64,000 nt of DNA. Source: Tenacibaculum sp. Bg11-29 (GTDB lineage Bacteria; Bacteroidota; Bacteroidia; Flavobacteriales; Flavobacteriaceae). Positions 1-64,000 of this stretch are shown piece by piece (position 1 is the stretch's first letter; the number at the start of each line of letters is the position of its first letter). A program made the position numbers and the translations under genes. The stretch spans positions 1,115,001-1,179,000 of the forward strand of contig NZ_PJBB01000003.1 of the NCBI RefSeq assembly GCF_002836595.1, written 5' to 3'. The notes under the pieces are model-generated. The model had not been told where the DNA came from. It searched no databases and saw only the letters and a list, made by a program, of their open reading frames with translations.

Positions 1-853
<853 letters not shown>

Positions 854-857
854 TAGT

Positions 858-877
858 TCCCGACCTTCGGGTCGGGA
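858..877 (+). other. UUCG-capped hairpin in the 23S-5S spacer
   Basis: A perfect 8-bp stem (tcccgacc with ggtcggga) closed by a TTCG tetraloop sits just after the 23S 3' end. It is GC-rich in an AT-rich spacer and is probably part of an rRNA processing stem. The role is inferred from position only. Confidence 0.6.
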
Positions 878-955
878 CGCAAACTCTTTTGATAATTTAC
901 GATATGATTTTACTAATATGTTAACTTATACAGTTGTAATATACTGAAACAATTT

Positions 956-1062
956 AAGGTGATTATCGCAATGGGGCTCACCTCTTTCCATCCCGAACAG
1001 AGAAGTTAAGCCCATTTGCGCCGATGGTACTGCCAATGGTGGGAGAGTAGGTCGTTGCCTTT
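956..1062 (+). rRNA. rrf: 5S ribosomal RNA
   Basis: The sequence has the 5S hallmarks: a terminal helix (aaggt at the 5' end pairing with gcctt at the 3' end), the conserved loop tttccatcccgaacagagaagttaag split over about 988-1013, and the 3' arm with gggagagtaggtcg. Length is about 107 nt. It follows 23S by about 100 nt, the usual 16S-23S-5S order, and is followed at once by a strong terminator. Exact ends come from helix pairing. Confidence 0.95.
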
Positions 1063-1068
1063 CTTTTA

Positions 1069-1103
1069 AACCTCAATCTAGTTATAGATTGAGGTTTTTT
1101 TTT
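1069..1103 (+). terminator. Terminator of the rRNA operon
   Basis: An 11-bp stem (aacctcaatct with agattgaggtt) with a short loop is followed by a run of nine T. It lies directly after 5S and closes the rRNA operon. Confidence 0.9.
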
Positions 1104-1376
1104 GCCCTAAACTCAAATGAAAACAACGAATATCTAAGTATGAAGCTTTATATAGAATGATCTTTATTAAAAAGTGATAAGTATTAAGTAAATCAGATTA
1201 ATTTGTATGTGGTATAAGTAAAGATTATTAAAATGATGTTTTAATATGCTTAGAACTCTATTATTTAAATATAACAGCTCTGTGGGATCAGAAACTTTGC
1301 TTTTCTAATGAATAGGTGATTTTTAGGTAAATTATCTACACAAAATCTTCTTAAGAAAATAAGGCAATATTAAGTT
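1104..1376. other. AT-rich spacer between the rRNA operon and the IS element
   Basis: No gene, tRNA or convincing structure is visible here. It ends in the 8-9 bp sequence (tattaagtt, 1368-1376) that is repeated on the far side of the IS element and so marks the insertion target. Confidence 0.6.
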
Positions 1377-2336
1377 ATAGAGGTCAGTATATAAGTTCAT
1401 ATCTTTAAAGTCAACGAATATAATGTTATTATGAATATTTTTAAAGGCCAAAACCTTCTAGAGTTTGCTGATCGGTTCAAAACTAATGAAGATTGCAAGG
1501 AATATTTGGCAGATATTAAATGGAAAAATTGTTTTCAATGTGTTAAATGTGGTCATAAAAAGGCTCAAATAAGAAAGGATTTCTCACGTACTTGCAATAT
1601 TTGTTCTCATCAGGAATCTGCAACGTCAAACACACTTTTCCACAAAGTTAAATTTGGAGTTAGAAAAGCTTTTTTCATTGTTTTTGAAATGAGTACAAGT
1701 ACAAAAAGTCTTTCTGCAAGCTATGTTTCAGTTCGTTTTAGTGTCACAGAAAAGACAGCACGTTTATTTATGCTTAAAATTAGAGAGGCTATGAAAAGTA
1801 GTGGAAATAATCCTATGACTGGGATTGTTCATGTTGATGAGTTTGTTCTAGGTGGTCGTGAAAAAGATAAAGTGGGCAGAAGTTATAAAGCAAAGAAAAA
1901 GAAGGCTATAACTGCTGTTGAGCTAACTGAAGATGGAAAAGTAAAAAGAATGTATGCAATGAGAATCGAAGATTTTTCAGCTACTTCTTTACAATATATT
2001 TTCGTGAATCATATCAGTCGAGAAGCTAAAGTGATAACTGATAAATGGAGAGGCTACAGACCTATTGCTAAAGCCTATGATATTACCCAAATTGAAAGTA
2101 ATGGAGGTATGAACTTTAAAGCTCTTCATACAATGATTCATCAAGTGAAATCTTGGATAAGAACAACTTACTCTTGGGTAAGTGACTTTAACATAAACAG
2201 ATATTTTAATGAATTTTGTTTCAGAATTAATAGCTCACAAAGCAAAGAAACAATATTCAATAACTTAATAAGAAAAATGGTTGAAAAGGGTAAAGTACAT
2301 CACGAACAAATTATATGTAGATAACTACTGACCTCT
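1377..2336 (+). mobile_element. IS1595-family insertion sequence, about 960 bp
   Basis: A single transposase gene is bracketed by short imperfect terminal inverted repeats: agaggtcagta at 1379-1389 on the left and its complement tactgacctct at 2326-2336 on the right. Immediately outside, attaagtt occurs at 1369-1376 and again at 2337-2344, fitting the 8-bp target duplication typical of the IS1595 family. The outermost 1-2 bases are ambiguous because the repeat overlaps the element ends. Intact ends, intact ORF and an intact target repeat suggest a recent, possibly active copy. It landed in neutral DNA between the rRNA operon and an arsC-like gene. Confidence 0.85.
1431..2324 (+). CDS. IS1595-family transposase
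   Basis: The 297-residue protein has the two-part layout of this family. An N-terminal zinc ribbon has cysteine pairs in FQCVKCG and RTCNICS (about residues 36-57). A DDE-type ISXO2-like catalytic domain follows, with HVDEFVLGG (first acidic residue, about 134), VITDKWRGY (second, about 200) and a C-terminal helix region with NINRYFNEFCFRIN, where this family carries its third catalytic residue as N or H. Length is normal and there is no frameshift, so it may be functional. It starts about 50 bp inside the left terminal repeat and ends about 12 bp before the right one. Confidence 0.93.
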   Translation: MNIFKGQNLLEFADRFKTNEDCKEYLADIKWKNCFQCVKCGHKKAQIRKDFSRTCNICSHQESATSNTLFHKVKFGVRKAFFIVFEMSTSTKSLSASYVSVRFSVTEKTARLFMLKIREAMKSSGNNPMTGIVHVDEFVLGGREKDKVGRSYKAKKKKAITAVELTEDGKVKRMYAMRIEDFSATSLQYIFVNHISREAKVITDKWRGYRPIAKAYDITQIESNGGMNFKALHTMIHQVKSWIRTTYSWVSDFNINRYFNEFCFRINSSQSKETIFNNLIRKMVEKGKVHHEQIICR

Positions 2337-2356
2337 ATTAAGTTTTATATAAAAGT

Positions 2357-2403
2357 AATTTTCATAACACGAATAAAAAGATTTTATTTATGTTATGAAA
2401 ATT
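2357..2403. repeat. 13-bp perfect inverted repeat
   Basis: aattttcataaca (2357-2369) is repeated in inverse at 2391-2403 around a 21-nt AT-rich loop. It lies just past the 3' end of the arsC-like gene on the minus strand and may be a weak terminator or a protein-binding dyad. There is no clear T tract. Confidence 0.4.
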
Positions 2404-2434
2404 AAACGATAAGTCTAATATTTAGATTTTTGAA

Positions 2435-2782
2435 TCAATTAAGTTTTTCCTTTAAAGAATCAATTACTTTTTTACTATTTCCTATAAAAATTTCATTTTC
2501 TACTATAAAAACAGGACGTTTCAAAAATGTATATTCATCTAAAATGTATTGGCGATAATCTTTTTCAGTAATTTGTTGATTTTTTAAATCTCTTTCTTTA
2601 TAGAGTTTTGCGCGTTTGTTAAATAGGCTTTCATAGCTATCAGTTAGTCTTCTCATCTCCTCTAACTGTTCACTTGTTATTGGATTTGTCTTTATTTCTT
2701 GTTCCTCTATATTATCGAGGTTTACTTCCTTTAGGATACGACGGCAAGTATCACAAGTTTTTAAAAAATATACTTTCTTCAT
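2435..2782 (-). CDS. ArsC/Spx-family thioredoxin-fold protein
   Basis: A 115-residue single-domain protein of the ArsC-like superfamily (arsenate reductase/Spx/YffB type). It opens with a beta strand leading into the redox motif C10-D-T-C13, and the C-terminal half has FLKRPVFIVENE, the cis-proline-containing substrate-facing segment of this fold. CxxC is typical of Spx/YffB-like members, so arsenate reduction is not assured; a general thiol-redox role is equally possible. No arsenic genes are adjacent, although an arsenic-methylating gene lies at the far right of the window. It is divergent from the dinB-like gene with only about 40 bp between start codons, so they share a promoter region. 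Confidence 0.85.
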   Translation of the reverse strand: MKKVYFLKTCDTCRRILKEVNLDNIEEQEIKTNPITSEQLEEMRRLTDSYESLFNKRAKLYKERDLKNQQITEKDYRQYILDEYTFLKRPVFIVENEIFIGNSKKVIDSLKEKLN

Positions 2783-2825
2783 GGTTTAATAATTATCTTT
2801 GAGCTACGCTAAAATAAGTAGAATA

Positions 2826-3281
2826 ATGAACACGCAATTTGAAATTTTAATAAAATCGAGACAATTAATATTAAAAAAAGTTGAAAACTTATCAATTGAG
2901 CAATTACATAAAATTCCAGATGGATTTAAAAATAATATTGCATGGAATGTAGCTCATTTAGTAGTAACACAACAGTTGTTGCATTATAAATTGTCAGGAT
3001 TAAATTGCTTAGCTTCTGATGAACTAATAGAAGGGTATAAAAAGGGAACTCTACCTACAGGTATATTTTCAGAAGAAGAGTTTGAAGAGGTAAAAGAATT
3101 ATTGATTGGGTTACCAGATACCTTACAAGAAGATTACGAAGCAGGAATCTTTACTGAGTTTACTACTTATGAAACGAGTCTTGGTTTTGTATTAGATTCT
3201 GTAGAAACGGCTATTGCCTTTAATAATTTACATGAAGGAATTCATCTAGGAACTATAATGGCTTTAACAAAGTTAGTGTAA
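2826..3281 (+). CDS. DinB-family putative metal-dependent thiol enzyme
   Basis: A 151-residue protein of the DinB/DfsB four-helix-bundle family. Members are thought to be thiol-dependent metalloenzymes such as bacillithiol or mycothiol transferases; the substrate here is unknown. Visible features are AWNVAHLV early on and NLHEGIHLGTI near the C-terminus, where the HxxxH-type histidines bind the metal. An in-frame TTG lies 27 bp upstream, but the ATG giving MNTQFEILIK matches the usual family start, so I chose it. No clear Shine-Dalgarno sequence is present, as is normal in this phylum. Confidence 0.85.
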   Translation: MNTQFEILIKSRQLILKKVENLSIEQLHKIPDGFKNNIAWNVAHLVVTQQLLHYKLSGLNCLASDELIEGYKKGTLPTGIFSEEEFEEVKELLIGLPDTLQEDYEAGIFTEFTTYETSLGFVLDSVETAIAFNNLHEGIHLGTIMALTKLV

Positions 3282-3330
3282 TTTATAAATAACTGTTTTA
3301 TACTAAAGTTTAAATTTATATCTTATTAAA

Positions 3331-4479
3331 ATGAAATTAAATACAAAGATGATTCATGGTGGTCAGCAAAATGAAGAGGCTACGGGGGCGGTAATGCCAC
3401 CTATATTTCAGACATCTACGTATGCACAAACAAGTCCAGGAGTTCATAAAGGATATGGATATTCAAGAGGTGAAAACCCTAGCCGTAAAGCGCTTGAATA
3501 TGCCTTTGCAGCTATTGAGAATGGAACACATGGTTTTGCATTTTCATCTGGGCTATCTGCAATAGACTGTGTTTTAAGAACTTTAAAACCAGGAGATGAA
3601 GTTATAGCAGGAGATGATCTATATGGAGGTACATACCGTATGTTTACAAAGTTATTCCAACAATATGGTTTGAAGTTTATATTTATAGATATGGATTTGA
3701 TTAGTAATGTATCTAATGCTATATCTAATAAAACAAAGTTGATTTGGTTAGAAACACCAACTAATCCGTTAATGAAAATTGCTGATATTACTGAGATAGC
3801 AAAAGTTGTAAAAGCAATAAATAGTACTATTTTAATAGCTGTTGATAATACATTTGCAACACCATATCTTCAGCGTCCATTAGATTTAGGCGCTGATATT
3901 GTAATGCACTCCGCTACAAAGTATTTAGGAGGACATTCTGATTTAGTGATGGGGGCTTTAATGGTCAAAAACGAAGAAATAGCAAAAGAATTACATTTTA
4001 TACAATTTGCAGCTGGAGCAATTGCTGGACCTATGGATTCTTTTTTAGCTTTAAGAGGAATTAAAACATTGCATTTACGAATGAAACGTCATTGTGAAAA
4101 CGGTAAATTAGTAGCAGAATACTTAGTCAATCACCCAAAAATTGGTAATGTATATTACCCAGGATTATATAGTCATCCGAATCATGAAATTGCTAAAAAG
4201 CAAATGGATGATTTTGGAGGAATGGTTTCTTTCCGGTTAAAAGATGAAAGTAAACAGGCAGCATTTGCATTTTTAGAAAACACCAAAATATTTACATTGG
4301 CCGAATCTTTAGGTGGAGTAGAAAGCTTAGTAAATCACCCAGTAACAATGTCACATGGTTCTATACCTGAAGTGGAGCGTTTAAAAATAGGAATAACCGA
4401 TTCTCTGATACGTTTAAGTGTAGGAGTGGAAGATATTAATGATTTGCTAGAAGATTTAGAACAAGCATTGAATATCTAA
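3331..4479 (+). CDS. Cystathionine gamma-synthase / beta-lyase family PLP enzyme
   Basis: A 382-residue fold-type I enzyme of the Cys/Met-metabolism family, working in trans-sulfuration between cysteine, cystathionine, homocysteine and methionine. The cofactor lysine is K197 in SATKYLGGHSD. Other family marks are YSRGENPSRKALE (phosphate and substrate contacts), FSSGLSAI near residue 71, and WLETPTNPL with VDNTFATPYLQRP before the lysine. Length is normal. Synthase (MetB) and lyase (MetC/CGL) cannot be separated safely by eye, and no other methionine genes are adjacent. It stands alone between the dinB-like gene and a TetR regulator. Confidence 0.93.
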   Translation: MKLNTKMIHGGQQNEEATGAVMPPIFQTSTYAQTSPGVHKGYGYSRGENPSRKALEYAFAAIENGTHGFAFSSGLSAIDCVLRTLKPGDEVIAGDDLYGGTYRMFTKLFQQYGLKFIFIDMDLISNVSNAISNKTKLIWLETPTNPLMKIADITEIAKVVKAINSTILIAVDNTFATPYLQRPLDLGADIVMHSATKYLGGHSDLVMGALMVKNEEIAKELHFIQFAAGAIAGPMDSFLALRGIKTLHLRMKRHCENGKLVAEYLVNHPKIGNVYYPGLYSHPNHEIAKKQMDDFGGMVSFRLKDESKQAAFAFLENTKIFTLAESLGGVESLVNHPVTMSHGSIPEVERLKIGITDSLIRLSVGVEDINDLLEDLEQALNI

Positions 4480-4520
4480 TTTAAAGCTCTTTACTTAGGT
4501 TATTTTTGATTTTATATTAA

Positions 4521-4540
4521 AATATACTAACTGGTATATT
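4521..4540. promoter_or_regulatory. Putative TetR operator 1 (upstream of tetR)
   Basis: AATATACTAACTGGTATATT is a near-perfect 20-bp dyad. It agrees at 17 of 20 positions with a second dyad just after the regulator gene. It lies immediately upstream of a TATATTTG -7-like box (4546-4553), so a bound repressor would block the regulator's own promoter. The link to this TetR protein is inferred from position and repetition. Confidence 0.75.
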
Positions 4541-4571
4541 TTTTATATATTTGTATGATAATTTTTTTATT

Positions 4572-5165
4572 TTGTCTAAGTCAGAAAAAACAAGAGCTTT
4601 TATTATAGAAACTGTAGCGCCTATTTTTAACAAAAATGGATATTCGGCAATGAGTTTATCTAAAATTACAGAAGCAACTGGTTTAACTAAAGGAGCAATT
4701 TACGGTCATTTTGAAAATAAAGAAAACCTAGCTTTGGAAGCCTTTAAATTTTCGGTAAGAAGAGTTTTAAAAGATTTAAATGAAGAAGTAAGTAAAGGAG
4801 AAACTCCTTTAGCTATGTTATTAAACATAGCCTCTTTTTATAAAGGATATTATCATTATAATAAGCAATTTGGAGGTTGCCCTATCTTAAATATTGGGGT
4901 AGATTCTGATAATCAGGATAACAAAATATCTAAATTAGTTCAATCATACAATTATAGAATTTTAGATCGTTTTGCTGAGTTAATTGATATGGGGAAAGAA
5001 TCTAATGAAATTAAAAATTCAGTAGATAGTATGTTATATGCGAAACGTTTTTTTTACATGATCGAAGGAGCTGTATATATGTCTTATATTATGAAAGATG
5101 ATAGCTATCTTATTGATTTATCAGAAGTAATTAAACAAATCATAGAAGAACAATTACAACAATAA
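4572..5165 (+). CDS. TetR-family transcriptional repressor
   Basis: A 197-residue regulator. The N-terminal helix-turn-helix is clear: KTRAFIIETVAPIFNKNGYSAMSLSKITEATGLTKGAIYGHFENKENLALEAF, read as separate segments over residues 5-57. The C-terminal ligand domain matches the TetR_C group common beside fatty-acid or thioesterase genes. I prefer the TTG giving MSKSEKTRAF; another in-frame TTG seven codons upstream is possible, but it would overlap the -7 box. Two matching dyads flank the gene, one at its promoter and one before the following thioesterase, so it probably represses itself and that gene. The ligand is unknown; an acyl-CoA or related hydrophobic compound is a guess. Confidence 0.88.
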   Translation: MSKSEKTRAFIIETVAPIFNKNGYSAMSLSKITEATGLTKGAIYGHFENKENLALEAFKFSVRRVLKDLNEEVSKGETPLAMLLNIASFYKGYYHYNKQFGGCPILNIGVDSDNQDNKISKLVQSYNYRILDRFAELIDMGKESNEIKNSVDSMLYAKRFFYMIEGAVYMSYIMKDDSYLIDLSEVIKQIIEEQLQQ

Positions 5166-5182
5166 CTATTTTTTTAATCACA

Positions 5183-5202
5183 AATATACCAATCGGTATA
5201 TT
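5183..5202. promoter_or_regulatory. Putative TetR operator 2 (upstream of thioesterase)
   Basis: AATATACCAATCGGTATATT is a palindrome with the same half-sites (AATATAC and GGTATATT) as the dyad upstream of tetR. It ends 16 bp before the thioesterase start codon, in the 53-bp gap between the two genes, so the thioesterase may have its own repressed promoter. Confidence 0.75.
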
Positions 5203-5218
5203 TAAAATATTTAATACA

Positions 5219-5701
5219 ATGGAATTATTAAAAATTTTAGAAAGTAAAACAAAAATAAGATTTCAGGATTGTGATCCTTTTAATCATTTAAATAATGCGT
5301 CTTATTTTAATTATCTTATCAATGCTAGAGAAGATCAATTAATTGAAAACTATAATTTAGATGTATATAAGCATGGAAAAACAACAGGTAAGAGTTGGGT
5401 AGTAGCAACACATCAAATTACTTATTTAAAGCCTGCAACTTTAATGGAGACAGTGGTTATAGATTCTCAGTTAATTAATTATGGAAGTAAAAATTTGTTA
5501 GTTGAAATACGAATGTGGAATGAAACAAAGACTGAGCTTAAAGCTGTACTATGGAGCTCATTTGTGTATTTTAACTTAATGAAACTATCTTCTGAAAAAC
5601 ATTCTGAAGACCTACTTGAATTATTTAAAAATGCAGTTTTACCTCTTAAAGAGAAAAGTTTTGAAGAAAGAATAGGAAACTTACGGTTTCAGAAAGTTTA
5701 A
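5219..5701 (+). CDS. Acyl-CoA thioesterase, hotdog fold (4HBT type)
   Basis: A 160-residue hotdog-fold protein that probably hydrolyses an acyl-CoA or acyl-ACP thioester. The motif RFQDCDPFNHLNNASYFNY near residue 14 is the 4HBT catalytic signature: an aspartate in DxD/NHLNN, followed by a helix. WVVATHQITYLKPATLMETVVI is the central beta-strand pairing region. It lies 53 bp after tetR, separated by the second operator, and is followed by a terminator, so tetR and this gene form a small regulon. The natural acyl group cannot be read from the sequence. Confidence 0.85.
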   Translation: MELLKILESKTKIRFQDCDPFNHLNNASYFNYLINAREDQLIENYNLDVYKHGKTTGKSWVVATHQITYLKPATLMETVVIDSQLINYGSKNLLVEIRMWNETKTELKAVLWSSFVYFNLMKLSSEKHSEDLLELFKNAVLPLKEKSFEERIGNLRFQKV

Positions 5702-5705
5702 AGGT

Positions 5706-5739
5706 AAAAAGCCCGAAATTTTTAATTTCGGGCTTTTTC
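5706..5739. terminator. Bidirectional terminator
   Basis: aaaaagcccgaaat pairs with atttcgggcttttt around a short loop, with A and T runs on both sides. It separates the convergent thioesterase and superoxide dismutase genes. Confidence 0.88.
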
Positions 5740-5772
5740 TATAAGAATGAATTACTAAAAATAATTACGTTA

Positions 5773-6381
5773 TTATTTAGCGTCAGCATATCTTTTTTCA
5801 ACTTCGTTCCAGTTAATTACTTTAAAGAAAGCATCAATATAATCAGGACGACGGTTTTGATAGTTTAAATAGTAAGCATGTTCCCAAACATCTAATCCTA
5901 AAATAGGAGTTCCTTCGCATGAAACACCAGGCATTAATGGGTTGTCTTGATTTGGAGTAGAACAAATTTCAATTTTCCCTCCTTTATGAACACATAACCA
6001 AGCCCATCCTGAACCAAATTGAGTTGCAGCAGCTTTAGAGAAAGCTTCAATAAAAGCATCTTTAGAACCAAATTCAGCTTCAATAGCATCTTTTAATTCA
6101 CCAGATAAATAACCTCTATCTTCAGGGTTCATTACAGTCCAAAATAATGAGTGATTATAAAAACCTCCACCATTATTACGAACACCTCCGTTACTCATAT
6201 CTAAATTAGTAAGAATATCTTCAATAGTTTTACCTTCTAAATCAGTTCCAGCAATAGCAGCATTTAATTTAGTTGTATAACCGTTATGGTGTTTACTATG
6301 ATGAATTTCCATAGTTTTAGCATCAATATTTGGTACTAATGCATCATAAGCATATCCTAATTCTGGTAAGTTAAAAGCCAT
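5773..6381 (-). CDS. sodA: Superoxide dismutase, Mn type by signature
   Basis: A 202-residue cytoplasmic Fe/Mn-family dismutase converting superoxide to peroxide and oxygen. The four metal ligands are visible: H27 in MEIHHSK, H77 in FYNHSLFW, and D164 and H168 in LDVWEHAYY. The pattern NNGGGF at 69-74 together with NQDNPLM (Gln near 145) is that of manganese enzymes rather than iron enzymes, but some Bacteroidota enzymes use either metal. No signal peptide is seen. The gene is monocistronic by its flanks: a terminator on each side. Confidence 0.95.
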
Positions 6382-6439
6382 AATTGTATGTTTTAATAAG
6401 TTAATTTGTTGTTTTTATAAATGTAAATTTAATTCAAAA

Positions 6440-6470
6440 AAATAAGGCAAACAACTGTTTGCCTTATTCT
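6440..6470 (-). terminator. Terminator of fbp
   Basis: The stem aataaggcaaaca with tgtttgccttatt is followed, reading the minus strand, by a T run (the plus-strand aaaaaa before 6441). It ends the fbp transcript between fbp and sodA. Confidence 0.85.
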
Positions 6471-6503
6471 AAATTTATAACAGCATAAATATATGTTATA
6501 ATG

Positions 6504-7526
6504 CTAATAATTTGCGCCTTCTGGATATTTTGCCATAAACTCTTCTGCCTTTTTTACCATGTGTGTACTTCCACAGAAAAAAGGAACACGTTGATGTAAT
6601 TCGGTAGGCTCTAAATCTAAAATCCTTTTATAACCATCGGTTGCTTTACCACCAGCTTCTTCTGCTATAAAAGCCATTGGATTGCACTCGTATAATAAAC
6701 GTAACTTACCTTTAGGGCCGATAGTACTTGTTGGATAAATATAAATACCTCCTTTAATCATATTTCTATGAAAATCAGAAACTAATGAACCAATGTACCT
6801 AGAAGTATATGGTCTATTTTCTTTTTCTTCTTGACAGTATTTTAAATATTCTTTTACTCCTTTTGGAAAATGCACGTAGTTTCCTTCATTAATTGAGTAA
6901 ATATTACCGTTTTCTGGAATTTGAATATTAGGGTGTGATAAATAGAACGTTCCAATAGCAGGGTTTAAAGTAAAACCATTCACTCCATTTCCAGTTGTAA
7001 AAACTAATATTGTAGAAGTACCATAAGCAACATAACCAGCAGCAACCTGTTCAGATCCTTTTTGTAAAAAATCTTCTTTAGTTACGGGAGTTCCATTAGG
7101 AGATACTCTTCTGTAAATAGAAAAAATAGTACCTACAGAAACATTTACATCTATATTAGAAGAACCATCTAAAGGATCCATTAATAAGATATATTTGTTT
7201 TCGTTTGTTTTATTTTGACCTTCAACAACAACAAAGTCATCTTCTTCTTCACTAGCGATCCCACAAACAATCTCTCTATTTATTAATGTTCTTTTAAATA
7301 AATCATTTGCTAAAACATCTAACTTTTGTTGCGTTTCTCCTTGTATATTAACATCTCCAGAAGCTCCAGTGATATCAACTAAACCAGCTTTTCTGATTTC
7401 ATGATTTACTACTTTGGCAGCTAAACGAATAGAGTTTATTAAACGAGATAGCTCACCAGAAGAATATTTAAAATCTTTTTGATTACCAATTATATACTCA
7501 CCAAGAGTCATGTGCTTGTTATTCAT
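6504..7526 (-). CDS. fbp: Class I fructose-1,6-bisphosphatase
   Basis: A 340-residue FBPase I, the gluconeogenic enzyme that removes the C1 phosphate of fructose 1,6-bisphosphate. The metal-binding motif [12 protein letters not shown] is intact (about residues 117-128) and the paired acidic segment [10 protein letters not shown] lies just upstream. The C-terminal catalytic motif is [16 protein letters not shown]. Length and both ends match the family. It is transcribed as a single gene with its own terminator, and the long upstream AT-rich gap should hold its promoter. Confidence 0.97.
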
Positions 7527-7643
7527 GTCAAAATTTTGTATTGTCAGTACAAAGATGCCAACTTTTTAGAGTAACTACAATGATTTCGAATATTAATTTT
7601 AATTAAAATAGTACTTATTATTTATTAAATATGCTATTAGAGT

Positions 7644-7664
7644 AGTGTTTTAAGATAAAACACT
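7644..7664. other. Small hairpin upstream of a secreted-protein gene
   Basis: agtgtttt and aaaacact form an 8-bp stem around a 5-nt loop, about 55 bp before the next start codon. A TATATTCG -7-like box follows at about 7692-7699. It is possibly a protein-binding dyad; no function is assigned. Confidence 0.35.
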
Positions 7665-7719
7665 AAGTGTCTGTAAGTAAAAAAGGTTTTTTATATTCGC
7701 CATTTAAAAGAATAGATAA

Positions 7720-9309
7720 ATGAAAAAAATAGTACTATTAGGGGCTTTAATTTTATATTTAAACTCTTTCGCTCAAAGCACAAATTTAGACAGAGAAAGA
7801 TTTCATGTTTCTTATGTTGAACTACCAAGTGATCCTATTTTAGATGATAGTAAAAGAACATACTCGATTAATATAAGTGGTGTTTCTATTAATGGATTTT
7901 CAAAAGTGAAATCTCCTGGAGTTCTTGATATTAATTATATTTTCACTGGTACTAGAGTTGGTGAAGTGAAAATAGATAAAGAGAAACATCAAAAGAAAGA
8001 TAAAGATGGTAATATTTTATCAACATGGTACACATATAGGGTTAAGACAGACTATTCGTCTAAAGGTATCTTAAATATTGTAAATGGAGTTAGGGCTAAA
8101 AGTTACGAAGAGAAGTTTTCAGCAGAAACTGACTATACTAGCAATAGTTTTAATAGTTATTATAAGGCTGAAAGATATTATGCACTTAATAAACATGATA
8201 TAAAGGATAATCATAAAAGAAAACATAAATCTATAATAAAATCGAATATAAAGTCTTACTTAGATTCAAGATACGGTTATAGGTCATATAGTACTAATTC
8301 GGAATTTTTATGGATTTTGGCTTCTAAAAAGCATCCAGAAACAAAAAAACACCATGAAGCATATAATAAAACGAAGGCTATTTTTAGTAAAATGCATTAT
8401 GATGAACCAATGGATGATATTGCAAAAGAATTGGAGCCTGTTATAGCTTATTTTGAGAATGTTATTTCAAGATATCCAGGTACTAAGCGTAAAATGAGAA
8501 AAGTAAAATACGCTAGTTATTATAATCTTGCGAAGATTTATAGTTATTTAGATATGCCTCAAAAAGTAGAGGAATATGCAGGTAAATTAATAGAAAACGA
8601 TTATGATAAGTCGGACGGAAATAGTTTTTTAAGAACAGCAGTATCTTTATCAACATCTTTAGAGAAGAACAACATGAAATCTCGTCACATGAAGATTGTT
8701 ACAGAAGACATAAGTAATCTTGAAGAAGAAAAGAAGGAAGAAGCTCCTGAATTTAAGGCAAACCAAGAGTTTGAATTAAACCAAGCTTATTTAATTACAA
8801 AAGAGAATGATACTACTTTAGTTGATATAAATACTAAAGATATTGAGAAAATAGGGTATAGTTTTAGAAACGTTCAATATAATAAAAATGGTAGTCCAAT
8901 AGGAACAAGAGTTAAACAAGCGAAAGGATGTAAAGAACTTTTATTTGTAGAAGGGCTTCATTATAAAAACATCGTTTTTAAGGAAGCATCAAAAAAACCA
9001 GGCTCAGTAAAATTAACTCAAGGAGTTTTAGGAGGTGCCAATGATAAATTATGTAGAGTAGTTTTTGAATCTGATAAAATAAATTTATATAAGTTTAATA
9101 ATAAGGAGTTAGTTATTGTTGTGCCAGAGAGTGAAAAAGGAAAGTCAACGTCAGCATTGGGTTTTGTTTTTGCATTTAAGAAAAAGCTAGCAAAAATAGC
9201 AGAAAATTGTCCTGATATTGCTAAAAAAGCGATGACTAATAGATATAAAAATAACGAAGTAAGTTTATTGAAATTTTGTAACGACCTTACTAATTGTAAG
9301 GCTGAATAA
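7720..9309 (+). CDS. Secreted protein of unknown function with TPR-like segment
   Basis: I do not recognise this 529-residue protein. It starts with a clean signal peptide (MKKIVLLGALILYLNSFAQS), so it goes to the periplasm or beyond. The N-terminal third is beta-rich. A helical middle part (YYNLAKIYSYLDMPQKVEEYA, read as two halves near residues 265-290) looks like a tetratricopeptide-type pair. The last third is beta-rich and has several scattered cysteines that could form disulfides. No C-terminal sorting domain is obvious. It stands alone with its own terminator. A role in envelope or stress physiology is only a guess. Confidence 0.6.
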   Translation: MKKIVLLGALILYLNSFAQSTNLDRERFHVSYVELPSDPILDDSKRTYSINISGVSINGFSKVKSPGVLDINYIFTGTRVGEVKIDKEKHQKKDKDGNILSTWYTYRVKTDYSSKGILNIVNGVRAKSYEEKFSAETDYTSNSFNSYYKAERYYALNKHDIKDNHKRKHKSIIKSNIKSYLDSRYGYRSYSTNSEFLWILASKKHPETKKHHEAYNKTKAIFSKMHYDEPMDDIAKELEPVIAYFENVISRYPGTKRKMRKVKYASYYNLAKIYSYLDMPQKVEEYAGKLIENDYDKSDGNSFLRTAVSLSTSLEKNNMKSRHMKIVTEDISNLEEEKKEEAPEFKANQEFELNQAYLITKENDTTLVDINTKDIEKIGYSFRNVQYNKNGSPIGTRVKQAKGCKELLFVEGLHYKNIVFKEASKKPGSVKLTQGVLGGANDKLCRVVFESDKINLYKFNNKELVIVVPESEKGKSTSALGFVFAFKKKLAKIAENCPDIAKKAMTNRYKNNEVSLLKFCNDLTNCKAE

Positions 9310-9323
9310 AAAGCATTAGAATT

Positions 9324-9370
9324 AAAAAGCAAAAAGCACAATCATTAAGATTGTGCTTTTTGCTTTTTAT
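9324..9370 (+). terminator. Strong terminator after the secreted-protein gene
   Basis: A long hairpin of about 20 bp (aaaaagcaaaaagcacaatc with its complement) around a 5-nt loop ends in a T-rich stretch. Confidence 0.88.
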
Positions 9371-9484
9371 TAATTTTGAATATATGATTTTAAAATTTTG
9401 AACAAAAAGAAACGATGTGTTTTAATTTTCTATTTGTTTTTTTAAGGAATGTTTTAAGAATTATATTTACACAAAATTTTTATA

Positions 9485-9970
9485 ATGAGCTTTATAATCA
9501 GATCAGGAGAAAAAAAAGATGCACAAGCAATATTAAATTTAATTATTGAGTTAGCTGTTTTTGAAAAAGAGCCGAATGCGGTAGAAATCACTGTAGAAGA
9601 TTTAATTCGTGATGGTTTTTCTAGTAATCCTAAATTTAAAACTTTTGTAGCAGAAGAACTTGATGGAACAATTATAGGAATGACTCTTTTTTATGCACGT
9701 TATTCTACATGGAAAGGAAAGTCAATTCATCTTGAAGATTTAATGGTTACAGAGGCAAAAAGAGGAATTGGAGCGGGTAAAAAATTATATACTTCAATTA
9801 TGAAATATGCGCAAGAAAATGAATTTAAGAGAGTCGCATGGGAAGTATTAGATTGGAATGTAAATGCTATAGCATTTTATAAAAAAACAGGGGCAACCGT
9901 TTATAATGAGTGGAGGGTTTGTCATATGAATGAAGAAAGTTTAATGCAATTTTGTAATGAGAATATTTAA
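9485..9970 (+). CDS. GNAT-family N-acetyltransferase (diamine acetyltransferase-like)
   Basis: A 161-residue GNAT protein that transfers acetyl from acetyl-CoA to an amine. The acetyl-CoA loop is AKRGIGAGKKL (motif A, about residues 98-108) and motif B is WEVLDWNVNAIAFYKKTGA. The sequence YSTWKGKSIHLEDLMV resembles spermidine/spermine and thialysine acetyltransferases, so a polyamine or related diamine is the likely substrate; polyamine genes lie 11 kb away. Its stop overlaps the start of the aspartokinase gene by 14 bp, so the two are co-transcribed. Confidence 0.88.
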   Translation: MSFIIRSGEKKDAQAILNLIIELAVFEKEPNAVEITVEDLIRDGFSSNPKFKTFVAEELDGTIIGMTLFYARYSTWKGKSIHLEDLMVTEAKRGIGAGKKLYTSIMKYAQENEFKRVAWEVLDWNVNAIAFYKKTGATVYNEWRVCHMNEESLMQFCNENI

Positions 9971-11204
9971 ATTTGGAGGCGCATCAGTAAAAGATGCTAA
10001 AGGAGTAAAAAATGTAACTCGTGTAATACAACATGAGGGAGTTGAAAACGTTTTGGTTGTTATTTCAGCAATGGGAAAGATGACGAATGCTTTTGAAAAA
10101 ATCGTAGATGCTTTTTTTTATAAAAAAGAAAATTTAAAAAGTTCTATAGATTTTGTTGAAGATTTTCATAAAGAAATAATAAATGATTTATTTCAAGAGC
10201 AACACTCTATTTTTAATAGAGTCAATTTTTTATTAGGTGAGTTAAGTAGTTTTATGGTTAAAAATAAATCAAACAACTATAATTATGTTTACGATCAATT
10301 AGTTGGGTTTGGAGAATTACTATCTACTAGTATTGTAAGTGCTTATTTACTTGAAATAGGTGTATCTAACCAATGGTTAGATGTAAGAGATTACATAAAA
10401 ACAGATAGTAGCTATAGAGATGCAAAAATAAATTGGAAATTAACAGAGAAGGAAATAAAAGAAAAAGTAATTTCTTCTAAATTGAATATTACTCAAGGGT
10501 TTTTAGGCGGTGGAGTAAATAATGAAACGACTACTCTAGGAAGAGAAGGGTCTGATTATACTGCTGGTGTTTTTGCGTATTGCTTAAATGCCGATAGTGT
10601 AACTATTTGGAAAGATGTTGAAGGTGTTTTAAATGCAGATCCTCGTGTTTTTACAGAAACTCAGCTGCTAAACGAAATATCGTATACTGAGGCTATAGAA
10701 ATGGCTTTTTATGGAGCATCGGTAATACACCCAAAAACAATTCAGCCACTAGAGCAAAAAAATATACCTTTATTTGTTCGTTCTTTTGATGATATTTCTA
10801 ATAAAGGGACTTGTGTTGGAAGAGGTAAAAAAATAACACCAGAAGTACCATGTTTTATTGTAAAGAAAAACCAAATATTAGTTTCAATTTCAGCCAAAGA
10901 TTTTTCTTTTATGGTTGAAAGTAATATTAGTGATGTTTTCGAAAAATTACATAAATACAAATTAAAAGTTAACTTAATTCAAAACTCAGCGATTAGCTTT
11001 TCTGTGTGTATTGATGATAAATACAATCTTTTTGATGTTTTTTATAATGATTTAAAGGTGAAATTTAATATAAAGTCATATAAAGCTGTAACTCTATATA
11101 CTATTCGCCATTTTAATGGTGAAGCGATAACAAAAATACGTAAGAGAGGTAAATCAATTATTAGTCAAATTAATACAGAAACAGCTCAGTTGGTTATACA
11201 ATAA
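9957..11204 (+). CDS. lysC: Aspartate kinase
   Basis: A 415-residue monofunctional aspartokinase, the first step to lysine, threonine and methionine, phosphorylating L-aspartate. The N-terminal kinase domain begins KFGGASV (residues 5-11) and contains GREGSDYTAG and WKDVEGVLNADPR, the nucleotide and aspartate contacts. The C-terminal region after about 300 is short and ACT-like (ILVSISAKDFSFM), so feedback control is possible but not certain. It overlaps the GNAT gene upstream. The lipid acyltransferase follows after 56 bp with its own -7-like box. Confidence 0.93.
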   Translation: MRIFKFGGASVKDAKGVKNVTRVIQHEGVENVLVVISAMGKMTNAFEKIVDAFFYKKENLKSSIDFVEDFHKEIINDLFQEQHSIFNRVNFLLGELSSFMVKNKSNNYNYVYDQLVGFGELLSTSIVSAYLLEIGVSNQWLDVRDYIKTDSSYRDAKINWKLTEKEIKEKVISSKLNITQGFLGGGVNNETTTLGREGSDYTAGVFAYCLNADSVTIWKDVEGVLNADPRVFTETQLLNEISYTEAIEMAFYGASVIHPKTIQPLEQKNIPLFVRSFDDISNKGTCVGRGKKITPEVPCFIVKKNQILVSISAKDFSFMVESNISDVFEKLHKYKLKVNLIQNSAISFSVCIDDKYNLFDVFYNDLKVKFNIKSYKAVTLYTIRHFNGEAITKIRKRGKSIISQINTETAQLVIQ

Positions 11205-11260
11205 AAAGTGTAAATTTCGAAAAAATCCGTTATATTTGCATTTATGCCAAATTTGAATTA

Positions 11261-13069
11261 ATGGGATTAGTTACATCAAAAGAAATTGCTAAAGTTATTG
11301 GAGTTGGGAAGTTCGGTGCTGCCGGAACTTTTATTGGATGGTTGTTGATGAAATTTTTGCGTATTTCTGCGATTAATAGATTATATAACAACAATAAAGA
11401 TAAATCTGATTTAGATTTTTTAAATGGTCTTTTAGACGATTGCAAAATTGAATTTGAAATACATGAAGACGATTTAAAAAGAATACCAAAAAAAGATGCT
11501 TTTATTACAATTTCGAATCATCCTTTAGGAGGGATTGATGGTATTTTGTTAATGAAATTATTGGTTGAAAAAAGAGCAGATTATAAAATTATAGCAAATT
11601 TTCTATTGCATAGGGCTGAACCTTTAAGGCCATATATAATGCCAGTAAATCCTTTTGAAAATCGAAAAGATGCAAAGTCAAGTATGGCTGGTATTAAAGG
11701 AGCATTATTGCATTTACGAGAAGGAAAACCATTAGGTATTTTTCCAGCAGGAGAAGTATCAACACATCGTGATGGTAAATTAGTAGTTGATAAACCATGG
11801 GAAGATGGAGCAGTACGTTTGATTAAAAAAGCAAAAGTACCAGTGATTCCTATTTATTTTCACGCAAAAAATAGCCGATTATTTTATCTTTTATCTAAAA
11901 TTAGTGATACCTTAAGAACGGCAAAACTTCCATCTGAAATAATTTCACAAAAAAATAGAGTAATAAAGGTAAGGATAGGAAAGCCTATTTCGGTAAAAGA
12001 CCAGGAACAATATAAAGACGTGTCTTCTTTTTATGAGTTTATAAGAAAGAAAACATATATGTTAGCAAATCCGTTTGAGAAAACATCTCAGAAGATTTTA
12101 TCAACTCAAAATTTAAAGATACCTAAGACTCCTAAGGATATTGCTCCTCAAAGAACACCTGATTTATTTGTTAAAGAAGTTGATGACTTACGAGATAAAG
12201 GAAGTAGGTTACTAGAAAGTAAAAATTATGAAGTGTTTTTTGCAAGTGCAAAAGAAATTCCAAATATTTTACATGAAATAGGAAGGTTACGAGAAATTAC
12301 CTTTAGAGATGTCGGTGAAGGAACAAACAAGGCGATTGATTTAGATCGGTTTGATAGATATTATCATCACCTGTTTTTATGGGATAATGTTAAAAAAGAG
12401 CTTGCAGGTGCCTATAGAATGGGCTTAGGTAAGGATATTTATAAAAAACATGGAATTAATGGTTTTTATATTCATACTTTATTTAGAATAGAGCCAGAGC
12501 TGTACCCGATGATGCAAAATACTATGGAATTAGGTAGGGCTTTTGTTTCAAAGAATTACCAGCAAAAACCAATGCCTTTGTTCTTATTATGGAAAGGAAT
12601 TGTTCATACAACATTGCGTTATCCAGAGTATAAATATTTAATGGGTGGTGTAAGTATTAGTAATCAGTTTTCTGATTTTTCGAAATCATTAATGATTGAG
12701 TTTATGAAGTCTCATTATTACGATCCATATGTAGCACAATATATTCATCCTAAAAAGGAATATAAAGTGAAATTGAAGGATGCAGATAAAGATTTTGTAT
12801 TTGATGCAACGAAGGCTGATATGCAAAAATTTGATAAAATAATAGATGAAATTGAACCAGGTGCATTACGTATGCCTGTGTTAATTAAAAAGTACGTAAA
12901 ACAGAATGCTCGTTTGGTTGCTTTTAATGTAGATCCTAAGTTTAACAACGCAATAGATGGGTTATTATATATTAAAGTTGCAGAGATACCAGAGAGCACA
13001 GTAAAACCAGTTATGGAAGAATTTCAGGCTGAATTAGAAAGACGTGCTTCAGAAAACATGAATAAATAA
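11261..13069 (+). CDS. olsF: Bifunctional acyltransferase OlsF-like (PlsC + OlsB domains)
   Basis: A 602-residue fusion. The N-terminal half is a PlsC-type O-acyltransferase: SNHPLGGIDG near residues 85-94, with His and Asp spaced by five rather than four residues, and FPAGEVS as motif III. The C-terminal half is a GNAT-like N-acyltransferase related to OlsB: RLREITFRDVGEGT and DLDRFDRYYHHLFLWD around residues 345-380. This N-O fusion matches OlsF, which in Flavobacterium and Serratia makes ornithine lipids, and the GlsB/GlsA pair that makes glycine lipids in Bacteroides. The amino acid acylated here is not decidable. A TATATTTG -7-like box lies at 11231-11238. A strong terminator follows. 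Confidence 0.82.
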   Translation: MGLVTSKEIAKVIGVGKFGAAGTFIGWLLMKFLRISAINRLYNNNKDKSDLDFLNGLLDDCKIEFEIHEDDLKRIPKKDAFITISNHPLGGIDGILLMKLLVEKRADYKIIANFLLHRAEPLRPYIMPVNPFENRKDAKSSMAGIKGALLHLREGKPLGIFPAGEVSTHRDGKLVVDKPWEDGAVRLIKKAKVPVIPIYFHAKNSRLFYLLSKISDTLRTAKLPSEIISQKNRVIKVRIGKPISVKDQEQYKDVSSFYEFIRKKTYMLANPFEKTSQKILSTQNLKIPKTPKDIAPQRTPDLFVKEVDDLRDKGSRLLESKNYEVFFASAKEIPNILHEIGRLREITFRDVGEGTNKAIDLDRFDRYYHHLFLWDNVKKELAGAYRMGLGKDIYKKHGINGFYIHTLFRIEPELYPMMQNTMELGRAFVSKNYQQKPMPLFLLWKGIVHTTLRYPEYKYLMGGVSISNQFSDFSKSLMIEFMKSHYYDPYVAQYIHPKKEYKVKLKDADKDFVFDATKADMQKFDKIIDEIEPGALRMPVLIKKYVKQNARLVAFNVDPKFNNAIDGLLYIKVAEIPESTVKPVMEEFQAELERRASENMNK

Positions 13070-13097
13070 ATTAGTATATTTTAGTACTGCAATAAAT

Positions 13098-13131
13098 AAA
13101 AAAGCATCATACTAAGTATGATGCTTTTTTG
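13098..13131 (+). terminator. Terminator after the acyltransferase gene
   Basis: aaaaaagcatcatact pairs with agtatgatgctttttt, ending in a T run. Confidence 0.9.
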
Positions 13132-13327
13132 TTTACTAAAGTATTTTGTATGTGTAATTTTAAAAAGGGTGATAGATTTTATAAGTATATTACTACTTTC
13201 GGTTTTAAAACATTATATGTTATATAATTTAAGCGGTAATAGAGGTAAATAGGTTGTTTTACTGTGGGTTTATAATTAGATACTAAATTATAACGACTCT
13301 TTAAAAAGAGTCTAATAGAAGTTGTAC
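13132..13327. other. Non-coding spacer with a small hairpin
   Basis: No gene is visible between the two convergent terminators. The only structure I see is gactcttt/aaagagtc (13295-13312), an 8-bp stem with a minimal loop and no T tract. Confidence 0.45.
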
Positions 13328-13371
13328 AAAAGGAAAAGGGATTTGTTTTAACAAATCCCTTTTCCTTTTCA
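13328..13371 (-). terminator. Terminator of rseP
   Basis: A long stem, aaggaaaagggatttgtt with its complement, lies just past the rseP stop. Flanking A/T runs would let it work in both directions. Confidence 0.85.
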
Positions 13372-13384
13372 TATATAATGTGTT

Positions 13385-14734
13385 TTACTTAAAAAATGTT
13401 CTAAATATATCATTACCATTTGCAAATAGTAATAGTGTTATTAATAATATAAAACCTGTTATTTGTGCATATTCTAAGAATTTATCACCTGGTTTTTTAC
13501 CCGTAATCATTTCCCATAAAGTAAATACAACATGACCTCCATCTAAAGCAGGTATAGGTAATAAGTTCATAACACCTAACATAATTGATAGGAAAGCTGT
13601 AATGTTCCAAAAAGTTTCCCAGCTAAATTCTGATGGAAATATACTACCTATAGAAATAAAACCCCCTAACCCTTTGTAAGCACCTGTGCTAGGGTTAAAT
13701 ATTTTTTTCATTTGCTTAACGTAGTTTGTTACAGTAGTCCATGCTTTTACTGTTCCTGCAGGAATAGCTTCACCAAAAGAATAAGATTTTTCTGCTAATT
13801 GGTAATAACCTAATTTTTCTAAGTCTTTTAAAGATAACTGACCTAAGGCAACACCTAATTTACCTTTTTCTGTAACTTTTACAGGAACCGTTAAATTCTC
13901 TGTACCTCTTTTAATAGTAATATTAATTTCTTGCCCTTTATTTTTGTTTAGTTCAATTTTAGCTTGATCAAGGTAAGTTGTAGAAATACCATTGATTGAA
14001 GTAACTATATCTTTAGGTTGCAAATTGCTTTTAAGATTAGGTGAATCTTTAGATACTTGAGCTATTACAAAAGGATATCTTGGAGTTATAAAACTACCAG
14101 ATTTTTTATCTCTATCAACAAGTTTTGAAATAAAATCGGTAGGAATTTCTTTATTAATAATAGTACCGTTTCTTTCAATAGAATAATTATTTCCATTAAT
14201 AAATTCTAAAGTAAGCTCTCTAAATTTTCGAACAGTTTGTCCGTCAACAGAAAGTATCTTATCTCCTGTTTGTAAACCTAAATCTTTTCCTAATTGATCT
14301 TGAACCCAAACACCATCTTTTAGGTTTTCGTTTGGTAAAAATTTTTCACCATAAGCATACATTAAACAAATGTAAATAACGATACCTAATATAAAGTTTA
14401 CAGTTACACCACCTAGCATAATTATTAAACGTTGCCATGCTGGTTTAGATCGAAACTCCCAAGGTTGTGCAGGCTTGTTTAATTGTTCGGTATCCATACT
14501 TTCATCAATCATTCCTGATATTTTTACATACCCTCCTAACGGAATCCAACCAATACCATAAACAGTATCACCTATTTTCTTTTTAAATATAGAAAACTTA
14601 TAATCAAAGAATAAATAGAACTTTTCTACCTTAGTTTTAAAAATTTTTGCAGGAATAAAATGACCTAATTCGTGTAAAACAATTAAAAGCGATAAGCTTA
14701 AAATAAATTGTGATGCTTTTATTAAAATTTCCAT
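13385..14734 (-). CDS. rseP: RIP metalloprotease RseP (site-2 protease)
   Basis: A 449-residue inner-membrane zinc protease. The metal motif H21-E-L-G-H25 lies in the first membrane segment and the second active-site motif NLLPIPALDGGH lies near residue 395, between C-terminal membrane segments. Two PDZ-like regions lie between about 130 and 290 (GDKILSVDG and PKDIVTSING). In other bacteria RseP cleaves anti-sigma factors and signal-peptide remnants during envelope stress; the substrate here is unknown. It is a single gene. Its upstream region carries TACATTTG, a fit to the phylum's -7 box. Confidence 0.96.
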   Translation of the reverse strand: MEILIKASQFILSLSLLIVLHELGHFIPAKIFKTKVEKFYLFFDYKFSIFKKKIGDTVYGIGWIPLGGYVKISGMIDESMDTEQLNKPAQPWEFRSKPAWQRLIIMLGGVTVNFILGIVIYICLMYAYGEKFLPNENLKDGVWVQDQLGKDLGLQTGDKILSVDGQTVRKFRELTLEFINGNNYSIERNGTIINKEIPTDFISKLVDRDKKSGSFITPRYPFVIAQVSKDSPNLKSNLQPKDIVTSINGISTTYLDQAKIELNKNKGQEINITIKRGTENLTVPVKVTEKGKLGVALGQLSLKDLEKLGYYQLAEKSYSFGEAIPAGTVKAWTTVTNYVKQMKKIFNPSTGAYKGLGGFISIGSIFPSEFSWETFWNITAFLSIMLGVMNLLPIPALDGGHVVFTLWEMITGKKPGDKFLEYAQITGFILLITLLLFANGNDIFRTFFK

Positions 14735-14890
14735 AGAGATTTGTATCTAAATTTAAAATCGAACAAATGTACGTTTTTCAGTAGAGCTGTAAAAAGTTTA
14801 CAGCATATATGCGGTTTGGTTTTAACAAAATTTTTATTTTTAGTTTAAATTAAACTTTTTTTTAGTCGTATTTTTACGAAAAAAATAAAA

Positions 14891-15568
14891 ATGGACATAC
14901 AGTTTTTTAAGAAATCGAAAAGTACGCTACTTTTTCTAATTGTATTTTGTGCTGTAGGAATTCCTGTTTTTTATCATTTAGTAAAAGTCGAAGAAAAATT
15001 ACCAATTTATAATCCAGCAGATATAAATCCTCGATTGGTAGATATATCAGTAAGAGCAAAGACTAGAAACCATAAAATAGGAAATTTTAAATTAATTAAT
15101 CAGAACGGAGAAACGATTACGAATGCTGATTATAAAGATAAAATTTATATAGCTGATTTCTTTTTTACGCGTTGTCAAACAATTTGTATTGTAATGGCAT
15201 ATAATATGAGTGAGTTACAAGAGCATTATAAAGATGATAATGATATTATGTTTTTATCACATTCTGTAACACCTGTTATGGACAGTGTACCTCAATTAAG
15301 AAAATATGCAGACTCTAAGGGTGTAATAGATGGTAAATGGAATGTTACTACAGGAGATAAAAAGCATATTTATAATTTAGCTCGTAAACATTATTTTGCT
15401 GTTTTAGATGAAGGTGATGGGGGAGAGAATGATTGGGTTCATACTGAAAATTTTGTTTTAATTGATAAGAAAGGACAAATTAGAGGTTCTTATGACGGAA
15501 CAAAAAAAGAGAATATGCAAAAGATTATTGATGATATTACAATATTGAAAAAAGAATATCTAAAGTAA
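14891..15568 (+). CDS. SCO1/SenC-family copper chaperone
   Basis: A 225-residue membrane-anchored thioredoxin-fold protein that helps deliver copper to cytochrome oxidase. One N-terminal membrane segment (about residues 10-29) is followed by a periplasmic domain. The copper ligands are C95 and C99 in FTRCQTICIV and H184 in DWVHTENF, the standard CxxxC plus distal histidine set. No oxidase genes are adjacent. It is convergent with the next gene across a shared terminator. Confidence 0.93.
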   Translation: MDIQFFKKSKSTLLFLIVFCAVGIPVFYHLVKVEEKLPIYNPADINPRLVDISVRAKTRNHKIGNFKLINQNGETITNADYKDKIYIADFFFTRCQTICIVMAYNMSELQEHYKDDNDIMFLSHSVTPVMDSVPQLRKYADSKGVIDGKWNVTTGDKKHIYNLARKHYFAVLDEGDGGENDWVHTENFVLIDKKGQIRGSYDGTKKENMQKIIDDITILKKEYLK

Positions 15569-15589
15569 TTTTTATAGCTGTAATAAAAT

Positions 15590-15630
15590 AAAAAAGACCA
15601 TTAGAAATTAATCTAAAGGTCTTTTTTTTT
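15590..15630. terminator. Bidirectional terminator
   Basis: aaaagacc and ggtctttt, with an inner taga/tcta pair, form a stem flanked by A and T runs between two convergent genes. Confidence 0.8.
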
Positions 15631-15642
15631 ATGGTGTAGAAT

Positions 15643-17475
15643 TTACGCTTTTATTTTATTTAAAATTAATTGGTCAATATCTTTATTCATCAGTTTTAAT
15701 TCATTGAGAGATTCGTTTAGCTCTTTTAAGATTAAATGTTTGGTGTCTTCAAATGATGATTTTATAGTTGAAAACATCGATTTGTAGTAATGAATACCTT
15801 CATCTAAATTTTTTGAAAAACTAACCAAGTATTTTTCTTGCTTTTTATTCATTTCAGATGTTGTTTCATCTATTTTAGTTTTTAAATAATCTAAGTATAA
15901 ACCTAGTTCTTTAACAAATACATTTGGTCTGTCTAATCTTTCAATTACGTTATTTTTTCCATAGATGTGTCCTACCATTTCAGACAAAGAAGTTTCTTTT
16001 GAGTAGTAAGCTATATTTGGACCAGGGCAAATAGAAACTCCTTCTCCTTCAACTTTTGTATCCATATCATTTACGACTAAAGCAGAAGTACCTAATCCAA
16101 CACAAATACAAGATTTATCAACAATATTAGCATATTTTTTTTTGTATTCAATGTTTGAAAGCGTAGCTTTTTTATCCTCTAATTGTTTAATTTTTAAGTA
16201 TTGATATTGTCGAGAAGCAGTACATATTGTTTTCTCAGAAAACTCACCATCTAAGGCTAGAAATTTTTTGGGACAAGAACTTCCAGGCCTTCCTTTGGCT
16301 ACAAAAGCCAATTTTTGAATGTCTTTTGTATTACCTCTTAAGTTGTTAAAAGGTACACCTAAGGGTGATATATTACTTAAAAACAAATCTTTTTCTTTTG
16401 CTTTTTGTAATTGTTTTAATGTGTTGTTGTCAACAGTTGTTGCTTCAGGAACTAATAAGAAAGGACTTCCCCAGCCTACAGAGTCAAGACCATAATTACT
16501 TATTAAAAACTCTTGTTCTTCAGCAGTTCCAACACCTCCTTGTGCGGTAACTTTTATGGCTAATGTTTTTGTGGGAATGGTTTTACCTTTTGCTTCTAAA
16601 GCATTTACTAAAAGACCATATACTGAATTTATTAATTCGTTTCTATTTTTCTTAAACTCCTCTAAAATAGGTCCCATTAAAAAACCTTCAGTAGCAAAAG
16701 CATGTCCACCACAGTTTAAGCCAGATTCAATTCTGTATTCAGAAACCCAAATACCTTTTTTAGCTAAAAATTTACCTTGAATTAAAGCAGAACGATAATC
16801 ACTAACTTTAATCACTACTTTTTTCTTAATCACTCCGTTTAAATCAGGAAAGAAATCGTTAAATTTTTCTAAGTAAGTAAATAAACGAGGATTCATACCT
16901 GCAGAAAACACCATTGATGAATTTAAGTTGCTATTTGCAAAACCTCTTAAGGCTGCATGTGCATCGTTAAACTCAATAGGTAAAGTTTCTTTTTTGTTGG
17001 CAGGATTATAGTTAACCTTATCTAATTTAGTCATGATATTAACATTAATATCACCTAATGATAAATTGTCGTGTAACCACTTTTTAATTTCTGAAACATC
17101 AGTTATTCTATCAGTCAACTTTATAAAATCTTGTTTTAAAGTTGAAGAATCGGGTAACATGCTAAAGTATTTTTTTAGTTCGTTACTTTTTTCTATTGAT
17201 GCATTTTTAATGTTTTCTAGTTTTTTCTCTGCAACTTGTTTCATTAAGTTCAGATAAGAAGTAATTCTTTTAGCTCTAGAATCTTCTTCTTTTTCACCTA
17301 TTTCTGTATAAGGTAGTTTGAATTTATTTGAATACATTTTACGCATCTTTTCAAGAAGTATATCATCACTTATAAAAATAACTGAATCAATTCCGTACTG
17401 TGCGACTTTTATTGGTGTATCAATAGTAAACCCAATTCCCATTACCGGAATGTGAAATGAATGTCCTTTTTTCAT
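15643..17475 (-). CDS. Nitronate-monooxygenase-like TIM-barrel protein, function unknown
   Basis: A 610-residue conserved-looking protein that I cannot name. The N-terminus (HIPVMGIGFTIDTPIKVAQYGI) and the segment VTAQGGVGTAEEQEFLISNYGLDSVGWGS (about residues 310-338, read in parts) resemble the FMN-binding barrel of nitronate monooxygenase/2-nitropropane dioxygenase and enoyl reductases. The middle and C-terminal parts hold conserved-looking cysteines in GLNCGGHAF, GSSCPKKFL, KTICTASRQ, DKSCICVG and SICPGPN, which could bind a metal or cluster. Three helical charged stretches (about 70-110, 395-430 and 535-610) look like coiled coil. The gene's start codon lies in one arm of a perfect 25-bp inverted repeat, so its expression may be controlled by RNA structure. 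Confidence 0.6.
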   Translation of the reverse strand: MKKGHSFHIPVMGIGFTIDTPIKVAQYGIDSVIFISDDILLEKMRKMYSNKFKLPYTEIGEKEEDSRAKRITSYLNLMKQVAEKKLENIKNASIEKSNELKKYFSMLPDSSTLKQDFIKLTDRITDVSEIKKWLHDNLSLGDINVNIMTKLDKVNYNPANKKETLPIEFNDAHAALRGFANSNLNSSMVFSAGMNPRLFTYLEKFNDFFPDLNGVIKKKVVIKVSDYRSALIQGKFLAKKGIWVSEYRIESGLNCGGHAFATEGFLMGPILEEFKKNRNELINSVYGLLVNALEAKGKTIPTKTLAIKVTAQGGVGTAEEQEFLISNYGLDSVGWGSPFLLVPEATTVDNNTLKQLQKAKEKDLFLSNISPLGVPFNNLRGNTKDIQKLAFVAKGRPGSSCPKKFLALDGEFSEKTICTASRQYQYLKIKQLEDKKATLSNIEYKKKYANIVDKSCICVGLGTSALVVNDMDTKVEGEGVSICPGPNIAYYSKETSLSEMVGHIYGKNNVIERLDRPNVFVKELGLYLDYLKTKIDETTSEMNKKQEKYLVSFSKNLDEGIHYYKSMFSTIKSSFEDTKHLILKELNESLNELKLMNKDIDQLILNKIKA

Positions 17476-17523
17476 TTTATATCTAATTAAGCTGTAAACT
17501 TAATTAGATATAAAATGAAAAAA
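17467..17523 (-). promoter_or_regulatory. Perfect 25-bp hairpin covering the start codon
   Basis: Bases 17467-17491 are an exact inverted repeat of 17499-17523, separated by a 7-nt loop. The ATG of the downstream minus-strand gene (17475-17473) and its first codons lie inside the 3' arm of the transcript. As RNA this 25-bp stem would bury the start site; as DNA it would be a very long operator-like dyad. The promoter should lie to its right, in the gap up to 17612. Confidence 0.8.
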
Positions 17524-17612
17524 GCTAATCTATATCATGTTTTAATAAGAATTAATGTTTACAAAATTGAAATTTTAATTACTGATTTTTAGTAACGTAA
17601 GAGGTCGTCAAT

Positions 17613-18239
17613 TTAGTAATCATTAATTTTTTTCTTCAAAACATCAATTTGTAAATCATAGTCATTATAATTAACTAATAAAGATTCTGATTTAGAAATT
17701 GATGTTTTGGCTTTATCAATCCAACCATAATCTAAGTACATTTTTGAAAGACCTAGATAAGATATAGCAATTAAAAAGTCAATTTCTGATTTTTCAATTA
17801 TATGATTATAAAGTTTTTCAGCTTTTTTATCTTCACCTAAAATTCCATATGCTTTACCAAGACTTAAAATAGATGGATAGTAAGTAGAATCAGATAATAA
17901 TATAGATTTATTGTAATAAGTTATAGCTTTTGGGAATTTTTTTAAGATCAGTTCTAAGTTACCTAAATTATGCAAAGTAATACTGTTTTTAGGATTAATA
18001 GATAAGTCTTTTAAAAGAGCAACTTTCAAATCCTTATAATTCTTATCTATAATTAAATTTATATTCTTTTTAGTTAAATCTTTTTCATTAAAATCAGAAC
18101 TAATCAAAACAATATTTTCTTTATTAACTCTATAGTATTGAATTAAAGGATCATCGTTTACAGTAATAAGGATAGGCTTCTTTTTCTTACAAGAAAAAAT
18201 TAAAGATATTATTAGAATAAAAATTGTATTTTTTAGCAT
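17613..18239 (-). CDS. TPR-containing lipoprotein
   Basis: A 208-residue lipoprotein. The signal segment MLKNTIFILIISLIFSC places the lipidated cysteine at C17. Residues about 70-200 form tandem tetratricopeptide-like helix pairs (NSITLHNLGNLELILKKFP, AITYYNKSILLSDSTYYPS), a protein-binding scaffold. It is the last gene of a three-gene set with SdpI and a serine hydrolase, 26 bp after the SdpI gene. The partner is unknown. Confidence 0.75.
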   Translation of the reverse strand: MLKNTIFILIISLIFSCKKKKPILITVNDDPLIQYYRVNKENIVLISSDFNEKDLTKKNINLIIDKNYKDLKVALLKDLSINPKNSITLHNLGNLELILKKFPKAITYYNKSILLSDSTYYPSILSLGKAYGILGEDKKAEKLYNHIIEKSEIDFLIAISYLGLSKMYLDYGWIDKAKTSISKSESLLVNYNDYDLQIDVLKKKINDY

Positions 18240-18265
18240 AATATTAGTTGTAAATCAGTATCAAT

Positions 18266-18607
18266 TTACTTTTTATCCCCCTCTTGATCAAAGTTCTTGT
18301 TAATTTCTTGTTCTGTTTTAATCACAGAAACAGCTAAAGATAATAGCATAATTGCCATTGGTTGCCAGCTTAAGCTTTTAGAAATGTATGCTAGGAATAA
18401 AGTAGCAATAAATGAAATAGATGAATATCTTAAAAACTGTTTGGTGAAAAAATTGTTTGCAAACTTCCAAATAGTATCATTCTTTATAGTTTTGTTAGTA
18501 CGATAGCCATAAATAGGGTTTATTTTTTTAGGAGGAAAAAAGTAAAAAATAACACTGAATAAAAAAAGAAATCCGTTTACAGAAAGTACGTAATAATATG
18601 GGTTCAT
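18266..18607 (-). CDS. SdpI-family membrane protein
   Basis: A 113-residue protein with three predicted membrane segments. The motif INPIYGYRTNKTIKNDTIWKFAN (read in parts near residues 31-53) is the SdpI/YfhL signature. In Bacillus SdpI gives immunity to the SdpC toxin and senses it, but most homologues have no known toxin, and none is visible here. It lies 4 bp after the serine hydrolase gene, so they are co-transcribed. Confidence 0.85.
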   Translation of the reverse strand: MNPYYYVLSVNGFLFLFSVIFYFFPPKKINPIYGYRTNKTIKNDTIWKFANNFFTKQFLRYSSISFIATLFLAYISKSLSWQPMAIMLLSLAVSVIKTEQEINKNFDQEGDKK

Positions 18608-18611
18608 TAGT

Positions 18612-19937
18612 TTAGTTTTTAATAGAAGTTATAATTCCTTTCAAAAGAGTATTCATGTCGGCATTTTTGGTAAGACCTGTGCGTACGATTACTAAATTTT
18701 GATTTGGTAAAATAAAAACATTTTGACCTTTATAACCATTAAAAGAGTACATGTTTTTAGGAGCATCAGGATGTTTGCCTCCGGCATTTAGCCAAATTTG
18801 TGCTCCGTATGAATTATTAGATGTTGGAGTAGGAGTAGTAGCGTAATTTACCCAATCTTTATCAAAAAGATGTTCACCATTCCACTCACCATTTTGTAAA
18901 TATAAAAGACCAAGCTTAGCCCAATCTCTTGTAGTTGCCCATCCGTAAGAAGAACCAATAAAGTTCCCACTCATGTCAGTTTCTATAACCATAGAGTTCA
19001 TTCCTATTTTATCGATAAGGGCACTATACCAAAAGTCAAGATACTCTTGATGCGTATTAAATTGCTTACGGATAATACCAGAAAGTAAATTTGTGGTTCC
19101 CGATGAATAGTTCCATGTTTGGTTGGCTTTTCCTATTAAAGGTTTTCCTATTTGAGTTTTAGTCATGTCTTTTTCAAGAAACAACATCTTTGTAACATCA
19201 GAAATAGTATTATAATCTTCAAGCCATTCTAAACCTGAATTCATTTGTAATAAATTATGTGTCGTAATGTTTTTACGTTCATCGTTTTTCCATTCATCAA
19301 ACAGATTAGCAGATGTAACATTCATTTTACCTTTGCATTGTAAAATACCAATAATGGTACTCGTAATACTTTTGGTCATAGACCAACCTAATTGTTTCGA
19401 ATTTTTGTTAAATCCAGTATCATATTTTTCAGCGATAATTTTACCCTTATAAAGAACTAAAACAGATCTAGTTTTATTTCTATCATTAAAAATAGTATCA
19501 ATAGTTTCGTTTAGTTTTTTATAATCAATATTTGAGAATAGTGTATCTTTTTGATCAGCATTTCCATACGGAAAAGAAGTTGTGTTATCTGGCTTCGTAC
19601 GTTTAGGTGTTAATGGCTTATTTGAAGAATCGTATTCATCATTAATTAACACAGCACCTAAACCTTCTCTGTAAATAGCTTTTCTTTTTAATAAACCAAA
19701 AACTGATCCTGTCGCTGATTTTTGTTGCTCATTAATTTCATCAGAAGTTAAATTAATAGGAGAAAAATCATTGTCATTATTATCTGTAAATTCTAAACTT
19801 CTGTTGGCTAAAAAAACTGATGAAGCAGTGTTTTTTGCAGAGTATCCTGCAAGAATATTTAACTTAGAGTAGTTGTAATATACTGCAACAGCAAGTATAA
19901 TTAAAATTAATAGGAGTATTCTTTTTACAATCTTCAT
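18612..19937 (-). CDS. Serine hydrolase, class C beta-lactamase fold
   Basis: A 441-residue membrane-anchored enzyme with one N-terminal membrane helix (about residues 5-23). The active-site SxxK is S186-M-T-K189, followed by the tyrosine motif in TWNYSSGTTNLL (YxN-like YSS) and later NSYGAQIWLNAGG. These mark the beta-lactamase/D-aminopeptidase/esterase group rather than a resistance beta-lactamase. It heads an operon with SdpI and a TPR lipoprotein. A TACATTTG -7-like box lies just upstream on the minus strand, back to back with the sufS promoter. Confidence 0.85.
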   Translation of the reverse strand: MKIVKRILLLILIILAVAVYYNYSKLNILAGYSAKNTASSVFLANRSLEFTDNNDNDFSPINLTSDEINEQQKSATGSVFGLLKRKAIYREGLGAVLINDEYDSSNKPLTPKRTKPDNTTSFPYGNADQKDTLFSNIDYKKLNETIDTIFNDRNKTRSVLVLYKGKIIAEKYDTGFNKNSKQLGWSMTKSITSTIIGILQCKGKMNVTSANLFDEWKNDERKNITTHNLLQMNSGLEWLEDYNTISDVTKMLFLEKDMTKTQIGKPLIGKANQTWNYSSGTTNLLSGIIRKQFNTHQEYLDFWYSALIDKIGMNSMVIETDMSGNFIGSSYGWATTRDWAKLGLLYLQNGEWNGEHLFDKDWVNYATTPTPTSNNSYGAQIWLNAGGKHPDAPKNMYSFNGYKGQNVFILPNQNLVIVRTGLTKNADMNTLLKGIITSIKN

Positions 19938-19980
19938 ACAAAACAGTTTTTAGCAAATGTAAGAATTTAATTGTTTGATG

Positions 19981-20010
19981 TTTGTTTTTAAAAAGCAAGA
20001 GGTATCTTTG
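19981..20010 (+). promoter_or_regulatory. Bacteroidota-type promoter of sufS
   Basis: TTTG (19981-19984) and TATCTTTG (20003-20010) are spaced by 18 bp. This fits the known Flavobacterium/Bacteroides promoter pattern of a -33 TTTG/TTG and a -7 TAnnTTTG. It lies about 20 bp before the chosen start codon. Confidence 0.65.
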
Positions 20011-20029
20011 CTTTAAATTTAGGTTTTAT

Positions 20030-21241
20030 ATGTTTAATGTAGATAAAATTAGAGCTGATTTTCCTATTCTTAAGAGAGAGATTCATGGAAAAAATTTAGT
20101 GTATTTTGATAACGGTGCAACTTCGCAAACACCGCAAATTGTAATTGATGCGATTGTAGATTATTATTCTAATTACAATGCAAATATTCATAGAGGTGTA
20201 CATACACTAAGTCAAGAAGCTACTGATAAGTATGAAGAGGCTCGTATTAAGATTCAACAGCATTTTAACGCAAAACATTCGTATGAGGTTATCTTAACTT
20301 CAGGAACAACAGATAGTATTAATATTGTAGCTTCAGGTTTTGGAACTATTTTAAAAGCAGGAGATGAGGTAATTGTTTCTTCTTTAGAGCATCATTCTAA
20401 TATTGTTCCTTGGCAAATGCTTTGTGAAAAAACAGGAGCGGTATTAAAGGTGATACCTATGGATGAAGATGGTTCATTACGAATGGATATATATCATGAA
20501 TTACTAAATAATAAAACCAAAATAGTATTCTGTAACCATGTATCTAACGCATTAGGAACCATAAACCCTATTGAAGAAATTATTCATGCAGCGCACAAAT
20601 TTGGAGCTTATGTTTTAATTGATGGAGCACAAGCAGTACCACATATAAAACCAGATGTTCAAGAATTAGATGTTGATTTTTACGTAGCATCTGCGCATAA
20701 AATGTGTGGGCCAACAGGTGTTGGTATGTTATATGGTAAAGAAGAATTACTTAATATGTTACCACCATATCAAGGAGGAGGTGAAATGATTGAAACCGTA
20801 ACTTTTGAGAAAACAACCTATGCAGGTTTACCTCATAAGTTTGAAGCAGGAACCCCAAATATTTGTGGAGGAATCGCTTTTGGTGCAGCGATAGATTATA
20901 TGAATTCGATAGGTTTTGAAAGTATAGCGAAACAGGAGAACGAATTATTAGCGTACGGAACACAAGAGTTAGAAAAAATAGAAGGATTAAGAATTTACGG
21001 AACAACGAATAAAGCATCTGTAATTTCTTTTAATTTAGAAGGAATACATCCTTATGATGTAGGATCGATATTAGATAAATTAGGGGTTGCAGTTCGTACT
21101 GGTCATCATTGTGCACAACCTATTATGAATTTTTACTGTATACCTGGTACAGTGAGAGCATCGTTTGCTTTTTACAATACAAAAGAAGAAATTGATGTTT
21201 TAGTAGCAGCAGTAAAAAAAGCAAAAATGATGTTGAGTTAA
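20030..21241 (+). CDS. sufS: Cysteine desulfurase SufS
   Basis: A 403-residue class-II cysteine desulfurase that takes sulfur from cysteine for Fe-S cluster assembly. The PLP lysine is K224 in SAHKMCGPTGVGML; FDNGATSQTP and TSGTTDSIN are cofactor contacts, and the active-site cysteine is in VRTGHHCAQP. The reading frame can be extended 16 codons upstream, but the ATG giving MFNVDKIRADFPIL is the usual SufS start, and the extension would run through the promoter. Other suf genes are not next to it, so the gene may lie just outside or away from the main suf operon. Confidence 0.93.
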   Translation: MFNVDKIRADFPILKREIHGKNLVYFDNGATSQTPQIVIDAIVDYYSNYNANIHRGVHTLSQEATDKYEEARIKIQQHFNAKHSYEVILTSGTTDSINIVASGFGTILKAGDEVIVSSLEHHSNIVPWQMLCEKTGAVLKVIPMDEDGSLRMDIYHELLNNKTKIVFCNHVSNALGTINPIEEIIHAAHKFGAYVLIDGAQAVPHIKPDVQELDVDFYVASAHKMCGPTGVGMLYGKEELLNMLPPYQGGGEMIETVTFEKTTYAGLPHKFEAGTPNICGGIAFGAAIDYMNSIGFESIAKQENELLAYGTQELEKIEGLRIYGTTNKASVISFNLEGIHPYDVGSILDKLGVAVRTGHHCAQPIMNFYCIPGTVRASFAFYNTKEEIDVLVAAVKKAKMMLS

Positions 21242-21289
21242 ACTTTTTTTCATTTTTTAAGAATATTCTAAAATTTGTATATTTGGAAA

Positions 21290-21652
21290 ATGAAGAAGAG
21301 TTTAGGTTATCAAACGACCGTTGATTTTTATGATTGCGATGCTACAATTATAGATTCAGTTACGTCGATAAAAAGTATTTTAGAAAAAGCTGCTATGATT
21401 ATGAATCTGTCTGTGGTTAACACAACAATTCATGAATTTTCTCCAATTGGTATTAGCGGCGTAATCGTAATTAAAGAAAGCCATATAGCAATACATACTT
21501 GGCCAGAACACAATTATGTAGCTTTAGATTTTTTTACTTGTAATAAATCTTTTGATTTAGAGGAAGGTATTGTTTGGATACAAGAGCAATTTAAATCTAA
21601 AAAATTAGAAAAGAATTCAAGTCAGAGAGGTTTTCTAGACAAAATTGAATAA
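21290..21652 (+). CDS. speD: S-adenosylmethionine decarboxylase
   Basis: A 120-residue pyruvoyl-dependent SpeD/SpeH-type enzyme that makes decarboxylated AdoMet, the aminopropyl donor for spermidine. The self-cleavage site is E63-S64-H in GVIVIKESHIAIHTWPE, where S64 becomes the pyruvoyl group; the catalytic cysteine is in FFTCN. The ATG giving MKKSLGYQTT is preferred over an in-frame TTG five codons upstream. A TATATTTG -7-like box ends only 4 bp before it, so the leader is very short or absent. It is the first gene of a six-gene operon. Confidence 0.92.
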   Translation: MKKSLGYQTTVDFYDCDATIIDSVTSIKSILEKAAMIMNLSVVNTTIHEFSPIGISGVIVIKESHIAIHTWPEHNYVALDFFTCNKSFDLEEGIVWIQEQFKSKKLEKNSSQRGFLDKIE

Positions 21653-22455
21653 TGATGATAAAACAAAAAATAGCATTATTATTTGATGATAAAAAAGGAA
21701 ATTTAAAAGGCGATAAGTTTGTTGAGTATTTTATTTCATGGTTAATCATTATAAATATGATTGCTATTATATTAGAATCATATAAAGGAATTAATACATC
21801 TTATTTTTTATATTTTAATATTCTTGAAATTTTTTCAATCATAGTTTTTTCAATAGAATACCTTTTAAGAATATGGATTTCAGATTTAATTTATCCTGAT
21901 ATTTCACCTACGAAAGCAAGAGTAAAATACATTACTTCATTTATGGGAGTGGTAGATTTAATTTCAATTTTACCATTTTTCTTGCCATATTTTATAAAAA
22001 TAGATTTAAGAATTCTTAGAACTTTACGCCTATTTAGGTTATTACGATTATTAAAATTAAATAGGTATTTTAAATCGTTAAGTGTTATAAAGAATGTAAT
22101 CGTTAAAACTAAAAGTGAAATTTTAGTTACTGTTTTTATGGTTTTTATCTTACTTATTTTAGCCTCTACCTTAATGTATAATATAGAGAAAAATGCACAG
22201 CCAGAAGCGTTTAAAAATATAGGGCAAGCTATGTGGTGGGCGGTTGCAACATTAACAACTGTTGGTTATGGAGATATTTATCCCGTAACAGGTTTAGGTA
22301 AAATTTTAAGTGCATTTATAGCATTATTAGGTATTGGTATTGTAGCATTACCAACAGGTATAATAAGTTCGGCTTATATAGAAGAGATAAGAGAACTTAG
22401 AACAAAAAAAGAAGTATGTAATTGCCCACATTGTGGAAAAGAAATAATAGATTAA
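21652..22455 (+). CDS. Voltage-gated-type potassium/ion channel
   Basis: A 267-residue ion-transport-family channel. Segments S1-S4 occupy about residues 20-160, with an arginine-rich S4 (LRTLRLFRLLRLLKLNRY), and S5-pore-S6 follow. The selectivity filter is TTVGYGD, which indicates potassium. The C-terminus ends with CNCPHCGKEI, a small zinc-ribbon-like motif. The start codon overlaps the speD stop by one base, showing tight co-transcription. Channels of this type occur beside SpeD/aminopropyltransferase/DUF4178 genes in several phyla. Confidence 0.9.
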   Translation: MMIKQKIALLFDDKKGNLKGDKFVEYFISWLIIINMIAIILESYKGINTSYFLYFNILEIFSIIVFSIEYLLRIWISDLIYPDISPTKARVKYITSFMGVVDLISILPFFLPYFIKIDLRILRTLRLFRLLRLLKLNRYFKSLSVIKNVIVKTKSEILVTVFMVFILLILASTLMYNIEKNAQPEAFKNIGQAMWWAVATLTTVGYGDIYPVTGLGKILSAFIALLGIGIVALPTGIISSAYIEEIRELRTKKEVCNCPHCGKEIID

Positions 22456-22457
22456 TT

Positions 22458-22943
22458 ATGTTTTGGAACAACTCAAAAGAATACCATTTAGATAAATTAA
22501 AAGTAGGTTTTACTTTCGATTTATATAATACAAATTGGAAAATAGAAGAAATAGGTCAATACGATTGGCGAATGGATAATTCGAGTATTGAATACACCAT
22601 TAAATCATCAAGAAAAGAAGCCTTTTTAGAAGTAGAATTTAATAAAGGAAAATACGAAGTAACTTATAGTGAAACTATTGCTATTAGCGAGACTTTATTG
22701 GTAGATGCTATTCATTCAAAACAATTAATATTTAACAATAAGTTGTATGAATTAGATGAAACTTATAAAGGAGATTATAAAAACTTAACAACACATACTT
22801 CTAGAGAAAATTTAGAATGCTTTCTTTTTTATGCAGAAGATGATGAGCTGTTAACGATTGAGAAATGGGGAGACGGAAGTTATGAAGTGTTTTTAGGAGA
22901 AGAGATAAAAGCGAAAAAGATTAAAAATATAAAAGAAAATTAA
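22458..22943 (+). CDS. DUF4178-domain protein
   Basis: A 161-residue soluble, beta-rich protein that I assign to DUF4178: KLKVGFTFDLYNTNWKIEEIG, then an aromatic/acidic pattern with WRMDNSSIEYTIKS, and late GDGSYEVFLGEEI. Function is not established; family members are recurrent in polyamine/envelope-stress operons. The start is the ATG 2 bp after the channel stop, giving MFWNNSKEYHL; an in-frame upstream ATG lies inside the channel gene and is unlikely. The following lipoprotein starts 2 bp after its stop. Confidence 0.75.
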   Translation: MFWNNSKEYHLDKLKVGFTFDLYNTNWKIEEIGQYDWRMDNSSIEYTIKSSRKEAFLEVEFNKGKYEVTYSETIAISETLLVDAIHSKQLIFNNKLYELDETYKGDYKNLTTHTSRENLECFLFYAEDDELLTIEKWGDGSYEVFLGEEIKAKKIKNIKEN

Positions 22944-22945
22944 TT

Positions 22946-23710
22946 ATGAAAAAAGGAATTTATTTGCTGTTAGCATCTTTAGTTTTAATAGGGTGTTCAT
23001 CAAACGTTAAACCTGCAAAAACAATTTCTATTGAGCCATCAGAAGAAATTAGTAGAGATTATAAATTTAAAGATTTTTCTATTGTTTTAGATGATATGAA
23101 AATAGAAGAAGAACCTAATTTAATGGTGTATCAACATAAATACAAGGTGTTAACATTATTAAAAGATTCTTTACACGTTAAAAAAATACCATGGAAAACA
23201 GTAAATAAGAAATATTTTAAAGATCATGAAAATGATTTAGGAATGGAAATTGTTTCTAAACACAACGGGAAACTATCTAAAGTAGCACAACCTGTTGGTT
23301 TTGGTTGGGCAATTGGAAATAAAAAGCATGGTGAGTGGGAAGCTGTTCAAGGTGACTCAACAAAAACAGCTAGTAATAAATCATCTGAAAGAAGATGGAG
23401 AACTCATTCTACAAGTCCATTTTTATGGTATTGGTTATTGTCAAGACGTAGTACTTCTAGAAATGATTATAACGGGTATCAGAGAAGTTATAGTTCAGGA
23501 AAATCTTATTACGGAAGTAATGCATCAAGCGGTAATTATAATTACGGAACTAGAAGTAATTATGAAAAATCAACAAGAAGTTCTTTCTTTTCAAGAAAAA
23601 CTCAGAATTCAGGAAGATGGAATAGTTTATCGAATAAATCATCTAGAAGCTCATCAAGATACTCTAGCGGATCATCTACTCGATCTCGTTCTGGTGGATA
23701 CGGAAAATAA
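22946..23710 (+). CDS. Ser/Arg/Gly-rich lipoprotein (DUF4247-like)
   Basis: A 254-residue lipoprotein with lipobox cysteine C17 (MKKGIYLLLASLVLIGC). Residues about 30-130 form a compact domain ending in GFGWAIGNKKHGEWE. The motif TSPFLWYWLLSRR near 150 leads into a low-complexity tail of about 90 residues, rich in Ser, Arg, Tyr, Asn and Gly. The basic tail outside the membrane could bind anionic polymers. The layout and operon position resemble DUF4247 proteins, but I am not certain. It sits between DUF4178 and the aminopropyltransferase, with gaps of 2 and 5 bp. Confidence 0.6.
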   Translation: MKKGIYLLLASLVLIGCSSNVKPAKTISIEPSEEISRDYKFKDFSIVLDDMKIEEEPNLMVYQHKYKVLTLLKDSLHVKKIPWKTVNKKYFKDHENDLGMEIVSKHNGKLSKVAQPVGFGWAIGNKKHGEWEAVQGDSTKTASNKSSERRWRTHSTSPFLWYWLLSRRSTSRNDYNGYQRSYSSGKSYYGSNASSGNYNYGTRSNYEKSTRSSFFSRKTQNSGRWNSLSNKSSRSSSRYSSGSSTRSRSGGYGK

Positions 23711-23715
23711 GTATA

Positions 23716-25254
23716 GTGAAATATTCAAAAAAACAAAAGTCTTTTGCGTTAAAGGTAGCATTATTTGCTACAGGTATTAGTGGTATTGTAGCAGAGTATA
23801 TTCTGTCTACTTTAGCTTCCTATTTTATAGGGAATGCTATTTTACAATTTACACTAATTGTATCGATAATGCTTTTTGCAATGGGGTTAGGTAGTCGCTT
23901 TAGCAAGTGGTTTACTAAACAGGTAATTGTATATTTTATAATTACTGAGTTAATATTATCAGTATTAGTTTCTTTTTCGGCACTAATCTCATATGTTGTT
24001 TATGGTATTACCGATATTTCTTGGTTAGTAATTTATATACTTTCTATTTGTATTGGTTTATTAATAGGATTAGAAATACCATTTGCTACTCGAATAAATG
24101 ATGAATTTGAAGAGTTGCGTTTAAATATTTCTAATATTTTAGAGAAAGATTACTTTGGTAGTTTAATAGGTGGATTATTCTTTGCCTTTGTAGGTTTACC
24201 ATATTTAGGGTTAACATATACTCCGTTTGTTTTAGGGTTATTAAATTTAGGCGTATCCTATTATCTATTTAAAGTATTAAAAGAATATATATCAGTAAAT
24301 GCTATAAAAAAACTAGAAGTATCTTATATTTTGGTTTTAATTTTAATAATAGCAGGTTTGTATTTTGCAGAGCCAATAGTTCGATTTGGTGAGCAAGTAA
24401 AGTATAAAGATAAAATAGTATACTCAGAGCAAACCAAATATCAAAAAATAGTAGTAACCAAATGGAAAGAGTGGTATTCGTTATATATAAATGGAAACCA
24501 GCAATTATCATCTTTTGATGAATTTATGTACCATGAACCGATGGTACATTTGCCTATGCAATTAACAGGTATTCATGAAAATATTTTAATATTAGGAGGA
24601 GGAGACGGTTGTTTAGCAAGAGAGGTTTTTAAATATAAGGAGGTTAAAAAAGTAACATTGGTTGATTTAGACCAAAATATGATCGATTTAGGAAAAGATT
24701 TTTCAGTTTTTAAAGAGTTGAATAAAAATGCGATGAACAATCCTAAATTAACAACAGTTACAAGAGATGCTTTTAATTTTTTAGAAGAAACGAATGAAAG
24801 GTATGATATTATATTTATAGACTTACCAGACCCTAATAATGTTGATTTAAATAAATTATATACCAAAGAGTTTTATAAATTATGTAAGTTAAAATTAAAA
24901 GAAAACGGAGTTTTTATTACGCAGGCAGGAAGCCCGTATTACGCAACCAAAGCGTTTTATTGTATTGATAAAACGTTAAAAGCATCGGGGTTTAAAACAA
25001 TACCAATGCATAATCAAGTACTTACGTTAGGTGAATGGGGTTGGATTATGGCAACAAAAAAGAACGTACACTTAGATAGAATAAAGTCAATTAAGTTTTC
25101 GAATTTAGATTTAAAGTGGTTAACAAATAAAGCAGTACCACATTTACTGTCTTTCGGAAAACCATTAGTAGATACTACAGGTATTAAGGTAAATACAATA
25201 TTTTCACCAAAACTATATACTTATTATAGACAGGGAAATTGGGACTTATATTAA
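23716..25254 (+). CDS. Membrane-bound polyamine aminopropyltransferase (spermidine synthase-like)
   Basis: A 512-residue fusion. The first 225 residues contain about seven membrane segments and the rest is a spermidine-synthase-type Rossmann domain. The dcAdoMet site is NILILGGGDGCLAREV, with VTLVDLDQNMIDL next and the catalytic aspartate region in FIDLPDPNN. YNKLYTKEFY follows. The start codon is GTG, 5 bp after the lipoprotein stop. With SpeD in the same operon it probably makes spermidine or another aminopropylated product at the membrane; the acceptor could be non-canonical. Confidence 0.87.
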   Translation: MKYSKKQKSFALKVALFATGISGIVAEYILSTLASYFIGNAILQFTLIVSIMLFAMGLGSRFSKWFTKQVIVYFIITELILSVLVSFSALISYVVYGITDISWLVIYILSICIGLLIGLEIPFATRINDEFEELRLNISNILEKDYFGSLIGGLFFAFVGLPYLGLTYTPFVLGLLNLGVSYYLFKVLKEYISVNAIKKLEVSYILVLILIIAGLYFAEPIVRFGEQVKYKDKIVYSEQTKYQKIVVTKWKEWYSLYINGNQQLSSFDEFMYHEPMVHLPMQLTGIHENILILGGGDGCLAREVFKYKEVKKVTLVDLDQNMIDLGKDFSVFKELNKNAMNNPKLTTVTRDAFNFLEETNERYDIIFIDLPDPNNVDLNKLYTKEFYKLCKLKLKENGVFITQAGSPYYATKAFYCIDKTLKASGFKTIPMHNQVLTLGEWGWIMATKKNVHLDRIKSIKFSNLDLKWLTNKAVPHLLSFGKPLVDTTGIKVNTIFSPKLYTYYRQGNWDLY

Positions 25255-25259
25255 AAAAT

Positions 25260-26246
25260 ATGAATAAAGTAAAAATAGTATATGTATTACTTGTATTTTT
25301 AATAGTTAACTGTAAAAATACTATTCAAAATAAAAAGATGAAATCAAACAAAATTGTTATTGCACATCGTGGAGCATCAGGCTATTTACCAGAACATTCT
25401 ATGGAAGCTAAAGCGATGGCTTATGCTATGAATCCTGATTATATTGAACAAGATTTAGTATTAAGTAAAGATAATATAGCTATTGTTATTCATGATATTT
25501 ATTTAGATGATGTAACTAATGTTGCTGAGGTGTTTTCGGATAGAAAAAGAGCTGATAACCGTTATTATGTAATTGATTTTACATTTGAAGAGTTACAACA
25601 ATTACAAGTAACTGAACGATTTGACCCTGCAACAGGTGAGCAATTTTATCCAAAAAGATTTCCGAAAGGAAAAGGTAATTTTAAATTACATTCTTTTGAA
25701 CAAGAAATAGAATTGATTCAAGGATTAAACTATAGTACTGAAAAAAATATAGGGATTTATCCAGAGATTAAAAATCCAGAATTTCATCATAAAAACGGAA
25801 AAGACATTGCTAAAATTACATTAGAAATTCTTTCTAATTATGGATATAAAACAAAAAAAGATAACTGTATTCTTCAATGTTTTGATGCAAAAGAGTTAGA
25901 AAGAGTTAGAGTTGAATTGCAATCAAATTTATTTTTAGTACAATTAATAGAGTTTCCTGAAGAAACGAAAGAACTAAGACATTTTGCGACGTATGCAGAT
26001 GGAATTGGACCTTGGTACAAGCAAATTTTAAATAAAAAAATAAATGGTAAGTTTACATTTACAACATTAGTTACCGATGCTCATGAATTAGGATTAAAAG
26101 TGCATCCTTATACTTTTAGAGCAGATCAATTAGATGAATTTTCTTCATTTAATGAAATGATGCAAGTGTTATTTTTTGAAGCTGACATCGACGGTGGTTT
26201 TACTGATTTTTCTGACAAAATGGTACAGTTTTTAGCTAAGAAGTAA
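25260..26246 (+). CDS. glpQ: Glycerophosphodiester phosphodiesterase, lipoprotein
   Basis: A 328-residue GDPD-family enzyme that cleaves glycerophosphodiesters to glycerol 3-phosphate and an alcohol. A lipoprotein signal ends at C18 (MNKVKIVYVLLVFLIVNC). The catalytic histidines lie in IAHRGASGYLPEHS and in IVIHDIYLDD, with the metal-binding EQDLVLSKD between. The GlpQ-type insert is present. The ATG 5 bp after the aminopropyltransferase stop is preferred over an overlapping upstream one, since it gives a clean lipoprotein signal. It is the last gene of the speD operon and converges on the CLC gene with an 11-bp overlap. Confidence 0.9.
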   Translation: MNKVKIVYVLLVFLIVNCKNTIQNKKMKSNKIVIAHRGASGYLPEHSMEAKAMAYAMNPDYIEQDLVLSKDNIAIVIHDIYLDDVTNVAEVFSDRKRADNRYYVIDFTFEELQQLQVTERFDPATGEQFYPKRFPKGKGNFKLHSFEQEIELIQGLNYSTEKNIGIYPEIKNPEFHHKNGKDIAKITLEILSNYGYKTKKDNCILQCFDAKELERVRVELQSNLFLVQLIEFPEETKELRHFATYADGIGPWYKQILNKKINGKFTFTTLVTDAHELGLKVHPYTFRADQLDEFSSFNEMMQVLFFEADIDGGFTDFSDKMVQFLAKK

Positions 26247-28011
26247 CCTCAATTAATTTAGTTCTATAAACAGATAATAATTTCGATTTAGATATAAACC
26301 CTAAGTATTTACCGTTTTTTATAACAGGTAAATTCCAAGCGGCACTTTCCTTAAATTTTTGCATTACTTTCTCAACAGAATCATCGTGTTGTATAATTGA
26401 TGGAGCACTTCTCATAAAGGTTTCAACAGTTACTTTATCGTACATATCATTATCAAACATAATAGGTCTAATGTCATCTAATAAAACAATTCCTAAAAAT
26501 TGTTTGTCTTTTTCAATTACAGGAAAAATATTTCTATTAGAATTAGAAACAGCTTTTTTTAACATATCACCTAAAAACATTTCGGGATGTACCGCTTTAA
26601 AATTTGTTTCTATTAGTTTGTTTATAGTCATCATCATCAACACATTTTTGTCTTTATCATGCGTAATAAGTTCACCTCTTTTTGCTAATTCTACCGTGTA
26701 AATTGAGTTTGATATAAAGTATTTTGTAACAGCAAACGAAATTGCAGCTACTAACATTAACGGAACAAATAAATCATAACCGCCAGTAATTTCAGCAATT
26801 AAGAAAATCGCAGTCAAAGGAGCGTGTAATACTCCTGCCATTAATCCCGTCATTCCTATTAAGGTAAAGTTAGATTCTGATACGTTACCGCCTAATTGAT
26901 TAATTATTTTTGCTGATACATTTCCTAAAGCACTACCCATAACTAAGGTGGGAATAAAAATTCCTCCAACACCACCAGCAGCAAAGGTAGTTGTCATGGC
27001 AATGGCTTTAAATACGGTGATTAACAACAAGAATATAATAACAATCCAAACATTTTCGAAATCTACATTGTAAGGAATGTCTTTTAAAGCAGCTAAGGTG
27101 TTTCCTTCTAATAAATTATTAATTAATCCGTAACCCTCACCATATAAAGGCGGAATTAAAAATAACATTAACCCAATTGCGACCCCTCCAAAAATTAATT
27201 TATGAACTGGTTTTTTAATACGTTTAAAAAAATTAGTAATTCGAAAATATATTTTTGAAAAATAGACAGATACTAAACCCGTAAAAAAACCTAATAAAAC
27301 ATAATAAAAAATATCCTTTATTTTAAAAGCATCCACTAATTCAAAACCTAATAGCGCATCTTTTTCAAAAAAGAAATAAGAAGTAATTACAGCTGCAACA
27401 GAAGCTAATAATAAAGGAACTAATGAAGCAAAAGCTAAATCTAGGCTAAATATTTCTATAGCGAAAATAATAGCAGCAACGGGTGCTTTAAACATTGATG
27501 ACATAGCTCCTGCAGTTGCACAACCAATTAACAACATTCTTGTTTTTCGGTTCATGTGAAATAGTTGCGATACTCTCGATCCTAAAGCAGCTCCTGTACT
27601 TATTGCTGGACCAAGTAAACCAACAGAACCTCCGAAACCAACTGTAATTGGTGCGGTAATTATTGAAGCATAAATTTTATATTTTTCTATAATTCCACTT
27701 CGTTTAGAAATAGCATAGAGTGTGGTAGAAATACCGTGACCGATTTCTTTCTTTAGGAATTTCTTTTTAATATAATAGACTAAAACTAATCCAATAATTG
27801 GGAAGATAAAATAGAGATAATAATGAATATCTTTAATAAACTTTCCTTCTAAGATAGTTTGAAAAAAGGAAGTCATGTTTTTTAAAATAAGTGTACCTAT
27901 TCCTGCTAAAAAACCAATTAAAACACTTAAAACGTATACAAATTGACGTTCAGAAATATGTTTATATCTCCAAATTAGTATTTTTTTAAATATATTTTTA
28001 GGTTTAGGCAT
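26236..28011 (-). CDS. CLC-family anion channel/transporter with CBS pair
   Basis: A 591-residue CLC protein: a membrane core to about residue 445, then two CBS domains (IFPVIEKDKQFLGIVLLDD and AWNLPVIKNGKYLGFIS) that usually sense nucleotides. The anion-path motifs are GGSVGLLGPA at 127-136 and AAGGVGGIFIPTLVMG. The position of the gating glutamate (GREGP in E. coli ClC-ec1) is Leu133, and the proton-path glutamate is replaced by Ile187 in FAIEIF. Loss of both predicts passive anion conduction rather than proton-coupled exchange. Its 3' end overlaps the convergent glpQ gene. Confidence 0.92.
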   Translation of the reverse strand: MPKPKNIFKKILIWRYKHISERQFVYVLSVLIGFLAGIGTLILKNMTSFFQTILEGKFIKDIHYYLYFIFPIIGLVLVYYIKKKFLKKEIGHGISTTLYAISKRSGIIEKYKIYASIITAPITVGFGGSVGLLGPAISTGAALGSRVSQLFHMNRKTRMLLIGCATAGAMSSMFKAPVAAIIFAIEIFSLDLAFASLVPLLLASVAAVITSYFFFEKDALLGFELVDAFKIKDIFYYVLLGFFTGLVSVYFSKIYFRITNFFKRIKKPVHKLIFGGVAIGLMLFLIPPLYGEGYGLINNLLEGNTLAALKDIPYNVDFENVWIVIIFLLLITVFKAIAMTTTFAAGGVGGIFIPTLVMGSALGNVSAKIINQLGGNVSESNFTLIGMTGLMAGVLHAPLTAIFLIAEITGGYDLFVPLMLVAAISFAVTKYFISNSIYTVELAKRGELITHDKDKNVLMMMTINKLIETNFKAVHPEMFLGDMLKKAVSNSNRNIFPVIEKDKQFLGIVLLDDIRPIMFDNDMYDKVTVETFMRSAPSIIQHDDSVEKVMQKFKESAAWNLPVIKNGKYLGFISKSKLLSVYRTKLIEVTS

Positions 28012-28025
28012 TCTTTAAATATAAG

Positions 28026-28062
28026 AAAAACACCTATCTCTAAATAGAGAAAAGGTGTTTAA
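28026..28062 (-). terminator. Terminator between the DUF3999 and CLC genes
   Basis: aaacacct pairs with aggtgttt around an inner tctc/gaga pairing, with a T run on the minus strand. It follows the DUF3999 gene and precedes the CLC start. Confidence 0.7.
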
Positions 28063-28080
28063 TGTTTGGTAATTGGTTAA

Positions 28081-29316
28081 TTATTTTTCTTGATTACTAA
28101 TATCCTTAACTAAACTTACAGCAAAATAAACAACTAAAACTCCTCCAAGAACAATACAAATCCACATAAACAAAGTTGTTTCCCAAAAAGATTTTTCTGT
28201 TAACTCTTCTTCTTTCTTTTCAACTTCAGAAAAATTTAAAATAGTAGCTTCTTTTATCGTAGGTGTTTTGTTAGATATAAAGTTTCCTAAATCATAAGAA
28301 GGTTTAGAAAGCATGTTGTTAATTAGTACTTCATAACTCTGTTTTTGCTTTAAGTTAGTAATCAGATATACAGGTTTCTGTAATAGTTGTACATTTTCTA
28401 TCGTTAAAGAAGGATTATCTTGATTATCGATTTCTATGATAAATTCTTTTTCATTTAAATTGTTAAAAGTAAATGTGTTTTTACTTTTTGAATTTAATTG
28501 AAATCTAGAAATCACTTGATTGTAAGTTTCCACACGCTTCTTTACTTTTCGAGTTTTCTTTACAATTAGCTTCGCATTACGAAGAAAAAAATCTGTATTA
28601 ATTTTAAAAGAAATAACATTAATGCTATGATTATCTGTAGCTGTAAATTTAAGTTGTGTAATTTTTTTTTCTTTTATAGAAACGATTTCTTGTTTATAAG
28701 TAGCAATCTCTATAGGGGTTTGCGTAAAAAATTTACTCTCATAAACCCCAGCACCTAAAATGTTAATTGGTAAAGAGTTTTTATCATTGAAATCAATACG
28801 TAAAAAGGTGTAAGTGTTTAAAGGAAAACTAATTTTTTTTTCTATGAATACCTTTCCTGTTGCCGTTTTTTGAGGTTTATTTAAATATGATAAGCTCTTA
28901 TTAGAAACTAAGCCAAACCATTCTTTTCCGTCATCACTACCATAAACAGTATACCTTTTTATAATTTTAGTATTTGCTATTTGTAGAGTAATATAATCTT
29001 GTGTTTTTCTCGTTTTATTTTCGAAAAGAATAGACGTTATCGAGTCTTTTAATACTTTTTTTGAAGCAATTTTAATTGGTTTAAAAGTGGAGAACGTTTT
29101 ATCGTTATTGTAAACTAAAACATACGGTACTTCATTTTTTTGTGCATCCTGAATTCTTAAAAAATTAAAATTTTCATTACACGAAGAACGTACCTCTTGC
29201 GGAAGTATTATTTTATGTAATCCATCTTCTTTAATTACACTAAGTGTACCTTTATAGTTTTGACTAAAACTAGTTAAAACTATAAAGAAGGCTATTAAAA
29301 AGCTATATTTATTCAT
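28081..29316 (-). CDS. DUF3999-like periplasmic protein
   Basis: A 411-residue exported protein with a signal peptide (MNKYSFLIAFFIVLTSFSQ) and a C-terminal membrane anchor (TTLFMWICIVLGGVLVVYFAV). The beta-rich interior, with KRYTVYGSDDGKEWFGL and IEKKISFPLNTYTFLRIDF, resembles discoidin-type carbohydrate-binding folds and fits DUF3999. Longer in-frame starts exist, but the third clustered ATG gives the cleanest signal peptide. Its start overlaps the end of the DUF2339 gene by a few bases. DUF3999 and DUF2339 are recurrent neighbours in Gram-negative genomes, so they probably form an envelope complex of unknown role. Confidence 0.75.
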   Translation of the reverse strand: MNKYSFLIAFFIVLTSFSQNYKGTLSVIKEDGLHKIILPQEVRSSCNENFNFLRIQDAQKNEVPYVLVYNNDKTFSTFKPIKIASKKVLKDSITSILFENKTRKTQDYITLQIANTKIIKRYTVYGSDDGKEWFGLVSNKSLSYLNKPQKTATGKVFIEKKISFPLNTYTFLRIDFNDKNSLPINILGAGVYESKFFTQTPIEIATYKQEIVSIKEKKITQLKFTATDNHSINVISFKINTDFFLRNAKLIVKKTRKVKKRVETYNQVISRFQLNSKSKNTFTFNNLNEKEFIIEIDNQDNPSLTIENVQLLQKPVYLITNLKQKQSYEVLINNMLSKPSYDLGNFISNKTPTIKEATILNFSEVEKKEEELTEKSFWETTLFMWICIVLGGVLVVYFAVSLVKDISNQEK

Positions 29317-31801
29317 CATCATTTTCTTTTTCGGATACTTCATCAACTACTAATTTTTTAATTTTTTGATACACAAAGGAAATAACTAAAATTAAGACTC
29401 CAAGTAATATAAAGGCAACAATTTTTCCTGTTTCTGAAACATTTTTAATATCGTAAACAAACAACTTTACAATGGTTAAACCAAGTAACGAAAGTGCTAT
29501 TACCCTTAATACCTTCCACTGCCTTTTTATTCCAATAATTAAAAAAATAAAAGAAAAAATACCCCAAAGTATTGGATAACCTATTTTAATAATTTGTGCT
29601 TTGGTTTCTTTTATTTCGTTGTTTATAAAATTTTTCTTTGAATAAAAATTATTTTCAACTTCTGGAAATTTTTCGGCTAATTCTATTACATCAACAGTGT
29701 TTGAAATATATAAACCATGAATCATTATTTCATTACTTAATGTATAAACAACAGCAAAAACAAATAACCAGGGTAGCCACTTGTTTTTTCTTGGACTTAT
29801 ATTAAATACTGATTTTGTTTTTTTAAATAATTGATAACCAAAATAGACTAAGCACCCTAAAATAATATAGTGAAAATAAAAAGCATGTTTAGTACTTGTA
29901 TTTCTAGCAAAATTCTCAATCATTTCATTTGCAGGGTATTTATAAAACGAAAGAATATATAACAATATAGAAACACTTGCGATTGATAATGTTAGTTTTA
30001 AAATACTTTTCTTTTTAAAGAATAGTGCTAGGTAGAGTATAATCGCTGAAAAAATGAAATGATAGGTTACCGAGAAAGAGCGTATAGAAAATTTATTTTC
30101 TAAAAATTGACCTGCTTGATAATTAGTTTCTAAAATTCCTGTAAAATACGTTACAATAATTGCAACGACTAAAACAGTTGCTTTGTAAAATGTAAGGTTT
30201 AGTTTAAACGATTTCGTAGCAATACTTTTTTCTTTATTTAACAACCAATAGGTTAAGAAAAGAGAAATACTTACCATAAATCCAGCAATAAATAACGGAT
30301 TAAGAATTACAGATAGTTCTTTTGAATAGCTATATTTTTCCCAATCTAGCAATAAACTAATAAGTGTTAGTACCTGCACAATTATTGCACCGATTTTAAA
30401 AGAACTTATTTTTGATTTCTGAGAAAGCCAGAATAATAATACAACTTCTGCTGCCCAAAATAATGTTATATGATTTCCTTCAAATTGAAGAGGAATTGTA
30501 AGCGTTACAAAGGTAAGTGCTAATCCAATTAATAAATAGATAGCGTTTTTATCTAATCCGAATTTTCTATATAAAATAGAAGCATATATTAAATTATAAA
30601 CAGCTAATAACAGGGTAAATAAGCCAGTGAAGTTTGACTCTAAGTCATTTAAAATTAACATTCCAATACCAAAAAACACAAATGTATTTGCTACTAAAAT
30701 AAAATATTCTATTGCTGAGAAAGTTCCTTTATTTCTAAGGTTATTTAAAACAATAGTAATACTAAATATAAAATAGAATATGGTAGCAAATGTTAGTGCA
30801 CCTGTATGTGAAAATTTAGAACTTCCTATTTTTACGGCACACCAACCAAAGAATAATATTGTTGTGAAAATAAATGCTAAGATGGTAGATACTTTCCATT
30901 TTTTAAAATAAGAAACACCCAGTATCCCTATATTTAAAATAGCAATGTAAGTAAATAAAACAATGTAATTTCCTTCACCAGTACTTAGCATAAAAGGAGC
31001 TGCAAAACCACCAATTAATGATAAAACTGCTAATTCTTGACGGTTATATGAAACAGATACCAAAGTGCTAAAAGCAGTAATCAATGACATGATAACAAAG
31101 GCAACTGTTTGACTAAATAATTGATATTCGTGAAATGCAATATATATCGTGAAATAGAATATACTAATGGCACCTGCTACTAAAACGGAGCTAAAAGAGG
31201 CGTAGTTTTTCTTTAGTTTATGAGCAGTAGCCATTACAAGCGAACCACATAATATACCAATACCAACTCTTGCAGGTTCGTTTATCCAATCTTTATCGAT
31301 AGCATATTTAACAAAGAAGCTAATACCTAGTACTAAAATTAAAATACCTAGTTTATTAATTAAGTTTTCTCCTATAAACTTCTCTAAATCTGGATTTTTC
31401 TCTTTAAATGTTTCTATCCAAGATTTTTTAGGAGCTTGCTTCTGTATTTTTACTTGAGGTGTTGGTTTTTTAACAGTATTTTTAATCTCTGGAGATGAAG
31501 TAGGTTTTGCTATTGTTTCTGAAACAGGTTTTATAATTCCTGTATTTTCAGGAATAACAGTCTTTGGTTTTTCAACAACAATAGGTTTCTTTATAACTTC
31601 TGTTGTTTTTATGTTCTCATTAACAATAGCGTCTTTTTTAAGCAATGTTTCTTGCTCTTTTGCAATTGCGTTACGTTGAAGGCTTTGTACTCTTTTCTTT
31701 AAGTCGTCAATAGTTTCGTTTAAACCTTTAAATTTTGAGTTTATGTTATTGCTTATAAGATAAAAACACAATATTAAGGTAATAAATAAAATTACTTCCA
31801 T
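29309..31801 (-). CDS. DUF2339 multi-pass membrane protein
   Basis: An 830-residue membrane protein. Residue 1-20 is a membrane anchor, followed by a heptad-like coiled coil (about 25-55) and a Pro/Lys-rich linker to about 130. The signature WIETFKEKNPDLEKFIGENLINKLGILIL then leads into about 24 hydrophobic segments. This layout is DUF2339. The function is unknown; large polytopic folds of this kind are often linked to cell-surface polymer handling. It is co-transcribed with the DUF3999 gene, overlapping it. Confidence 0.85.
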   Translation of the reverse strand: MEVILFITLILCFYLISNNINSKFKGLNETIDDLKKRVQSLQRNAIAKEQETLLKKDAIVNENIKTTEVIKKPIVVEKPKTVIPENTGIIKPVSETIAKPTSSPEIKNTVKKPTPQVKIQKQAPKKSWIETFKEKNPDLEKFIGENLINKLGILILVLGISFFVKYAIDKDWINEPARVGIGILCGSLVMATAHKLKKNYASFSSVLVAGAISIFYFTIYIAFHEYQLFSQTVAFVIMSLITAFSTLVSVSYNRQELAVLSLIGGFAAPFMLSTGEGNYIVLFTYIAILNIGILGVSYFKKWKVSTILAFIFTTILFFGWCAVKIGSSKFSHTGALTFATIFYFIFSITIVLNNLRNKGTFSAIEYFILVANTFVFFGIGMLILNDLESNFTGLFTLLLAVYNLIYASILYRKFGLDKNAIYLLIGLALTFVTLTIPLQFEGNHITLFWAAEVVLLFWLSQKSKISSFKIGAIIVQVLTLISLLLDWEKYSYSKELSVILNPLFIAGFMVSISLFLTYWLLNKEKSIATKSFKLNLTFYKATVLVVAIIVTYFTGILETNYQAGQFLENKFSIRSFSVTYHFIFSAIILYLALFFKKKSILKLTLSIASVSILLYILSFYKYPANEMIENFARNTSTKHAFYFHYIILGCLVYFGYQLFKKTKSVFNISPRKNKWLPWLFVFAVVYTLSNEIMIHGLYISNTVDVIELAEKFPEVENNFYSKKNFINNEIKETKAQIIKIGYPILWGIFSFIFLIIGIKRQWKVLRVIALSLLGLTIVKLFVYDIKNVSETGKIVAFILLGVLILVISFVYQKIKKLVVDEVSEKENDDE

Positions 31802-32266
31802 AAGATAGCTTTTTTTGATTTTATCTCAAATGTAAGTCTTTAAAATCAAATGACTGGTTTAGGTGGTTGCTGATTGTGTTTTGTTAGTGTAATGTAATCA
31901 TATGTTTTTATTAAAGTGTTTTGTTGTTTTGAGTCGTTTTTTGTTTTTCGTGGTGGAGAAATAAATATTTTTATTGTTTTATGTTTGGTGTTTAAGATGT
32001 AGTTTTTCCATTTTAAAATTGTTTTTGTTTTAAATCTACTTTATTAAATATTTATTATTTCATAAATATTAGTTTTATAGATAGTTCTTTTTTTGTTATA
32101 AAATATAAACAAATGATTATATTTTAATGATTGAATTGTAAGAGTAATTCTTTTTTTAGTAGTTATAATTTAACGATATTGAAATGCTATGATTTTATAT
32201 AGTTACTGTGTTAACAGTATTCTACTTATAATAGTTTTTAGTATCATTGCGCTCTAAAAAAAGACT
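31802..32266. other. 465-bp AT-rich intergenic region
   Basis: This region separates the divergent DUF2339 and RDD genes and should hold both promoters; TACATTTG on the minus strand close to the DUF2339 start is a -7-like match. The left half is strikingly T/G-rich on the plus strand (about 31850-32030). I see no ORF, hairpin or RNA gene in it. Confidence 0.5.
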
Positions 32267-32719
32267 ATGTATACTTCAGAAAAAACAATTCGTTTTACGA
32301 ATGAAAACACTATTGAATTAACGATTAAAGATACCAATGAGATTATTGTGTATAAATACGCAAGTTTTGGAGAGCGTTTTTTAGCTAGAATAATTGATGT
32401 AATTATAATAATAATACCACAATTTTGTATACCTATAATACCAGCTTGGCTATATTGGTCTTTACAACAAAGTGGAGATAAACAAAGAACGCTAGGGCAA
32501 GGAGCATGTAATATTCAATTATTGAGTGTTGATGGGCAAAAAGTAACTTTCGGGCAAGCTACGGGAAGGTTTTTTGCTAACTTTTTAAACCTTTTTACTT
32601 TTTTAATAGGATACATTATGTTTTTTATGACTGATAAAAAACAATGTTTACATGATTCTTTGTCAGAAACAATTGTAGTGAAAGAAATTGGTAGAAAAAC
32701 GCTGACTTCATTAGAGTAA
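32267..32719 (+). CDS. RDD-family membrane protein
   Basis: A 150-residue protein with the RDD domain: FGERFLARIIDVIIIIIP carries the Arg and Asp that name the family in the first membrane segment. Then come RTLGQGACNIQLLSVDG and a second hydrophobic hairpin with FFANFLNLFTFLIGYIMFF. About 30 soluble residues precede the domain. RDD proteins are small membrane proteins often linked to ion or osmotic homeostasis; the specific role is unknown. It is a single gene with a terminator shared with aspS. Confidence 0.87.
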   Translation: MYTSEKTIRFTNENTIELTIKDTNEIIVYKYASFGERFLARIIDVIIIIIPQFCIPIIPAWLYWSLQQSGDKQRTLGQGACNIQLLSVDGQKVTFGQATGRFFANFLNLFTFLIGYIMFFMTDKKQCLHDSLSETIVVKEIGRKTLTSLE

Positions 32720-32723
32720 AATA

Positions 32724-32764
32724 AAAAAGCCTCAATATGTATAAAGTATATTGAGGCTTTTTTT
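32724..32764. terminator. Bidirectional terminator
   Basis: aaaaaagcctcaatat pairs with atattgaggctttttt; it separates the convergent RDD and aspS genes. Confidence 0.9.
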
Positions 32765-32777
32765 ATAGTGTTATTGT

Positions 32778-34532
32778 TTACTCTTTTATATCAAGTTTAA
32801 TACTTAATTCAGCAAGTTGCGAGTCATTTAATGTTGCAGGTGCGTCAATCATTACATCACGACCTGAATTATTTTTAGGGAATGCAATAAAATCACGAAT
32901 TGTTTCCTGTCCTCCTAAAATAGCAACCAATCTATCTAAACCAAATGCTAAACCTCCATGTGGTGGTGCACCATATTCAAAAGCGTCCATTAAGAAACCA
33001 AATTGTTCTTTAGCTTCTTCTTCAGTAAAGCCTAAATGTTTAAACATAATGGCTTGTGTTTCTTTATCGTGAATACGAATAGAACCTCCACCAATTTCGT
33101 TACCGTTTAATACTAAATCATATGCATTTGCTTTTACATCTCCAGGGTTGGTGTCTAACAACTCTAATTGTCCTGGTTTAGGTGATGTAAATGGGTGGTG
33201 CATTGCGTGGTAATGACCCGTTTCTTCGTCTAATTCTAACAAAGGAAAGTCTATTACCCATAACGGAGCAAATACTTTAGGATCTCTTAAACCTAAGCGG
33301 TCTGCCATTTCCATACGTAAAGCAGATAACTGCCCACGTATTTTAGTGGTGTTTCCTGATAAAATACAGATTAAATCACCAGCTTTAGCACCAGTTTTTT
33401 CAGCCCACTTAGCTAAATCTTCTTGGTCATAAAATTTATCTACAGACGATTTAAAAGTACCATCTTCATTACATTTTACATATACCATTCCTAAAGCTCC
33501 AACTTGCGGACGACGTACCCAATCGATTAACTTATCTATTTCTTTTCTTGTATATGATGCAGCACCAGGAACAGCGATTCCCACTACTAATTCAGCATCA
33601 TTAAATACTTTAAATTCTTTTTGTTGTGCAACGTCATTTAATTCACCAAACTCCATTCCAAAACGGATATCTGGTTTGTCATTACCATATAAACGCATGG
33701 CATCATCAAATAACATTCTTGGAAATTTATCAACTTTAACATTGTTAATTTCCTTTAGTAAATGGCGAGTTAACCCTTCAAAAATATTTAAAATATCTTC
33801 TTGATCAACAAAAGCCATTTCACAGTCAATTTGTGTGAATTCTGGCTGACGATCGGCACGTAAATCTTCATCTCTAAAACACTTTACAATCTGAAAGTAT
33901 TTATCCATTCCACCAACCATTAATAGTTGTTTAAATGTTTGAGGTGATTGTGGTAATGCGTAAAATTGCCCTGCATTCATTCTTGAAGGGACTAAGAAAT
34001 CACGTGCTCCTTCTGGAGTAGACTTAATTAAATAAGGTGTTTCTACTTCTATAAATTCTTGGTCAGATAAATATTTACGAACCTCCATTGATACTTTCGA
34101 TCTAAAAATCAAACTATCTTTTACAGGGTTACGACGAATATCTAAATAACGATATTTCATACGAATATCTTCACCACCATCCGTTTTATCTTCAATAGTA
34201 AAAGGAGGAGTTTTTGATTCGTTCAAAACTTCTAGCTTGGTAACTAATAATTCTATTTCACCAGTAGGAATATTTTTGTTTTTAGATTCTCTTTCAATAA
34301 CGCTACCTGTAACTTGAACAACAAATTCACGACCTAAAGTTTTCGCTTTCTCCATTAAATCTTTAGAGGTACGTGCTTCGTCAAAAATTAATTGTGTAAT
34401 TCCGTAACGATCGCGTAAATCTACCCAAATCATAAAACCTTTATCACGTGATTTTTGTACCCAACCAGAAAGGGTTACTTCAGTAGTAATATGCGATGCT
34501 CTTAATTCACCACAAGTATGCGTTCTGTACAT
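32778..34532 (-). CDS. aspS: Aspartate-tRNA ligase
   Basis: A 584-residue class II synthetase that charges tRNA-Asp. The N-terminal OB-fold anticodon domain (about 1-110, with [21 protein letters not shown]) is followed by the catalytic core with motif 2 ([18 protein letters not shown]) and motif 3 ([15 protein letters not shown]). A bacterial-type GAD insertion lies in between (about 290-420). Length and ends are typical of the discriminating bacterial form. It is transcribed alone; a TAAATTTG -7-like box lies about 30 bp upstream. Confidence 0.98.
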
Positions 34533-34685
34533 TTCGTATAATTTATAAGCAGCAAATTTAACGATAATTGTTAGTATGTAAAAAATTACTATTATTTAGT
34601 TTTTTAACTTTTTACGCTGTTTTTTTGTGGTAGCGTGTCAATTATGGGATATGATTGATTTTTTTAAAAAATAAAACTAGAATTT

Positions 34686-35030
34686 ATGTCTTTACAAGAT
34701 TTTATAAATAAATTAAGAAACACACCAAAAGAAGTCGTTTTTTCAGAAACCATTAGTGTTATTGAAGAAAACTATGTTTTTACTCCAACAGCTTTTAAGA
34801 ATGGCTATTTGCAAAATAGTGATACTGAAAATTTAGGTTCGTGTAAAGTGTTTTCTTTTGCAGTAAAACAAGAACTAACTAAAGAAGAAACATTGGCTTG
34901 TTTTGCGCAGTATTATTTTAATGATGTTTTAGAAAACTTAAACGGAACAGGTCATCAGAACATTAGAAATTTTATGAATACAGGTTTTGAAGGGCTTTCT
35001 TTTGATAAACAAGCGTTAGCAGATAAATAA
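34686..35030 (+). CDS. HopJ-family protein
   Basis: A 114-residue soluble protein of the HopJ type III effector family: FSETISVIEENYVFTPTAFKNG near the N-terminus, followed by ENLGSCKVFSFA and FAQYYFNDVLENLNGTGHQNIRNFM. The name comes from a Pseudomonas effector, but chromosomal homologues are widespread in bacteria with no type III system, including this phylum. None is visible here, so a housekeeping role is more likely. The next gene starts 52 bp downstream. Confidence 0.88.
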   Translation: MSLQDFINKLRNTPKEVVFSETISVIEENYVFTPTAFKNGYLQNSDTENLGSCKVFSFAVKQELTKEETLACFAQYYFNDVLENLNGTGHQNIRNFMNTGFEGLSFDKQALADK

Positions 35031-35082
35031 TACCGTTGTTTACTGTAATTGTAGTATTTTTATTTGTTGATTAACTTTATAA

Positions 35083-35787
35083 ATGAATACTACAAAACGT
35101 TTAGATTATACAATTATAGGTATTGCTTTGGCTGTTTTTTTGTTATTGCAAATACCTTACTTGGGCACTTTTCAATATCCTTTTAGGTTGTTAGGTACTT
35201 GGTTTCATGAAATGGGGCATGGTCTTACCGCATTGTGTATTGGTGGCGATTTTAAATTCTTAGAAATTTACGAAAACGGAGGAGGGGTTGCGTATAATAG
35301 TATTACCAATCGTTTTTTATCGTTAAGTACAGGTAAGGCGTTAGTTGCAATGGGTGGCTTGTTAGGGCCTGCTATAACTGGTGCTGTATTTATAGCTTCA
35401 GCTAAATATCAAAAAACGGCTGCAATTCTTCTTAGAGTGTTAATAGGGATGATTGTTTTGTCTTTAGTGCTATGGGTGCGTTCTTTTTGGGGAATTCTTG
35501 TAATGGGAGTTTTTGCCGTAATTCTTATTATAATTACACTTATTAAAAATAGAAAAATTGAAGTTGTAACGATTCTTTTTTTAGGTTTACAAGCAGTATT
35601 AAGTACCTATCTTCAATTAGATTATTTATTTACCAAACAGTTTGAGAGAAATGGAGCTATTCGTATTTCAGACACACAGTCTATAGCCGAAAACACTTTT
35701 GGTACTTATTGGATTTGGGGATTATTCATTATTCTTATAAGTGCTTTTATAGTATGGAAAAGCATTCGGTTTTATTTTAAAAGGTAG
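35083..35787 (+). CDS. M50B-like membrane metallopeptidase
   Basis: A 234-residue membrane protein with about six hydrophobic segments. The zinc motif H42-E-M-G-H46 lies in WFHEMGHGLTALCIGGDF, and a later GGLLGPAITGAVF segment matches the peptidase M50B-like family. It is shorter than RseP and lacks PDZ domains, so it is a different branch whose substrate is unknown. The OLD-type gene starts 31 bp downstream on the same strand and may share its transcript. Confidence 0.8.
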   Translation: MNTTKRLDYTIIGIALAVFLLLQIPYLGTFQYPFRLLGTWFHEMGHGLTALCIGGDFKFLEIYENGGGVAYNSITNRFLSLSTGKALVAMGGLLGPAITGAVFIASAKYQKTAAILLRVLIGMIVLSLVLWVRSFWGILVMGVFAVILIIITLIKNRKIEVVTILFLGLQAVLSTYLQLDYLFTKQFERNGAIRISDTQSIAENTFGTYWIWGLFIILISAFIVWKSIRFYFKR

Positions 35788-35818
35788 GTAAAATATAATA
35801 ATATTAAAAAAAAGCTAG

Positions 35819-37714
35819 ATGTATATACACTTTAAAGAACCTAAAAGAATTAAAGAAATATTCGATGGAGAAAAATTAATTTACAAAGTTAATAATGAAA
35901 ATGAAGAAGAACTTTTTAGAATTGGTAATTTCGGTAGAGTAAATTTATTTGTTGGAAGTAATAATAGCGGGAAAAGTAGGTTTTTAAGGGCATTAGTAAA
36001 AGTTAAGGAAAATTTTGAAGTTTCTGATAAGAGGGAAAATGTATTAAAATATCATCAAGTCTTTTTAAATTATTATAATAAAGTTAATAAATCAAGTGAG
36101 GTTCTAAATGGCTTATCAGTTATTAAGTCATTAAAAAACCCATCATTTGATTTGGTTTTTAATTATAGTCATTATCAAGAAGTAATTGAAAAATATCTTT
36201 CTCAATATGACAATATTAAAAAGAATTACAATAAGTATAAAAGAAAAGATATTGTCATAGGTTTCAAAAGAGAATTAGAGTTGCTTGATTCTTTAAGTGA
36301 TTTAAAGAAAGAAATTCTATTTATAAGAAGAAATCAAGTTAACAAAAAAAAATACATACCTATTTTAAGAAGCCTACATGATAGCCCACAATTAAGAAAG
36401 GAATCTTTTAGAGGGACAGTGAAGGAAAAGTATGGAATATCTGAAGATGTATTTACAGGATTAAGTATTTTTGATAACATACAAAAACTTAAAGGGTCAG
36501 TTTTAAAAGACCGTGATAAAGTTAAACAGTTTGAAATATTTCTCTCTAAGCATTTTTTTGAAGGTAAAACAGTAACAATTACTCCAAATATAGAATCTTA
36601 TGAAATTCTTTTTGCAGTAGAAGAGAGTGAATACCCTGTTCACCATATTGGAGATGGAATACAATCTCTAATTTTAATATTGTTTCCGATTTATATAGCA
36701 AATGAAAATGATTGGTTTTTTATTGAAGAACCAGAAACTCATTTACACCCCGGTTTACAAAGAGTTTTTATAGAAACTTTATTAACAGATGATTATTTAA
36801 AAAGTAAAAATTTACGTTTTTTCTTTACTACACATTCAAATCATTTTTTAGATACATCAATAGTTAATAAAGATATTTCTATTTTTCAATTCACTAAACA
36901 AAATGATAATACTTTCTTAATTAAAAATAATATTAAGCCTGCTAAAAGTATTCTAGATGCATTAGGAGTAAATAATTCTTCTGTGTTTTTAGCAAATACT
37001 TCACTTTGGGTGGAAGGGCCAACAGATAGAAAATATTTATCTAAATTTTTAAAGCTTTACTGTAAATCAACAAATGAACAATATTTAAAAGAAGACATTA
37101 ATTTTGCATTTTTTGAATATGGTGGTAATTTAATTGCTCACTATTTATTTAATGAAAATGAGAAATTTGATGATGATGAGATTCGAGAAAACATAAATGC
37201 TTTTGCAAATGCGAATAAAATATATCTTTTAGCTGATAATGATAATGTCAAAGATGGGGATGCTAAACATTTAAGACAACAAAACTTAGAATCTTTAGCA
37301 ATTGAAAATACTTATTTTAAGTATCAAAATACGGTAGTTAAAGAAATAGAAAACTTGCTGCCAGTTAAAATTCTTAAAGATTTTATCCCTGAATTACTAA
37401 AAACCGAAAGCAGTAAAAAAATAGCAAAAGAAATAACGTTTAAAAGAGAAGATTATTCTACAGAAGGAATTGGTCAGTTTTATGAAGATTTATTTAAGAA
37501 ACATAAGGTTGAGGAAAAGGATTTTAAGGTGTTTAAAGTTCAAAATGGTACATCAACTACGTTAAAAGGTGAATACAAAAATAAACTAGCCAATTTTGTT
37601 ATTGATGGTGATTACACTTATGAAGATTTAATTGAAGATAACGATCAGTTAAAAAACCTGATTGAAGGTTTGTATCGTTTTATTAAAAATGAAAACTTAA
37701 CAGATAAAGGATAG
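35819..37714 (+). CDS. OLD-family ATPase-TOPRIM nuclease
   Basis: A 631-residue protein with an ABC-type ATPase followed by a TOPRIM nuclease. Walker A is GSNNSGKS (46-53), the signature-like GDGIQSL is at 278-284, Walker B is FIEEPE (301-306) with HLHPGLQ next, and the His switch is in FFTTHSNH (335-342). The TOPRIM motifs are VEGPTD (398-403), the aspartates in LLADNDN (470-476) and EIENLLP (509-515). This is the class 1 OLD layout. Relatives act in phage exclusion (P2 Old) and, with partners, in Gabija, PARIS or retron systems. No UvrD-like or toxin partner is adjacent, so a single-gene defence or DNA-repair role is inferred. Confidence 0.85.
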   Translation: MYIHFKEPKRIKEIFDGEKLIYKVNNENEEELFRIGNFGRVNLFVGSNNSGKSRFLRALVKVKENFEVSDKRENVLKYHQVFLNYYNKVNKSSEVLNGLSVIKSLKNPSFDLVFNYSHYQEVIEKYLSQYDNIKKNYNKYKRKDIVIGFKRELELLDSLSDLKKEILFIRRNQVNKKKYIPILRSLHDSPQLRKESFRGTVKEKYGISEDVFTGLSIFDNIQKLKGSVLKDRDKVKQFEIFLSKHFFEGKTVTITPNIESYEILFAVEESEYPVHHIGDGIQSLILILFPIYIANENDWFFIEEPETHLHPGLQRVFIETLLTDDYLKSKNLRFFFTTHSNHFLDTSIVNKDISIFQFTKQNDNTFLIKNNIKPAKSILDALGVNNSSVFLANTSLWVEGPTDRKYLSKFLKLYCKSTNEQYLKEDINFAFFEYGGNLIAHYLFNENEKFDDDEIRENINAFANANKIYLLADNDNVKDGDAKHLRQQNLESLAIENTYFKYQNTVVKEIENLLPVKILKDFIPELLKTESSKKIAKEITFKREDYSTEGIGQFYEDLFKKHKVEEKDFKVFKVQNGTSTTLKGEYKNKLANFVIDGDYTYEDLIEDNDQLKNLIEGLYRFIKNENLTDKG

Positions 37715-37768
37715 ATTTGTTAATGTTAAGTAGTTTCTATTAGAACAATAAACTTTGTAAACACACCT

Positions 37769-37850
37769 AGCCCCGATTGAAGCATTTGTTTGAGCTCTTT
37801 CGCTTTTTTCTGCGAGAAGCGAGTGAGGAAAGCGGGAAATAGCTTCAAAA
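37769..37850 (+). ncRNA. Candidate structured RNA (Flavo-1-like), pseudoknotted
   Basis: A GC-richer island in an AT-rich spacer. Pairings I can place are cccg (37772-37775) with cggg (37833-37836), tgaagc (37778-37783) with gcttca (37842-37847), and an inner hairpin cgctt (37801-37805) with aagcg (37817-37821) that extends outward. The first two cross, giving an H-type pseudoknot. The cctagccccgattgaagc ... agcgggaaatagcttc pattern recurs in Flavobacteriaceae intergenic DNA as I recall it, and may be the Flavo-1 RNA motif. It sits 55 bp after the OLD gene. Strand is assigned by the poly-A/terminator order and is uncertain. Confidence 0.5.
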
Positions 37851-37851
37851 A

Positions 37852-37893
37852 AAATACCGTCCCTAATGTTTTAAATTAAGAACGGTATTTTTA
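37852..37893. terminator. Terminator between the OLD/RNA region and the symporter gene
   Basis: aataccgt pairs with acggtatt around a 21-nt loop. T runs on the plus side and A runs on the other let it serve the convergent symporter gene as well. Confidence 0.65.
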
Positions 37894-37914
37894 TATTAAA
37901 TTTTAAATGAATAC

Positions 37915-39282
37915 TTAATCAAAAGCCCCTGTTTTTAATTTCTGAAAGTAAACTGTAGCTGCTTTTTTTACTTTCGGTGCTAAAATTAAAGTAGAAAGAA
38001 CGGTTGGTATTGCCATTAAAGCATAAGCACTATCCATTAAATTAATAACAAAATCTAATTTAATAATAGACGCTACAATAATTACTATAATATAAAAATG
38101 ATTGTAATACTTACCAGCTTTAGAGTTGGTTAAGTAACTTAAACAACTATAACCATAAAAAGAATAAGTAAATAAGGTTGAGAAGGCAAAAATTAATACG
38201 CAAACAGTTAAAATGATGCTTCCTAAGTGGTAAGGTAGTACCGAATCGAAAGCAGCTAAAGTCATTGTAATACCATTACCATCAAAATCTTTCCAGATTC
38301 CTGAAACTAATATAGCTAATGCGGTTAATGTACATACTAACAATGTATCTATTGCAGGGCCTAACATAGCAACTAACCCTTCTCTAATAGGTTCGTCAGT
38401 TTTTGCAGTACCATGCATCATCGGTGCAGTTCCTAAACCAGCTTCATTTGAAAAAGCAGCACGTTTTACACCTGTAATTATTAAGGCACCTAATGCTCCT
38501 CCTAATACTGATTTACCTGAAAAAGCATCTGTAAATATTAAGGAGATTATTGAAGGAACATCTTCAATCTTTAAAAGTAGAATTATTAAAACGGTTACTA
38601 AATATACAATTACCATTACGGGTACTAATTTACCAGCTACCTTTCCTATTCGTTGAATTCCTCCAAAAATTACTGTAGAAACAATAAAAGCAATACATAT
38701 TCCGATTAATAATTTTGCACTAAATTCATTTGATTGATTTACTTTAAAAACATCAATTATTGTTTGTGTTAATTGGTTTGCTTGAAAAGCAGGTAAAGTT
38801 CCTACCAAACCAGCTGTTGCAAAAAACACAGCTAATGGTTTCCATTTTTTACCTAAACCTTCTGTAATTACATACATTGGCCCTCCTTTAGCATTTCCTT
38901 CATCATCTTTACCTCTGTACATTATAGCTAAACTACAGGTAAAAAACTTAGTTGCCATACCAACAAAGGCACTTACCCACATCCAAAAAATGGCTCCAGG
39001 ACCTCCGGTGGCTATTGCAATGGCAACACCACTTATGTTTCCCATTCCTACGGTTGCTGCAATGGCAGATGATAAAGCTTCATAATGAGATAAATCTCCT
39101 GGTGAATCATGTTTGTCGTATTTACCTCTTAAAACAGCAATAGCATGTCCCATGTATCTAAAAGGAACTAATCCTGAATAAATAAAGAGGCATAATCCGC
39201 CACCAATTAATAATATTAATAATGGAATTCCCCATATCCATGAAGAAAAACTGGCGACTGTATTTTGAATATCAATAAACAT
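37915..39282 (-). CDS. Alanine/glycine:cation symporter (AGCS family)
   Basis: A 455-residue transporter with about 11 membrane segments that imports small neutral amino acids with sodium or protons. The AGCS marks are GDLSHYEALSSAIAATVGMGNISGVAIAI near residues 60-90, GGPGAIFWMWVSAFVGMATKF, KGGPMYVI, and RAAFSNEAGLGTAPMMHG around 275. Length is normal. It is a single gene, with terminators on both sides. Confidence 0.95.
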   Translation of the reverse strand: MFIDIQNTVASFSSWIWGIPLLILLIGGGLCLFIYSGLVPFRYMGHAIAVLRGKYDKHDSPGDLSHYEALSSAIAATVGMGNISGVAIAIATGGPGAIFWMWVSAFVGMATKFFTCSLAIMYRGKDDEGNAKGGPMYVITEGLGKKWKPLAVFFATAGLVGTLPAFQANQLTQTIIDVFKVNQSNEFSAKLLIGICIAFIVSTVIFGGIQRIGKVAGKLVPVMVIVYLVTVLIILLLKIEDVPSIISLIFTDAFSGKSVLGGALGALIITGVKRAAFSNEAGLGTAPMMHGTAKTDEPIREGLVAMLGPAIDTLLVCTLTALAILVSGIWKDFDGNGITMTLAAFDSVLPYHLGSIILTVCVLIFAFSTLFTYSFYGYSCLSYLTNSKAGKYYNHFYIIVIIVASIIKLDFVINLMDSAYALMAIPTVLSTLILAPKVKKAATVYFQKLKTGAFD

Positions 39283-39364
39283 ATGAGCGTTTTTATTTTA
39301 AGTGTAATTAATACTATTAATTTTTAAAAAAAGGTATTCGACTAATTCAATAGCAATACCATAA

Positions 39365-39411
39365 TAAAAAAGAAGTAACCTTAATTTACACTAAGGTTAC
39401 TTCTTTTTTAA
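39365..39411 (-). terminator. Terminator of the reductase-like gene
   Basis: aaaaaagaagtaacctta pairs with taaggttacttctttttt around a short loop, just past the stop of the minus-strand SDR gene, before the symporter start. Confidence 0.88.
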
Positions 39412-39419
39412 TTTTAGGC

Positions 39420-40538
39420 TTACCAATCTTCTCCTTTAAATTTTTTTGATTTAGCGTAACTAATCGTGTTTTCTAAATAGTCTTCGGTATTGTATTTTGG
39501 TATTGGTAGTATTGATTCTAATAAGCTTGTATCGTACTCATAAGGCTCGGAAGTTAGGTATTGGTTTAAATGCAAACCAATAGTTTTGTAGTAAATACTT
39601 TCTAATCTGTTTTTACCTTTTAAGAGCGCACCTCCTGTTGATGAATTTAAAATAGTAAAATTATTGAATTCCACCGCTTTTAAAATTCTTCCCATTCCTT
39701 TTACAATGTTTGTACTCTTAGAATGCACAATGTTAAGTTGTACTATTTGTTTTTGATATACGTTGGCTATTATTTTGGCAACATAATCTACAGGAATAAT
39801 ATTTAAACCTGTTTTAAAGTTTGCTGCAAGTCTAATAGAGGTATTTGCCAATGGGTTTTTATAGAAAAACTTACCTAAAAGATAATAAACCATGTAATTA
39901 GAAATAAAATAAGGAGAGTTTTTAAAAATATTACCCCCTAAAACACTAGGTCTTAATATTTGAATGGCAATGTTATTTTCTTTTCCCTTTTTTAATAAAT
40001 ACTTTTCGGTAGTGTGTTTTGCTTCTTCGTAAAAATTACGGTATTTAGGTTTTTTTGTAGTGTGATAATCATTATCAATTAACCCGCCAATATTACCAAT
40101 ACTAAATGCGGTACTTATATAAGTGAATTTTGTGATGTAAGAAGAAAATGCATTAAAAACATCTTTTGTAAATTGATAAACACCTGTAAAAATTATATCA
40201 CGTTGCGATTCATCAGTAGATAAATTTACACTTCCTGCAGAATGAATGAAAAAATTAGTTTCTTTTTTTGATAAAAAAGTTGCTGGTTTAAAGAAAGCAA
40301 CCATATCTAAAACTTTTATTTTCTGAGAAATTAAATCTTTATTTTCTGAAATAAATGTTGGAGTAGCATCATTATTCAATATGTTTTGAATTCTTTGTAA
40401 TGCTGATTTTCCATTTTTTTCTCTTACAGGAAGAAATATATGTTTAATATTATCTTGTTGTAATAATTCATAAAAAACCTGAGAACCTAAGGTTCCAGTT
40501 GTACCAGTAAGAATAACATTTATTTGATTTTGTTCCAT
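39420..40538 (-). CDS. Thioester-reductase-like SDR (male-sterility NAD-binding type)
   Basis: A 372-residue extended short-chain dehydrogenase. The NAD(P) loop is TGTTGTLGSQVF near residue 11, VDMVAFFKP-type strands follow, and the catalytic tyrosine-lysine pair is Y-E-E-A-K in FYEEAKHTTEKYL. The layout matches the NAD_binding_4 family found in fatty-acyl-CoA reductases and carboxylic-acid reductase termini, but no AMP-ligase or carrier domain is attached. It would reduce an acyl thioester or act on a lipid-linked substrate; that is inferred. It stands alone. Confidence 0.78.
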   Translation of the reverse strand: MEQNQINVILTGTTGTLGSQVFYELLQQDNIKHIFLPVREKNGKSALQRIQNILNNDATPTFISENKDLISQKIKVLDMVAFFKPATFLSKKETNFFIHSAGSVNLSTDESQRDIIFTGVYQFTKDVFNAFSSYITKFTYISTAFSIGNIGGLIDNDYHTTKKPKYRNFYEEAKHTTEKYLLKKGKENNIAIQILRPSVLGGNIFKNSPYFISNYMVYYLLGKFFYKNPLANTSIRLAANFKTGLNIIPVDYVAKIIANVYQKQIVQLNIVHSKSTNIVKGMGRILKAVEFNNFTILNSSTGGALLKGKNRLESIYYKTIGLHLNQYLTSEPYEYDTSLLESILPIPKYNTEDYLENTISYAKSKKFKGEDW

Positions 40539-40683
40539 TTCAATATATAATTAATCTTTTTTGATTAGCGGTATGGGTTTGCTTTAGGAAGAAATACAGT
40601 AACAATTGTGTAGAAAAGCATTAATTATTACAGTGTAAAAGTAGTACTTCTTTTTTAAACGTTGTTTTTGTGTTTTTAGATAA

Positions 40684-41079
40684 TTACTTACAAACCACTC
40701 CTTTTTTATTCAGAATGTCAATGTCTCTAAAAAAACCTTCTTGAATGGTACCCTCTTGAAAAATAAATGTTTTATCATGTAATACATTGTTTTCAAAAAA
40801 AGTAACCTGAAATTGATTGTCTAGAGCAAATAATTCAGGTTGCATTATTTCAAATTTAGAAAACGAATTAGCAGGTAATAAATCAATTTTCCTTCTAAAT
40901 AAAGAAGTTTTCTTTGTTTCTGAAAAACCTTGAGAAACAATAACAACCATTTCTAAATTAACTTCTTTTTTATTGATAATATATACACCCCATTCATCAG
41001 TATTATCAATTTCGTTTTTTTCTAAAACGATTGCTATTTCTACATTAGTAACTCCTGGTATATGAATGTCTTTTTTCAT
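40684..41079 (-). CDS. Conserved hypothetical protein next to pheS
   Basis: A 131-residue soluble protein that I cannot assign to a named domain. It reads as mostly beta strands (IAIVLEKNEIDNTDEWGVYI, EMVVIVSQGFSETKK, FEIMQPELFALDNQFQVTFF). Similar short proteins next to pheS occur in Flavobacteriaceae as I recall, sometimes mis-annotated as phenylalanyl-tRNA synthetase. There is no signal peptide or membrane segment. It lies 69 bp after pheS, past a terminator. Confidence 0.65.
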   Translation of the reverse strand: MKKDIHIPGVTNVEIAIVLEKNEIDNTDEWGVYIINKKEVNLEMVVIVSQGFSETKKTSLFRRKIDLLPANSFSKFEIMQPELFALDNQFQVTFFENNVLHDKTFIFQEGTIQEGFFRDIDILNKKGVVCK

Positions 41080-41096
41080 TGAAAATTTTTTTAAAA

Positions 41097-41131
41097 AGAA
41101 AGACGAAAGTTTTTTAATTCTTTCGTCTTTT
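41097..41131 (-). terminator. Terminator of pheS
   Basis: aaagacgaaag pairs with ctttcgtcttt, with a T run following on the minus strand (plus-strand tttttttaaaaagaaag side). Confidence 0.8.
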
Positions 41132-41148
41132 GTTCTATTTTTTTTGAA

Positions 41149-42168
41149 TTAAATAACTGACTTAAATTGCTCTAAGAAACGTTTGTCATTTTCATAAAAC
41201 ATTCTAATATCTGGAATTTGATATAATAACATGGCAATACGCTCAATTCCCATTCCGAATGCATATCCAGAATATTTAGTAGGATCGATATTTGCATTTT
41301 TTAATACATTTGGGTCTACCATTCCGCATCCCATAATTTCTAACCAACCTGTTCCTTTGGTAATTCTATAATCAGTTTCTGTTTCTAATCCCCAATAAAT
41401 ATCTACTTCGGCACTAGGCTCAGTAAATGGGAAATAAGAAGGTCGCAAACGAATTTTAGATTTACCGAACATTTCTTTTGTAAAATATAACAATGTTTGC
41501 TTTAAATCAGCAAACGAAACATCAGTATCTATATATAAACCTTCAACCTGATGAAAAATACAATGTGCTCTAGAAGAAATATCTTCATTTCTAAAAACAC
41601 GACCAGGAGAAATTGTTCTAATCGGTGGCGTATTGTTTTCCATATAACGAACTTGTACCGATGAGGTATGTGTTCTTAATAGGGTATCAGGGTTTTTATC
41701 AATAAAAAAAGTATCCTGCATGTCTCTTGCCGGATGATATTCTGGTAAGTTTAATGCCGTAAAGTTATGCCAGTCATCTTCAATTTCTGGACCTTCAGAA
41801 ACTGTAAATCCAATTCTATTAAAAACCTCAATAATTTGATTTTTAACCAATGATATTGGATGACGAGAACCTAAGTTAATTGGTTCTGACGGACGTGTTA
41901 AATCTCCATAAAAATTCTTATGTTCTATTGAGCCTTCTAAAGTTTCAGTTAACTCTGTAACTTTTCCTTCTGCAGATTTTTTTAGGTTGTTTAAAGCTTG
42001 TCCAAAATCTTTACGCATTGCTGCATCAACATTTTTAAACTCTGCAAATAGATCTTTTAATAATCCTTTACTTCCTAAATATTTTATTCTGAAAGCCTCA
42101 ACTTCTTCTTTAGAAGTTGCTTTAAAAGCCTTTACATCACCAATCAGTTCTTTTACTTTATCTAACAT
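41149..42168 (-). CDS. pheS: Phenylalanine-tRNA ligase alpha subunit
   Basis: A 339-residue class II synthetase subunit that pairs with PheT to charge tRNA-Phe. An N-terminal coiled coil (about 1-85, with LGSKGLLKDLFAEFKN) is followed by the catalytic core: RHPISLVKNQIIEVF, FRNEDISSRAHCIFHQVEGL as motif 2, and GYAFGMGIERIAMLLY as motif 3. I prefer the start MLDKVKELIGDV, typical of the phylum, over an ATG ten codons upstream. PheT is not in the window, so the subunits are unlinked, as is common in Bacteroidota. Confidence 0.97.
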   Translation of the reverse strand: MLDKVKELIGDVKAFKATSKEEVEAFRIKYLGSKGLLKDLFAEFKNVDAAMRKDFGQALNNLKKSAEGKVTELTETLEGSIEHKNFYGDLTRPSEPINLGSRHPISLVKNQIIEVFNRIGFTVSEGPEIEDDWHNFTALNLPEYHPARDMQDTFFIDKNPDTLLRTHTSSVQVRYMENNTPPIRTISPGRVFRNEDISSRAHCIFHQVEGLYIDTDVSFADLKQTLLYFTKEMFGKSKIRLRPSYFPFTEPSAEVDIYWGLETETDYRITKGTGWLEIMGCGMVDPNVLKNANIDPTKYSGYAFGMGIERIAMLLYQIPDIRMFYENDKRFLEQFKSVI

Positions 42169-42354
42169 CTTAATTTTTTCGGAATAATTAGGTTGCAAAT
42201 TTATGCTTTTTTAATGAAAATGTGTGTTGCTTTTTAGAAGAGTTCTTGACATATTAAGGTGAAATGAGCGAAAACGATTGAGAAAATAAAAAAAATAGGT
42301 AAATATTCTATTTTTTTAAATTTCACAAATTGGAAATTAATTATATTTGCGTAA

Positions 42355-43737
<1,383 letters not shown>

Positions 43738-43760
43738 GAATTTCTTTTTTATAAATATTT

Positions 43761-43792
43761 AAAACACGCTATATCTATAGCGTGTTTTTTTA
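43761..43792 (+). terminator. Terminator of gdhA
   Basis: aaaacacgctata pairs with tatagcgtgtttt and ends in a T run. Confidence 0.88.
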
Positions 43793-43820
43793 TTCCGTAT
43801 TTTCGGGTAAAATTTATTGA

Positions 43821-44777
43821 ATGTCTAGATCAAAAAGGAAAAATACTTTTACTGTTGCTTTTTATAATGTTGAAAATTTATTTGATATAGTAAATAACGC
43901 ATTAACTGCGGATGATGATTATACACCATCAGGTAAGCTTAAATGGAACACAACAAAATATCACCATAAAATAAAAAAAATAACATCTGTAATTAGTCAA
44001 ATTGGAAAGAATAAATCAGCCTTTCCTCCAGCTTTAGTAGGGTTAGTTGAGGTGGAAAATGCTAAAGTAGTAAAGGATTTAACGCGTCATAAAAATTTAT
44101 CAAAATTTAATTATAGTTATGTTCATTATGATTCACCTGATGAAAGAGGTATTGATGTAGCATTAATGTATAATAAAGATTTTTTTGAAGTAATTTCTAC
44201 TGATACACATTCTTTGTATTTAACAGATGATGAAGGGGAGGTGGATTATACTCGTGATTTATTAGTAGTAAAAGGAAAGTTAAATGGAGAATTAATACAT
44301 GTTTTAGTGAATCACTGGCCATCAAGAAGAGATGGAGATGAAGAAACAAAAGAGAAGCGTATAAAAGCAGCTAAGCAGGTGCAGCATGTAATTAGTGATA
44401 TAAAAGCCAAAGAAGAAAATGCAAAATTTGTTGTAATGGGTGATTTTAATGATGACCCTACAAGTGAAAGTGTAAAAGACTTTTTAGTTATTGATGATTT
44501 GTATAACCCTATGAAATCTTTATTTGAGAAAGGGGAAGGGACTTCAACTTATTATAAAGAATGGCACTTGTTTGACCAGATTATATTTTCTAGAGATTTT
44601 TTTGACACTGAAAAAAGTATACATACTTTTTTAAAAGCAACTATTTTTAAGAAAGATTGGTTGCAGTTTTATAAAGGGAAGTTTAAAGATAGCCCTTTCA
44701 GAACTTATATAGGTCCATGGTATCAAGGAGGTTATTCAGATCATTTCCCAGTATATCTTACTTTTGAAAAAAGATAA
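43821..44777 (+). CDS. Endonuclease/exonuclease/phosphatase-family protein
   Basis: A 318-residue EEP-fold metal hydrolase. The catalytic pattern runs FYNVENLFDIVNN (N and E for metal binding), LVGLVEVEN, HVLVNHWPSRRDG, VVMGDFNDDPTS and YSDHFPVY at the C-terminus. No signal peptide is seen, so it is cytoplasmic or leaderless-exported. Members cut nucleic acid or phosphodiesters; this group in Bacteroidota resembles secreted and cytosolic nucleases alike. It is a single gene, convergent with glmS across a terminator. Confidence 0.88.
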   Translation: MSRSKRKNTFTVAFYNVENLFDIVNNALTADDDYTPSGKLKWNTTKYHHKIKKITSVISQIGKNKSAFPPALVGLVEVENAKVVKDLTRHKNLSKFNYSYVHYDSPDERGIDVALMYNKDFFEVISTDTHSLYLTDDEGEVDYTRDLLVVKGKLNGELIHVLVNHWPSRRDGDEETKEKRIKAAKQVQHVISDIKAKEENAKFVVMGDFNDDPTSESVKDFLVIDDLYNPMKSLFEKGEGTSTYYKEWHLFDQIIFSRDFFDTEKSIHTFLKATIFKKDWLQFYKGKFKDSPFRTYIGPWYQGGYSDHFPVYLTFEKR

Positions 44778-44787
44778 AATTGGAAAT

Positions 44788-44825
44788 AAAAAACTCCCGA
44801 GATCTTATCTCGGGAGTTTTTTATT
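44788..44825. terminator. Bidirectional terminator
   Basis: aaaaaactcccgagat pairs with atctcgggagtttttt; it lies between the nuclease gene and the convergent glmS. Confidence 0.9.
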
Positions 44826-44841
44826 TTATAATAGGAGTTTT

Positions 44842-46698
44842 TTATTCAACAGTTACCGACTTTGCTAAGTTTCTAGGTTGGTCTACATTCTTTTCTAATA
44901 ACACAGCTATATGGTATGATAATAACTGAAAAGGTATTGTCGTTAATAACGGAGTGAAAGCTTCATCAGTATCAGGAATTTCAATTACATGATCTGCGAT
45001 TTCTTTCACTGTTGTATCTCCTTCAGTTACAATGGCAATAATTTTACCACTTCTAGATTTTATTTCTTGAATGTTACTAACAACTTTTTCATAATGGCCT
45101 TTATTAGTCGCTATTACAAAAATTGGCATATTTTCATCAATTAAAGCAATAGGTCCATGTTTCATTTCAGCAGCAGGGTATCCTTCTGCATGAATATATG
45201 AAATTTCTTTAAGTTTTAAAGCTCCTTCTAATGCTACAGGAAAATTAAAACCTCGACCTAAATATAAACAGTTTTTAGAATCTTTATAAACTTCAGCTAT
45301 TTTTTTAATCTGTGAATCGGCTTCTAATAGTTTTTCTACTTGAGCAGGAATTTGTTGTAATGTATGTAAGTAAGAGTTTACAGCAGATTTAGACAATGTT
45401 CCTTTCTCTTTAGCAAGTTTTAATGCAATTAAAGAAAGTACTGTTATTTGTGTTGTAAATGCTTTTGTTGAAGCGACTCCAATTTCAGGTCCAGCGTGTG
45501 TGTATGCACCAGCATGAGTTTCTCTAGCAATAGATGAACCAACAACATTACAAACACCAAAAACAAATGCTCCTTTTGATTTTGCTAATTTAATAGCTGC
45601 TAATGTATCAGCTGTTTCTCCAGATTGAGAAATAGCAATAACTACATCGTTTTCGTTAATAATCGGATTGCGGTATCTAAACTCAGAAGCGTATTCTACT
45701 TCAACAGGTATGCGAGCCATATCCTCAAAAAGATATTCACCAACTAAACCTGCATGCCATGAAGTACCACAAGCAACTATAATAATTCTATTTGCATTTG
45801 TGAATTTAGAAAGATTATCGTCAATACCAGCCATACGAATAATACCTTCGTCTGGTAGCATTCTTCCTCTATAAGTATCTATAATAGCTTTTGGTTGCTC
45901 GTAAATTTCTTTTAACATGAAATGATCATATCCACCTTTTTCAATTTGATCTAAGCTTAATTGAAGTTCTTGAATATTAGTGTCAATTTCTTTATCGTTT
46001 TCAATTTTACGAACTTTTATTTCTTTACCTTTTTTTATAATAGCTAGTTCACCATCTTCTAGGTAAATAGCATCTTTTGTATATTCAATAAAAGGAGATG
46101 CATCAGAAGCAACAAAAAACTCTTCATTGTTTTTTCCAACACCTATTGCAATAGGGCTTCCTAAACGAGCTACAATTAATTCGTTAGGTTTCTTTTTATC
46201 AAAAACAGCAATAGCATATGCTCCAATAACATTTGTAAGTGCTAATTGAACAGCTTTTCCTAATTTACAATTCTCATTTTTTTTAACTTCTTCAATAAGG
46301 TTAATCAATACTTCTGTGTCTGTATCACTTTTAAAAGTGTAACCTCTAGAAATTAATTCTTTTTTTAAAGTATCATAATTTTCAATAATACCATTATGAA
46401 CAATAACTAAATTTCCAGATTCAGAAACATGTGGATGAGAATTTGTGTCATTTGGTACACCATGAGTTGCCCAGCGGGTATGCCCAATTCCAATATTTCC
46501 TTTTTTTCTTTTTTCTTCTTTGTTGGTGATGATTTCTAAATCAGAAACCTTTCCTTTGGTTTTAGATAAATGTATTTTTTCTCCGTCATACATCATTATC
46601 CCAGCGCTATCATAACCTCTATATTCCAAACGTTTCAATCCGTTTATAACAATAGGGTAGGCGTCTCTATTCCCTATATATCCTGTTATTCCACACAT
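44842..46698 (-). CDS. glmS: Glutamine-fructose-6-phosphate aminotransferase
   Basis: A 618-residue enzyme that makes glucosamine 6-phosphate for peptidoglycan and other amino-sugar polymers. The N-terminal glutaminase starts with the nucleophile C2 (MCGITGYIG) and has HTRWATHG and GYDSAGI. Two SIS isomerase domains follow (SQSGETADTLAA and GRGFNFPVALEGALKLKE), and the tail ends DQPRNLAKSVTVE. There is no riboswitch-ribozyme upstream: the gene is last in an operon, 9 bp after the DUF4270 gene. Confidence 0.98.
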   Translation of the reverse strand: MCGITGYIGNRDAYPIVINGLKRLEYRGYDSAGIMMYDGEKIHLSKTKGKVSDLEIITNKEEKRKKGNIGIGHTRWATHGVPNDTNSHPHVSESGNLVIVHNGIIENYDTLKKELISRGYTFKSDTDTEVLINLIEEVKKNENCKLGKAVQLALTNVIGAYAIAVFDKKKPNELIVARLGSPIAIGVGKNNEEFFVASDASPFIEYTKDAIYLEDGELAIIKKGKEIKVRKIENDKEIDTNIQELQLSLDQIEKGGYDHFMLKEIYEQPKAIIDTYRGRMLPDEGIIRMAGIDDNLSKFTNANRIIIVACGTSWHAGLVGEYLFEDMARIPVEVEYASEFRYRNPIINENDVVIAISQSGETADTLAAIKLAKSKGAFVFGVCNVVGSSIARETHAGAYTHAGPEIGVASTKAFTTQITVLSLIALKLAKEKGTLSKSAVNSYLHTLQQIPAQVEKLLEADSQIKKIAEVYKDSKNCLYLGRGFNFPVALEGALKLKEISYIHAEGYPAAEMKHGPIALIDENMPIFVIATNKGHYEKVVSNIQEIKSRSGKIIAIVTEGDTTVKEIADHVIEIPDTDEAFTPLLTTIPFQLLSYHIAVLLEKNVDQPRNLAKSVTVE

Positions 46699-46707
46699 AG
46701 TAATTTC

Positions 46708-48297
46708 TTATTTTTCTTTTGAATATGATACTTTTAACACAGCTCTTTTTACTCCATTTGCAGTTTCATTTCCGTTTAATAAAGTAACTCCTCTTGGATT
46801 CCAATTATAAGTCCTAACATTTATGTCAAGTGCATTGTTTTTTATTGCGTTATCAGTAGGATCATTGTATACTTTTAAAATTAACGGTAAGATATCACTT
46901 GTTGTGCCGTCTAATAAATCAGAAAGATAATCTGTAATTCTAAAGTTATATTTTTCAGGTTTATCGTCTTCAGATAATCCTAAACTACCTCCAAAAGTAG
47001 TAGTTTCGTTGTAAGAATCAGAAATTTGTGTAGGAGTTACACCTGCACTACCATTGTCTTTGTTTTGGTATAGTAGTAATTTCTGAGGAAGAATGTTTTT
47101 ATCGGTATTGATAGTTTGGTTAACATAAAAAGTTAAAGAAGCATCGTTAATTAACCAATTATTAGCCTTCAATTCTTGTAGTTTTGTGTCGTCTATAATT
47201 TTAACATTAGCCATTGTGCCAGCTGTTCCTTGAAGTACAAAATTGTCTGCAGGAGTTACTGTAGTGGCTGCGGATGTTGCGTAAATACTGTTTCTTACAC
47301 CAGATAATGGAAATGAATAGGTGCTAGGTAATGTGTCTTTTAAAACTAAAGCAGACTCACCAGCCTTTCTTTCGAAAGTGGTAATAGTATAGTGAAAATC
47401 TATACTAACAGAAGTACTAGTACCTAATAAACTAATTGGAACCATAGCTCCGTCAGTACCTTCGGTTTTAAGAATGACTCCTTTAAAGTAAGTGTTAAAA
47501 GCTTCGGCTGTTTTAAATTGATCATTTTTAAACTCATCCCAGAAAAGTGCTTTCATTTTTGCCATATCTAAAGGAACGGTTAAGAAAGGGGCTTTGTTAG
47601 CAAGCCTAACCGTATCTTTATATGTATTACCATTACTAATATTCCTGGTTAATACTAACATTGTGTCTACAGGGCTAGGTTTAAAAGAAAAATTAGCATC
47701 CTCATTCAAAAGGTCGTTAATAGGATCTGAAATTTGAGAATAATAATCGTAATTAGATTCAAAGCTGTTGCTTTTTGTTGGATTAGTAGGATCTAAAGAG
47801 TTTAGATAGGTTCCGTTCTTATATATTTTTAAAGAAGTAGCAATAGCTGTATTACCTAATATAGAATCTAATCTAAATTTAGGTTTACCGTCACTTTCTT
47901 TACCTGTGTTTGTTGCTGTGTATGGTATTTTAAGAACTACTTTATCTAAAACATAAAAAGAGTCGATCTGACCATCTTCAGTAGCAGCTTTTACATCTTC
48001 AGTTTTAAGACTTCCTAATAAACCTAACTGACTAACAATAGAAGATTGTATTGTTTTATAGTTCCCACTTTTATAACCACCTAGCCAATATTGCGCACTA
48101 TTACCTAATGTAATATTATCAGCTCTAACGCTTTCGATATTAATAGGAGTTATTTCTACATCTAATAGAATCTCTCCCGTTTCGAATTTTGTATTGTCAA
48201 CAACGCTGTTTCCAATATTATTAAAATCTTTTTCACATGATACGATAGCCGCAAAACATAGCAGGCTAATACCTAAAACACCAATTTTTCTAATCAT
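46708..48297 (-). CDS. DUF4270 lipoprotein
   Basis: A 529-residue lipoprotein with lipobox cysteine C21 (MIRKIGVLGISLLCFAAIVSC). The domain begins EKDFNNIGNSVVDNTKFETGE and is beta-rich throughout, ending TYNWNPRGVTLLNGNE and a final strand. It fits DUF4270, a Bacteroidota-specific surface lipoprotein family of unknown function. It lies between the glycogen-synthase-like gene and glmS with gaps of 7 and 9 bp; that order is, to my knowledge, common in Flavobacteriaceae and hints at a link to cell-envelope carbohydrate. Confidence 0.85.
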   Translation of the reverse strand: MIRKIGVLGISLLCFAAIVSCEKDFNNIGNSVVDNTKFETGEILLDVEITPINIESVRADNITLGNSAQYWLGGYKSGNYKTIQSSIVSQLGLLGSLKTEDVKAATEDGQIDSFYVLDKVVLKIPYTATNTGKESDGKPKFRLDSILGNTAIATSLKIYKNGTYLNSLDPTNPTKSNSFESNYDYYSQISDPINDLLNEDANFSFKPSPVDTMLVLTRNISNGNTYKDTVRLANKAPFLTVPLDMAKMKALFWDEFKNDQFKTAEAFNTYFKGVILKTEGTDGAMVPISLLGTSTSVSIDFHYTITTFERKAGESALVLKDTLPSTYSFPLSGVRNSIYATSAATTVTPADNFVLQGTAGTMANVKIIDDTKLQELKANNWLINDASLTFYVNQTINTDKNILPQKLLLYQNKDNGSAGVTPTQISDSYNETTTFGGSLGLSEDDKPEKYNFRITDYLSDLLDGTTSDILPLILKVYNDPTDNAIKNNALDINVRTYNWNPRGVTLLNGNETANGVKRAVLKVSYSKEK

Positions 48298-48304
48298 TTC
48301 TTAA

Positions 48305-49123
48305 TTATTCGCTTATTTCTAAAACGTTTTCTTTATAAAATTCTAAATAGGCTTCAGTTAAAACCTCTTCTGATTGAAACTCTAAAACTTTAGCAGATGT
48401 TTCATCAATAAAAGCATTGATTTCATCGGGTAAAACTTCACTACCTTTCACAATAGCATCTGAGTTTTCAATGGCACTTTTTAATATGTTAATTTGGTTT
48501 GGTATTTCTATAGTAGCTATTTTTGACGCATCAATCTTGTCAAAACGAACTTTGTTTGCTAGCTCACTATTTAATTCACCTTCGAAATTATTACTGTAAA
48601 GCGAAGTTACAATCTTGCTTTCGGCAAACAATGGTTCTTCCTTATAAAATTCTCTTAAATATAAAGGAAGTAAAGAGGCCATCCATCCATGAACATGAAT
48701 AATATCTGGCGCCCAATTTAATTTTTTTACAGTTTCAACAACACCTTTTGCAAAGAAAATCATACGTTCATCGTTATCACTAAATAGCGTATCATCTTCA
48801 TCAGAATATACAGCTTTACGCTTAAAATACTCTTCATTGTCAATGAAATACACTTGCATTCTTTCCTTAGGAATAGAAGCAACTTTAATAATTAATGGCA
48901 TATCCATGTCATTAATTATTAAGTTCATACCTGATAAACGTATTACCTCATGTAATTGATGCCTACGTTCATTAATCACACCATAACGAGGCATAAAAAT
49001 ACGGGTTTGAACTCCTTTAGAATGTGCGTTTTTAGCAACATTAAATGCAGTAGACGATAATTCTGTTTCAGGTAAATAAGGTGTTACCTCTGATGAAACA
49101 TATAATATTCTCTTATCCTTCAT
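48305..49123 (-). CDS. Short GT5 glycogen/starch-synthase-like protein
   Basis: A 272-residue protein that covers only the N-terminal domain of a GT5 glycogen synthase: ILYVSSEVTPYLPETELSSTAFNVAKNA, FMPRYGVINERRHQLHEVIRLSG and WAPDIIHVHGWMASLLPLYLR. Full enzymes have about 470-500 residues, with the second Rossmann domain and its catalytic residues. The usual KTGGL loop near the N-terminus reads ETELSS here. It therefore probably cannot make glycogen alone. The form seems normal for this family of bacteria rather than a truncation. It heads the DUF4270-glmS operon and is divergent from panC. Confidence 0.8.
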   Translation of the reverse strand: MKDKRILYVSSEVTPYLPETELSSTAFNVAKNAHSKGVQTRIFMPRYGVINERRHQLHEVIRLSGMNLIINDMDMPLIIKVASIPKERMQVYFIDNEEYFKRKAVYSDEDDTLFSDNDERMIFFAKGVVETVKKLNWAPDIIHVHGWMASLLPLYLREFYKEEPLFAESKIVTSLYSNNFEGELNSELANKVRFDKIDASKIATIEIPNQINILKSAIENSDAIVKGSEVLPDEINAFIDETSAKVLEFQSEEVLTEAYLEFYKENVLEISE

Positions 49124-49219
49124 TAAATCTGTCTCTTTTATTGAAGATGCAAAAATACGAAAATTTATGCTAAAATGGTGTTAAATTGCTAATTTTGCAA
49201 GTATTCCAACTATAATAGA

Positions 49220-50065
49220 ATGAAAATTTATAAAACTAAATCAGAATTAAAAGAATTTTTATCAAAGATAAAAAAGACAAAAAAAACAATAGGATTTGTA
49301 CCTACTATGGGAGCCTTGCACGAAGGGCATTTGTCGCTTGTTAAAAGGGCAAAGAAAAAAAACGATTTTACAGTAGTAAGTATTTTCGTGAATCCTACTC
49401 AGTTTGATAGTAAAGAAGATTTAGGAAAATACCCCAAAACATTCGAAAATGATGTTAAATTACTGGAAAGTGTAAATTGTGATGCGCTGTTTTTTCCATC
49501 AGTAGAAGAAATATATAATAAAGAAGTAGCAGCCGATAGCTTCAATTTTGATGGTTTAGAGCATCAAATGGAAGGTAAGTTTCGAGATGGTCATTTTAAT
49601 GGGGTAGGAACCATTGTGAAAGCATTTTTTGAAATAGTAATGCCAAATAATGCTTATTTCGGGAAAAAAGATTTTCAACAATTACAAATCATAAAAAAAA
49701 TGGTAGAAAAACACGACCTACCAATAAAAATTAAAGGATGCGATATTTATAGAGAAGATGATGGTTTAGCTATGAGTTCTCGAAACACTCGTTTAACAAA
49801 AGAGTACAGAAATGCAGCTCCGTTTATATATAAAACGCTTAAAAAAGCTAAGAAAAAATTTAACATTAAAAGCGCAGAAGAAGTGGTTAAATGGGTGAAT
49901 AAAAAGTTTAAAAAACATCCATTATTAGAATTGGAGTATTTTACAATTGCAGATGAAAAAACATTAAAAACAATTAATAAAAAAGAATCAAACGAGAAAT
50001 ACCGCGCATTTATAGCTGTTTTTGCGGGTGAGATTCGTTTGATAGATAATATAAGATTGAAATAA
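49220..50065 (+). CDS. panC: Pantothenate synthetase
   Basis: A 281-residue enzyme that joins pantoate and beta-alanine using ATP. The nucleotide motif is FVPTMGALHEGHLSLVKRA (HxGH), followed by FVNPTQF and PNNAYFGKKDFQQLQIIKKM; MSSRNTRL is the KMSKS-like loop. Length is normal. It is followed 50 bp later by panD, which supplies beta-alanine, so the operon holds two linked steps to coenzyme A. A TAATTTTG -7-like box lies at 49190-49197. Confidence 0.97.
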   Translation: MKIYKTKSELKEFLSKIKKTKKTIGFVPTMGALHEGHLSLVKRAKKKNDFTVVSIFVNPTQFDSKEDLGKYPKTFENDVKLLESVNCDALFFPSVEEIYNKEVAADSFNFDGLEHQMEGKFRDGHFNGVGTIVKAFFEIVMPNNAYFGKKDFQQLQIIKKMVEKHDLPIKIKGCDIYREDDGLAMSSRNTRLTKEYRNAAPFIYKTLKKAKKKFNIKSAEEVVKWVNKKFKKHPLLELEYFTIADEKTLKTINKKESNEKYRAFIAVFAGEIRLIDNIRLK

Positions 50066-50115
50066 ATTAAGTTAAAACAAATTACTATTCATCCAAAAAC
50101 AACTATTTTAGCCCA

Positions 50116-50466
50116 ATGTTAGTACAAGTAGTAAAGTCAAAAATCCATCGCGTAAAAGTTACGGGTGCCGATTTAAATTATATAGGAAGCATTACCATAG
50201 ATGAAGATTTAATGGATGCTGCAGGGATTATAGAAGGAGAACGTGTTCAAATTGTGAATAACAATAACGGAGAGCGTTTAGAAACATATGCAATTCCAGG
50301 GCCACGAAAAAGCGGAGAGATTACCTTAAATGGTGCTGCCGCTAGAAAAGTAGCTAAAGGAGATGTGTTAATTTTAATTGTATATGGTTTTTTAGAGTTG
50401 GAAGAAGCTAAGAAATTTAAACCACAATTAGTTTTTCCTAATGAAGAAACTAATTTACTTAATTAA
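50116..50466 (+). CDS. panD: Aspartate 1-decarboxylase
   Basis: A 116-residue proenzyme that cleaves itself at G24-S25 (YIGSITID) to form a pyruvoyl group and decarboxylates aspartate to beta-alanine. [15 protein letters not shown] and ILIVYGFLE are conserved. It lies between panC and a flippase-like gene, which starts 6 bp downstream. Confidence 0.97.
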
Positions 50467-50472
50467 AAAAAA

Positions 50473-51420
50473 GTGGATTTAAAAAAAGTTTTAAAAATTA
50501 TATTACCTCTCGCTTTGGGAGGTTTTTTAGTTTGGTATTCATTATCTATAATTCCTTTAGAGGAATTAATTGGGTATTTTAAAGAGGCGAATTATTGGTG
50601 GATAGCTTTAGGGTTGTTTTTTGGTGTTTTAAGTCATTTATCTCGTGCTTATCGTTGGAAATATTTATTAGAACCAATGGGTTATGAACCTAAGTTCGTT
50701 AACTCCGTATTAGCTGTTTTAGTTGGCTATTTTGTAAATCTAGCAATTCCTAGAGCAGGGGAGGTTTCAAGAGCAACAGTAATGACAAACTATGAGGAAA
50801 TTCCTTTTGAAAAAGGATTTGGAACTATTGTCGCAGAGCGCATAGCGGATTTAGTTATGATGCTTTCTATTATAACTGTTACCCTTTTTGTTCAGTTTGA
50901 TTTTATTTATGAATTATTAGTTCAAAAAGTAAACCCAATAAAAATCGGAGTAATTCTAATAGTTCTTGTATTAGGTTTTGTTTTTTTTACATTATACGTA
51001 AAGAAGGCAAAATCAGGTTTTGGTTTGAAAATTAAAAATTTCATTTTAAGCTTATCAGAAGGAGTGACTAGTATTTTCAAAATGAAACACAAATGGTCAT
51101 TTATATTTCATACTGTTTTTATTTGGGCAATGTATATAGCTATGTTTTGGGCTACTGTCCCTTCTATTGAAGGATTATCGATTCCTTTTGGTGGGATTTT
51201 AGTCGGTTTTATAGCAGGAGGTTTTGCCATTGCAGCAACTAATGGAGGTTTAGGAGCTTATCCTGCAGCTGTAGGAGCCGCATTAACTCTTTTTTCTGTT
51301 GACGAAAAAATAGCAGTTGCCTTTGGAAGTGTCATGTGGGCTTCACAAACCGTTATGATTGTTGTTTTTGGTGGATTAGCATTTTTGCTATTGCCGATTT
51401 ACAACAAAAACAAAAACTAG
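50473..51420 (+). CDS. Flippase-like membrane protein (LPG synthase TM region, UPF0104)
   Basis: A 315-residue polytopic protein with about eight membrane segments, homologous to the membrane half of lysylphosphatidylglycerol synthase without the soluble transferase part. Marks are LSRAYRWKYLLEPMGY, YFVNLAIPRAGEVSRATVM and ERIADLVMM (about residues 55-130), and late GGLGAYPAAVGAALTLF. The start codon is GTG, 6 bp after panD, so it is in the pan operon. The likely role is lipid or lipid-linked precursor transport; the substrate is unknown. Confidence 0.85.
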   Translation: MDLKKVLKIILPLALGGFLVWYSLSIIPLEELIGYFKEANYWWIALGLFFGVLSHLSRAYRWKYLLEPMGYEPKFVNSVLAVLVGYFVNLAIPRAGEVSRATVMTNYEEIPFEKGFGTIVAERIADLVMMLSIITVTLFVQFDFIYELLVQKVNPIKIGVILIVLVLGFVFFTLYVKKAKSGFGLKIKNFILSLSEGVTSIFKMKHKWSFIFHTVFIWAMYIAMFWATVPSIEGLSIPFGGILVGFIAGGFAIAATNGGLGAYPAAVGAALTLFSVDEKIAVAFGSVMWASQTVMIVVFGGLAFLLLPIYNKNKN

Positions 51421-51596
51421 TCGGACGTTGCCTTGCAGATTTTGCTTTTTTTTAGAAAAAATAAAAAACACCCAAACAAACCACTCAATCGCTAATGCAA
51501 CCTATCTAGTGAATTTTAGTTAGAGTGTACTTTTTGTAAGAGAATATTTAAAAGAAAAGTATCCAGTTAACTTTGGTACTTTAAAATCAAAATTAA

Positions 51597-52958
51597 ATGG
51601 CTAAAACCAAGACTACTTTTTTCTGTCAAAACTGCGGGGCACAACATGCACAATGGAGTGGGCAATGTAATACATGTAAAGAATGGAATACTATTGTTGA
51701 AGAAGTAATTCAGAAAGAAGAAAAAAGAACTTGGAAAACTCCAGAAAATGTTAAAAAAAGAGTTTCAAAACCTTTAAAAGTACAGGATATTCTATTAAAC
51801 CCTGAAGAACGTGTTGAAACAAAAAATAACGAATTAGATACCGTCTTAGGAGGTGGTATTGTAAAAGGAGCTGTCGTTTTATTAGGAGGAGAGCCAGGAA
51901 TAGGTAAATCAACATTATTACTACAAATTGCTTTAAATATTCCCCAAAAAGTACTGTATGTTTCAGGGGAAGAAAGTCAGTCGCAAATTAAAATGCGTGC
52001 CGAACGCTTAGAGGCAAGTAATTCGAATTGTTTGATTCTTACCGAAACAAATACGCAGCAAATTTTTAAACATATAGAAGAAGTTCAGCCAGATGTTTTG
52101 GTCATTGACTCTATTCAAACATTACATACAAATTCTATTGAAGCATCTCCAGGGAGTGTTTCTCAAATACGTGAAACTTCAGCTGAATTAATAAAATTTG
52201 CGAAAGAAACAGGAACTCCCGTTTTATTAATCGGGCATATTAATAAAGATGGACATATTGCAGGGCCAAAGATTTTAGAACACATGGTTGATGTGGTTTT
52301 ACAATTTGAAGGAGACAGAAACCATGCTTATAGAATTTTACGTTCGCAGAAAAACAGATTTGGATCTACTGCTGAATTAGGAATTTACGAAATGCTATCA
52401 AGTGGTTTACGAGAAGTATCGAATCCGTCAGAAATATTAATTTCTAAAAAAGATGCAGATTTAAGCGGAACCGCAATTGCATCAACTTTAGAAGGCGTTC
52501 GTCCGTTAATGATAGAAATTCAAGCGTTGGTAAGTACCGCTGTGTATGGTACTCCACAACGATCTACGACTGGGTATAACCTAAAAAGGTTACACATGAT
52601 TTTGGCAGTTTTAGAAAAAAGAGCAGGTTTTAAATTAGGAGCAAAAGATGTGTTTTTAAATGTTACGGGTGGAATTCATGTTGATGACCCAGCGATTGAC
52701 CTGGCTGTTGTTGCTGCAATTTTATCATCAAATCAAGATATGGCAATAAACCCAAATGTTTGTTTTGCTGCCGAAGTTGGTTTGGCTGGTGAAATACGAC
52801 CAGTTTCTAAAATAGATCAACGTATTCTAGAGGCTGAAAAATTAGGGTATAAAACCTTGGTGGCTTCAAAGTATAATAAGATATCTTCGAAAAATCACAC
52901 TATTAAATTACTTTTAGTTGGTAAAATTGAAGAAGCTTTTGCTACGCTATTTGCCTAG
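51597..52958 (+). CDS. radA: DNA repair protein RadA
   Basis: A 453-residue RecA-like recombination helicase that helps branch migration. The N-terminal zinc finger uses C10, C13, C24 and C27. Walker A is GEPGIGKST (98-106), the RadA-specific SQKNRFGS motif is intact, and a Lon-like C-terminal domain follows (GGIHVDDPAIDLAVVAA, GEIRPVSKIDQRI). Length is normal. The last 166 bp are duplicated at 55047-55212 with mostly silent differences, and a more decayed third 3' end lies at 55240-55359. The present radA end may therefore have been acquired with the DNA that now follows it. A TAACTTTG -7-like box lies at 51568-51575. Confidence 0.97.
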   Translation: MAKTKTTFFCQNCGAQHAQWSGQCNTCKEWNTIVEEVIQKEEKRTWKTPENVKKRVSKPLKVQDILLNPEERVETKNNELDTVLGGGIVKGAVVLLGGEPGIGKSTLLLQIALNIPQKVLYVSGEESQSQIKMRAERLEASNSNCLILTETNTQQIFKHIEEVQPDVLVIDSIQTLHTNSIEASPGSVSQIRETSAELIKFAKETGTPVLLIGHINKDGHIAGPKILEHMVDVVLQFEGDRNHAYRILRSQKNRFGSTAELGIYEMLSSGLREVSNPSEILISKKDADLSGTAIASTLEGVRPLMIEIQALVSTAVYGTPQRSTTGYNLKRLHMILAVLEKRAGFKLGAKDVFLNVTGGIHVDDPAIDLAVVAAILSSNQDMAINPNVCFAAEVGLAGEIRPVSKIDQRILEAEKLGYKTLVASKYNKISSKNHTIKLLLVGKIEEAFATLFA

Positions 52959-53418
52959 ATTTTATATTTTAGTTAATAAAAGTTTGTGATTATTTCCATT
53001 TTCCGACTTTGTAAATAAGGTGAGTTCGATGTAAGAAAAAGGTGTCAGTTCGAGTGAAATTCTGAAAGAATTTAGTATCGAGAACAGTATTTTTCGTTTT
53101 TAAATTATATAATTTATAAGGAAAGCCACTCGAAATAACAATTTATAAACGGAGATTTTTTATATAGAACTTACGTTAAATAGGTAATGTTTTTTTGATT
53201 AAATATGAATCATTATAATAATCCTAATTTAGCGGCATTCTCTTTCTACTTAGGTGCAGTCAAATTTAATAAAACTATTTTATCCTGAAACTTGGGTGCT
53301 ATGTTTTAATTACCTCTAGTGTTTATCCACATCTGTTGTAACGCTATAATCACTAGAGGTGTTTAATTTATCTATTTAACGTTTTATTGTTTTCTTTTTT
53401 GAATTTTGGTGCGGGAAA
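52959..53418. other. 460-bp spacer after radA with two structured elements
   Basis: No credible gene is visible. The segment 53045-53096 holds cagttcgag ... tcgagaac around a perfect hairpin aaattct/agaattt; the outer arms pair through a possible tandem G-A mismatch. Similar repeats seem common in Flavobacteriaceae, from memory. A second, 10-bp perfect inverted repeat (acctctagtg at 53312-53321 with cactagaggt at 53351-53360) has a 29-nt loop. An ORF of 27 codons at 53206 is too short to support. Confidence 0.45.
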
Positions 53419-54051
53419 TTAACCACAGTTAAATTCACTATATAATTCATGTCTTTCTGAATTTTCATCAGAATATAAAAAGTAGGCTAAAACACGGAAA
53501 ATAAAACCTCCTTCATTATATGAGTTTTCATCCTGCCCTGAGTATTCATCAGAGTCTTCTAAAGCACTACCATGACTAAAGAAACATATTTTCGGTTCTT
53601 TTAAAGAGTTTAAGCTTTCGGTATCTATTACCACACAGTTTTGACCTAAATCACAAAATTCTAAAAAACGATCGGTGTTTTCTTCGTCTTCTGTAAAATG
53701 TTCATACATATAAGACGGGTAGTGTAGTCTTTCTAAATCATATTCCTCATCAACAAGTAGTAACCTACTATGTCGTGATTCTATAACATCTTTTGTATCT
53801 GGTCTTTCGGAAGGCGCAAATAGGGCGCGTACTATTTTTGCTTCTCCAGTCGAGCTTTCATTTAGTAATTTAATAGATAAGGAACCTTTTTCCCAAGTAT
53901 TATCCATAATTTCTTCTTCATTCTCTAATATTCTATAGGAAACTATTTTTTCTAAAATATGGTTGAATGTTTCTTCACATGTTTCTGTTAAAAGCCATGT
54001 TTTAAAATGATTTTTTAAAAATTCAACTTCCTGTGTACTTAATTTATTCAT
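53419..54051 (-). CDS. Acidic protein of unknown function, intact copy
   Basis: I do not recognise this 210-residue protein. It is soluble and strongly acidic, with no signal or membrane segment. It begins MNKLSTQEVEFLKNHFKTWL; residues about 135-190 hold GQNCVVIDTESLNSLKEPKI, then HGSALEDSDEYSGQDENSY and GGFIFRVLAYFLYSDE. A second, broken copy with the same order of motifs lies next to it on the same strand. Small acidic single-domain proteins that occur as diverged tandem copies are typical of immunity proteins (for example SUKH-type), but no toxin is visible, so this is a guess. The gene lies in DNA inserted between radA and duplicated radA 3' ends. Confidence 0.65.
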   Translation of the reverse strand: MNKLSTQEVEFLKNHFKTWLLTETCEETFNHILEKIVSYRILENEEEIMDNTWEKGSLSIKLLNESSTGEAKIVRALFAPSERPDTKDVIESRHSRLLLVDEEYDLERLHYPSYMYEHFTEDEENTDRFLEFCDLGQNCVVIDTESLNSLKEPKICFFSHGSALEDSDEYSGQDENSYNEGGFIFRVLAYFLYSDENSERHELYSEFNCG

Positions 54052-54307
54052 GTAATTGTTTTATTTGTAACTCAATCTATTATATGATAGTTTTGAGTTA
54101 TGTTTATTGGGTTTTATATTTATTTTAAAAAAAGGGTGGTTGGTTATTTGGAGTACGAAGAAAACAAATGATGTTTTATTTAGCTCAATTCGAAACCGAA
54201 TAGATTATAATTTTGGTGAGATGTTTTTTTGAACTCGATTTGTTTTTATAAACAAATGTTTTTTAAACTAAACATTCTGGTTTAAATTTAGTGATAGTAG
54301 ATTTATT

Positions 54308-54920
54308 TTATCCCCAGCCATAATCGGTATCGTTAAAAATAAACTCACTCATCAATCTTATAAAAGCCCTCCTGTTCCGAAAGAAATTTCATTTTGTTCT
54401 GGAAAATCATCATTATCTCCAACTGTTAAACCATGGTCAGTTATTATAATTATGGGTTCTCCTAAAGCATTTTTTCGTTGATGATCCCAAATTATCCAAT
54501 TTTGACCAGTATTACAAAATCCTTGATGTATTTCTTCATCACCATCAAGCTCCTCTAACATAAACTCAGACGAAGGAGCTCCTTCGTCTGAACCATAAAA
54601 ATCTATGTAATCGGGTACGTCATCTTCAAATAATATGGATTGTGCATTTGAACTACCGTCTTATAAGATTTTGGTATTGTGAAGGAATTGTTATGAAAAT
54701 CTCCTTTGTAAGATGCCCCAAAAGTTATAGCGACTTTGTCTTCATCTTCATTTTTAAAATAGATCTTTAGGTTATCTTCATACTTAATTTCAACAATTTT
54801 AGTAGATATTTTATTTAATATTTTAATGCATGAAGGGGTTAATGCCCATGGTTTAAAATAAGCTATAAAAGCATTGGTTAATTCTAATTCCTCTAGCGTA
54901 GATAATTTTTTTAGTAACAT
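54308..54920 (-). pseudogene. Frameshifted paralogue of the acidic protein
   Basis: Three minus-strand frames must be joined to rebuild it. Frame one starts MLLKKLSTLEELELTNAF and runs to about 54665. Frame two continues as SILFEDDVPDYIDFYGSDEG ... GQNWIIWDHQRKNALGEPII ... DFPEQNEISFGTGG to about 54370. Frame three ends RLMSEFIFNDTDYGWG at 54308. The joined product (about 200 residues) aligns with the intact neighbour: KLST.E near the start, LT..C, GQNxxIxD, N.L.EP.I, HG and GG in the same order. Two frameshifts leave it inactive unless they are sequencing errors. Identity to the neighbour is low, so the duplication is old or the two copies came in separately. Confidence 0.75.
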
Positions 54921-54960
54921 ATTTATTCTACATATAATTTTGTCTCCAACAAATATCATA

Positions 54961-55046
54961 TTTTCTAGATGACTTTTTTACCCTGAATTCAGTGAAAAAT
55001 AAATTGTTGGTTTCTTATAAGGATTTGGGGTAGTTTATTTGGGATT
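54961..55046. other. Short spacer before the first radA remnant
   Basis: No gene or structure is visible. Homology to radA starts abruptly at 55047. Confidence 0.4.
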
Positions 55047-55212
55047 AAATACGACCAGTTTCTAAAATCGATCAACGTATTCTGGAGGCTGAAAAATTAG
55101 GGTATAAAACCTTGGTGGCTTCAAAGTATAATAAGATATCTTCAAAAAATCACACTATTAAATTGCTCTTAGTTGGTGAAATTGAAGAAATTTTTGCGAC
55201 TTTGTTTGCCTA
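55047..55212 (+). pseudogene. Duplicate of the radA 3' end, 166 bp
   Basis: It aligns without gaps to 52792-52957, the last 55 codons of radA, with 12 differences that I count (about 93% identity). Only two change an amino acid in the shared frame before the last codons (K to E and A to I); most are silent. The stop codon is altered and the frame runs a few codons further. No start codon precedes it; a TAA lies directly upstream in frame. The silent-rich pattern means this is the end of a functional radA allele from a diverged lineage, not a copy that decayed in place. Confidence 0.93.
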
Positions 55213-55239
55213 TTTTTTTTGTTTTTGGTAGTTCTAAAT

Positions 55240-55359
55240 ATATTTTTAGCAATAGAAAATTTAGGATATATAATTTTGAAACATAACAAGCAAAATTCTT
55301 CTATAAAGCTAATTTTACTTAGTGAAATAGAAGAAGCCTTTGCTATATTATTTACTTAG
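55240..55359 (+). pseudogene. Second, strongly diverged radA 3' end remnant
   Basis: In one frame it reads IFLAIENLGYIILKHNK, then SSIKLILLSEIEEAFAILFT and a stop. The radA C-terminus reads RILEAEKLGYKTL ... IKLLLVGKIEEAFATLFA and stop. The match covers about 40 codons with roughly half the residues kept. The remnant's stop codon overlaps the stop of the convergent doxX-like gene, as if this was once the radA end next to doxX. Confidence 0.8.
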
Positions 55360-55774
55360 AGTTTATTAATGTACTATTTGATAAAGCGTATTTACCAGCT
55401 CCTGATAAGTAAATTACAATGGCACCAAATAGATATAGACCTTGTAGTTCAATTGCCCAACCTCCAAACTTATTTAAAGCAAAAATATCTCCAGAATGTG
55501 CCATTAAAATAGCGATTAACATGTTAAAAGCTAGAACAAAACTTGCTAACCTTGTTTTCCAACCTATAATTATAAGTATTGGAGCAATTATTTCTCCTAT
55601 AAAAACAGAGTATGCAATAAATTCTGGAATTCCGATACTACTCAGTAAGCTTTTAATGAATGAATAATTGGTGGTTAAATTTGCAATTCCGTGAAATAGA
55701 ATAAGTCCGCCGATACTGACTCTTTGTAATAGCAGCGCAGTCTCTTTTTTATTAATTTTTTTTAAGATATTCAT
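55352..55774 (-). CDS. DoxX-family membrane protein
   Basis: A 140-residue protein with four membrane segments, starting LLLQRVSIGGLILFHGIANL and continuing IGEIIAPILIIIGWKTRLASFVLAFNMLIAI. DoxX proteins are quinone- or redox-linked membrane proteins, often in stress-responsive operons. A Crp/Fnr-type regulator lies 110 bp upstream on the same strand and may control it. Its last codons overlap the remnant of a radA 3' end on the other strand. Confidence 0.88.
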   Translation of the reverse strand: MNILKKINKKETALLLQRVSIGGLILFHGIANLTTNYSFIKSLLSSIGIPEFIAYSVFIGEIIAPILIIIGWKTRLASFVLAFNMLIAILMAHSGDIFALNKFGGWAIELQGLYLFGAIVIYLSGAGKYALSNSTLINSK

Positions 55775-55883
55775 ATCATTTAGTTTTTAAATTATTTTGA
55801 TACAAAAGTCAAAAAAAGGCAATCGAATAAACAGGATAATTATCACTATAAATTTGTGATGAATGTCACGTTATTAAGAGCTC

Positions 55884-56447
55884 TTAGGAATTTAATCGAC
55901 TTAGAGTTTCTCGACTAACACCTAGATAAGAAGCTATTAATTTTTTAGGCACTCTTTGAAAAAGTTTTGGATATTGTTCGAGAAGTAATTCATATCGTTC
56001 TTTCGAAGAATTTTTTAATAAAGATAAGATTCTATTTTGAAGCGCTATTCTACCAAGCTTACTTTTCTTTGCCCAAAAGCGTTCCATTTTGTGCATTTCT
56101 TTAGTAAGTTTTTCTCTGTCTTCGAATGTTATGTATAAAACTTCAGAATCTTCCAAGCAATCTATATTAATTTTAGATTTTGATTGTTTTACAAAAGACT
56201 CATAATCTGTAATCCACCAATGCTCCATTCCAAATTGTAAAATATGTTCTTTGCCTCCTTCATCAAAAAAATAACTTTTTATACAGCCTTTTACTATCCA
56301 ATACTCTTTGTCAGCAATTTCTCCTTCTTGTAATAAGTACTGATGTTTACGTTTGTTAATTGTTTTAAAATGACTTAAAATAAAAGAAAATTCTTTGTCA
56401 GTTAGTTCAATTATTTCTTCGATGTGTTGTTTTAAAGGGTGTTTCAT
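55884..56447 (-). CDS. Crp/Fnr-family transcriptional regulator
   Basis: A 187-residue regulator. The cyclic-nucleotide-binding-like beta roll covers about residues 15-120 (YLLQEGEIADKEYWIVKGCIKSYF) and the helix-turn-helix is at the C-terminus (RVPKKLIASYLGVSRETLSRL). There are no FNR-type cysteines, and the cAMP-binding residues are not evident, so the signal is unknown. The ATG giving MKHPLKQHIEEII is preferred over one 13 codons upstream. It probably regulates the doxX-like gene that follows, which is common for this pair in Bacteroidota. Confidence 0.87.
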   Translation of the reverse strand: MKHPLKQHIEEIIELTDKEFSFILSHFKTINKRKHQYLLQEGEIADKEYWIVKGCIKSYFFDEGGKEHILQFGMEHWWITDYESFVKQSKSKINIDCLEDSEVLYITFEDREKLTKEMHKMERFWAKKSKLGRIALQNRILSLLKNSSKERYELLLEQYPKLFQRVPKKLIASYLGVSRETLSRLNS

Positions 56448-56513
56448 TTTAATTATAGGTGGCTTTCTTGATGTGCTGAATTTCAATTAAAAATCTTTAT
56501 TCAATAGTGAAAA

Positions 56514-58715
56514 TCAGTTCTTTTTTTTCTTCTTTTTAAAAAGTCTCTTAAAAAAACCTTTAATTCCTTTTTCCCTATAAGGAGTACATTTAATAGAGGA
56601 ATATATCTCTTCAGAAATGTCAAAAGAAGTTAAATATTTTTTTCTTAATTCTGCATCTTTTTCTATCTCTTTAAGAATATTCGCTACAATAGGCAATGCT
56701 AATGATGATCCAGCACCTTTTCCGCTACTAAAATGTACCGAATTTTTAGAAGTACCAACCCAAGTACCTAAAACAATATTGGGAGTATAGGCAAGAAACC
56801 AAGCATCTGTATAATTTTGTGCGGTACCTGTTTTACTAGCTAATTGACTTTTAATATTATAAACGCTTCTTATTTTGGCGCCAGTTCCTTGTTCAACCGC
56901 TTGCTGTAAAATGGCAGTAAGTGTTTTAGTAGTTTCCTCTTTAAACACTCTTTCAGCTTCTTGTTCTTTACTTTCATAAATAATAGTACCTTTTTTATCG
57001 GTAATCTTACGTATCATATACAAATCGTTCATTTCACCATTATTAGCAAAAGAACCATAGGCTCTTGTTGCTTCAAGTAACGATAAATCAAGCGTTCCTA
57101 AAGCAACCGAAGGAGTATTGTCTAGTGTTTTAGGGAACTTTAGTTTTTCACATGAATTGGCTAGTAACTCTTTTTCTAATTTAAAATAAAGATTAACACT
57201 AGGTATGTTCATCGATTTAATTAAAGCGTACCATAAAGCAACTTTATTATCAGGAGTAGATTTATGATCTGCATTTTGTGGCTTCCAATCTCCAAATTCC
57301 TCGTATGTTTTCTCTTCGTTTTCGAGATATTTACAAGGTGAGATTCCGTTTTCTAAAGCAGTAACATATAAAAAAGGTTTAAAGGCAGAAGCTATTTGGC
57401 GATGCGATAACACCATGTCAAAAGGAAGCGTATTAAAATTATTTCCACCAACCCAACTAATCACGGCCCCATTTTTAGGGTTGGTAACCAACACAGAAGC
57501 ATTCAACATTTTTGTATAATGCCAAAGACTATCAATCGTGGTACCAGTAATCGTTTTGGTACTATCATGATCAAATAGGTTAAAAGCCCTGTTTTGTTTG
57601 TCTTTTTTTGATAAAGGTGATTTTTGCAGTTGCTTTTTTAACCATTTTCTTTTTAAACTATTTGAAGCTAATTCATTATTAAGCTGCTTTTGTTTAATAA
57701 TAAGTTGGTTTTTTGCTGATTTTTCTGCGATTTTTTGAATATCGTAATTTAGTGTCGTGTATATTTTTAAACCATCGTTTTCTAAACTATACGAACTGTT
57801 GGTTGCGTTATTAATAATTTTTATGATTTCTATAGCCTTTTTCTTTACTTGATGTGTAAAATAACCTGCGGATGCATTCATATCAAGATTTTTGTAATTG
57901 AGTATAATTGGTAGTTTTTGCAAACTATCAGTAACCTTATTACTTAAATACGATTCGTTATTCATTAATTGCAAGACCGTATTACGACGTTTTTTAGCAT
58001 TTTCAGGATTCAACCGAGGGTTGTAATAAGTGTTCGCTTTTAGTATCCCAACAAGAACAGCAGACTCTTCAGTCTTTAATTTATTAACAGATTTATTAAA
58101 ATAACGATTGGCAGCAGATTCTATTCCAAAAATATTTTCTCCAAAAGGAACTGAGTTAAAATACAATTGTAGTATTTCATCTTTTGTGTATAAGCGCTCC
58201 ATTTTACTAGCAATAATAAGTTCTTTAATCTTATTAATTGGCATGCTTAAAAAACCATGATACTGTCTTCCGTAAAGATTTTTAATTAATTGTTGGGTAA
58301 TGGTACTTCCGCCACCACCAGAAGCATCTCTCATTAGAATACTTTTAAAGAAAACGCGCGCATAACTTTGTCCATCGTAACCATTATGATCATAAAAACG
58401 CTTGTCTTCTGTAGCAATTAAGGCCTGTTTTAGGTAGCTAGGAATTTGTTTGAGTTTAATATTCGTTCGATTTTCAACAAATATTTTTCCAATAATAATA
58501 GTGTCAGAAGAATAAATTAAAGAAGCCTCTTCGTTAAATACAGCCGATAATTTTTCTTTATTAGGTAAATTACCAAACACATTAAAATAGATTAACGAAA
58601 ATAAAGTGAGTACTAAGAAGCAAGCAAAAAGAATAAGGCTTACTATATATTTAAACAGCCGAATTAAAACTCTCTTACCTTTAAACTGATGGTTCGTTTT
58701 TTTAAATGTATCCAT
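56514..58715 (-). CDS. Bifunctional penicillin-binding protein, class A (PBP1A/1C-like)
   Basis: A 733-residue peptidoglycan synthase. After a membrane anchor (about 23-45) comes a GT51 glycosyltransferase with the catalytic glutamate E103 in ATEDKRFYDHNG and the motif GGGGSTITQQLIKNLYGR. A transpeptidase follows, with SxxK in ASAFKPFLYVTAL, SxN in KSMNIPSVNLY and KTG in ASKTGTAQNY. A lysine-rich tail ends the protein. It is co-transcribed with the upstream flavin monooxygenase gene (30-bp gap). Confidence 0.93.
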   Translation of the reverse strand: MDTFKKTNHQFKGKRVLIRLFKYIVSLILFACFLVLTLFSLIYFNVFGNLPNKEKLSAVFNEEASLIYSSDTIIIGKIFVENRTNIKLKQIPSYLKQALIATEDKRFYDHNGYDGQSYARVFFKSILMRDASGGGGSTITQQLIKNLYGRQYHGFLSMPINKIKELIIASKMERLYTKDEILQLYFNSVPFGENIFGIESAANRYFNKSVNKLKTEESAVLVGILKANTYYNPRLNPENAKKRRNTVLQLMNNESYLSNKVTDSLQKLPIILNYKNLDMNASAGYFTHQVKKKAIEIIKIINNATNSSYSLENDGLKIYTTLNYDIQKIAEKSAKNQLIIKQKQLNNELASNSLKRKWLKKQLQKSPLSKKDKQNRAFNLFDHDSTKTITGTTIDSLWHYTKMLNASVLVTNPKNGAVISWVGGNNFNTLPFDMVLSHRQIASAFKPFLYVTALENGISPCKYLENEEKTYEEFGDWKPQNADHKSTPDNKVALWYALIKSMNIPSVNLYFKLEKELLANSCEKLKFPKTLDNTPSVALGTLDLSLLEATRAYGSFANNGEMNDLYMIRKITDKKGTIIYESKEQEAERVFKEETTKTLTAILQQAVEQGTGAKIRSVYNIKSQLASKTGTAQNYTDAWFLAYTPNIVLGTWVGTSKNSVHFSSGKGAGSSLALPIVANILKEIEKDAELRKKYLTSFDISEEIYSSIKCTPYREKGIKGFFKRLFKKKKKKN

Positions 58716-58745
58716 TAAGCTAAAAAATTACAGATTTAATTATTA

Positions 58746-60200
58746 TTACGCCTTTTTTTCTTTTAAAAAGCTTCCTCTTGTTTTATTCCCTTTTTGAAGC
58801 ACAATTTCTGAATGTAAGAAGTCCGCAGCAGCAGCAGAGCCTTTTACTTTAGAAGCACTACGTGTTAACATTTCAAGTTCAAACGCTGTTAATACACTTT
58901 TTCGTATTCCAACCTCTTTCCATTTAGACAAAGGTCCACATTTTTCAAATATTTCTCGCGCTAACGATAACGCATCTAGTAGTGCCTGATTTGCTCCCTG
59001 ACCTTTAAACGGACTCATAGGGTGTGCTGCATCTCCAATAAGTGTTATTTGTTTTCTTTTTTCTAATAAATCAGGGGTAAGTAATTCTCTATCGTAAACT
59101 GGGTAGCCCGAAATTTTGGATTCGTGAGTTGCTGCTAAAATCTGAGGAATTGGATGGTGCCATTGCGTTCTACGGCATGCTTCTTCTTTAAGCGCCTGTC
59201 TACCTTCTTTACTTAATTTTATAGCGTCGTTTTCGGGCATGGGAAAACTAAGTTGCCACATTATGGTATCCTTATCATAAGGCATCATGTAAATTCGTTC
59301 AATACCATTTGCTGTTTGAAATACGGTAGACGAATCTAATAGCGGACTATTAAGGTCTTCTAAATCTTTTAAAGGACAAATACCTAATATTACAATACAG
59401 CCTAAGTAGCGTAATGGCGTTTTCTTTTCGCTAATTAATATTTTTCGCATGGTGCTGCGAATACCATCAGCTCCTACTACAAGATCTGCTTTTACATTTT
59501 TTATTGCACCATTTACGTTAAAATTAAGTTGAACACCATCGTTTTCAGATTCTTTAAAATCTATTAATTGGTGATTCCAATGCACTGCATTAGAATCATT
59601 AAGTTGCTCAAGTAGCTCTAAACGTAAAGATTGTCGTGATATATGTACGTTTGTGCGTTTTGTGCTCTTTTTTATGTCGGTTGCTAACCATTTTTTAGCG
59701 CCCCATTCGCCAATAATTTCTCCATTTGTTTTGTGCACAACATGTTTTGTTGAAACAAGCCCTTCTTTTAATGAAGTAATACCAAAACCCTGAATAGCTT
59801 TACTTGCTTGCTGAAGTGTTAACCCGTAACCTTGAGACCTTGTATTAAAATTACTATCTCGCTCATAAAGCGTAAAGGGTATTTTACGATGTAAACAAGC
59901 TACAGCTAAAGCAACGCCACCTATTCCTCCACCAATAATAGCAATATGCGGATAATTTTCGGTATCAGCAATAGGATTATTATCTGTAGGAATTAACCCC
60001 GATCCTAAACAAATACTACAGGGAGATATTCCTCCTTTAGGTTTCGGTGGAGTAGGAGCTTCTTCTCCTTTATCTGATGCTTCGTATTTTTCTAAGGCTA
60101 TTTTGTAACGTAGTCTGGCTTTTTTACTAGCTTTTAGCTTTTTTTTACCCTCTCCTTTACACTCTTCACAAACGGACCAACAAGTCTTTTTATTTTTCAT
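58746..60200 (-). CDS. FAD-dependent monooxygenase with N-terminal Cys-rich module
   Basis: A 484-residue fusion. Residues 1-70 hold C7, C11, C14 and C61, C64 in CEECKGEGKK and CSICLGSG, spaced by a charged helix; this resembles half of a DnaJ-type zinc finger. A group A flavin monooxygenase follows: FAD motif AIIGGGIGGVALA (87-99), the GD motif in VVGADGIRSTMRKIL, and GDAAHPMSPFKGQGANQALLDA late. The family hydroxylates aromatic or polyketide-like compounds; the substrate is unknown. It shares an operon with the PBP1A-like gene. Confidence 0.87.
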   Translation of the reverse strand: MKNKKTCWSVCEECKGEGKKKLKASKKARLRYKIALEKYEASDKGEEAPTPPKPKGGISPCSICLGSGLIPTDNNPIADTENYPHIAIIGGGIGGVALAVACLHRKIPFTLYERDSNFNTRSQGYGLTLQQASKAIQGFGITSLKEGLVSTKHVVHKTNGEIIGEWGAKKWLATDIKKSTKRTNVHISRQSLRLELLEQLNDSNAVHWNHQLIDFKESENDGVQLNFNVNGAIKNVKADLVVGADGIRSTMRKILISEKKTPLRYLGCIVILGICPLKDLEDLNSPLLDSSTVFQTANGIERIYMMPYDKDTIMWQLSFPMPENDAIKLSKEGRQALKEEACRRTQWHHPIPQILAATHESKISGYPVYDRELLTPDLLEKRKQITLIGDAAHPMSPFKGQGANQALLDALSLAREIFEKCGPLSKWKEVGIRKSVLTAFELEMLTRSASKVKGSAAAADFLHSEIVLQKGNKTRGSFLKEKKA

Positions 60201-60392
60201 TTTTTTTACTTGTTTCTTTAGTTAATGAGAAGAATTTTGTTAGTTGAGAATGAATTTGTTTTTATTTGAAAACGATGGATAATCTCTTTATTGATAACGA
60301 GATTTAGACTGCTTTATGCTTAAGATTGATTCGTTTTAATGGTTAGCGAAGTTATTAGAAATTGGATAAAAAATCAAGTTATATTTATTCAA

Positions 60393-60422
60393 TAAAAAAA
60401 CCTTCACATTTTGTGAAGGTTT
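60393..60422 (-). terminator. Terminator resembling the arsM terminator
   Basis: aaaccttcaca pairs with tgtgaaggttt, with a T run on the minus strand. It and its flank (aatcaag...tcaataaaaaaa) closely resemble the terminator after intact arsM at 62633-62659 and its flank, so the two are probably copies. Confidence 0.8.
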
Positions 60423-60481
60423 AGTATTATAAAGTCATTTGGAAATAGCTTGATAACTCGAAACGGTATTTAAATTTCCCC

Positions 60482-60517
60482 TTAGCAACACCCACCACCA
60501 TCGAAATGATAAGTGTA
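60482..60517 (-). pseudogene. Remnant of an arsM 3' end
   Basis: On the minus strand it reads TYHFDGGGCC and a stop; intact arsM ends TYHYDGGGCC and a stop. Thirty of 36 bases match, and within these ten codons the differences are silent except one Tyr to Phe change. An in-frame stop lies just upstream, so nothing longer is encoded. With the matching terminator it looks like the tail of a diverged arsM allele left beyond the esterase gene. Confidence 0.7.
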
Positions 60518-60701
60518 TTTTTTTTAATATTTTCATTAGGTTATAAAACGAATTAATTATACAGGATGATGACAATAATTTTTCGTTTCTCTCTTGTTTA
60601 TAAAATGAATAACAAAAAGGTTTATCATATTTTATCCTTTTTGAATATTTTAAACTAAAGAGGTATTTTTGTTACTTACTTGTTTGAAAAACGAGTTTAA
60701 T

Positions 60702-62441
60702 TTATTTAAGGAATTGTGATGGACTTGAATTCTCAATATAAACTAGAAGGTCAAATGAATTTTCTTCATTATTACTTAAAAGATTAAATTGATAGGTCGA
60801 AGCACCTGCCCCAATCGATCTCTTTACTAAATACTTATTAAATAAATTATTCATTAAATAAAGATCCTTTGATGCGGAATTATAATTAAACAAAAGATCA
60901 CGGCCATTATATGTGCTAATTAAATTCTCTAATGAATTACAATTAACTGATGTTAAATAATTATCGGTATTGAGTTTTCTATTTTCAAGATTAACTGCAT
61001 TATATTTTCCTTCTCCTAAAAGAAAACCGATGTTAACATAACTATCTTTTAACTTCTTATTTAAAAAATCACCAGCCCAACCTGACTTTTTTTGGATGTG
61101 ATTATCATGAGCCCAATAAATAATTTTTTCATTTGAAGGTGATTTCTTCTCTAGATGCTCAATATTTACCGCCATTAAACTGTCACGAAACCTATTATAT
61201 TTTAAATTACCTATATATTTCTCTAAAAAATACGATTGAGACAATTCTCTTGCATTCATTAAAACATTTTTGTTTTGATTAGATTTCAACAGTTTTTGAA
61301 ATAAAGCATTAGAAATAGTAATTTTCTGAGGAATTTTTGTAGAATCACTATTTAATTTGCGTAATAGCTTTGAATAAGAAGCTTCGTCTTTCAATTTTTT
61401 AGTTAGCCTTTTTAATGAAATTCCATGTGGTTGTGAATCGATTCCAATAATTGAAATTTTATCCTTTGTCTTCTTATTATATTTTTTTAACCATATTAGT
61501 AAGTTTTTAAACTCAACAGTATTATATAGCCAAAAACCTGTTTCTGAGATTGCTTTTTTTAAATTTCCTTTTCCTGTTAGCACATAAGTATTTAAGCTTT
61601 CAGCGTTTGCATAACGAGCCTCTAAAGCAATTTTCCTTACTCCATTATTTTTTATTAATGATTTAATTATTTCTGCCTTATATTCATAAATTTCTTTTGT
61701 TCCATGGGTAGCTTCCCCTAAACCTATTACCCTAACGTTGTTTTTTTGAGTATAGATAAAATCAGAAATCTGTATTGAATTTTTAATATTTATAGGAAAT
61801 ATATACTTTTTTAAAATTTCCCTAATTTGATTTTCTCCTTCGGTATCTTTAAAAAATAGAATGTCATTTATCTTTTCTCCATTTATTTTTAATTCAAAAT
61901 TATCAAACCAAGCCTTTCCTTTTCCTTGCATCAATATATTTAAAGCAATCAAATGTTCATCTTCTTTTAAAATAGTTGAAAGTGACATTTTAGTCCAATC
62001 TCTACTTCCTTTCAGAATATCACCACTAAATTTAAATACGGTAGGAATTGCGTTTCTATTATTTCCGTACCCTAATAATTGTAATATGGTTCCAGAGTTT
62101 TTGCCACGTATTGAATCTGTTTTTACCCAAGCAGACAATTCTATTTTTGATTTTCTTTTAATTTTAATAGGTATGTATATAGATATTTTTGCGTGAGTAG
62201 TAGTTTGACTTAAACCTTTTATACAAATACTTCTATTACCGTTCATAAACTCTGATGAATCGAAGTTTATTTGATAGTTTTTATCTTTCCGGAACACTAA
62301 ATGAGGGTCTGAATCGTCTAATTCTTCGCCTTCAAAACTAAACAAGTTAGAATTGAACATGGGTTGGCAAACTGGCTGAGTATTTTGACTAAAAATTAAA
62401 TTTGAAATTAGTAAAAATGTTATTAGCGAAATGTTTCTCAT
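60702..62441 (-). CDS. Erythromycin-esterase-like secreted protein
   Basis: A 579-residue exported protein with signal peptide MRNISLITFLLISNLIFSQ; that ATG is preferred over one 15 codons upstream. Residues about 30-200 form a beta-rich carbohydrate-binding-like domain (FNGNRSICIKGLS, DWTKMSLSTIL, KAWFDNFELKINGE). The esterase domain follows with GLGEATHGTKEIYEYKAEII, EARYANAES, IIGIDSQPHG and WAHDNHIQKKSGWAG, the His and Glu/Asp motifs of the EreA group. Macrolide hydrolysis is possible but unproven; most members act on unknown esters. It lies between intact arsM and an arsM 3'-end remnant. Confidence 0.85.
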   Translation of the reverse strand: MRNISLITFLLISNLIFSQNTQPVCQPMFNSNLFSFEGEELDDSDPHLVFRKDKNYQINFDSSEFMNGNRSICIKGLSQTTTHAKISIYIPIKIKRKSKIELSAWVKTDSIRGKNSGTILQLLGYGNNRNAIPTVFKFSGDILKGSRDWTKMSLSTILKEDEHLIALNILMQGKGKAWFDNFELKINGEKINDILFFKDTEGENQIREILKKYIFPINIKNSIQISDFIYTQKNNVRVIGLGEATHGTKEIYEYKAEIIKSLIKNNGVRKIALEARYANAESLNTYVLTGKGNLKKAISETGFWLYNTVEFKNLLIWLKKYNKKTKDKISIIGIDSQPHGISLKRLTKKLKDEASYSKLLRKLNSDSTKIPQKITISNALFQKLLKSNQNKNVLMNARELSQSYFLEKYIGNLKYNRFRDSLMAVNIEHLEKKSPSNEKIIYWAHDNHIQKKSGWAGDFLNKKLKDSYVNIGFLLGEGKYNAVNLENRKLNTDNYLTSVNCNSLENLISTYNGRDLLFNYNSASKDLYLMNNLFNKYLVKRSIGAGASTYQFNLLSNNEENSFDLLVYIENSSPSQFLK

Positions 62442-62632
62442 GTTTTTTTGCCAACAAGAAAGTCTAATTAATTTTATTTTGCCCAATAATTTTATTTCTT
62501 AACAAAAAAATATAATTAACAAAGAATTTTTATGCTGATTTCTTAAATTATTCCCAATTTTATTTATATATAGAATTGCAATTTGTCATATCACCAGTAA
62601 ACAAATTAATAATCAAGCTAAATCTACTCAAT

Positions 62633-62659
62633 AAAAAACCCTCACATTTTGTGAGGGTT
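62633..62659 (-). terminator. Terminator of arsM
   Basis: aaccctcaca pairs with tgtgagggtt, with a T run on the minus strand, 25 bp after the arsM stop. Confidence 0.88.
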
Positions 62660-62683
62660 CATTATTTCTAGCTTTACTTATTC

Positions 62684-63652
62684 TTAGCAACATCCACCAC
62701 CATCATAATGATAGGTAGATTCAGAAAAGAAAATATCATCTCTACCAAGCGCTTTTAAAGCAGCCGCAGTTTTATCACAAATAGCCAAAGGCTGATTTTT
62801 TAACAAAGTATGCCCTTCACCATCATCAAAATAATCTTCATCACCATAATAAATAGCAGCTTTACCTGTAAATATACAAGGACCATCTGCCGGCATAGGA
62901 TCTTTAATTGCTGCAACTTCAATTGATTCTATGTAAATCAATTCATCAGTAGGGTAATTCTTAGGGTCTAAAATCCTGTAAGGCTTTCTAGCTCTAATTT
63001 CTATAGTTCCGAAACCAGCATCAGTCAAAGCTTTTACATAATCAGCAATCGATAAACTTCCGCTTAAACACAAAGCACGTAAACGTTCGTCGTTACGTAA
63101 TTCATCATTCATTGGTTGTTCACAAGTAGGATCGCTCATTACTAATTTACCGTGAGGTTTTAAGACGCGATACATCTCAGCAATTGCTTTCTTTAAATCA
63201 TCAGATTTAAAAATATTAAATAAACAGTTTTGAGCGGCTACATCAATCGAGTTGTCTTCAACAGGCAACGCCATTGCATCACCTTTACGTAAATCAACAA
63301 AATCGCTTTTAAACCAATCATTTTGTTCTTCAGCAACTTTAAAGTTTTTGCGAGATGCTTCTAGCATTTCATCAACTACATCTAAACCTATTACACCACT
63401 TTTATTTCTGTTGAAATAAGCGAATTGTAATAATTCCATTCCACCACCAACACCTACGTATAACATTTTAGGATTGTTGGTTAAATCACGTGCATGTACT
63501 GTAGAACCACAACCGTAGTTCATTTCTTGCATGATTTTCGGAATTTTTAAACCTGGTAATTCCCAAATAGGATTCGTGGTACAACATAAGCCAACATCTG
63601 GTGTTAAAGCTGCTTCTTTGTATACGTTATGTGTAGTTTCTAAATAACTCAT
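62684..63652 (-). CDS. arsM: Arsenite methyltransferase, arsenosugar-biosynthesis type
   Basis: A 322-residue AdoMet-dependent methyltransferase of the ArsM form linked to arsenosugar synthesis. The N-terminus has the arsenic-binding cysteine pair in VGLCCTTNP and another cysteine in MNYGCGSTVH. The AdoMet site is YVGVGGGMELLQFA with IGLDVVDEML, followed by AAQNCLFNIF and DPTCEQPM, and the protein ends DGGGCC. It methylates arsenite-thiol complexes. The gene just upstream on the same strand encodes a DoxX-type membrane protein, the usual neighbour; the radical-SAM ArsS would be expected further right, beyond the window. A terminator follows. Confidence 0.9.
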   Translation of the reverse strand: MSYLETTHNVYKEAALTPDVGLCCTTNPIWELPGLKIPKIMQEMNYGCGSTVHARDLTNNPKMLYVGVGGGMELLQFAYFNRNKSGVIGLDVVDEMLEASRKNFKVAEEQNDWFKSDFVDLRKGDAMALPVEDNSIDVAAQNCLFNIFKSDDLKKAIAEMYRVLKPHGKLVMSDPTCEQPMNDELRNDERLRALCLSGSLSIADYVKALTDAGFGTIEIRARKPYRILDPKNYPTDELIYIESIEVAAIKDPMPADGPCIFTGKAAIYYGDEDYFDDGEGHTLLKNQPLAICDKTAAALKALGRDDIFFSESTYHYDGGGCC

Positions 63653-63655
63653 GTT

Positions 63656-64000
63656 TTACTTTTTTAATTTTCTACGGATTAGATTATCAATAGAATAAAT
63701 GTCTAAATTTCTTGGTAATAATAGTAATGGTATTAAAAGAGCTGTTCTGTACATTACATGCGATAAATCCCAGATAGGTTCTTTTAGTCCGTGCCCTATA
63801 GTAACAATAACTAAAACGGAAGCTAAAGCATATAATGCGTAATTTGTTTTTAAACCAATAATTAATAATAAACCTGCAATTAGTTCAATTAACGAAGTAT
63901 AATATGCTGTGATTAATAATAGAAAATCGGGTAATAAATCTGAATAACTACTTAGAAAAAAGTTTTTATATACGTTCTCTAACCCGAATTTAAATACTTT
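63656..64000 (-). CDS. DoxX-type membrane protein, 5' end cut by window edge
   Basis: The last 114 codons of a minus-strand gene run off the right edge. The product shows three hydrophobic segments (LLPDFLLLITAYYTSLIEL, IAGLLLIIGL, ALYALASVLVIVTIG), then a histidine-bearing loop GHGLKEPIWDLSHVMYRTA, a fourth segment, and a basic tail ending RRKLKK. This is the DoxX/MauE-like layout. It lies 3 bp before the arsM start, so it is co-transcribed with arsM in the arsenosugar cluster. Confidence 0.75.
   Translation of the reverse strand, partial: KVFKFGLENVYKNFFLSSYSDLLPDFLLLITAYYTSLIELIAGLLLIIGLKTNYALYALASVLVIVTIGHGLKEPIWDLSHVMYRTALLIPLLLLPRNLDIYSIDNLIRRKLKK

Follow-up and report, generated by a model that had tools for sequence, protein, structure and literature searches.

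The stretch of DNA from the marine bacterium Tenacibaculum sp. Bg11-29 analysed here (64,000 nt; hereafter the window) carries on its forward strand an intact radA gene (51597..52958) encoding 453 amino acids with RadA-type domains in a Pfam scan. The gene was found in 142 of 146 genomes of the genus. The working 3' end of the radA ORF (T1, 52792-52958) recurs downstream on the same strand as a stranded end that has lost its stop codon (T2, 55047..55213), identified by repeat search, codon comparison and a tail tree. The repeat search of the window recorded a direct repeat (52792-52975 / 55047-55230) with 90% identity over 184 nt, ruling out a chance origin. A preliminary description had reported that the last 166 bp of radA recur with 12 mostly silent differences, and codon-by-codon comparison of 52792-52957 with 55047-55212 bore this out: nine of the 12 are silent, and the other three fall in two codons, changing K to E and A to I. 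A 13th difference converts the stop codon TAG to TAT. The same description placed a third radA end, about half identical in protein, against doxX. This older, decayed end (T3, 55240..55359, forward strand) is common to the window and T. ovolyticum, and is 52% identical over 42 residues (E 7e-7) to the 54-aa tail used as query. The final bases of T3 run into the end of a reverse-strand gene of the doxX family (55352..55774; PF07681, E 1.4e-16; 92% to T. ovolyticum), the first gene in the flank common to both genomes, which starts at approximately 55223. The window contains no tRNA gene, and a tRNA-linked island was therefore rejected.

Two paralogous genes for acidic proteins separate radA from T2, as first described; both are on the reverse strand, and the second is broken. 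The ORF of cargo 1 (53419..54051) encodes an intact 210-aa acidic protein of a rare, unclassified family. Cargo 2 (54358..54959), recovered by tblastn and as ORF pieces at 54603-54959 and 54358-54561, shares 80% DNA identity over 703 nt with a relative of 204 aa that is intact and located at another site of this genome (G000:C3:3995861-3996406). Five database proteins, cargo 1 itself included, were retrieved at E 1e-3, and relatives occur in only four of the 397 Flavobacteriaceae genomes searched, the window's own included, which makes the earlier label "foreign-looking" a fair one. Pfam and PADLOC gave no match for cargo 1. A guess by eye that the cargo is a SUKH-type immunity protein was dropped, as neither these searches nor PDB at E 0.001 returned a match; the structure model has a mean pLDDT of 61.6. 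A scan for known RNAs gave none above the gathering score, either within the window stretch or in front of the AbiD gene of a second genome, G018, described below.

The radA locus was then read in 148 of 166 genomes of the genus, with G045, G076, G081, G085 and G113 (radA tail unmatched, or matched only by a fragment) and 13 others excluded. Copies of a genome's own radA tail of at least 60 nt, counted after removal of matches inside other ORFs (30 downstream) and of those more than 6 kb away, were present in four of the 148; T. ovolyticum (G096) is a fifth genome through the shared T3. The same filter found a tail copy for none of the approximately 2,347 other ORFs in these stretches. Two cases of copied gene 5' ends in the same stretches count against the explanation preferred below. 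Counted back from the last base of the stop codon, the left edge of the copy lies at 207 nt in G131, 167 nt in the window genome and 126 nt in G018, and the whole inserts measure approximately 1.1, 2.1 and 1.1 kb, respectively. Passengers elsewhere include AbiD in G018 and pieces of a type III methyltransferase at locus L257. The gene after radA varies far more than the gene before it: among the loci compared (33 of 80 named loci entered, 31 counted), the largest cluster takes in 17 of 31 downstream neighbours and 28 of 31 upstream ones. A 30-nt tail match in G048 (E 1e-4) was taken as chance. Separately, G128 shows two tail matches yet has no nucleotide copy, and radA of G164 ends with one extra codon.

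Two of these inserts could be compared with an empty site in a sister species. Base 1249 after the radA stop in G018 corresponds to base 3 in G163, and base 1266 in G131 to base 1 in G066. The native flank restarts directly past the tail copy in both G018 and G131, and the match between inner and outer tails ends at the radA stop codon. These empty junctions, together with the different cargo carried by relatives, support the earlier proposal that insertions recurred at the 3' end of radA. Most of the G131 insert consists of sequence that other species carry immediately after radA: its bases 8-936 align at 80% with bases 2-918 behind radA in G164, and its gene directly follows radA in G119, G068 and G133 and is second in G132. 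No donor of the G018 insert or of the window's cargo was found among the genomes compared. Several observations in this comparison count against the preferred explanation: the G131 cargo is present in G164, where no tail copy accompanies it, and absent from G066 and G144, so that transfer may have run either way; none of the other genomes compared has the window's cargo adjoining radA; and the cargo relatives in two other genera sit among other genes. Of 34 insert/empty pairs listed, G018 and G131 alone keep a tail copy, implying either that the scar fades fast or that most insertions behind radA arise otherwise.

The tail sequences bear on where T2 came from. In the tail tree, T2 is nearest the window's own tail (path 0.17), followed by that of T. 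ovolyticum (0.35), and in each of the three cases the stranded tail clusters with the resident gene. A distant lineage is thus not the source of T2, and the "elsewhere" of the preliminary description would be a very close lineage. That description had argued from the silent-rich divergence that each copy evolved within a working radA. The silent excess itself holds (nine of 13 differences including the stop codon, P 0.0014 against 26% expected), but the inference is weaker than it appears, because a parsimony reading of the codon table leaves approximately six of ten polarised T2-branch changes silent (P 0.024). At L257, five of seven tail differences read as silent. The two tails of G131 differ by seven substitutions, two of them silent, as in a plain local duplicate, which counts against the preferred explanation. 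Those of G018 differ at two of 126 positions, the outer tail carrying the alleles of G150 and G162 and the inner one partly those of G008.

The best explanation is that rounds of DNA exchange placed new genes behind radA without an integrase, and the stacked tails are probably scars of homology-anchored insertion. An incoming fragment would comprise the radA 3' end of a close relative and the gene or genes behind it, and would pair with the resident radA through their common coding sequence. The other end would be joined without real homology, either to a point inside the resident radA, as in homology-facilitated illegitimate recombination, or back onto the start of the fragment itself, giving a circle that could enter by a single crossover. 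Both routes would yield one product: the 3' end of the resident gene would remain whole (T1), the gene that comes next in the donor would become cargo, and a radA tail starting at a random point (T2) would be left ahead of the native flank, then decay. Since a later round would push the old tail further outward, T3 would be older than T2. Homology is confined to one side, that of the radA coding sequence; at the opposite joint, two bases are shared in G018 and none in the window genome before the repeat. An insert adjoining radA in a candidate donor was seen for G131. We infer the entry route, the order of joining, the sequence of events in the window genome and a donor for its cargo. Both routes have been described in E. 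coli, one combining a homologous and an illegitimate end and the other circularisation with a single crossover (PMC3240628). The ComEC and DprA families are present, and are widespread, occurring in 10 and 11 of 14 control genomes.

The arrangement had originally been likened to prophage e14, which replaces the 3' end of icd in E. coli with an equivalent tail and leaves the old tail on the far side. The topology at radA is the same, with a new tail restoring the gene, the old one beyond the insert (G018/G163 and G131/G066) and stacking, and the radA hotspot is common to several genomes. Tandem accretion of e14-like or ICE-like elements that attach within radA and restore its tail, their integrase since lost, is nevertheless distinctly improbable. 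The crossover point is not fixed, the three genomes having three different left edges (207, 167 and 126 nt), and the inserts are small and, unlike e14, lack phage genes. Integrase-like ORFs were not detected in the window insert and occur in two of 148 downstream stretches (mostly approximately 18 kb), 9 and 11 kb from radA and not adjacent to it; the ten queries all came from the window genome, so that a remote integrase could escape this search. An e14-like integrase event is not supported. Nor did the records searched contain a close flavobacterial radA tail as a candidate attP: seven phage records all fell below 60% identity, those of seven plasmid records covering most of the query were 42-53% identical, and one viral contig reached 40%.

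Two further alternatives were considered. Cargo could have entered at radA with duplication of 126-207 nt of the resident copy and no incoming radA tail. A direct target repeat of that length does flank the inserted genes, the grouping of all stranded tails with the resident radA, the five non-silent substitutions in G131 and the near-identity of the G018 tails fit, and two passengers (AbiD and the methyltransferase) are defence genes. We consider this unlikely, as both fresh cases end at the stop codon, where a random right edge would not, the differences in the window and L257 are silent-rich, and the G131 insert is radA-flanking DNA of other species. Alternatively, recombination between the direct repeats could free a circle of tail and cargo that integrates again and again into radA in other cells through a single crossover. 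The 126-207-nt repeats and the alleles of different relatives in the two G018 tails agree with such cassettes, and an E. coli island without its own recombinase, bounded by 144-148 bp imperfect repeats, does excise (PMC5426353). However, among the genomes read no two radA lineages share a cassette with an identical left edge, and the G018 allele signal comprises two sites only, making this very unlikely.

Homology-anchored insertion at radA resembles several known systems in part. Insertion with long target duplication was reportedly described for Helicobacter pylori restriction-modification genes by Nobusato et al. in 2000. In later accounts (PMC1643837, PMC3154945), as at radA, a gene, often one for restriction-modification, sits between the two copies of a long direct repeat derived from the target gene; at radA, in contrast, the inner tail may represent another allele, and one insert is a piece of the radA flank of another species. 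The 13-kb microcin island H47 of E. coli likewise lacks its own recombinase and has imperfect direct repeats (144 and 148 bp); excision was detected there (PMC5426353), whereas mobility at radA would follow from comparison alone. A further likeness is to a toxin-delivery cluster with one conserved anchor, an illegitimate joint opposite and no integrase found, in which the new module comes first and the displaced 3' end and older genes are shifted back. There the anchor lies within the cluster and the 3' end is that of an effector, while radA is a housekeeping repair gene that needs to stay whole, and its passengers are unrelated.

More speculatively, and with considerable doubt, the radA 3' end might be a permanent docking site of Flavobacteriaceae that needs no integrase, where units of radA tail and passenger gene circulate between strains by host recombination alone, restoring radA, favouring defence-type passengers and leaving a tail stack that records the order of arrival. 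Our findings suggest that a housekeeping gene may, through no more than a fragment of its sequence, give unrelated genes, including some for phage defence, a handle for entering a chromosome without an integrase or transposase. The stranded tails would then form an ordered record of insertions, and by scanning for them at other core genes one could measure how often genes are gained without an integrase.

The genome of Tenacibaculum sp. Bg11-29 (G000, 4.54 Mb; the window is C3:1115001-1179000) carries an intact radA at 51597-52958 of the window, with its closest relative among the 146 genomes of the genus searched in G096 (97%), which appears to be T. ovolyticum. Earlier claims of a repeat of the last 166 bp of the gene, a third radA tail abutting doxX and two paralogous genes in between were all confirmed. 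T2 (55047-55212) is a copy of the final 166 nt of radA with 12 differences, 9 of them silent, and a 13th change beyond these destroys its stop codon; T3, which ends at 55359 against doxX, is a decayed third tail with 52% identity over 42 residues. Between radA and these tails, cargo 1 (53419-54051) is intact and cargo 2 is its broken paralogue. The cargo family is rare: a database of 5.8 billion yielded 5 proteins at E 1e-3, the window's own included, and members occur in 4 of the 397 genomes searched in Flavobacteriaceae; further copies lie elsewhere in the same genome. Cargo 1 matched no Pfam or PADLOC model, and its low-confidence structure model yielded no fold. The stretch 53016-53180 is a dispersed repeat of ~150 nt, with similar copies at G000:C3:3273892-3274050 (79%) and 37901-38065 (76%); its motif, GTCAGTTCGAGT, is present at 15 of 281 loci, and lies within ~200 nt behind radA in four genomes (L046, L073, L075, L078).

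To determine how common tail copies are, radA and its downstream flank were read in 148 of 166 Tenacibaculum-group genomes of the genus (at least 6 kb of flank in 132 of them) and searched with each genome's own final 300 nt of radA. Copies were found in the window's genome (T2 and T3), G018, G131, G156 and T. ovolyticum, whose copy corresponds to T3; a 30-nt match in G048 appears fortuitous. When whole genomes were searched with the 54-residue tail, more than one match was obtained in only 5 of 166, namely Bg11-29, G018, G131, G156 and G128. The two matches in G128 (L175) are weak and the alignment of its radA stops at residue 434 of 453, probably through an altered C-terminus or a frameshift. 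As a control, the same nucleotide test was applied to all 2,495 ORFs of 100 aa or more along these stretches. Only radA, in four genomes, had a 3'-end copy of at least 60 nt within 6 kb downstream, on the same strand and outside other ORFs; two other genes gave shorter copies of 33 and 23 nt. Omitting Bg11-29, which was selected because of this feature, leaves 3 of 147 radA against 0 of ~2,350 other ORFs, a result with a chance of ~2e-4. Two gene 5' ends were copied upstream of their own genes (137 nt, 99%, in G140, L129; 154 nt, 82%, in G131, L070), so radA is not the only gene with scars of this type. Outside the genus, one of the 78 named loci (of 80) with enough flank carries a tail copy. 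This locus, L257, belongs to a MAG assigned to Lentimicrobium whose radA is flavobacterial; on its possibly chimeric contig, Schlafen AlbA_2, RecG-C and type III methyltransferase pieces lie between radA and the copy.

The preliminary description had proposed comparison with empty junctions in relatives, and these were found for two genomes. In G018, a single gene, AbiD (Pfam Abi_2, 4e-54; PADLOC AbiD, 1e-73), separates radA from a 126-nt tail. Behind that tail, the sequence from base 1249 after radA onwards aligns with G163 starting 3 bases past its radA stop, the two radA bodies differing by 1.4%. In G131, a cupredoxin gene (PF00127) and a 207-nt tail follow radA, and the flank from base 1266 onwards aligns with G066 starting at the first base past its stop. 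Because the flanks align to these empty junctions, the outer tail and flank are resident in both genomes, and the end of the inner tail was inserted together with the cargo in front of the outer tail. In each of the two genomes, the inner and outer tails match as far as the stop codon, not past it. From its start to the end of the stop, the outer tail measures 207 nt in G131, 167 nt in the window and 126 nt in G018; in front of the repeat, two bases are shared in G018 and none in the window.

The e14-like integrase event suggested earlier was not borne out. Ten query ORFs, taken from the places where Bg11-29 itself has integrase matches, were searched against all ORFs of at least 60 aa in the 148 flanks and detected only two integrase-like ORFs, 9 and 11 kb away; no close radA tail was present in the phage records, plasmid records or viral contigs searched; and the varying left edges of the tails disfavour a single integrase.

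The silent-rich divergence of the copies had been taken to mean that they evolved in radA genes elsewhere. In the window, 9 of 13 differences are silent (P 0.0014), as are ~6 of 10 changes on the T2 branch (P 0.024) and, by our reading of the codons, 5 of 7 in L257 and 2 of 2 in G018, as against 2 of 7 in G131. Yet T2 groups with the resident radA: 13 of 167 sites separate it from T1 and 23 from T. ovolyticum, the nearest other genome, and its path in the tail tree is 0.17 to T1, with T. ovolyticum at 0.35. The outer tails of G018 and G131 are likewise nearest to their own genomes, in a tree with support below 80 on 78 of 146 inner branches. T1 differs from T. ovolyticum at 17 of 167 sites and the radA body at 110 of 1,195; this agreement argues that T1 is not foreign. 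The tails therefore derive from very close, sometimes identical, lineages.

With moderate confidence, we favour homology-anchored recombination at radA with one illegitimate joint; the main rival, considerably less probable, is insertion with a long target duplication, as reported for H. pylori (PMC1643837, PMC3154945). The conserved coding sequence of radA would serve as anchor, and selection would retain events that leave radA complete. The illegitimate joint could form on the chromosome within the cell (homology-facilitated illegitimate recombination), or the fragment could close into a circle and enter by a single crossover; both fates are described in E. coli (PMC3240628). Competence families are present, though common. 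Among published cases, the immunity arrays found in Vibrio T6SS clusters come closest (PMC5361080). A literature search for attachment or insertion at radA, judged by titles and abstract beginnings, gave nothing on point, which does not prove the phenomenon unpublished; radA mentions looked up in two of the papers were unrelated to either.

An incoming fragment of this kind is predicted to consist of a radA end and the next gene. As predicted, bases 8-936 of the G131 insert (~1,063 bases) have an 80% match in G164, in bases 2-918 immediately after radA; the cupredoxin gene is the direct neighbour of radA in G119, G068 and G133, and in G132 it comes second. The insert is thus not random DNA. 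In G164, cupredoxin is followed by an IS-like stretch (named by eye) and then thioredoxin, with no tail copy, and in G066 and G144 thioredoxin follows radA; insertion is the probable direction of change in G131. For the cargo of the window and for AbiD of G018, no radA-adjoining donor was found.

The order T1, cargo, T2, T3, doxX implies at least two putative insertion rounds in the window, in line with the earlier proposal, and would place T3 before the split from T. ovolyticum and T2 after it. Different cargo in relatives, also anticipated, is seen with AbiD, cupredoxin and T. ovolyticum, where a response regulator and a histidine kinase (both by eye) and a 250-aa protein with no Pfam match lie between radA and T3: the same slot in a sister, with different cargo. 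A decayed tail in G156, behind a penicillin-binding-protein-like gene adjoining radA, hints that this gene also arrived as a passenger. Single passenger genes directly behind radA are also seen in L062 and L063 (G083, G108), encoding 239 aa, unmatched in Pfam and PADLOC, and 222 aa, with a weak HEPN_Cthe2314 match just below cut-off. A methyltransferase gene lies 9.7 kb behind radA in the window (62684-63652) and 0.5-6 kb behind it in G147, G137, G127, G017, G022, G083, G148 and G156; judged from these distances, the interval in the window seems to have been enlarged by successive insertions.

The 3' side of radA is far more variable than the 5' side. Among 31 named loci, the nearest upstream gene belongs to one cluster in 28, whereas the nearest downstream genes form 13 clusters, the largest with 17. 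Across 186 loci (148 from the genus, plus 38 named loci from elsewhere), the genes next behind radA make up 57 clusters, of which 37 have a single member. The commonest in the genus survey (L082-L175 and others; 77 of 186 loci) is a minus-strand gene of ~248 aa, uroporphyrinogen-III synthase-like by eye, and inserts often lie between it and radA. For 369 genome pairs with radA bodies differing by less than 12%, 40 were alignable from the stop, 77 had an insert in one genome, 191 began to align past 40 bases in both, and 61 shared nothing within 6 kb. Only G018 and G131 kept a tail copy among the 34 insert/empty pairs listed, so tail duplication would be one of several ways of entry behind radA, or a scar that fades.
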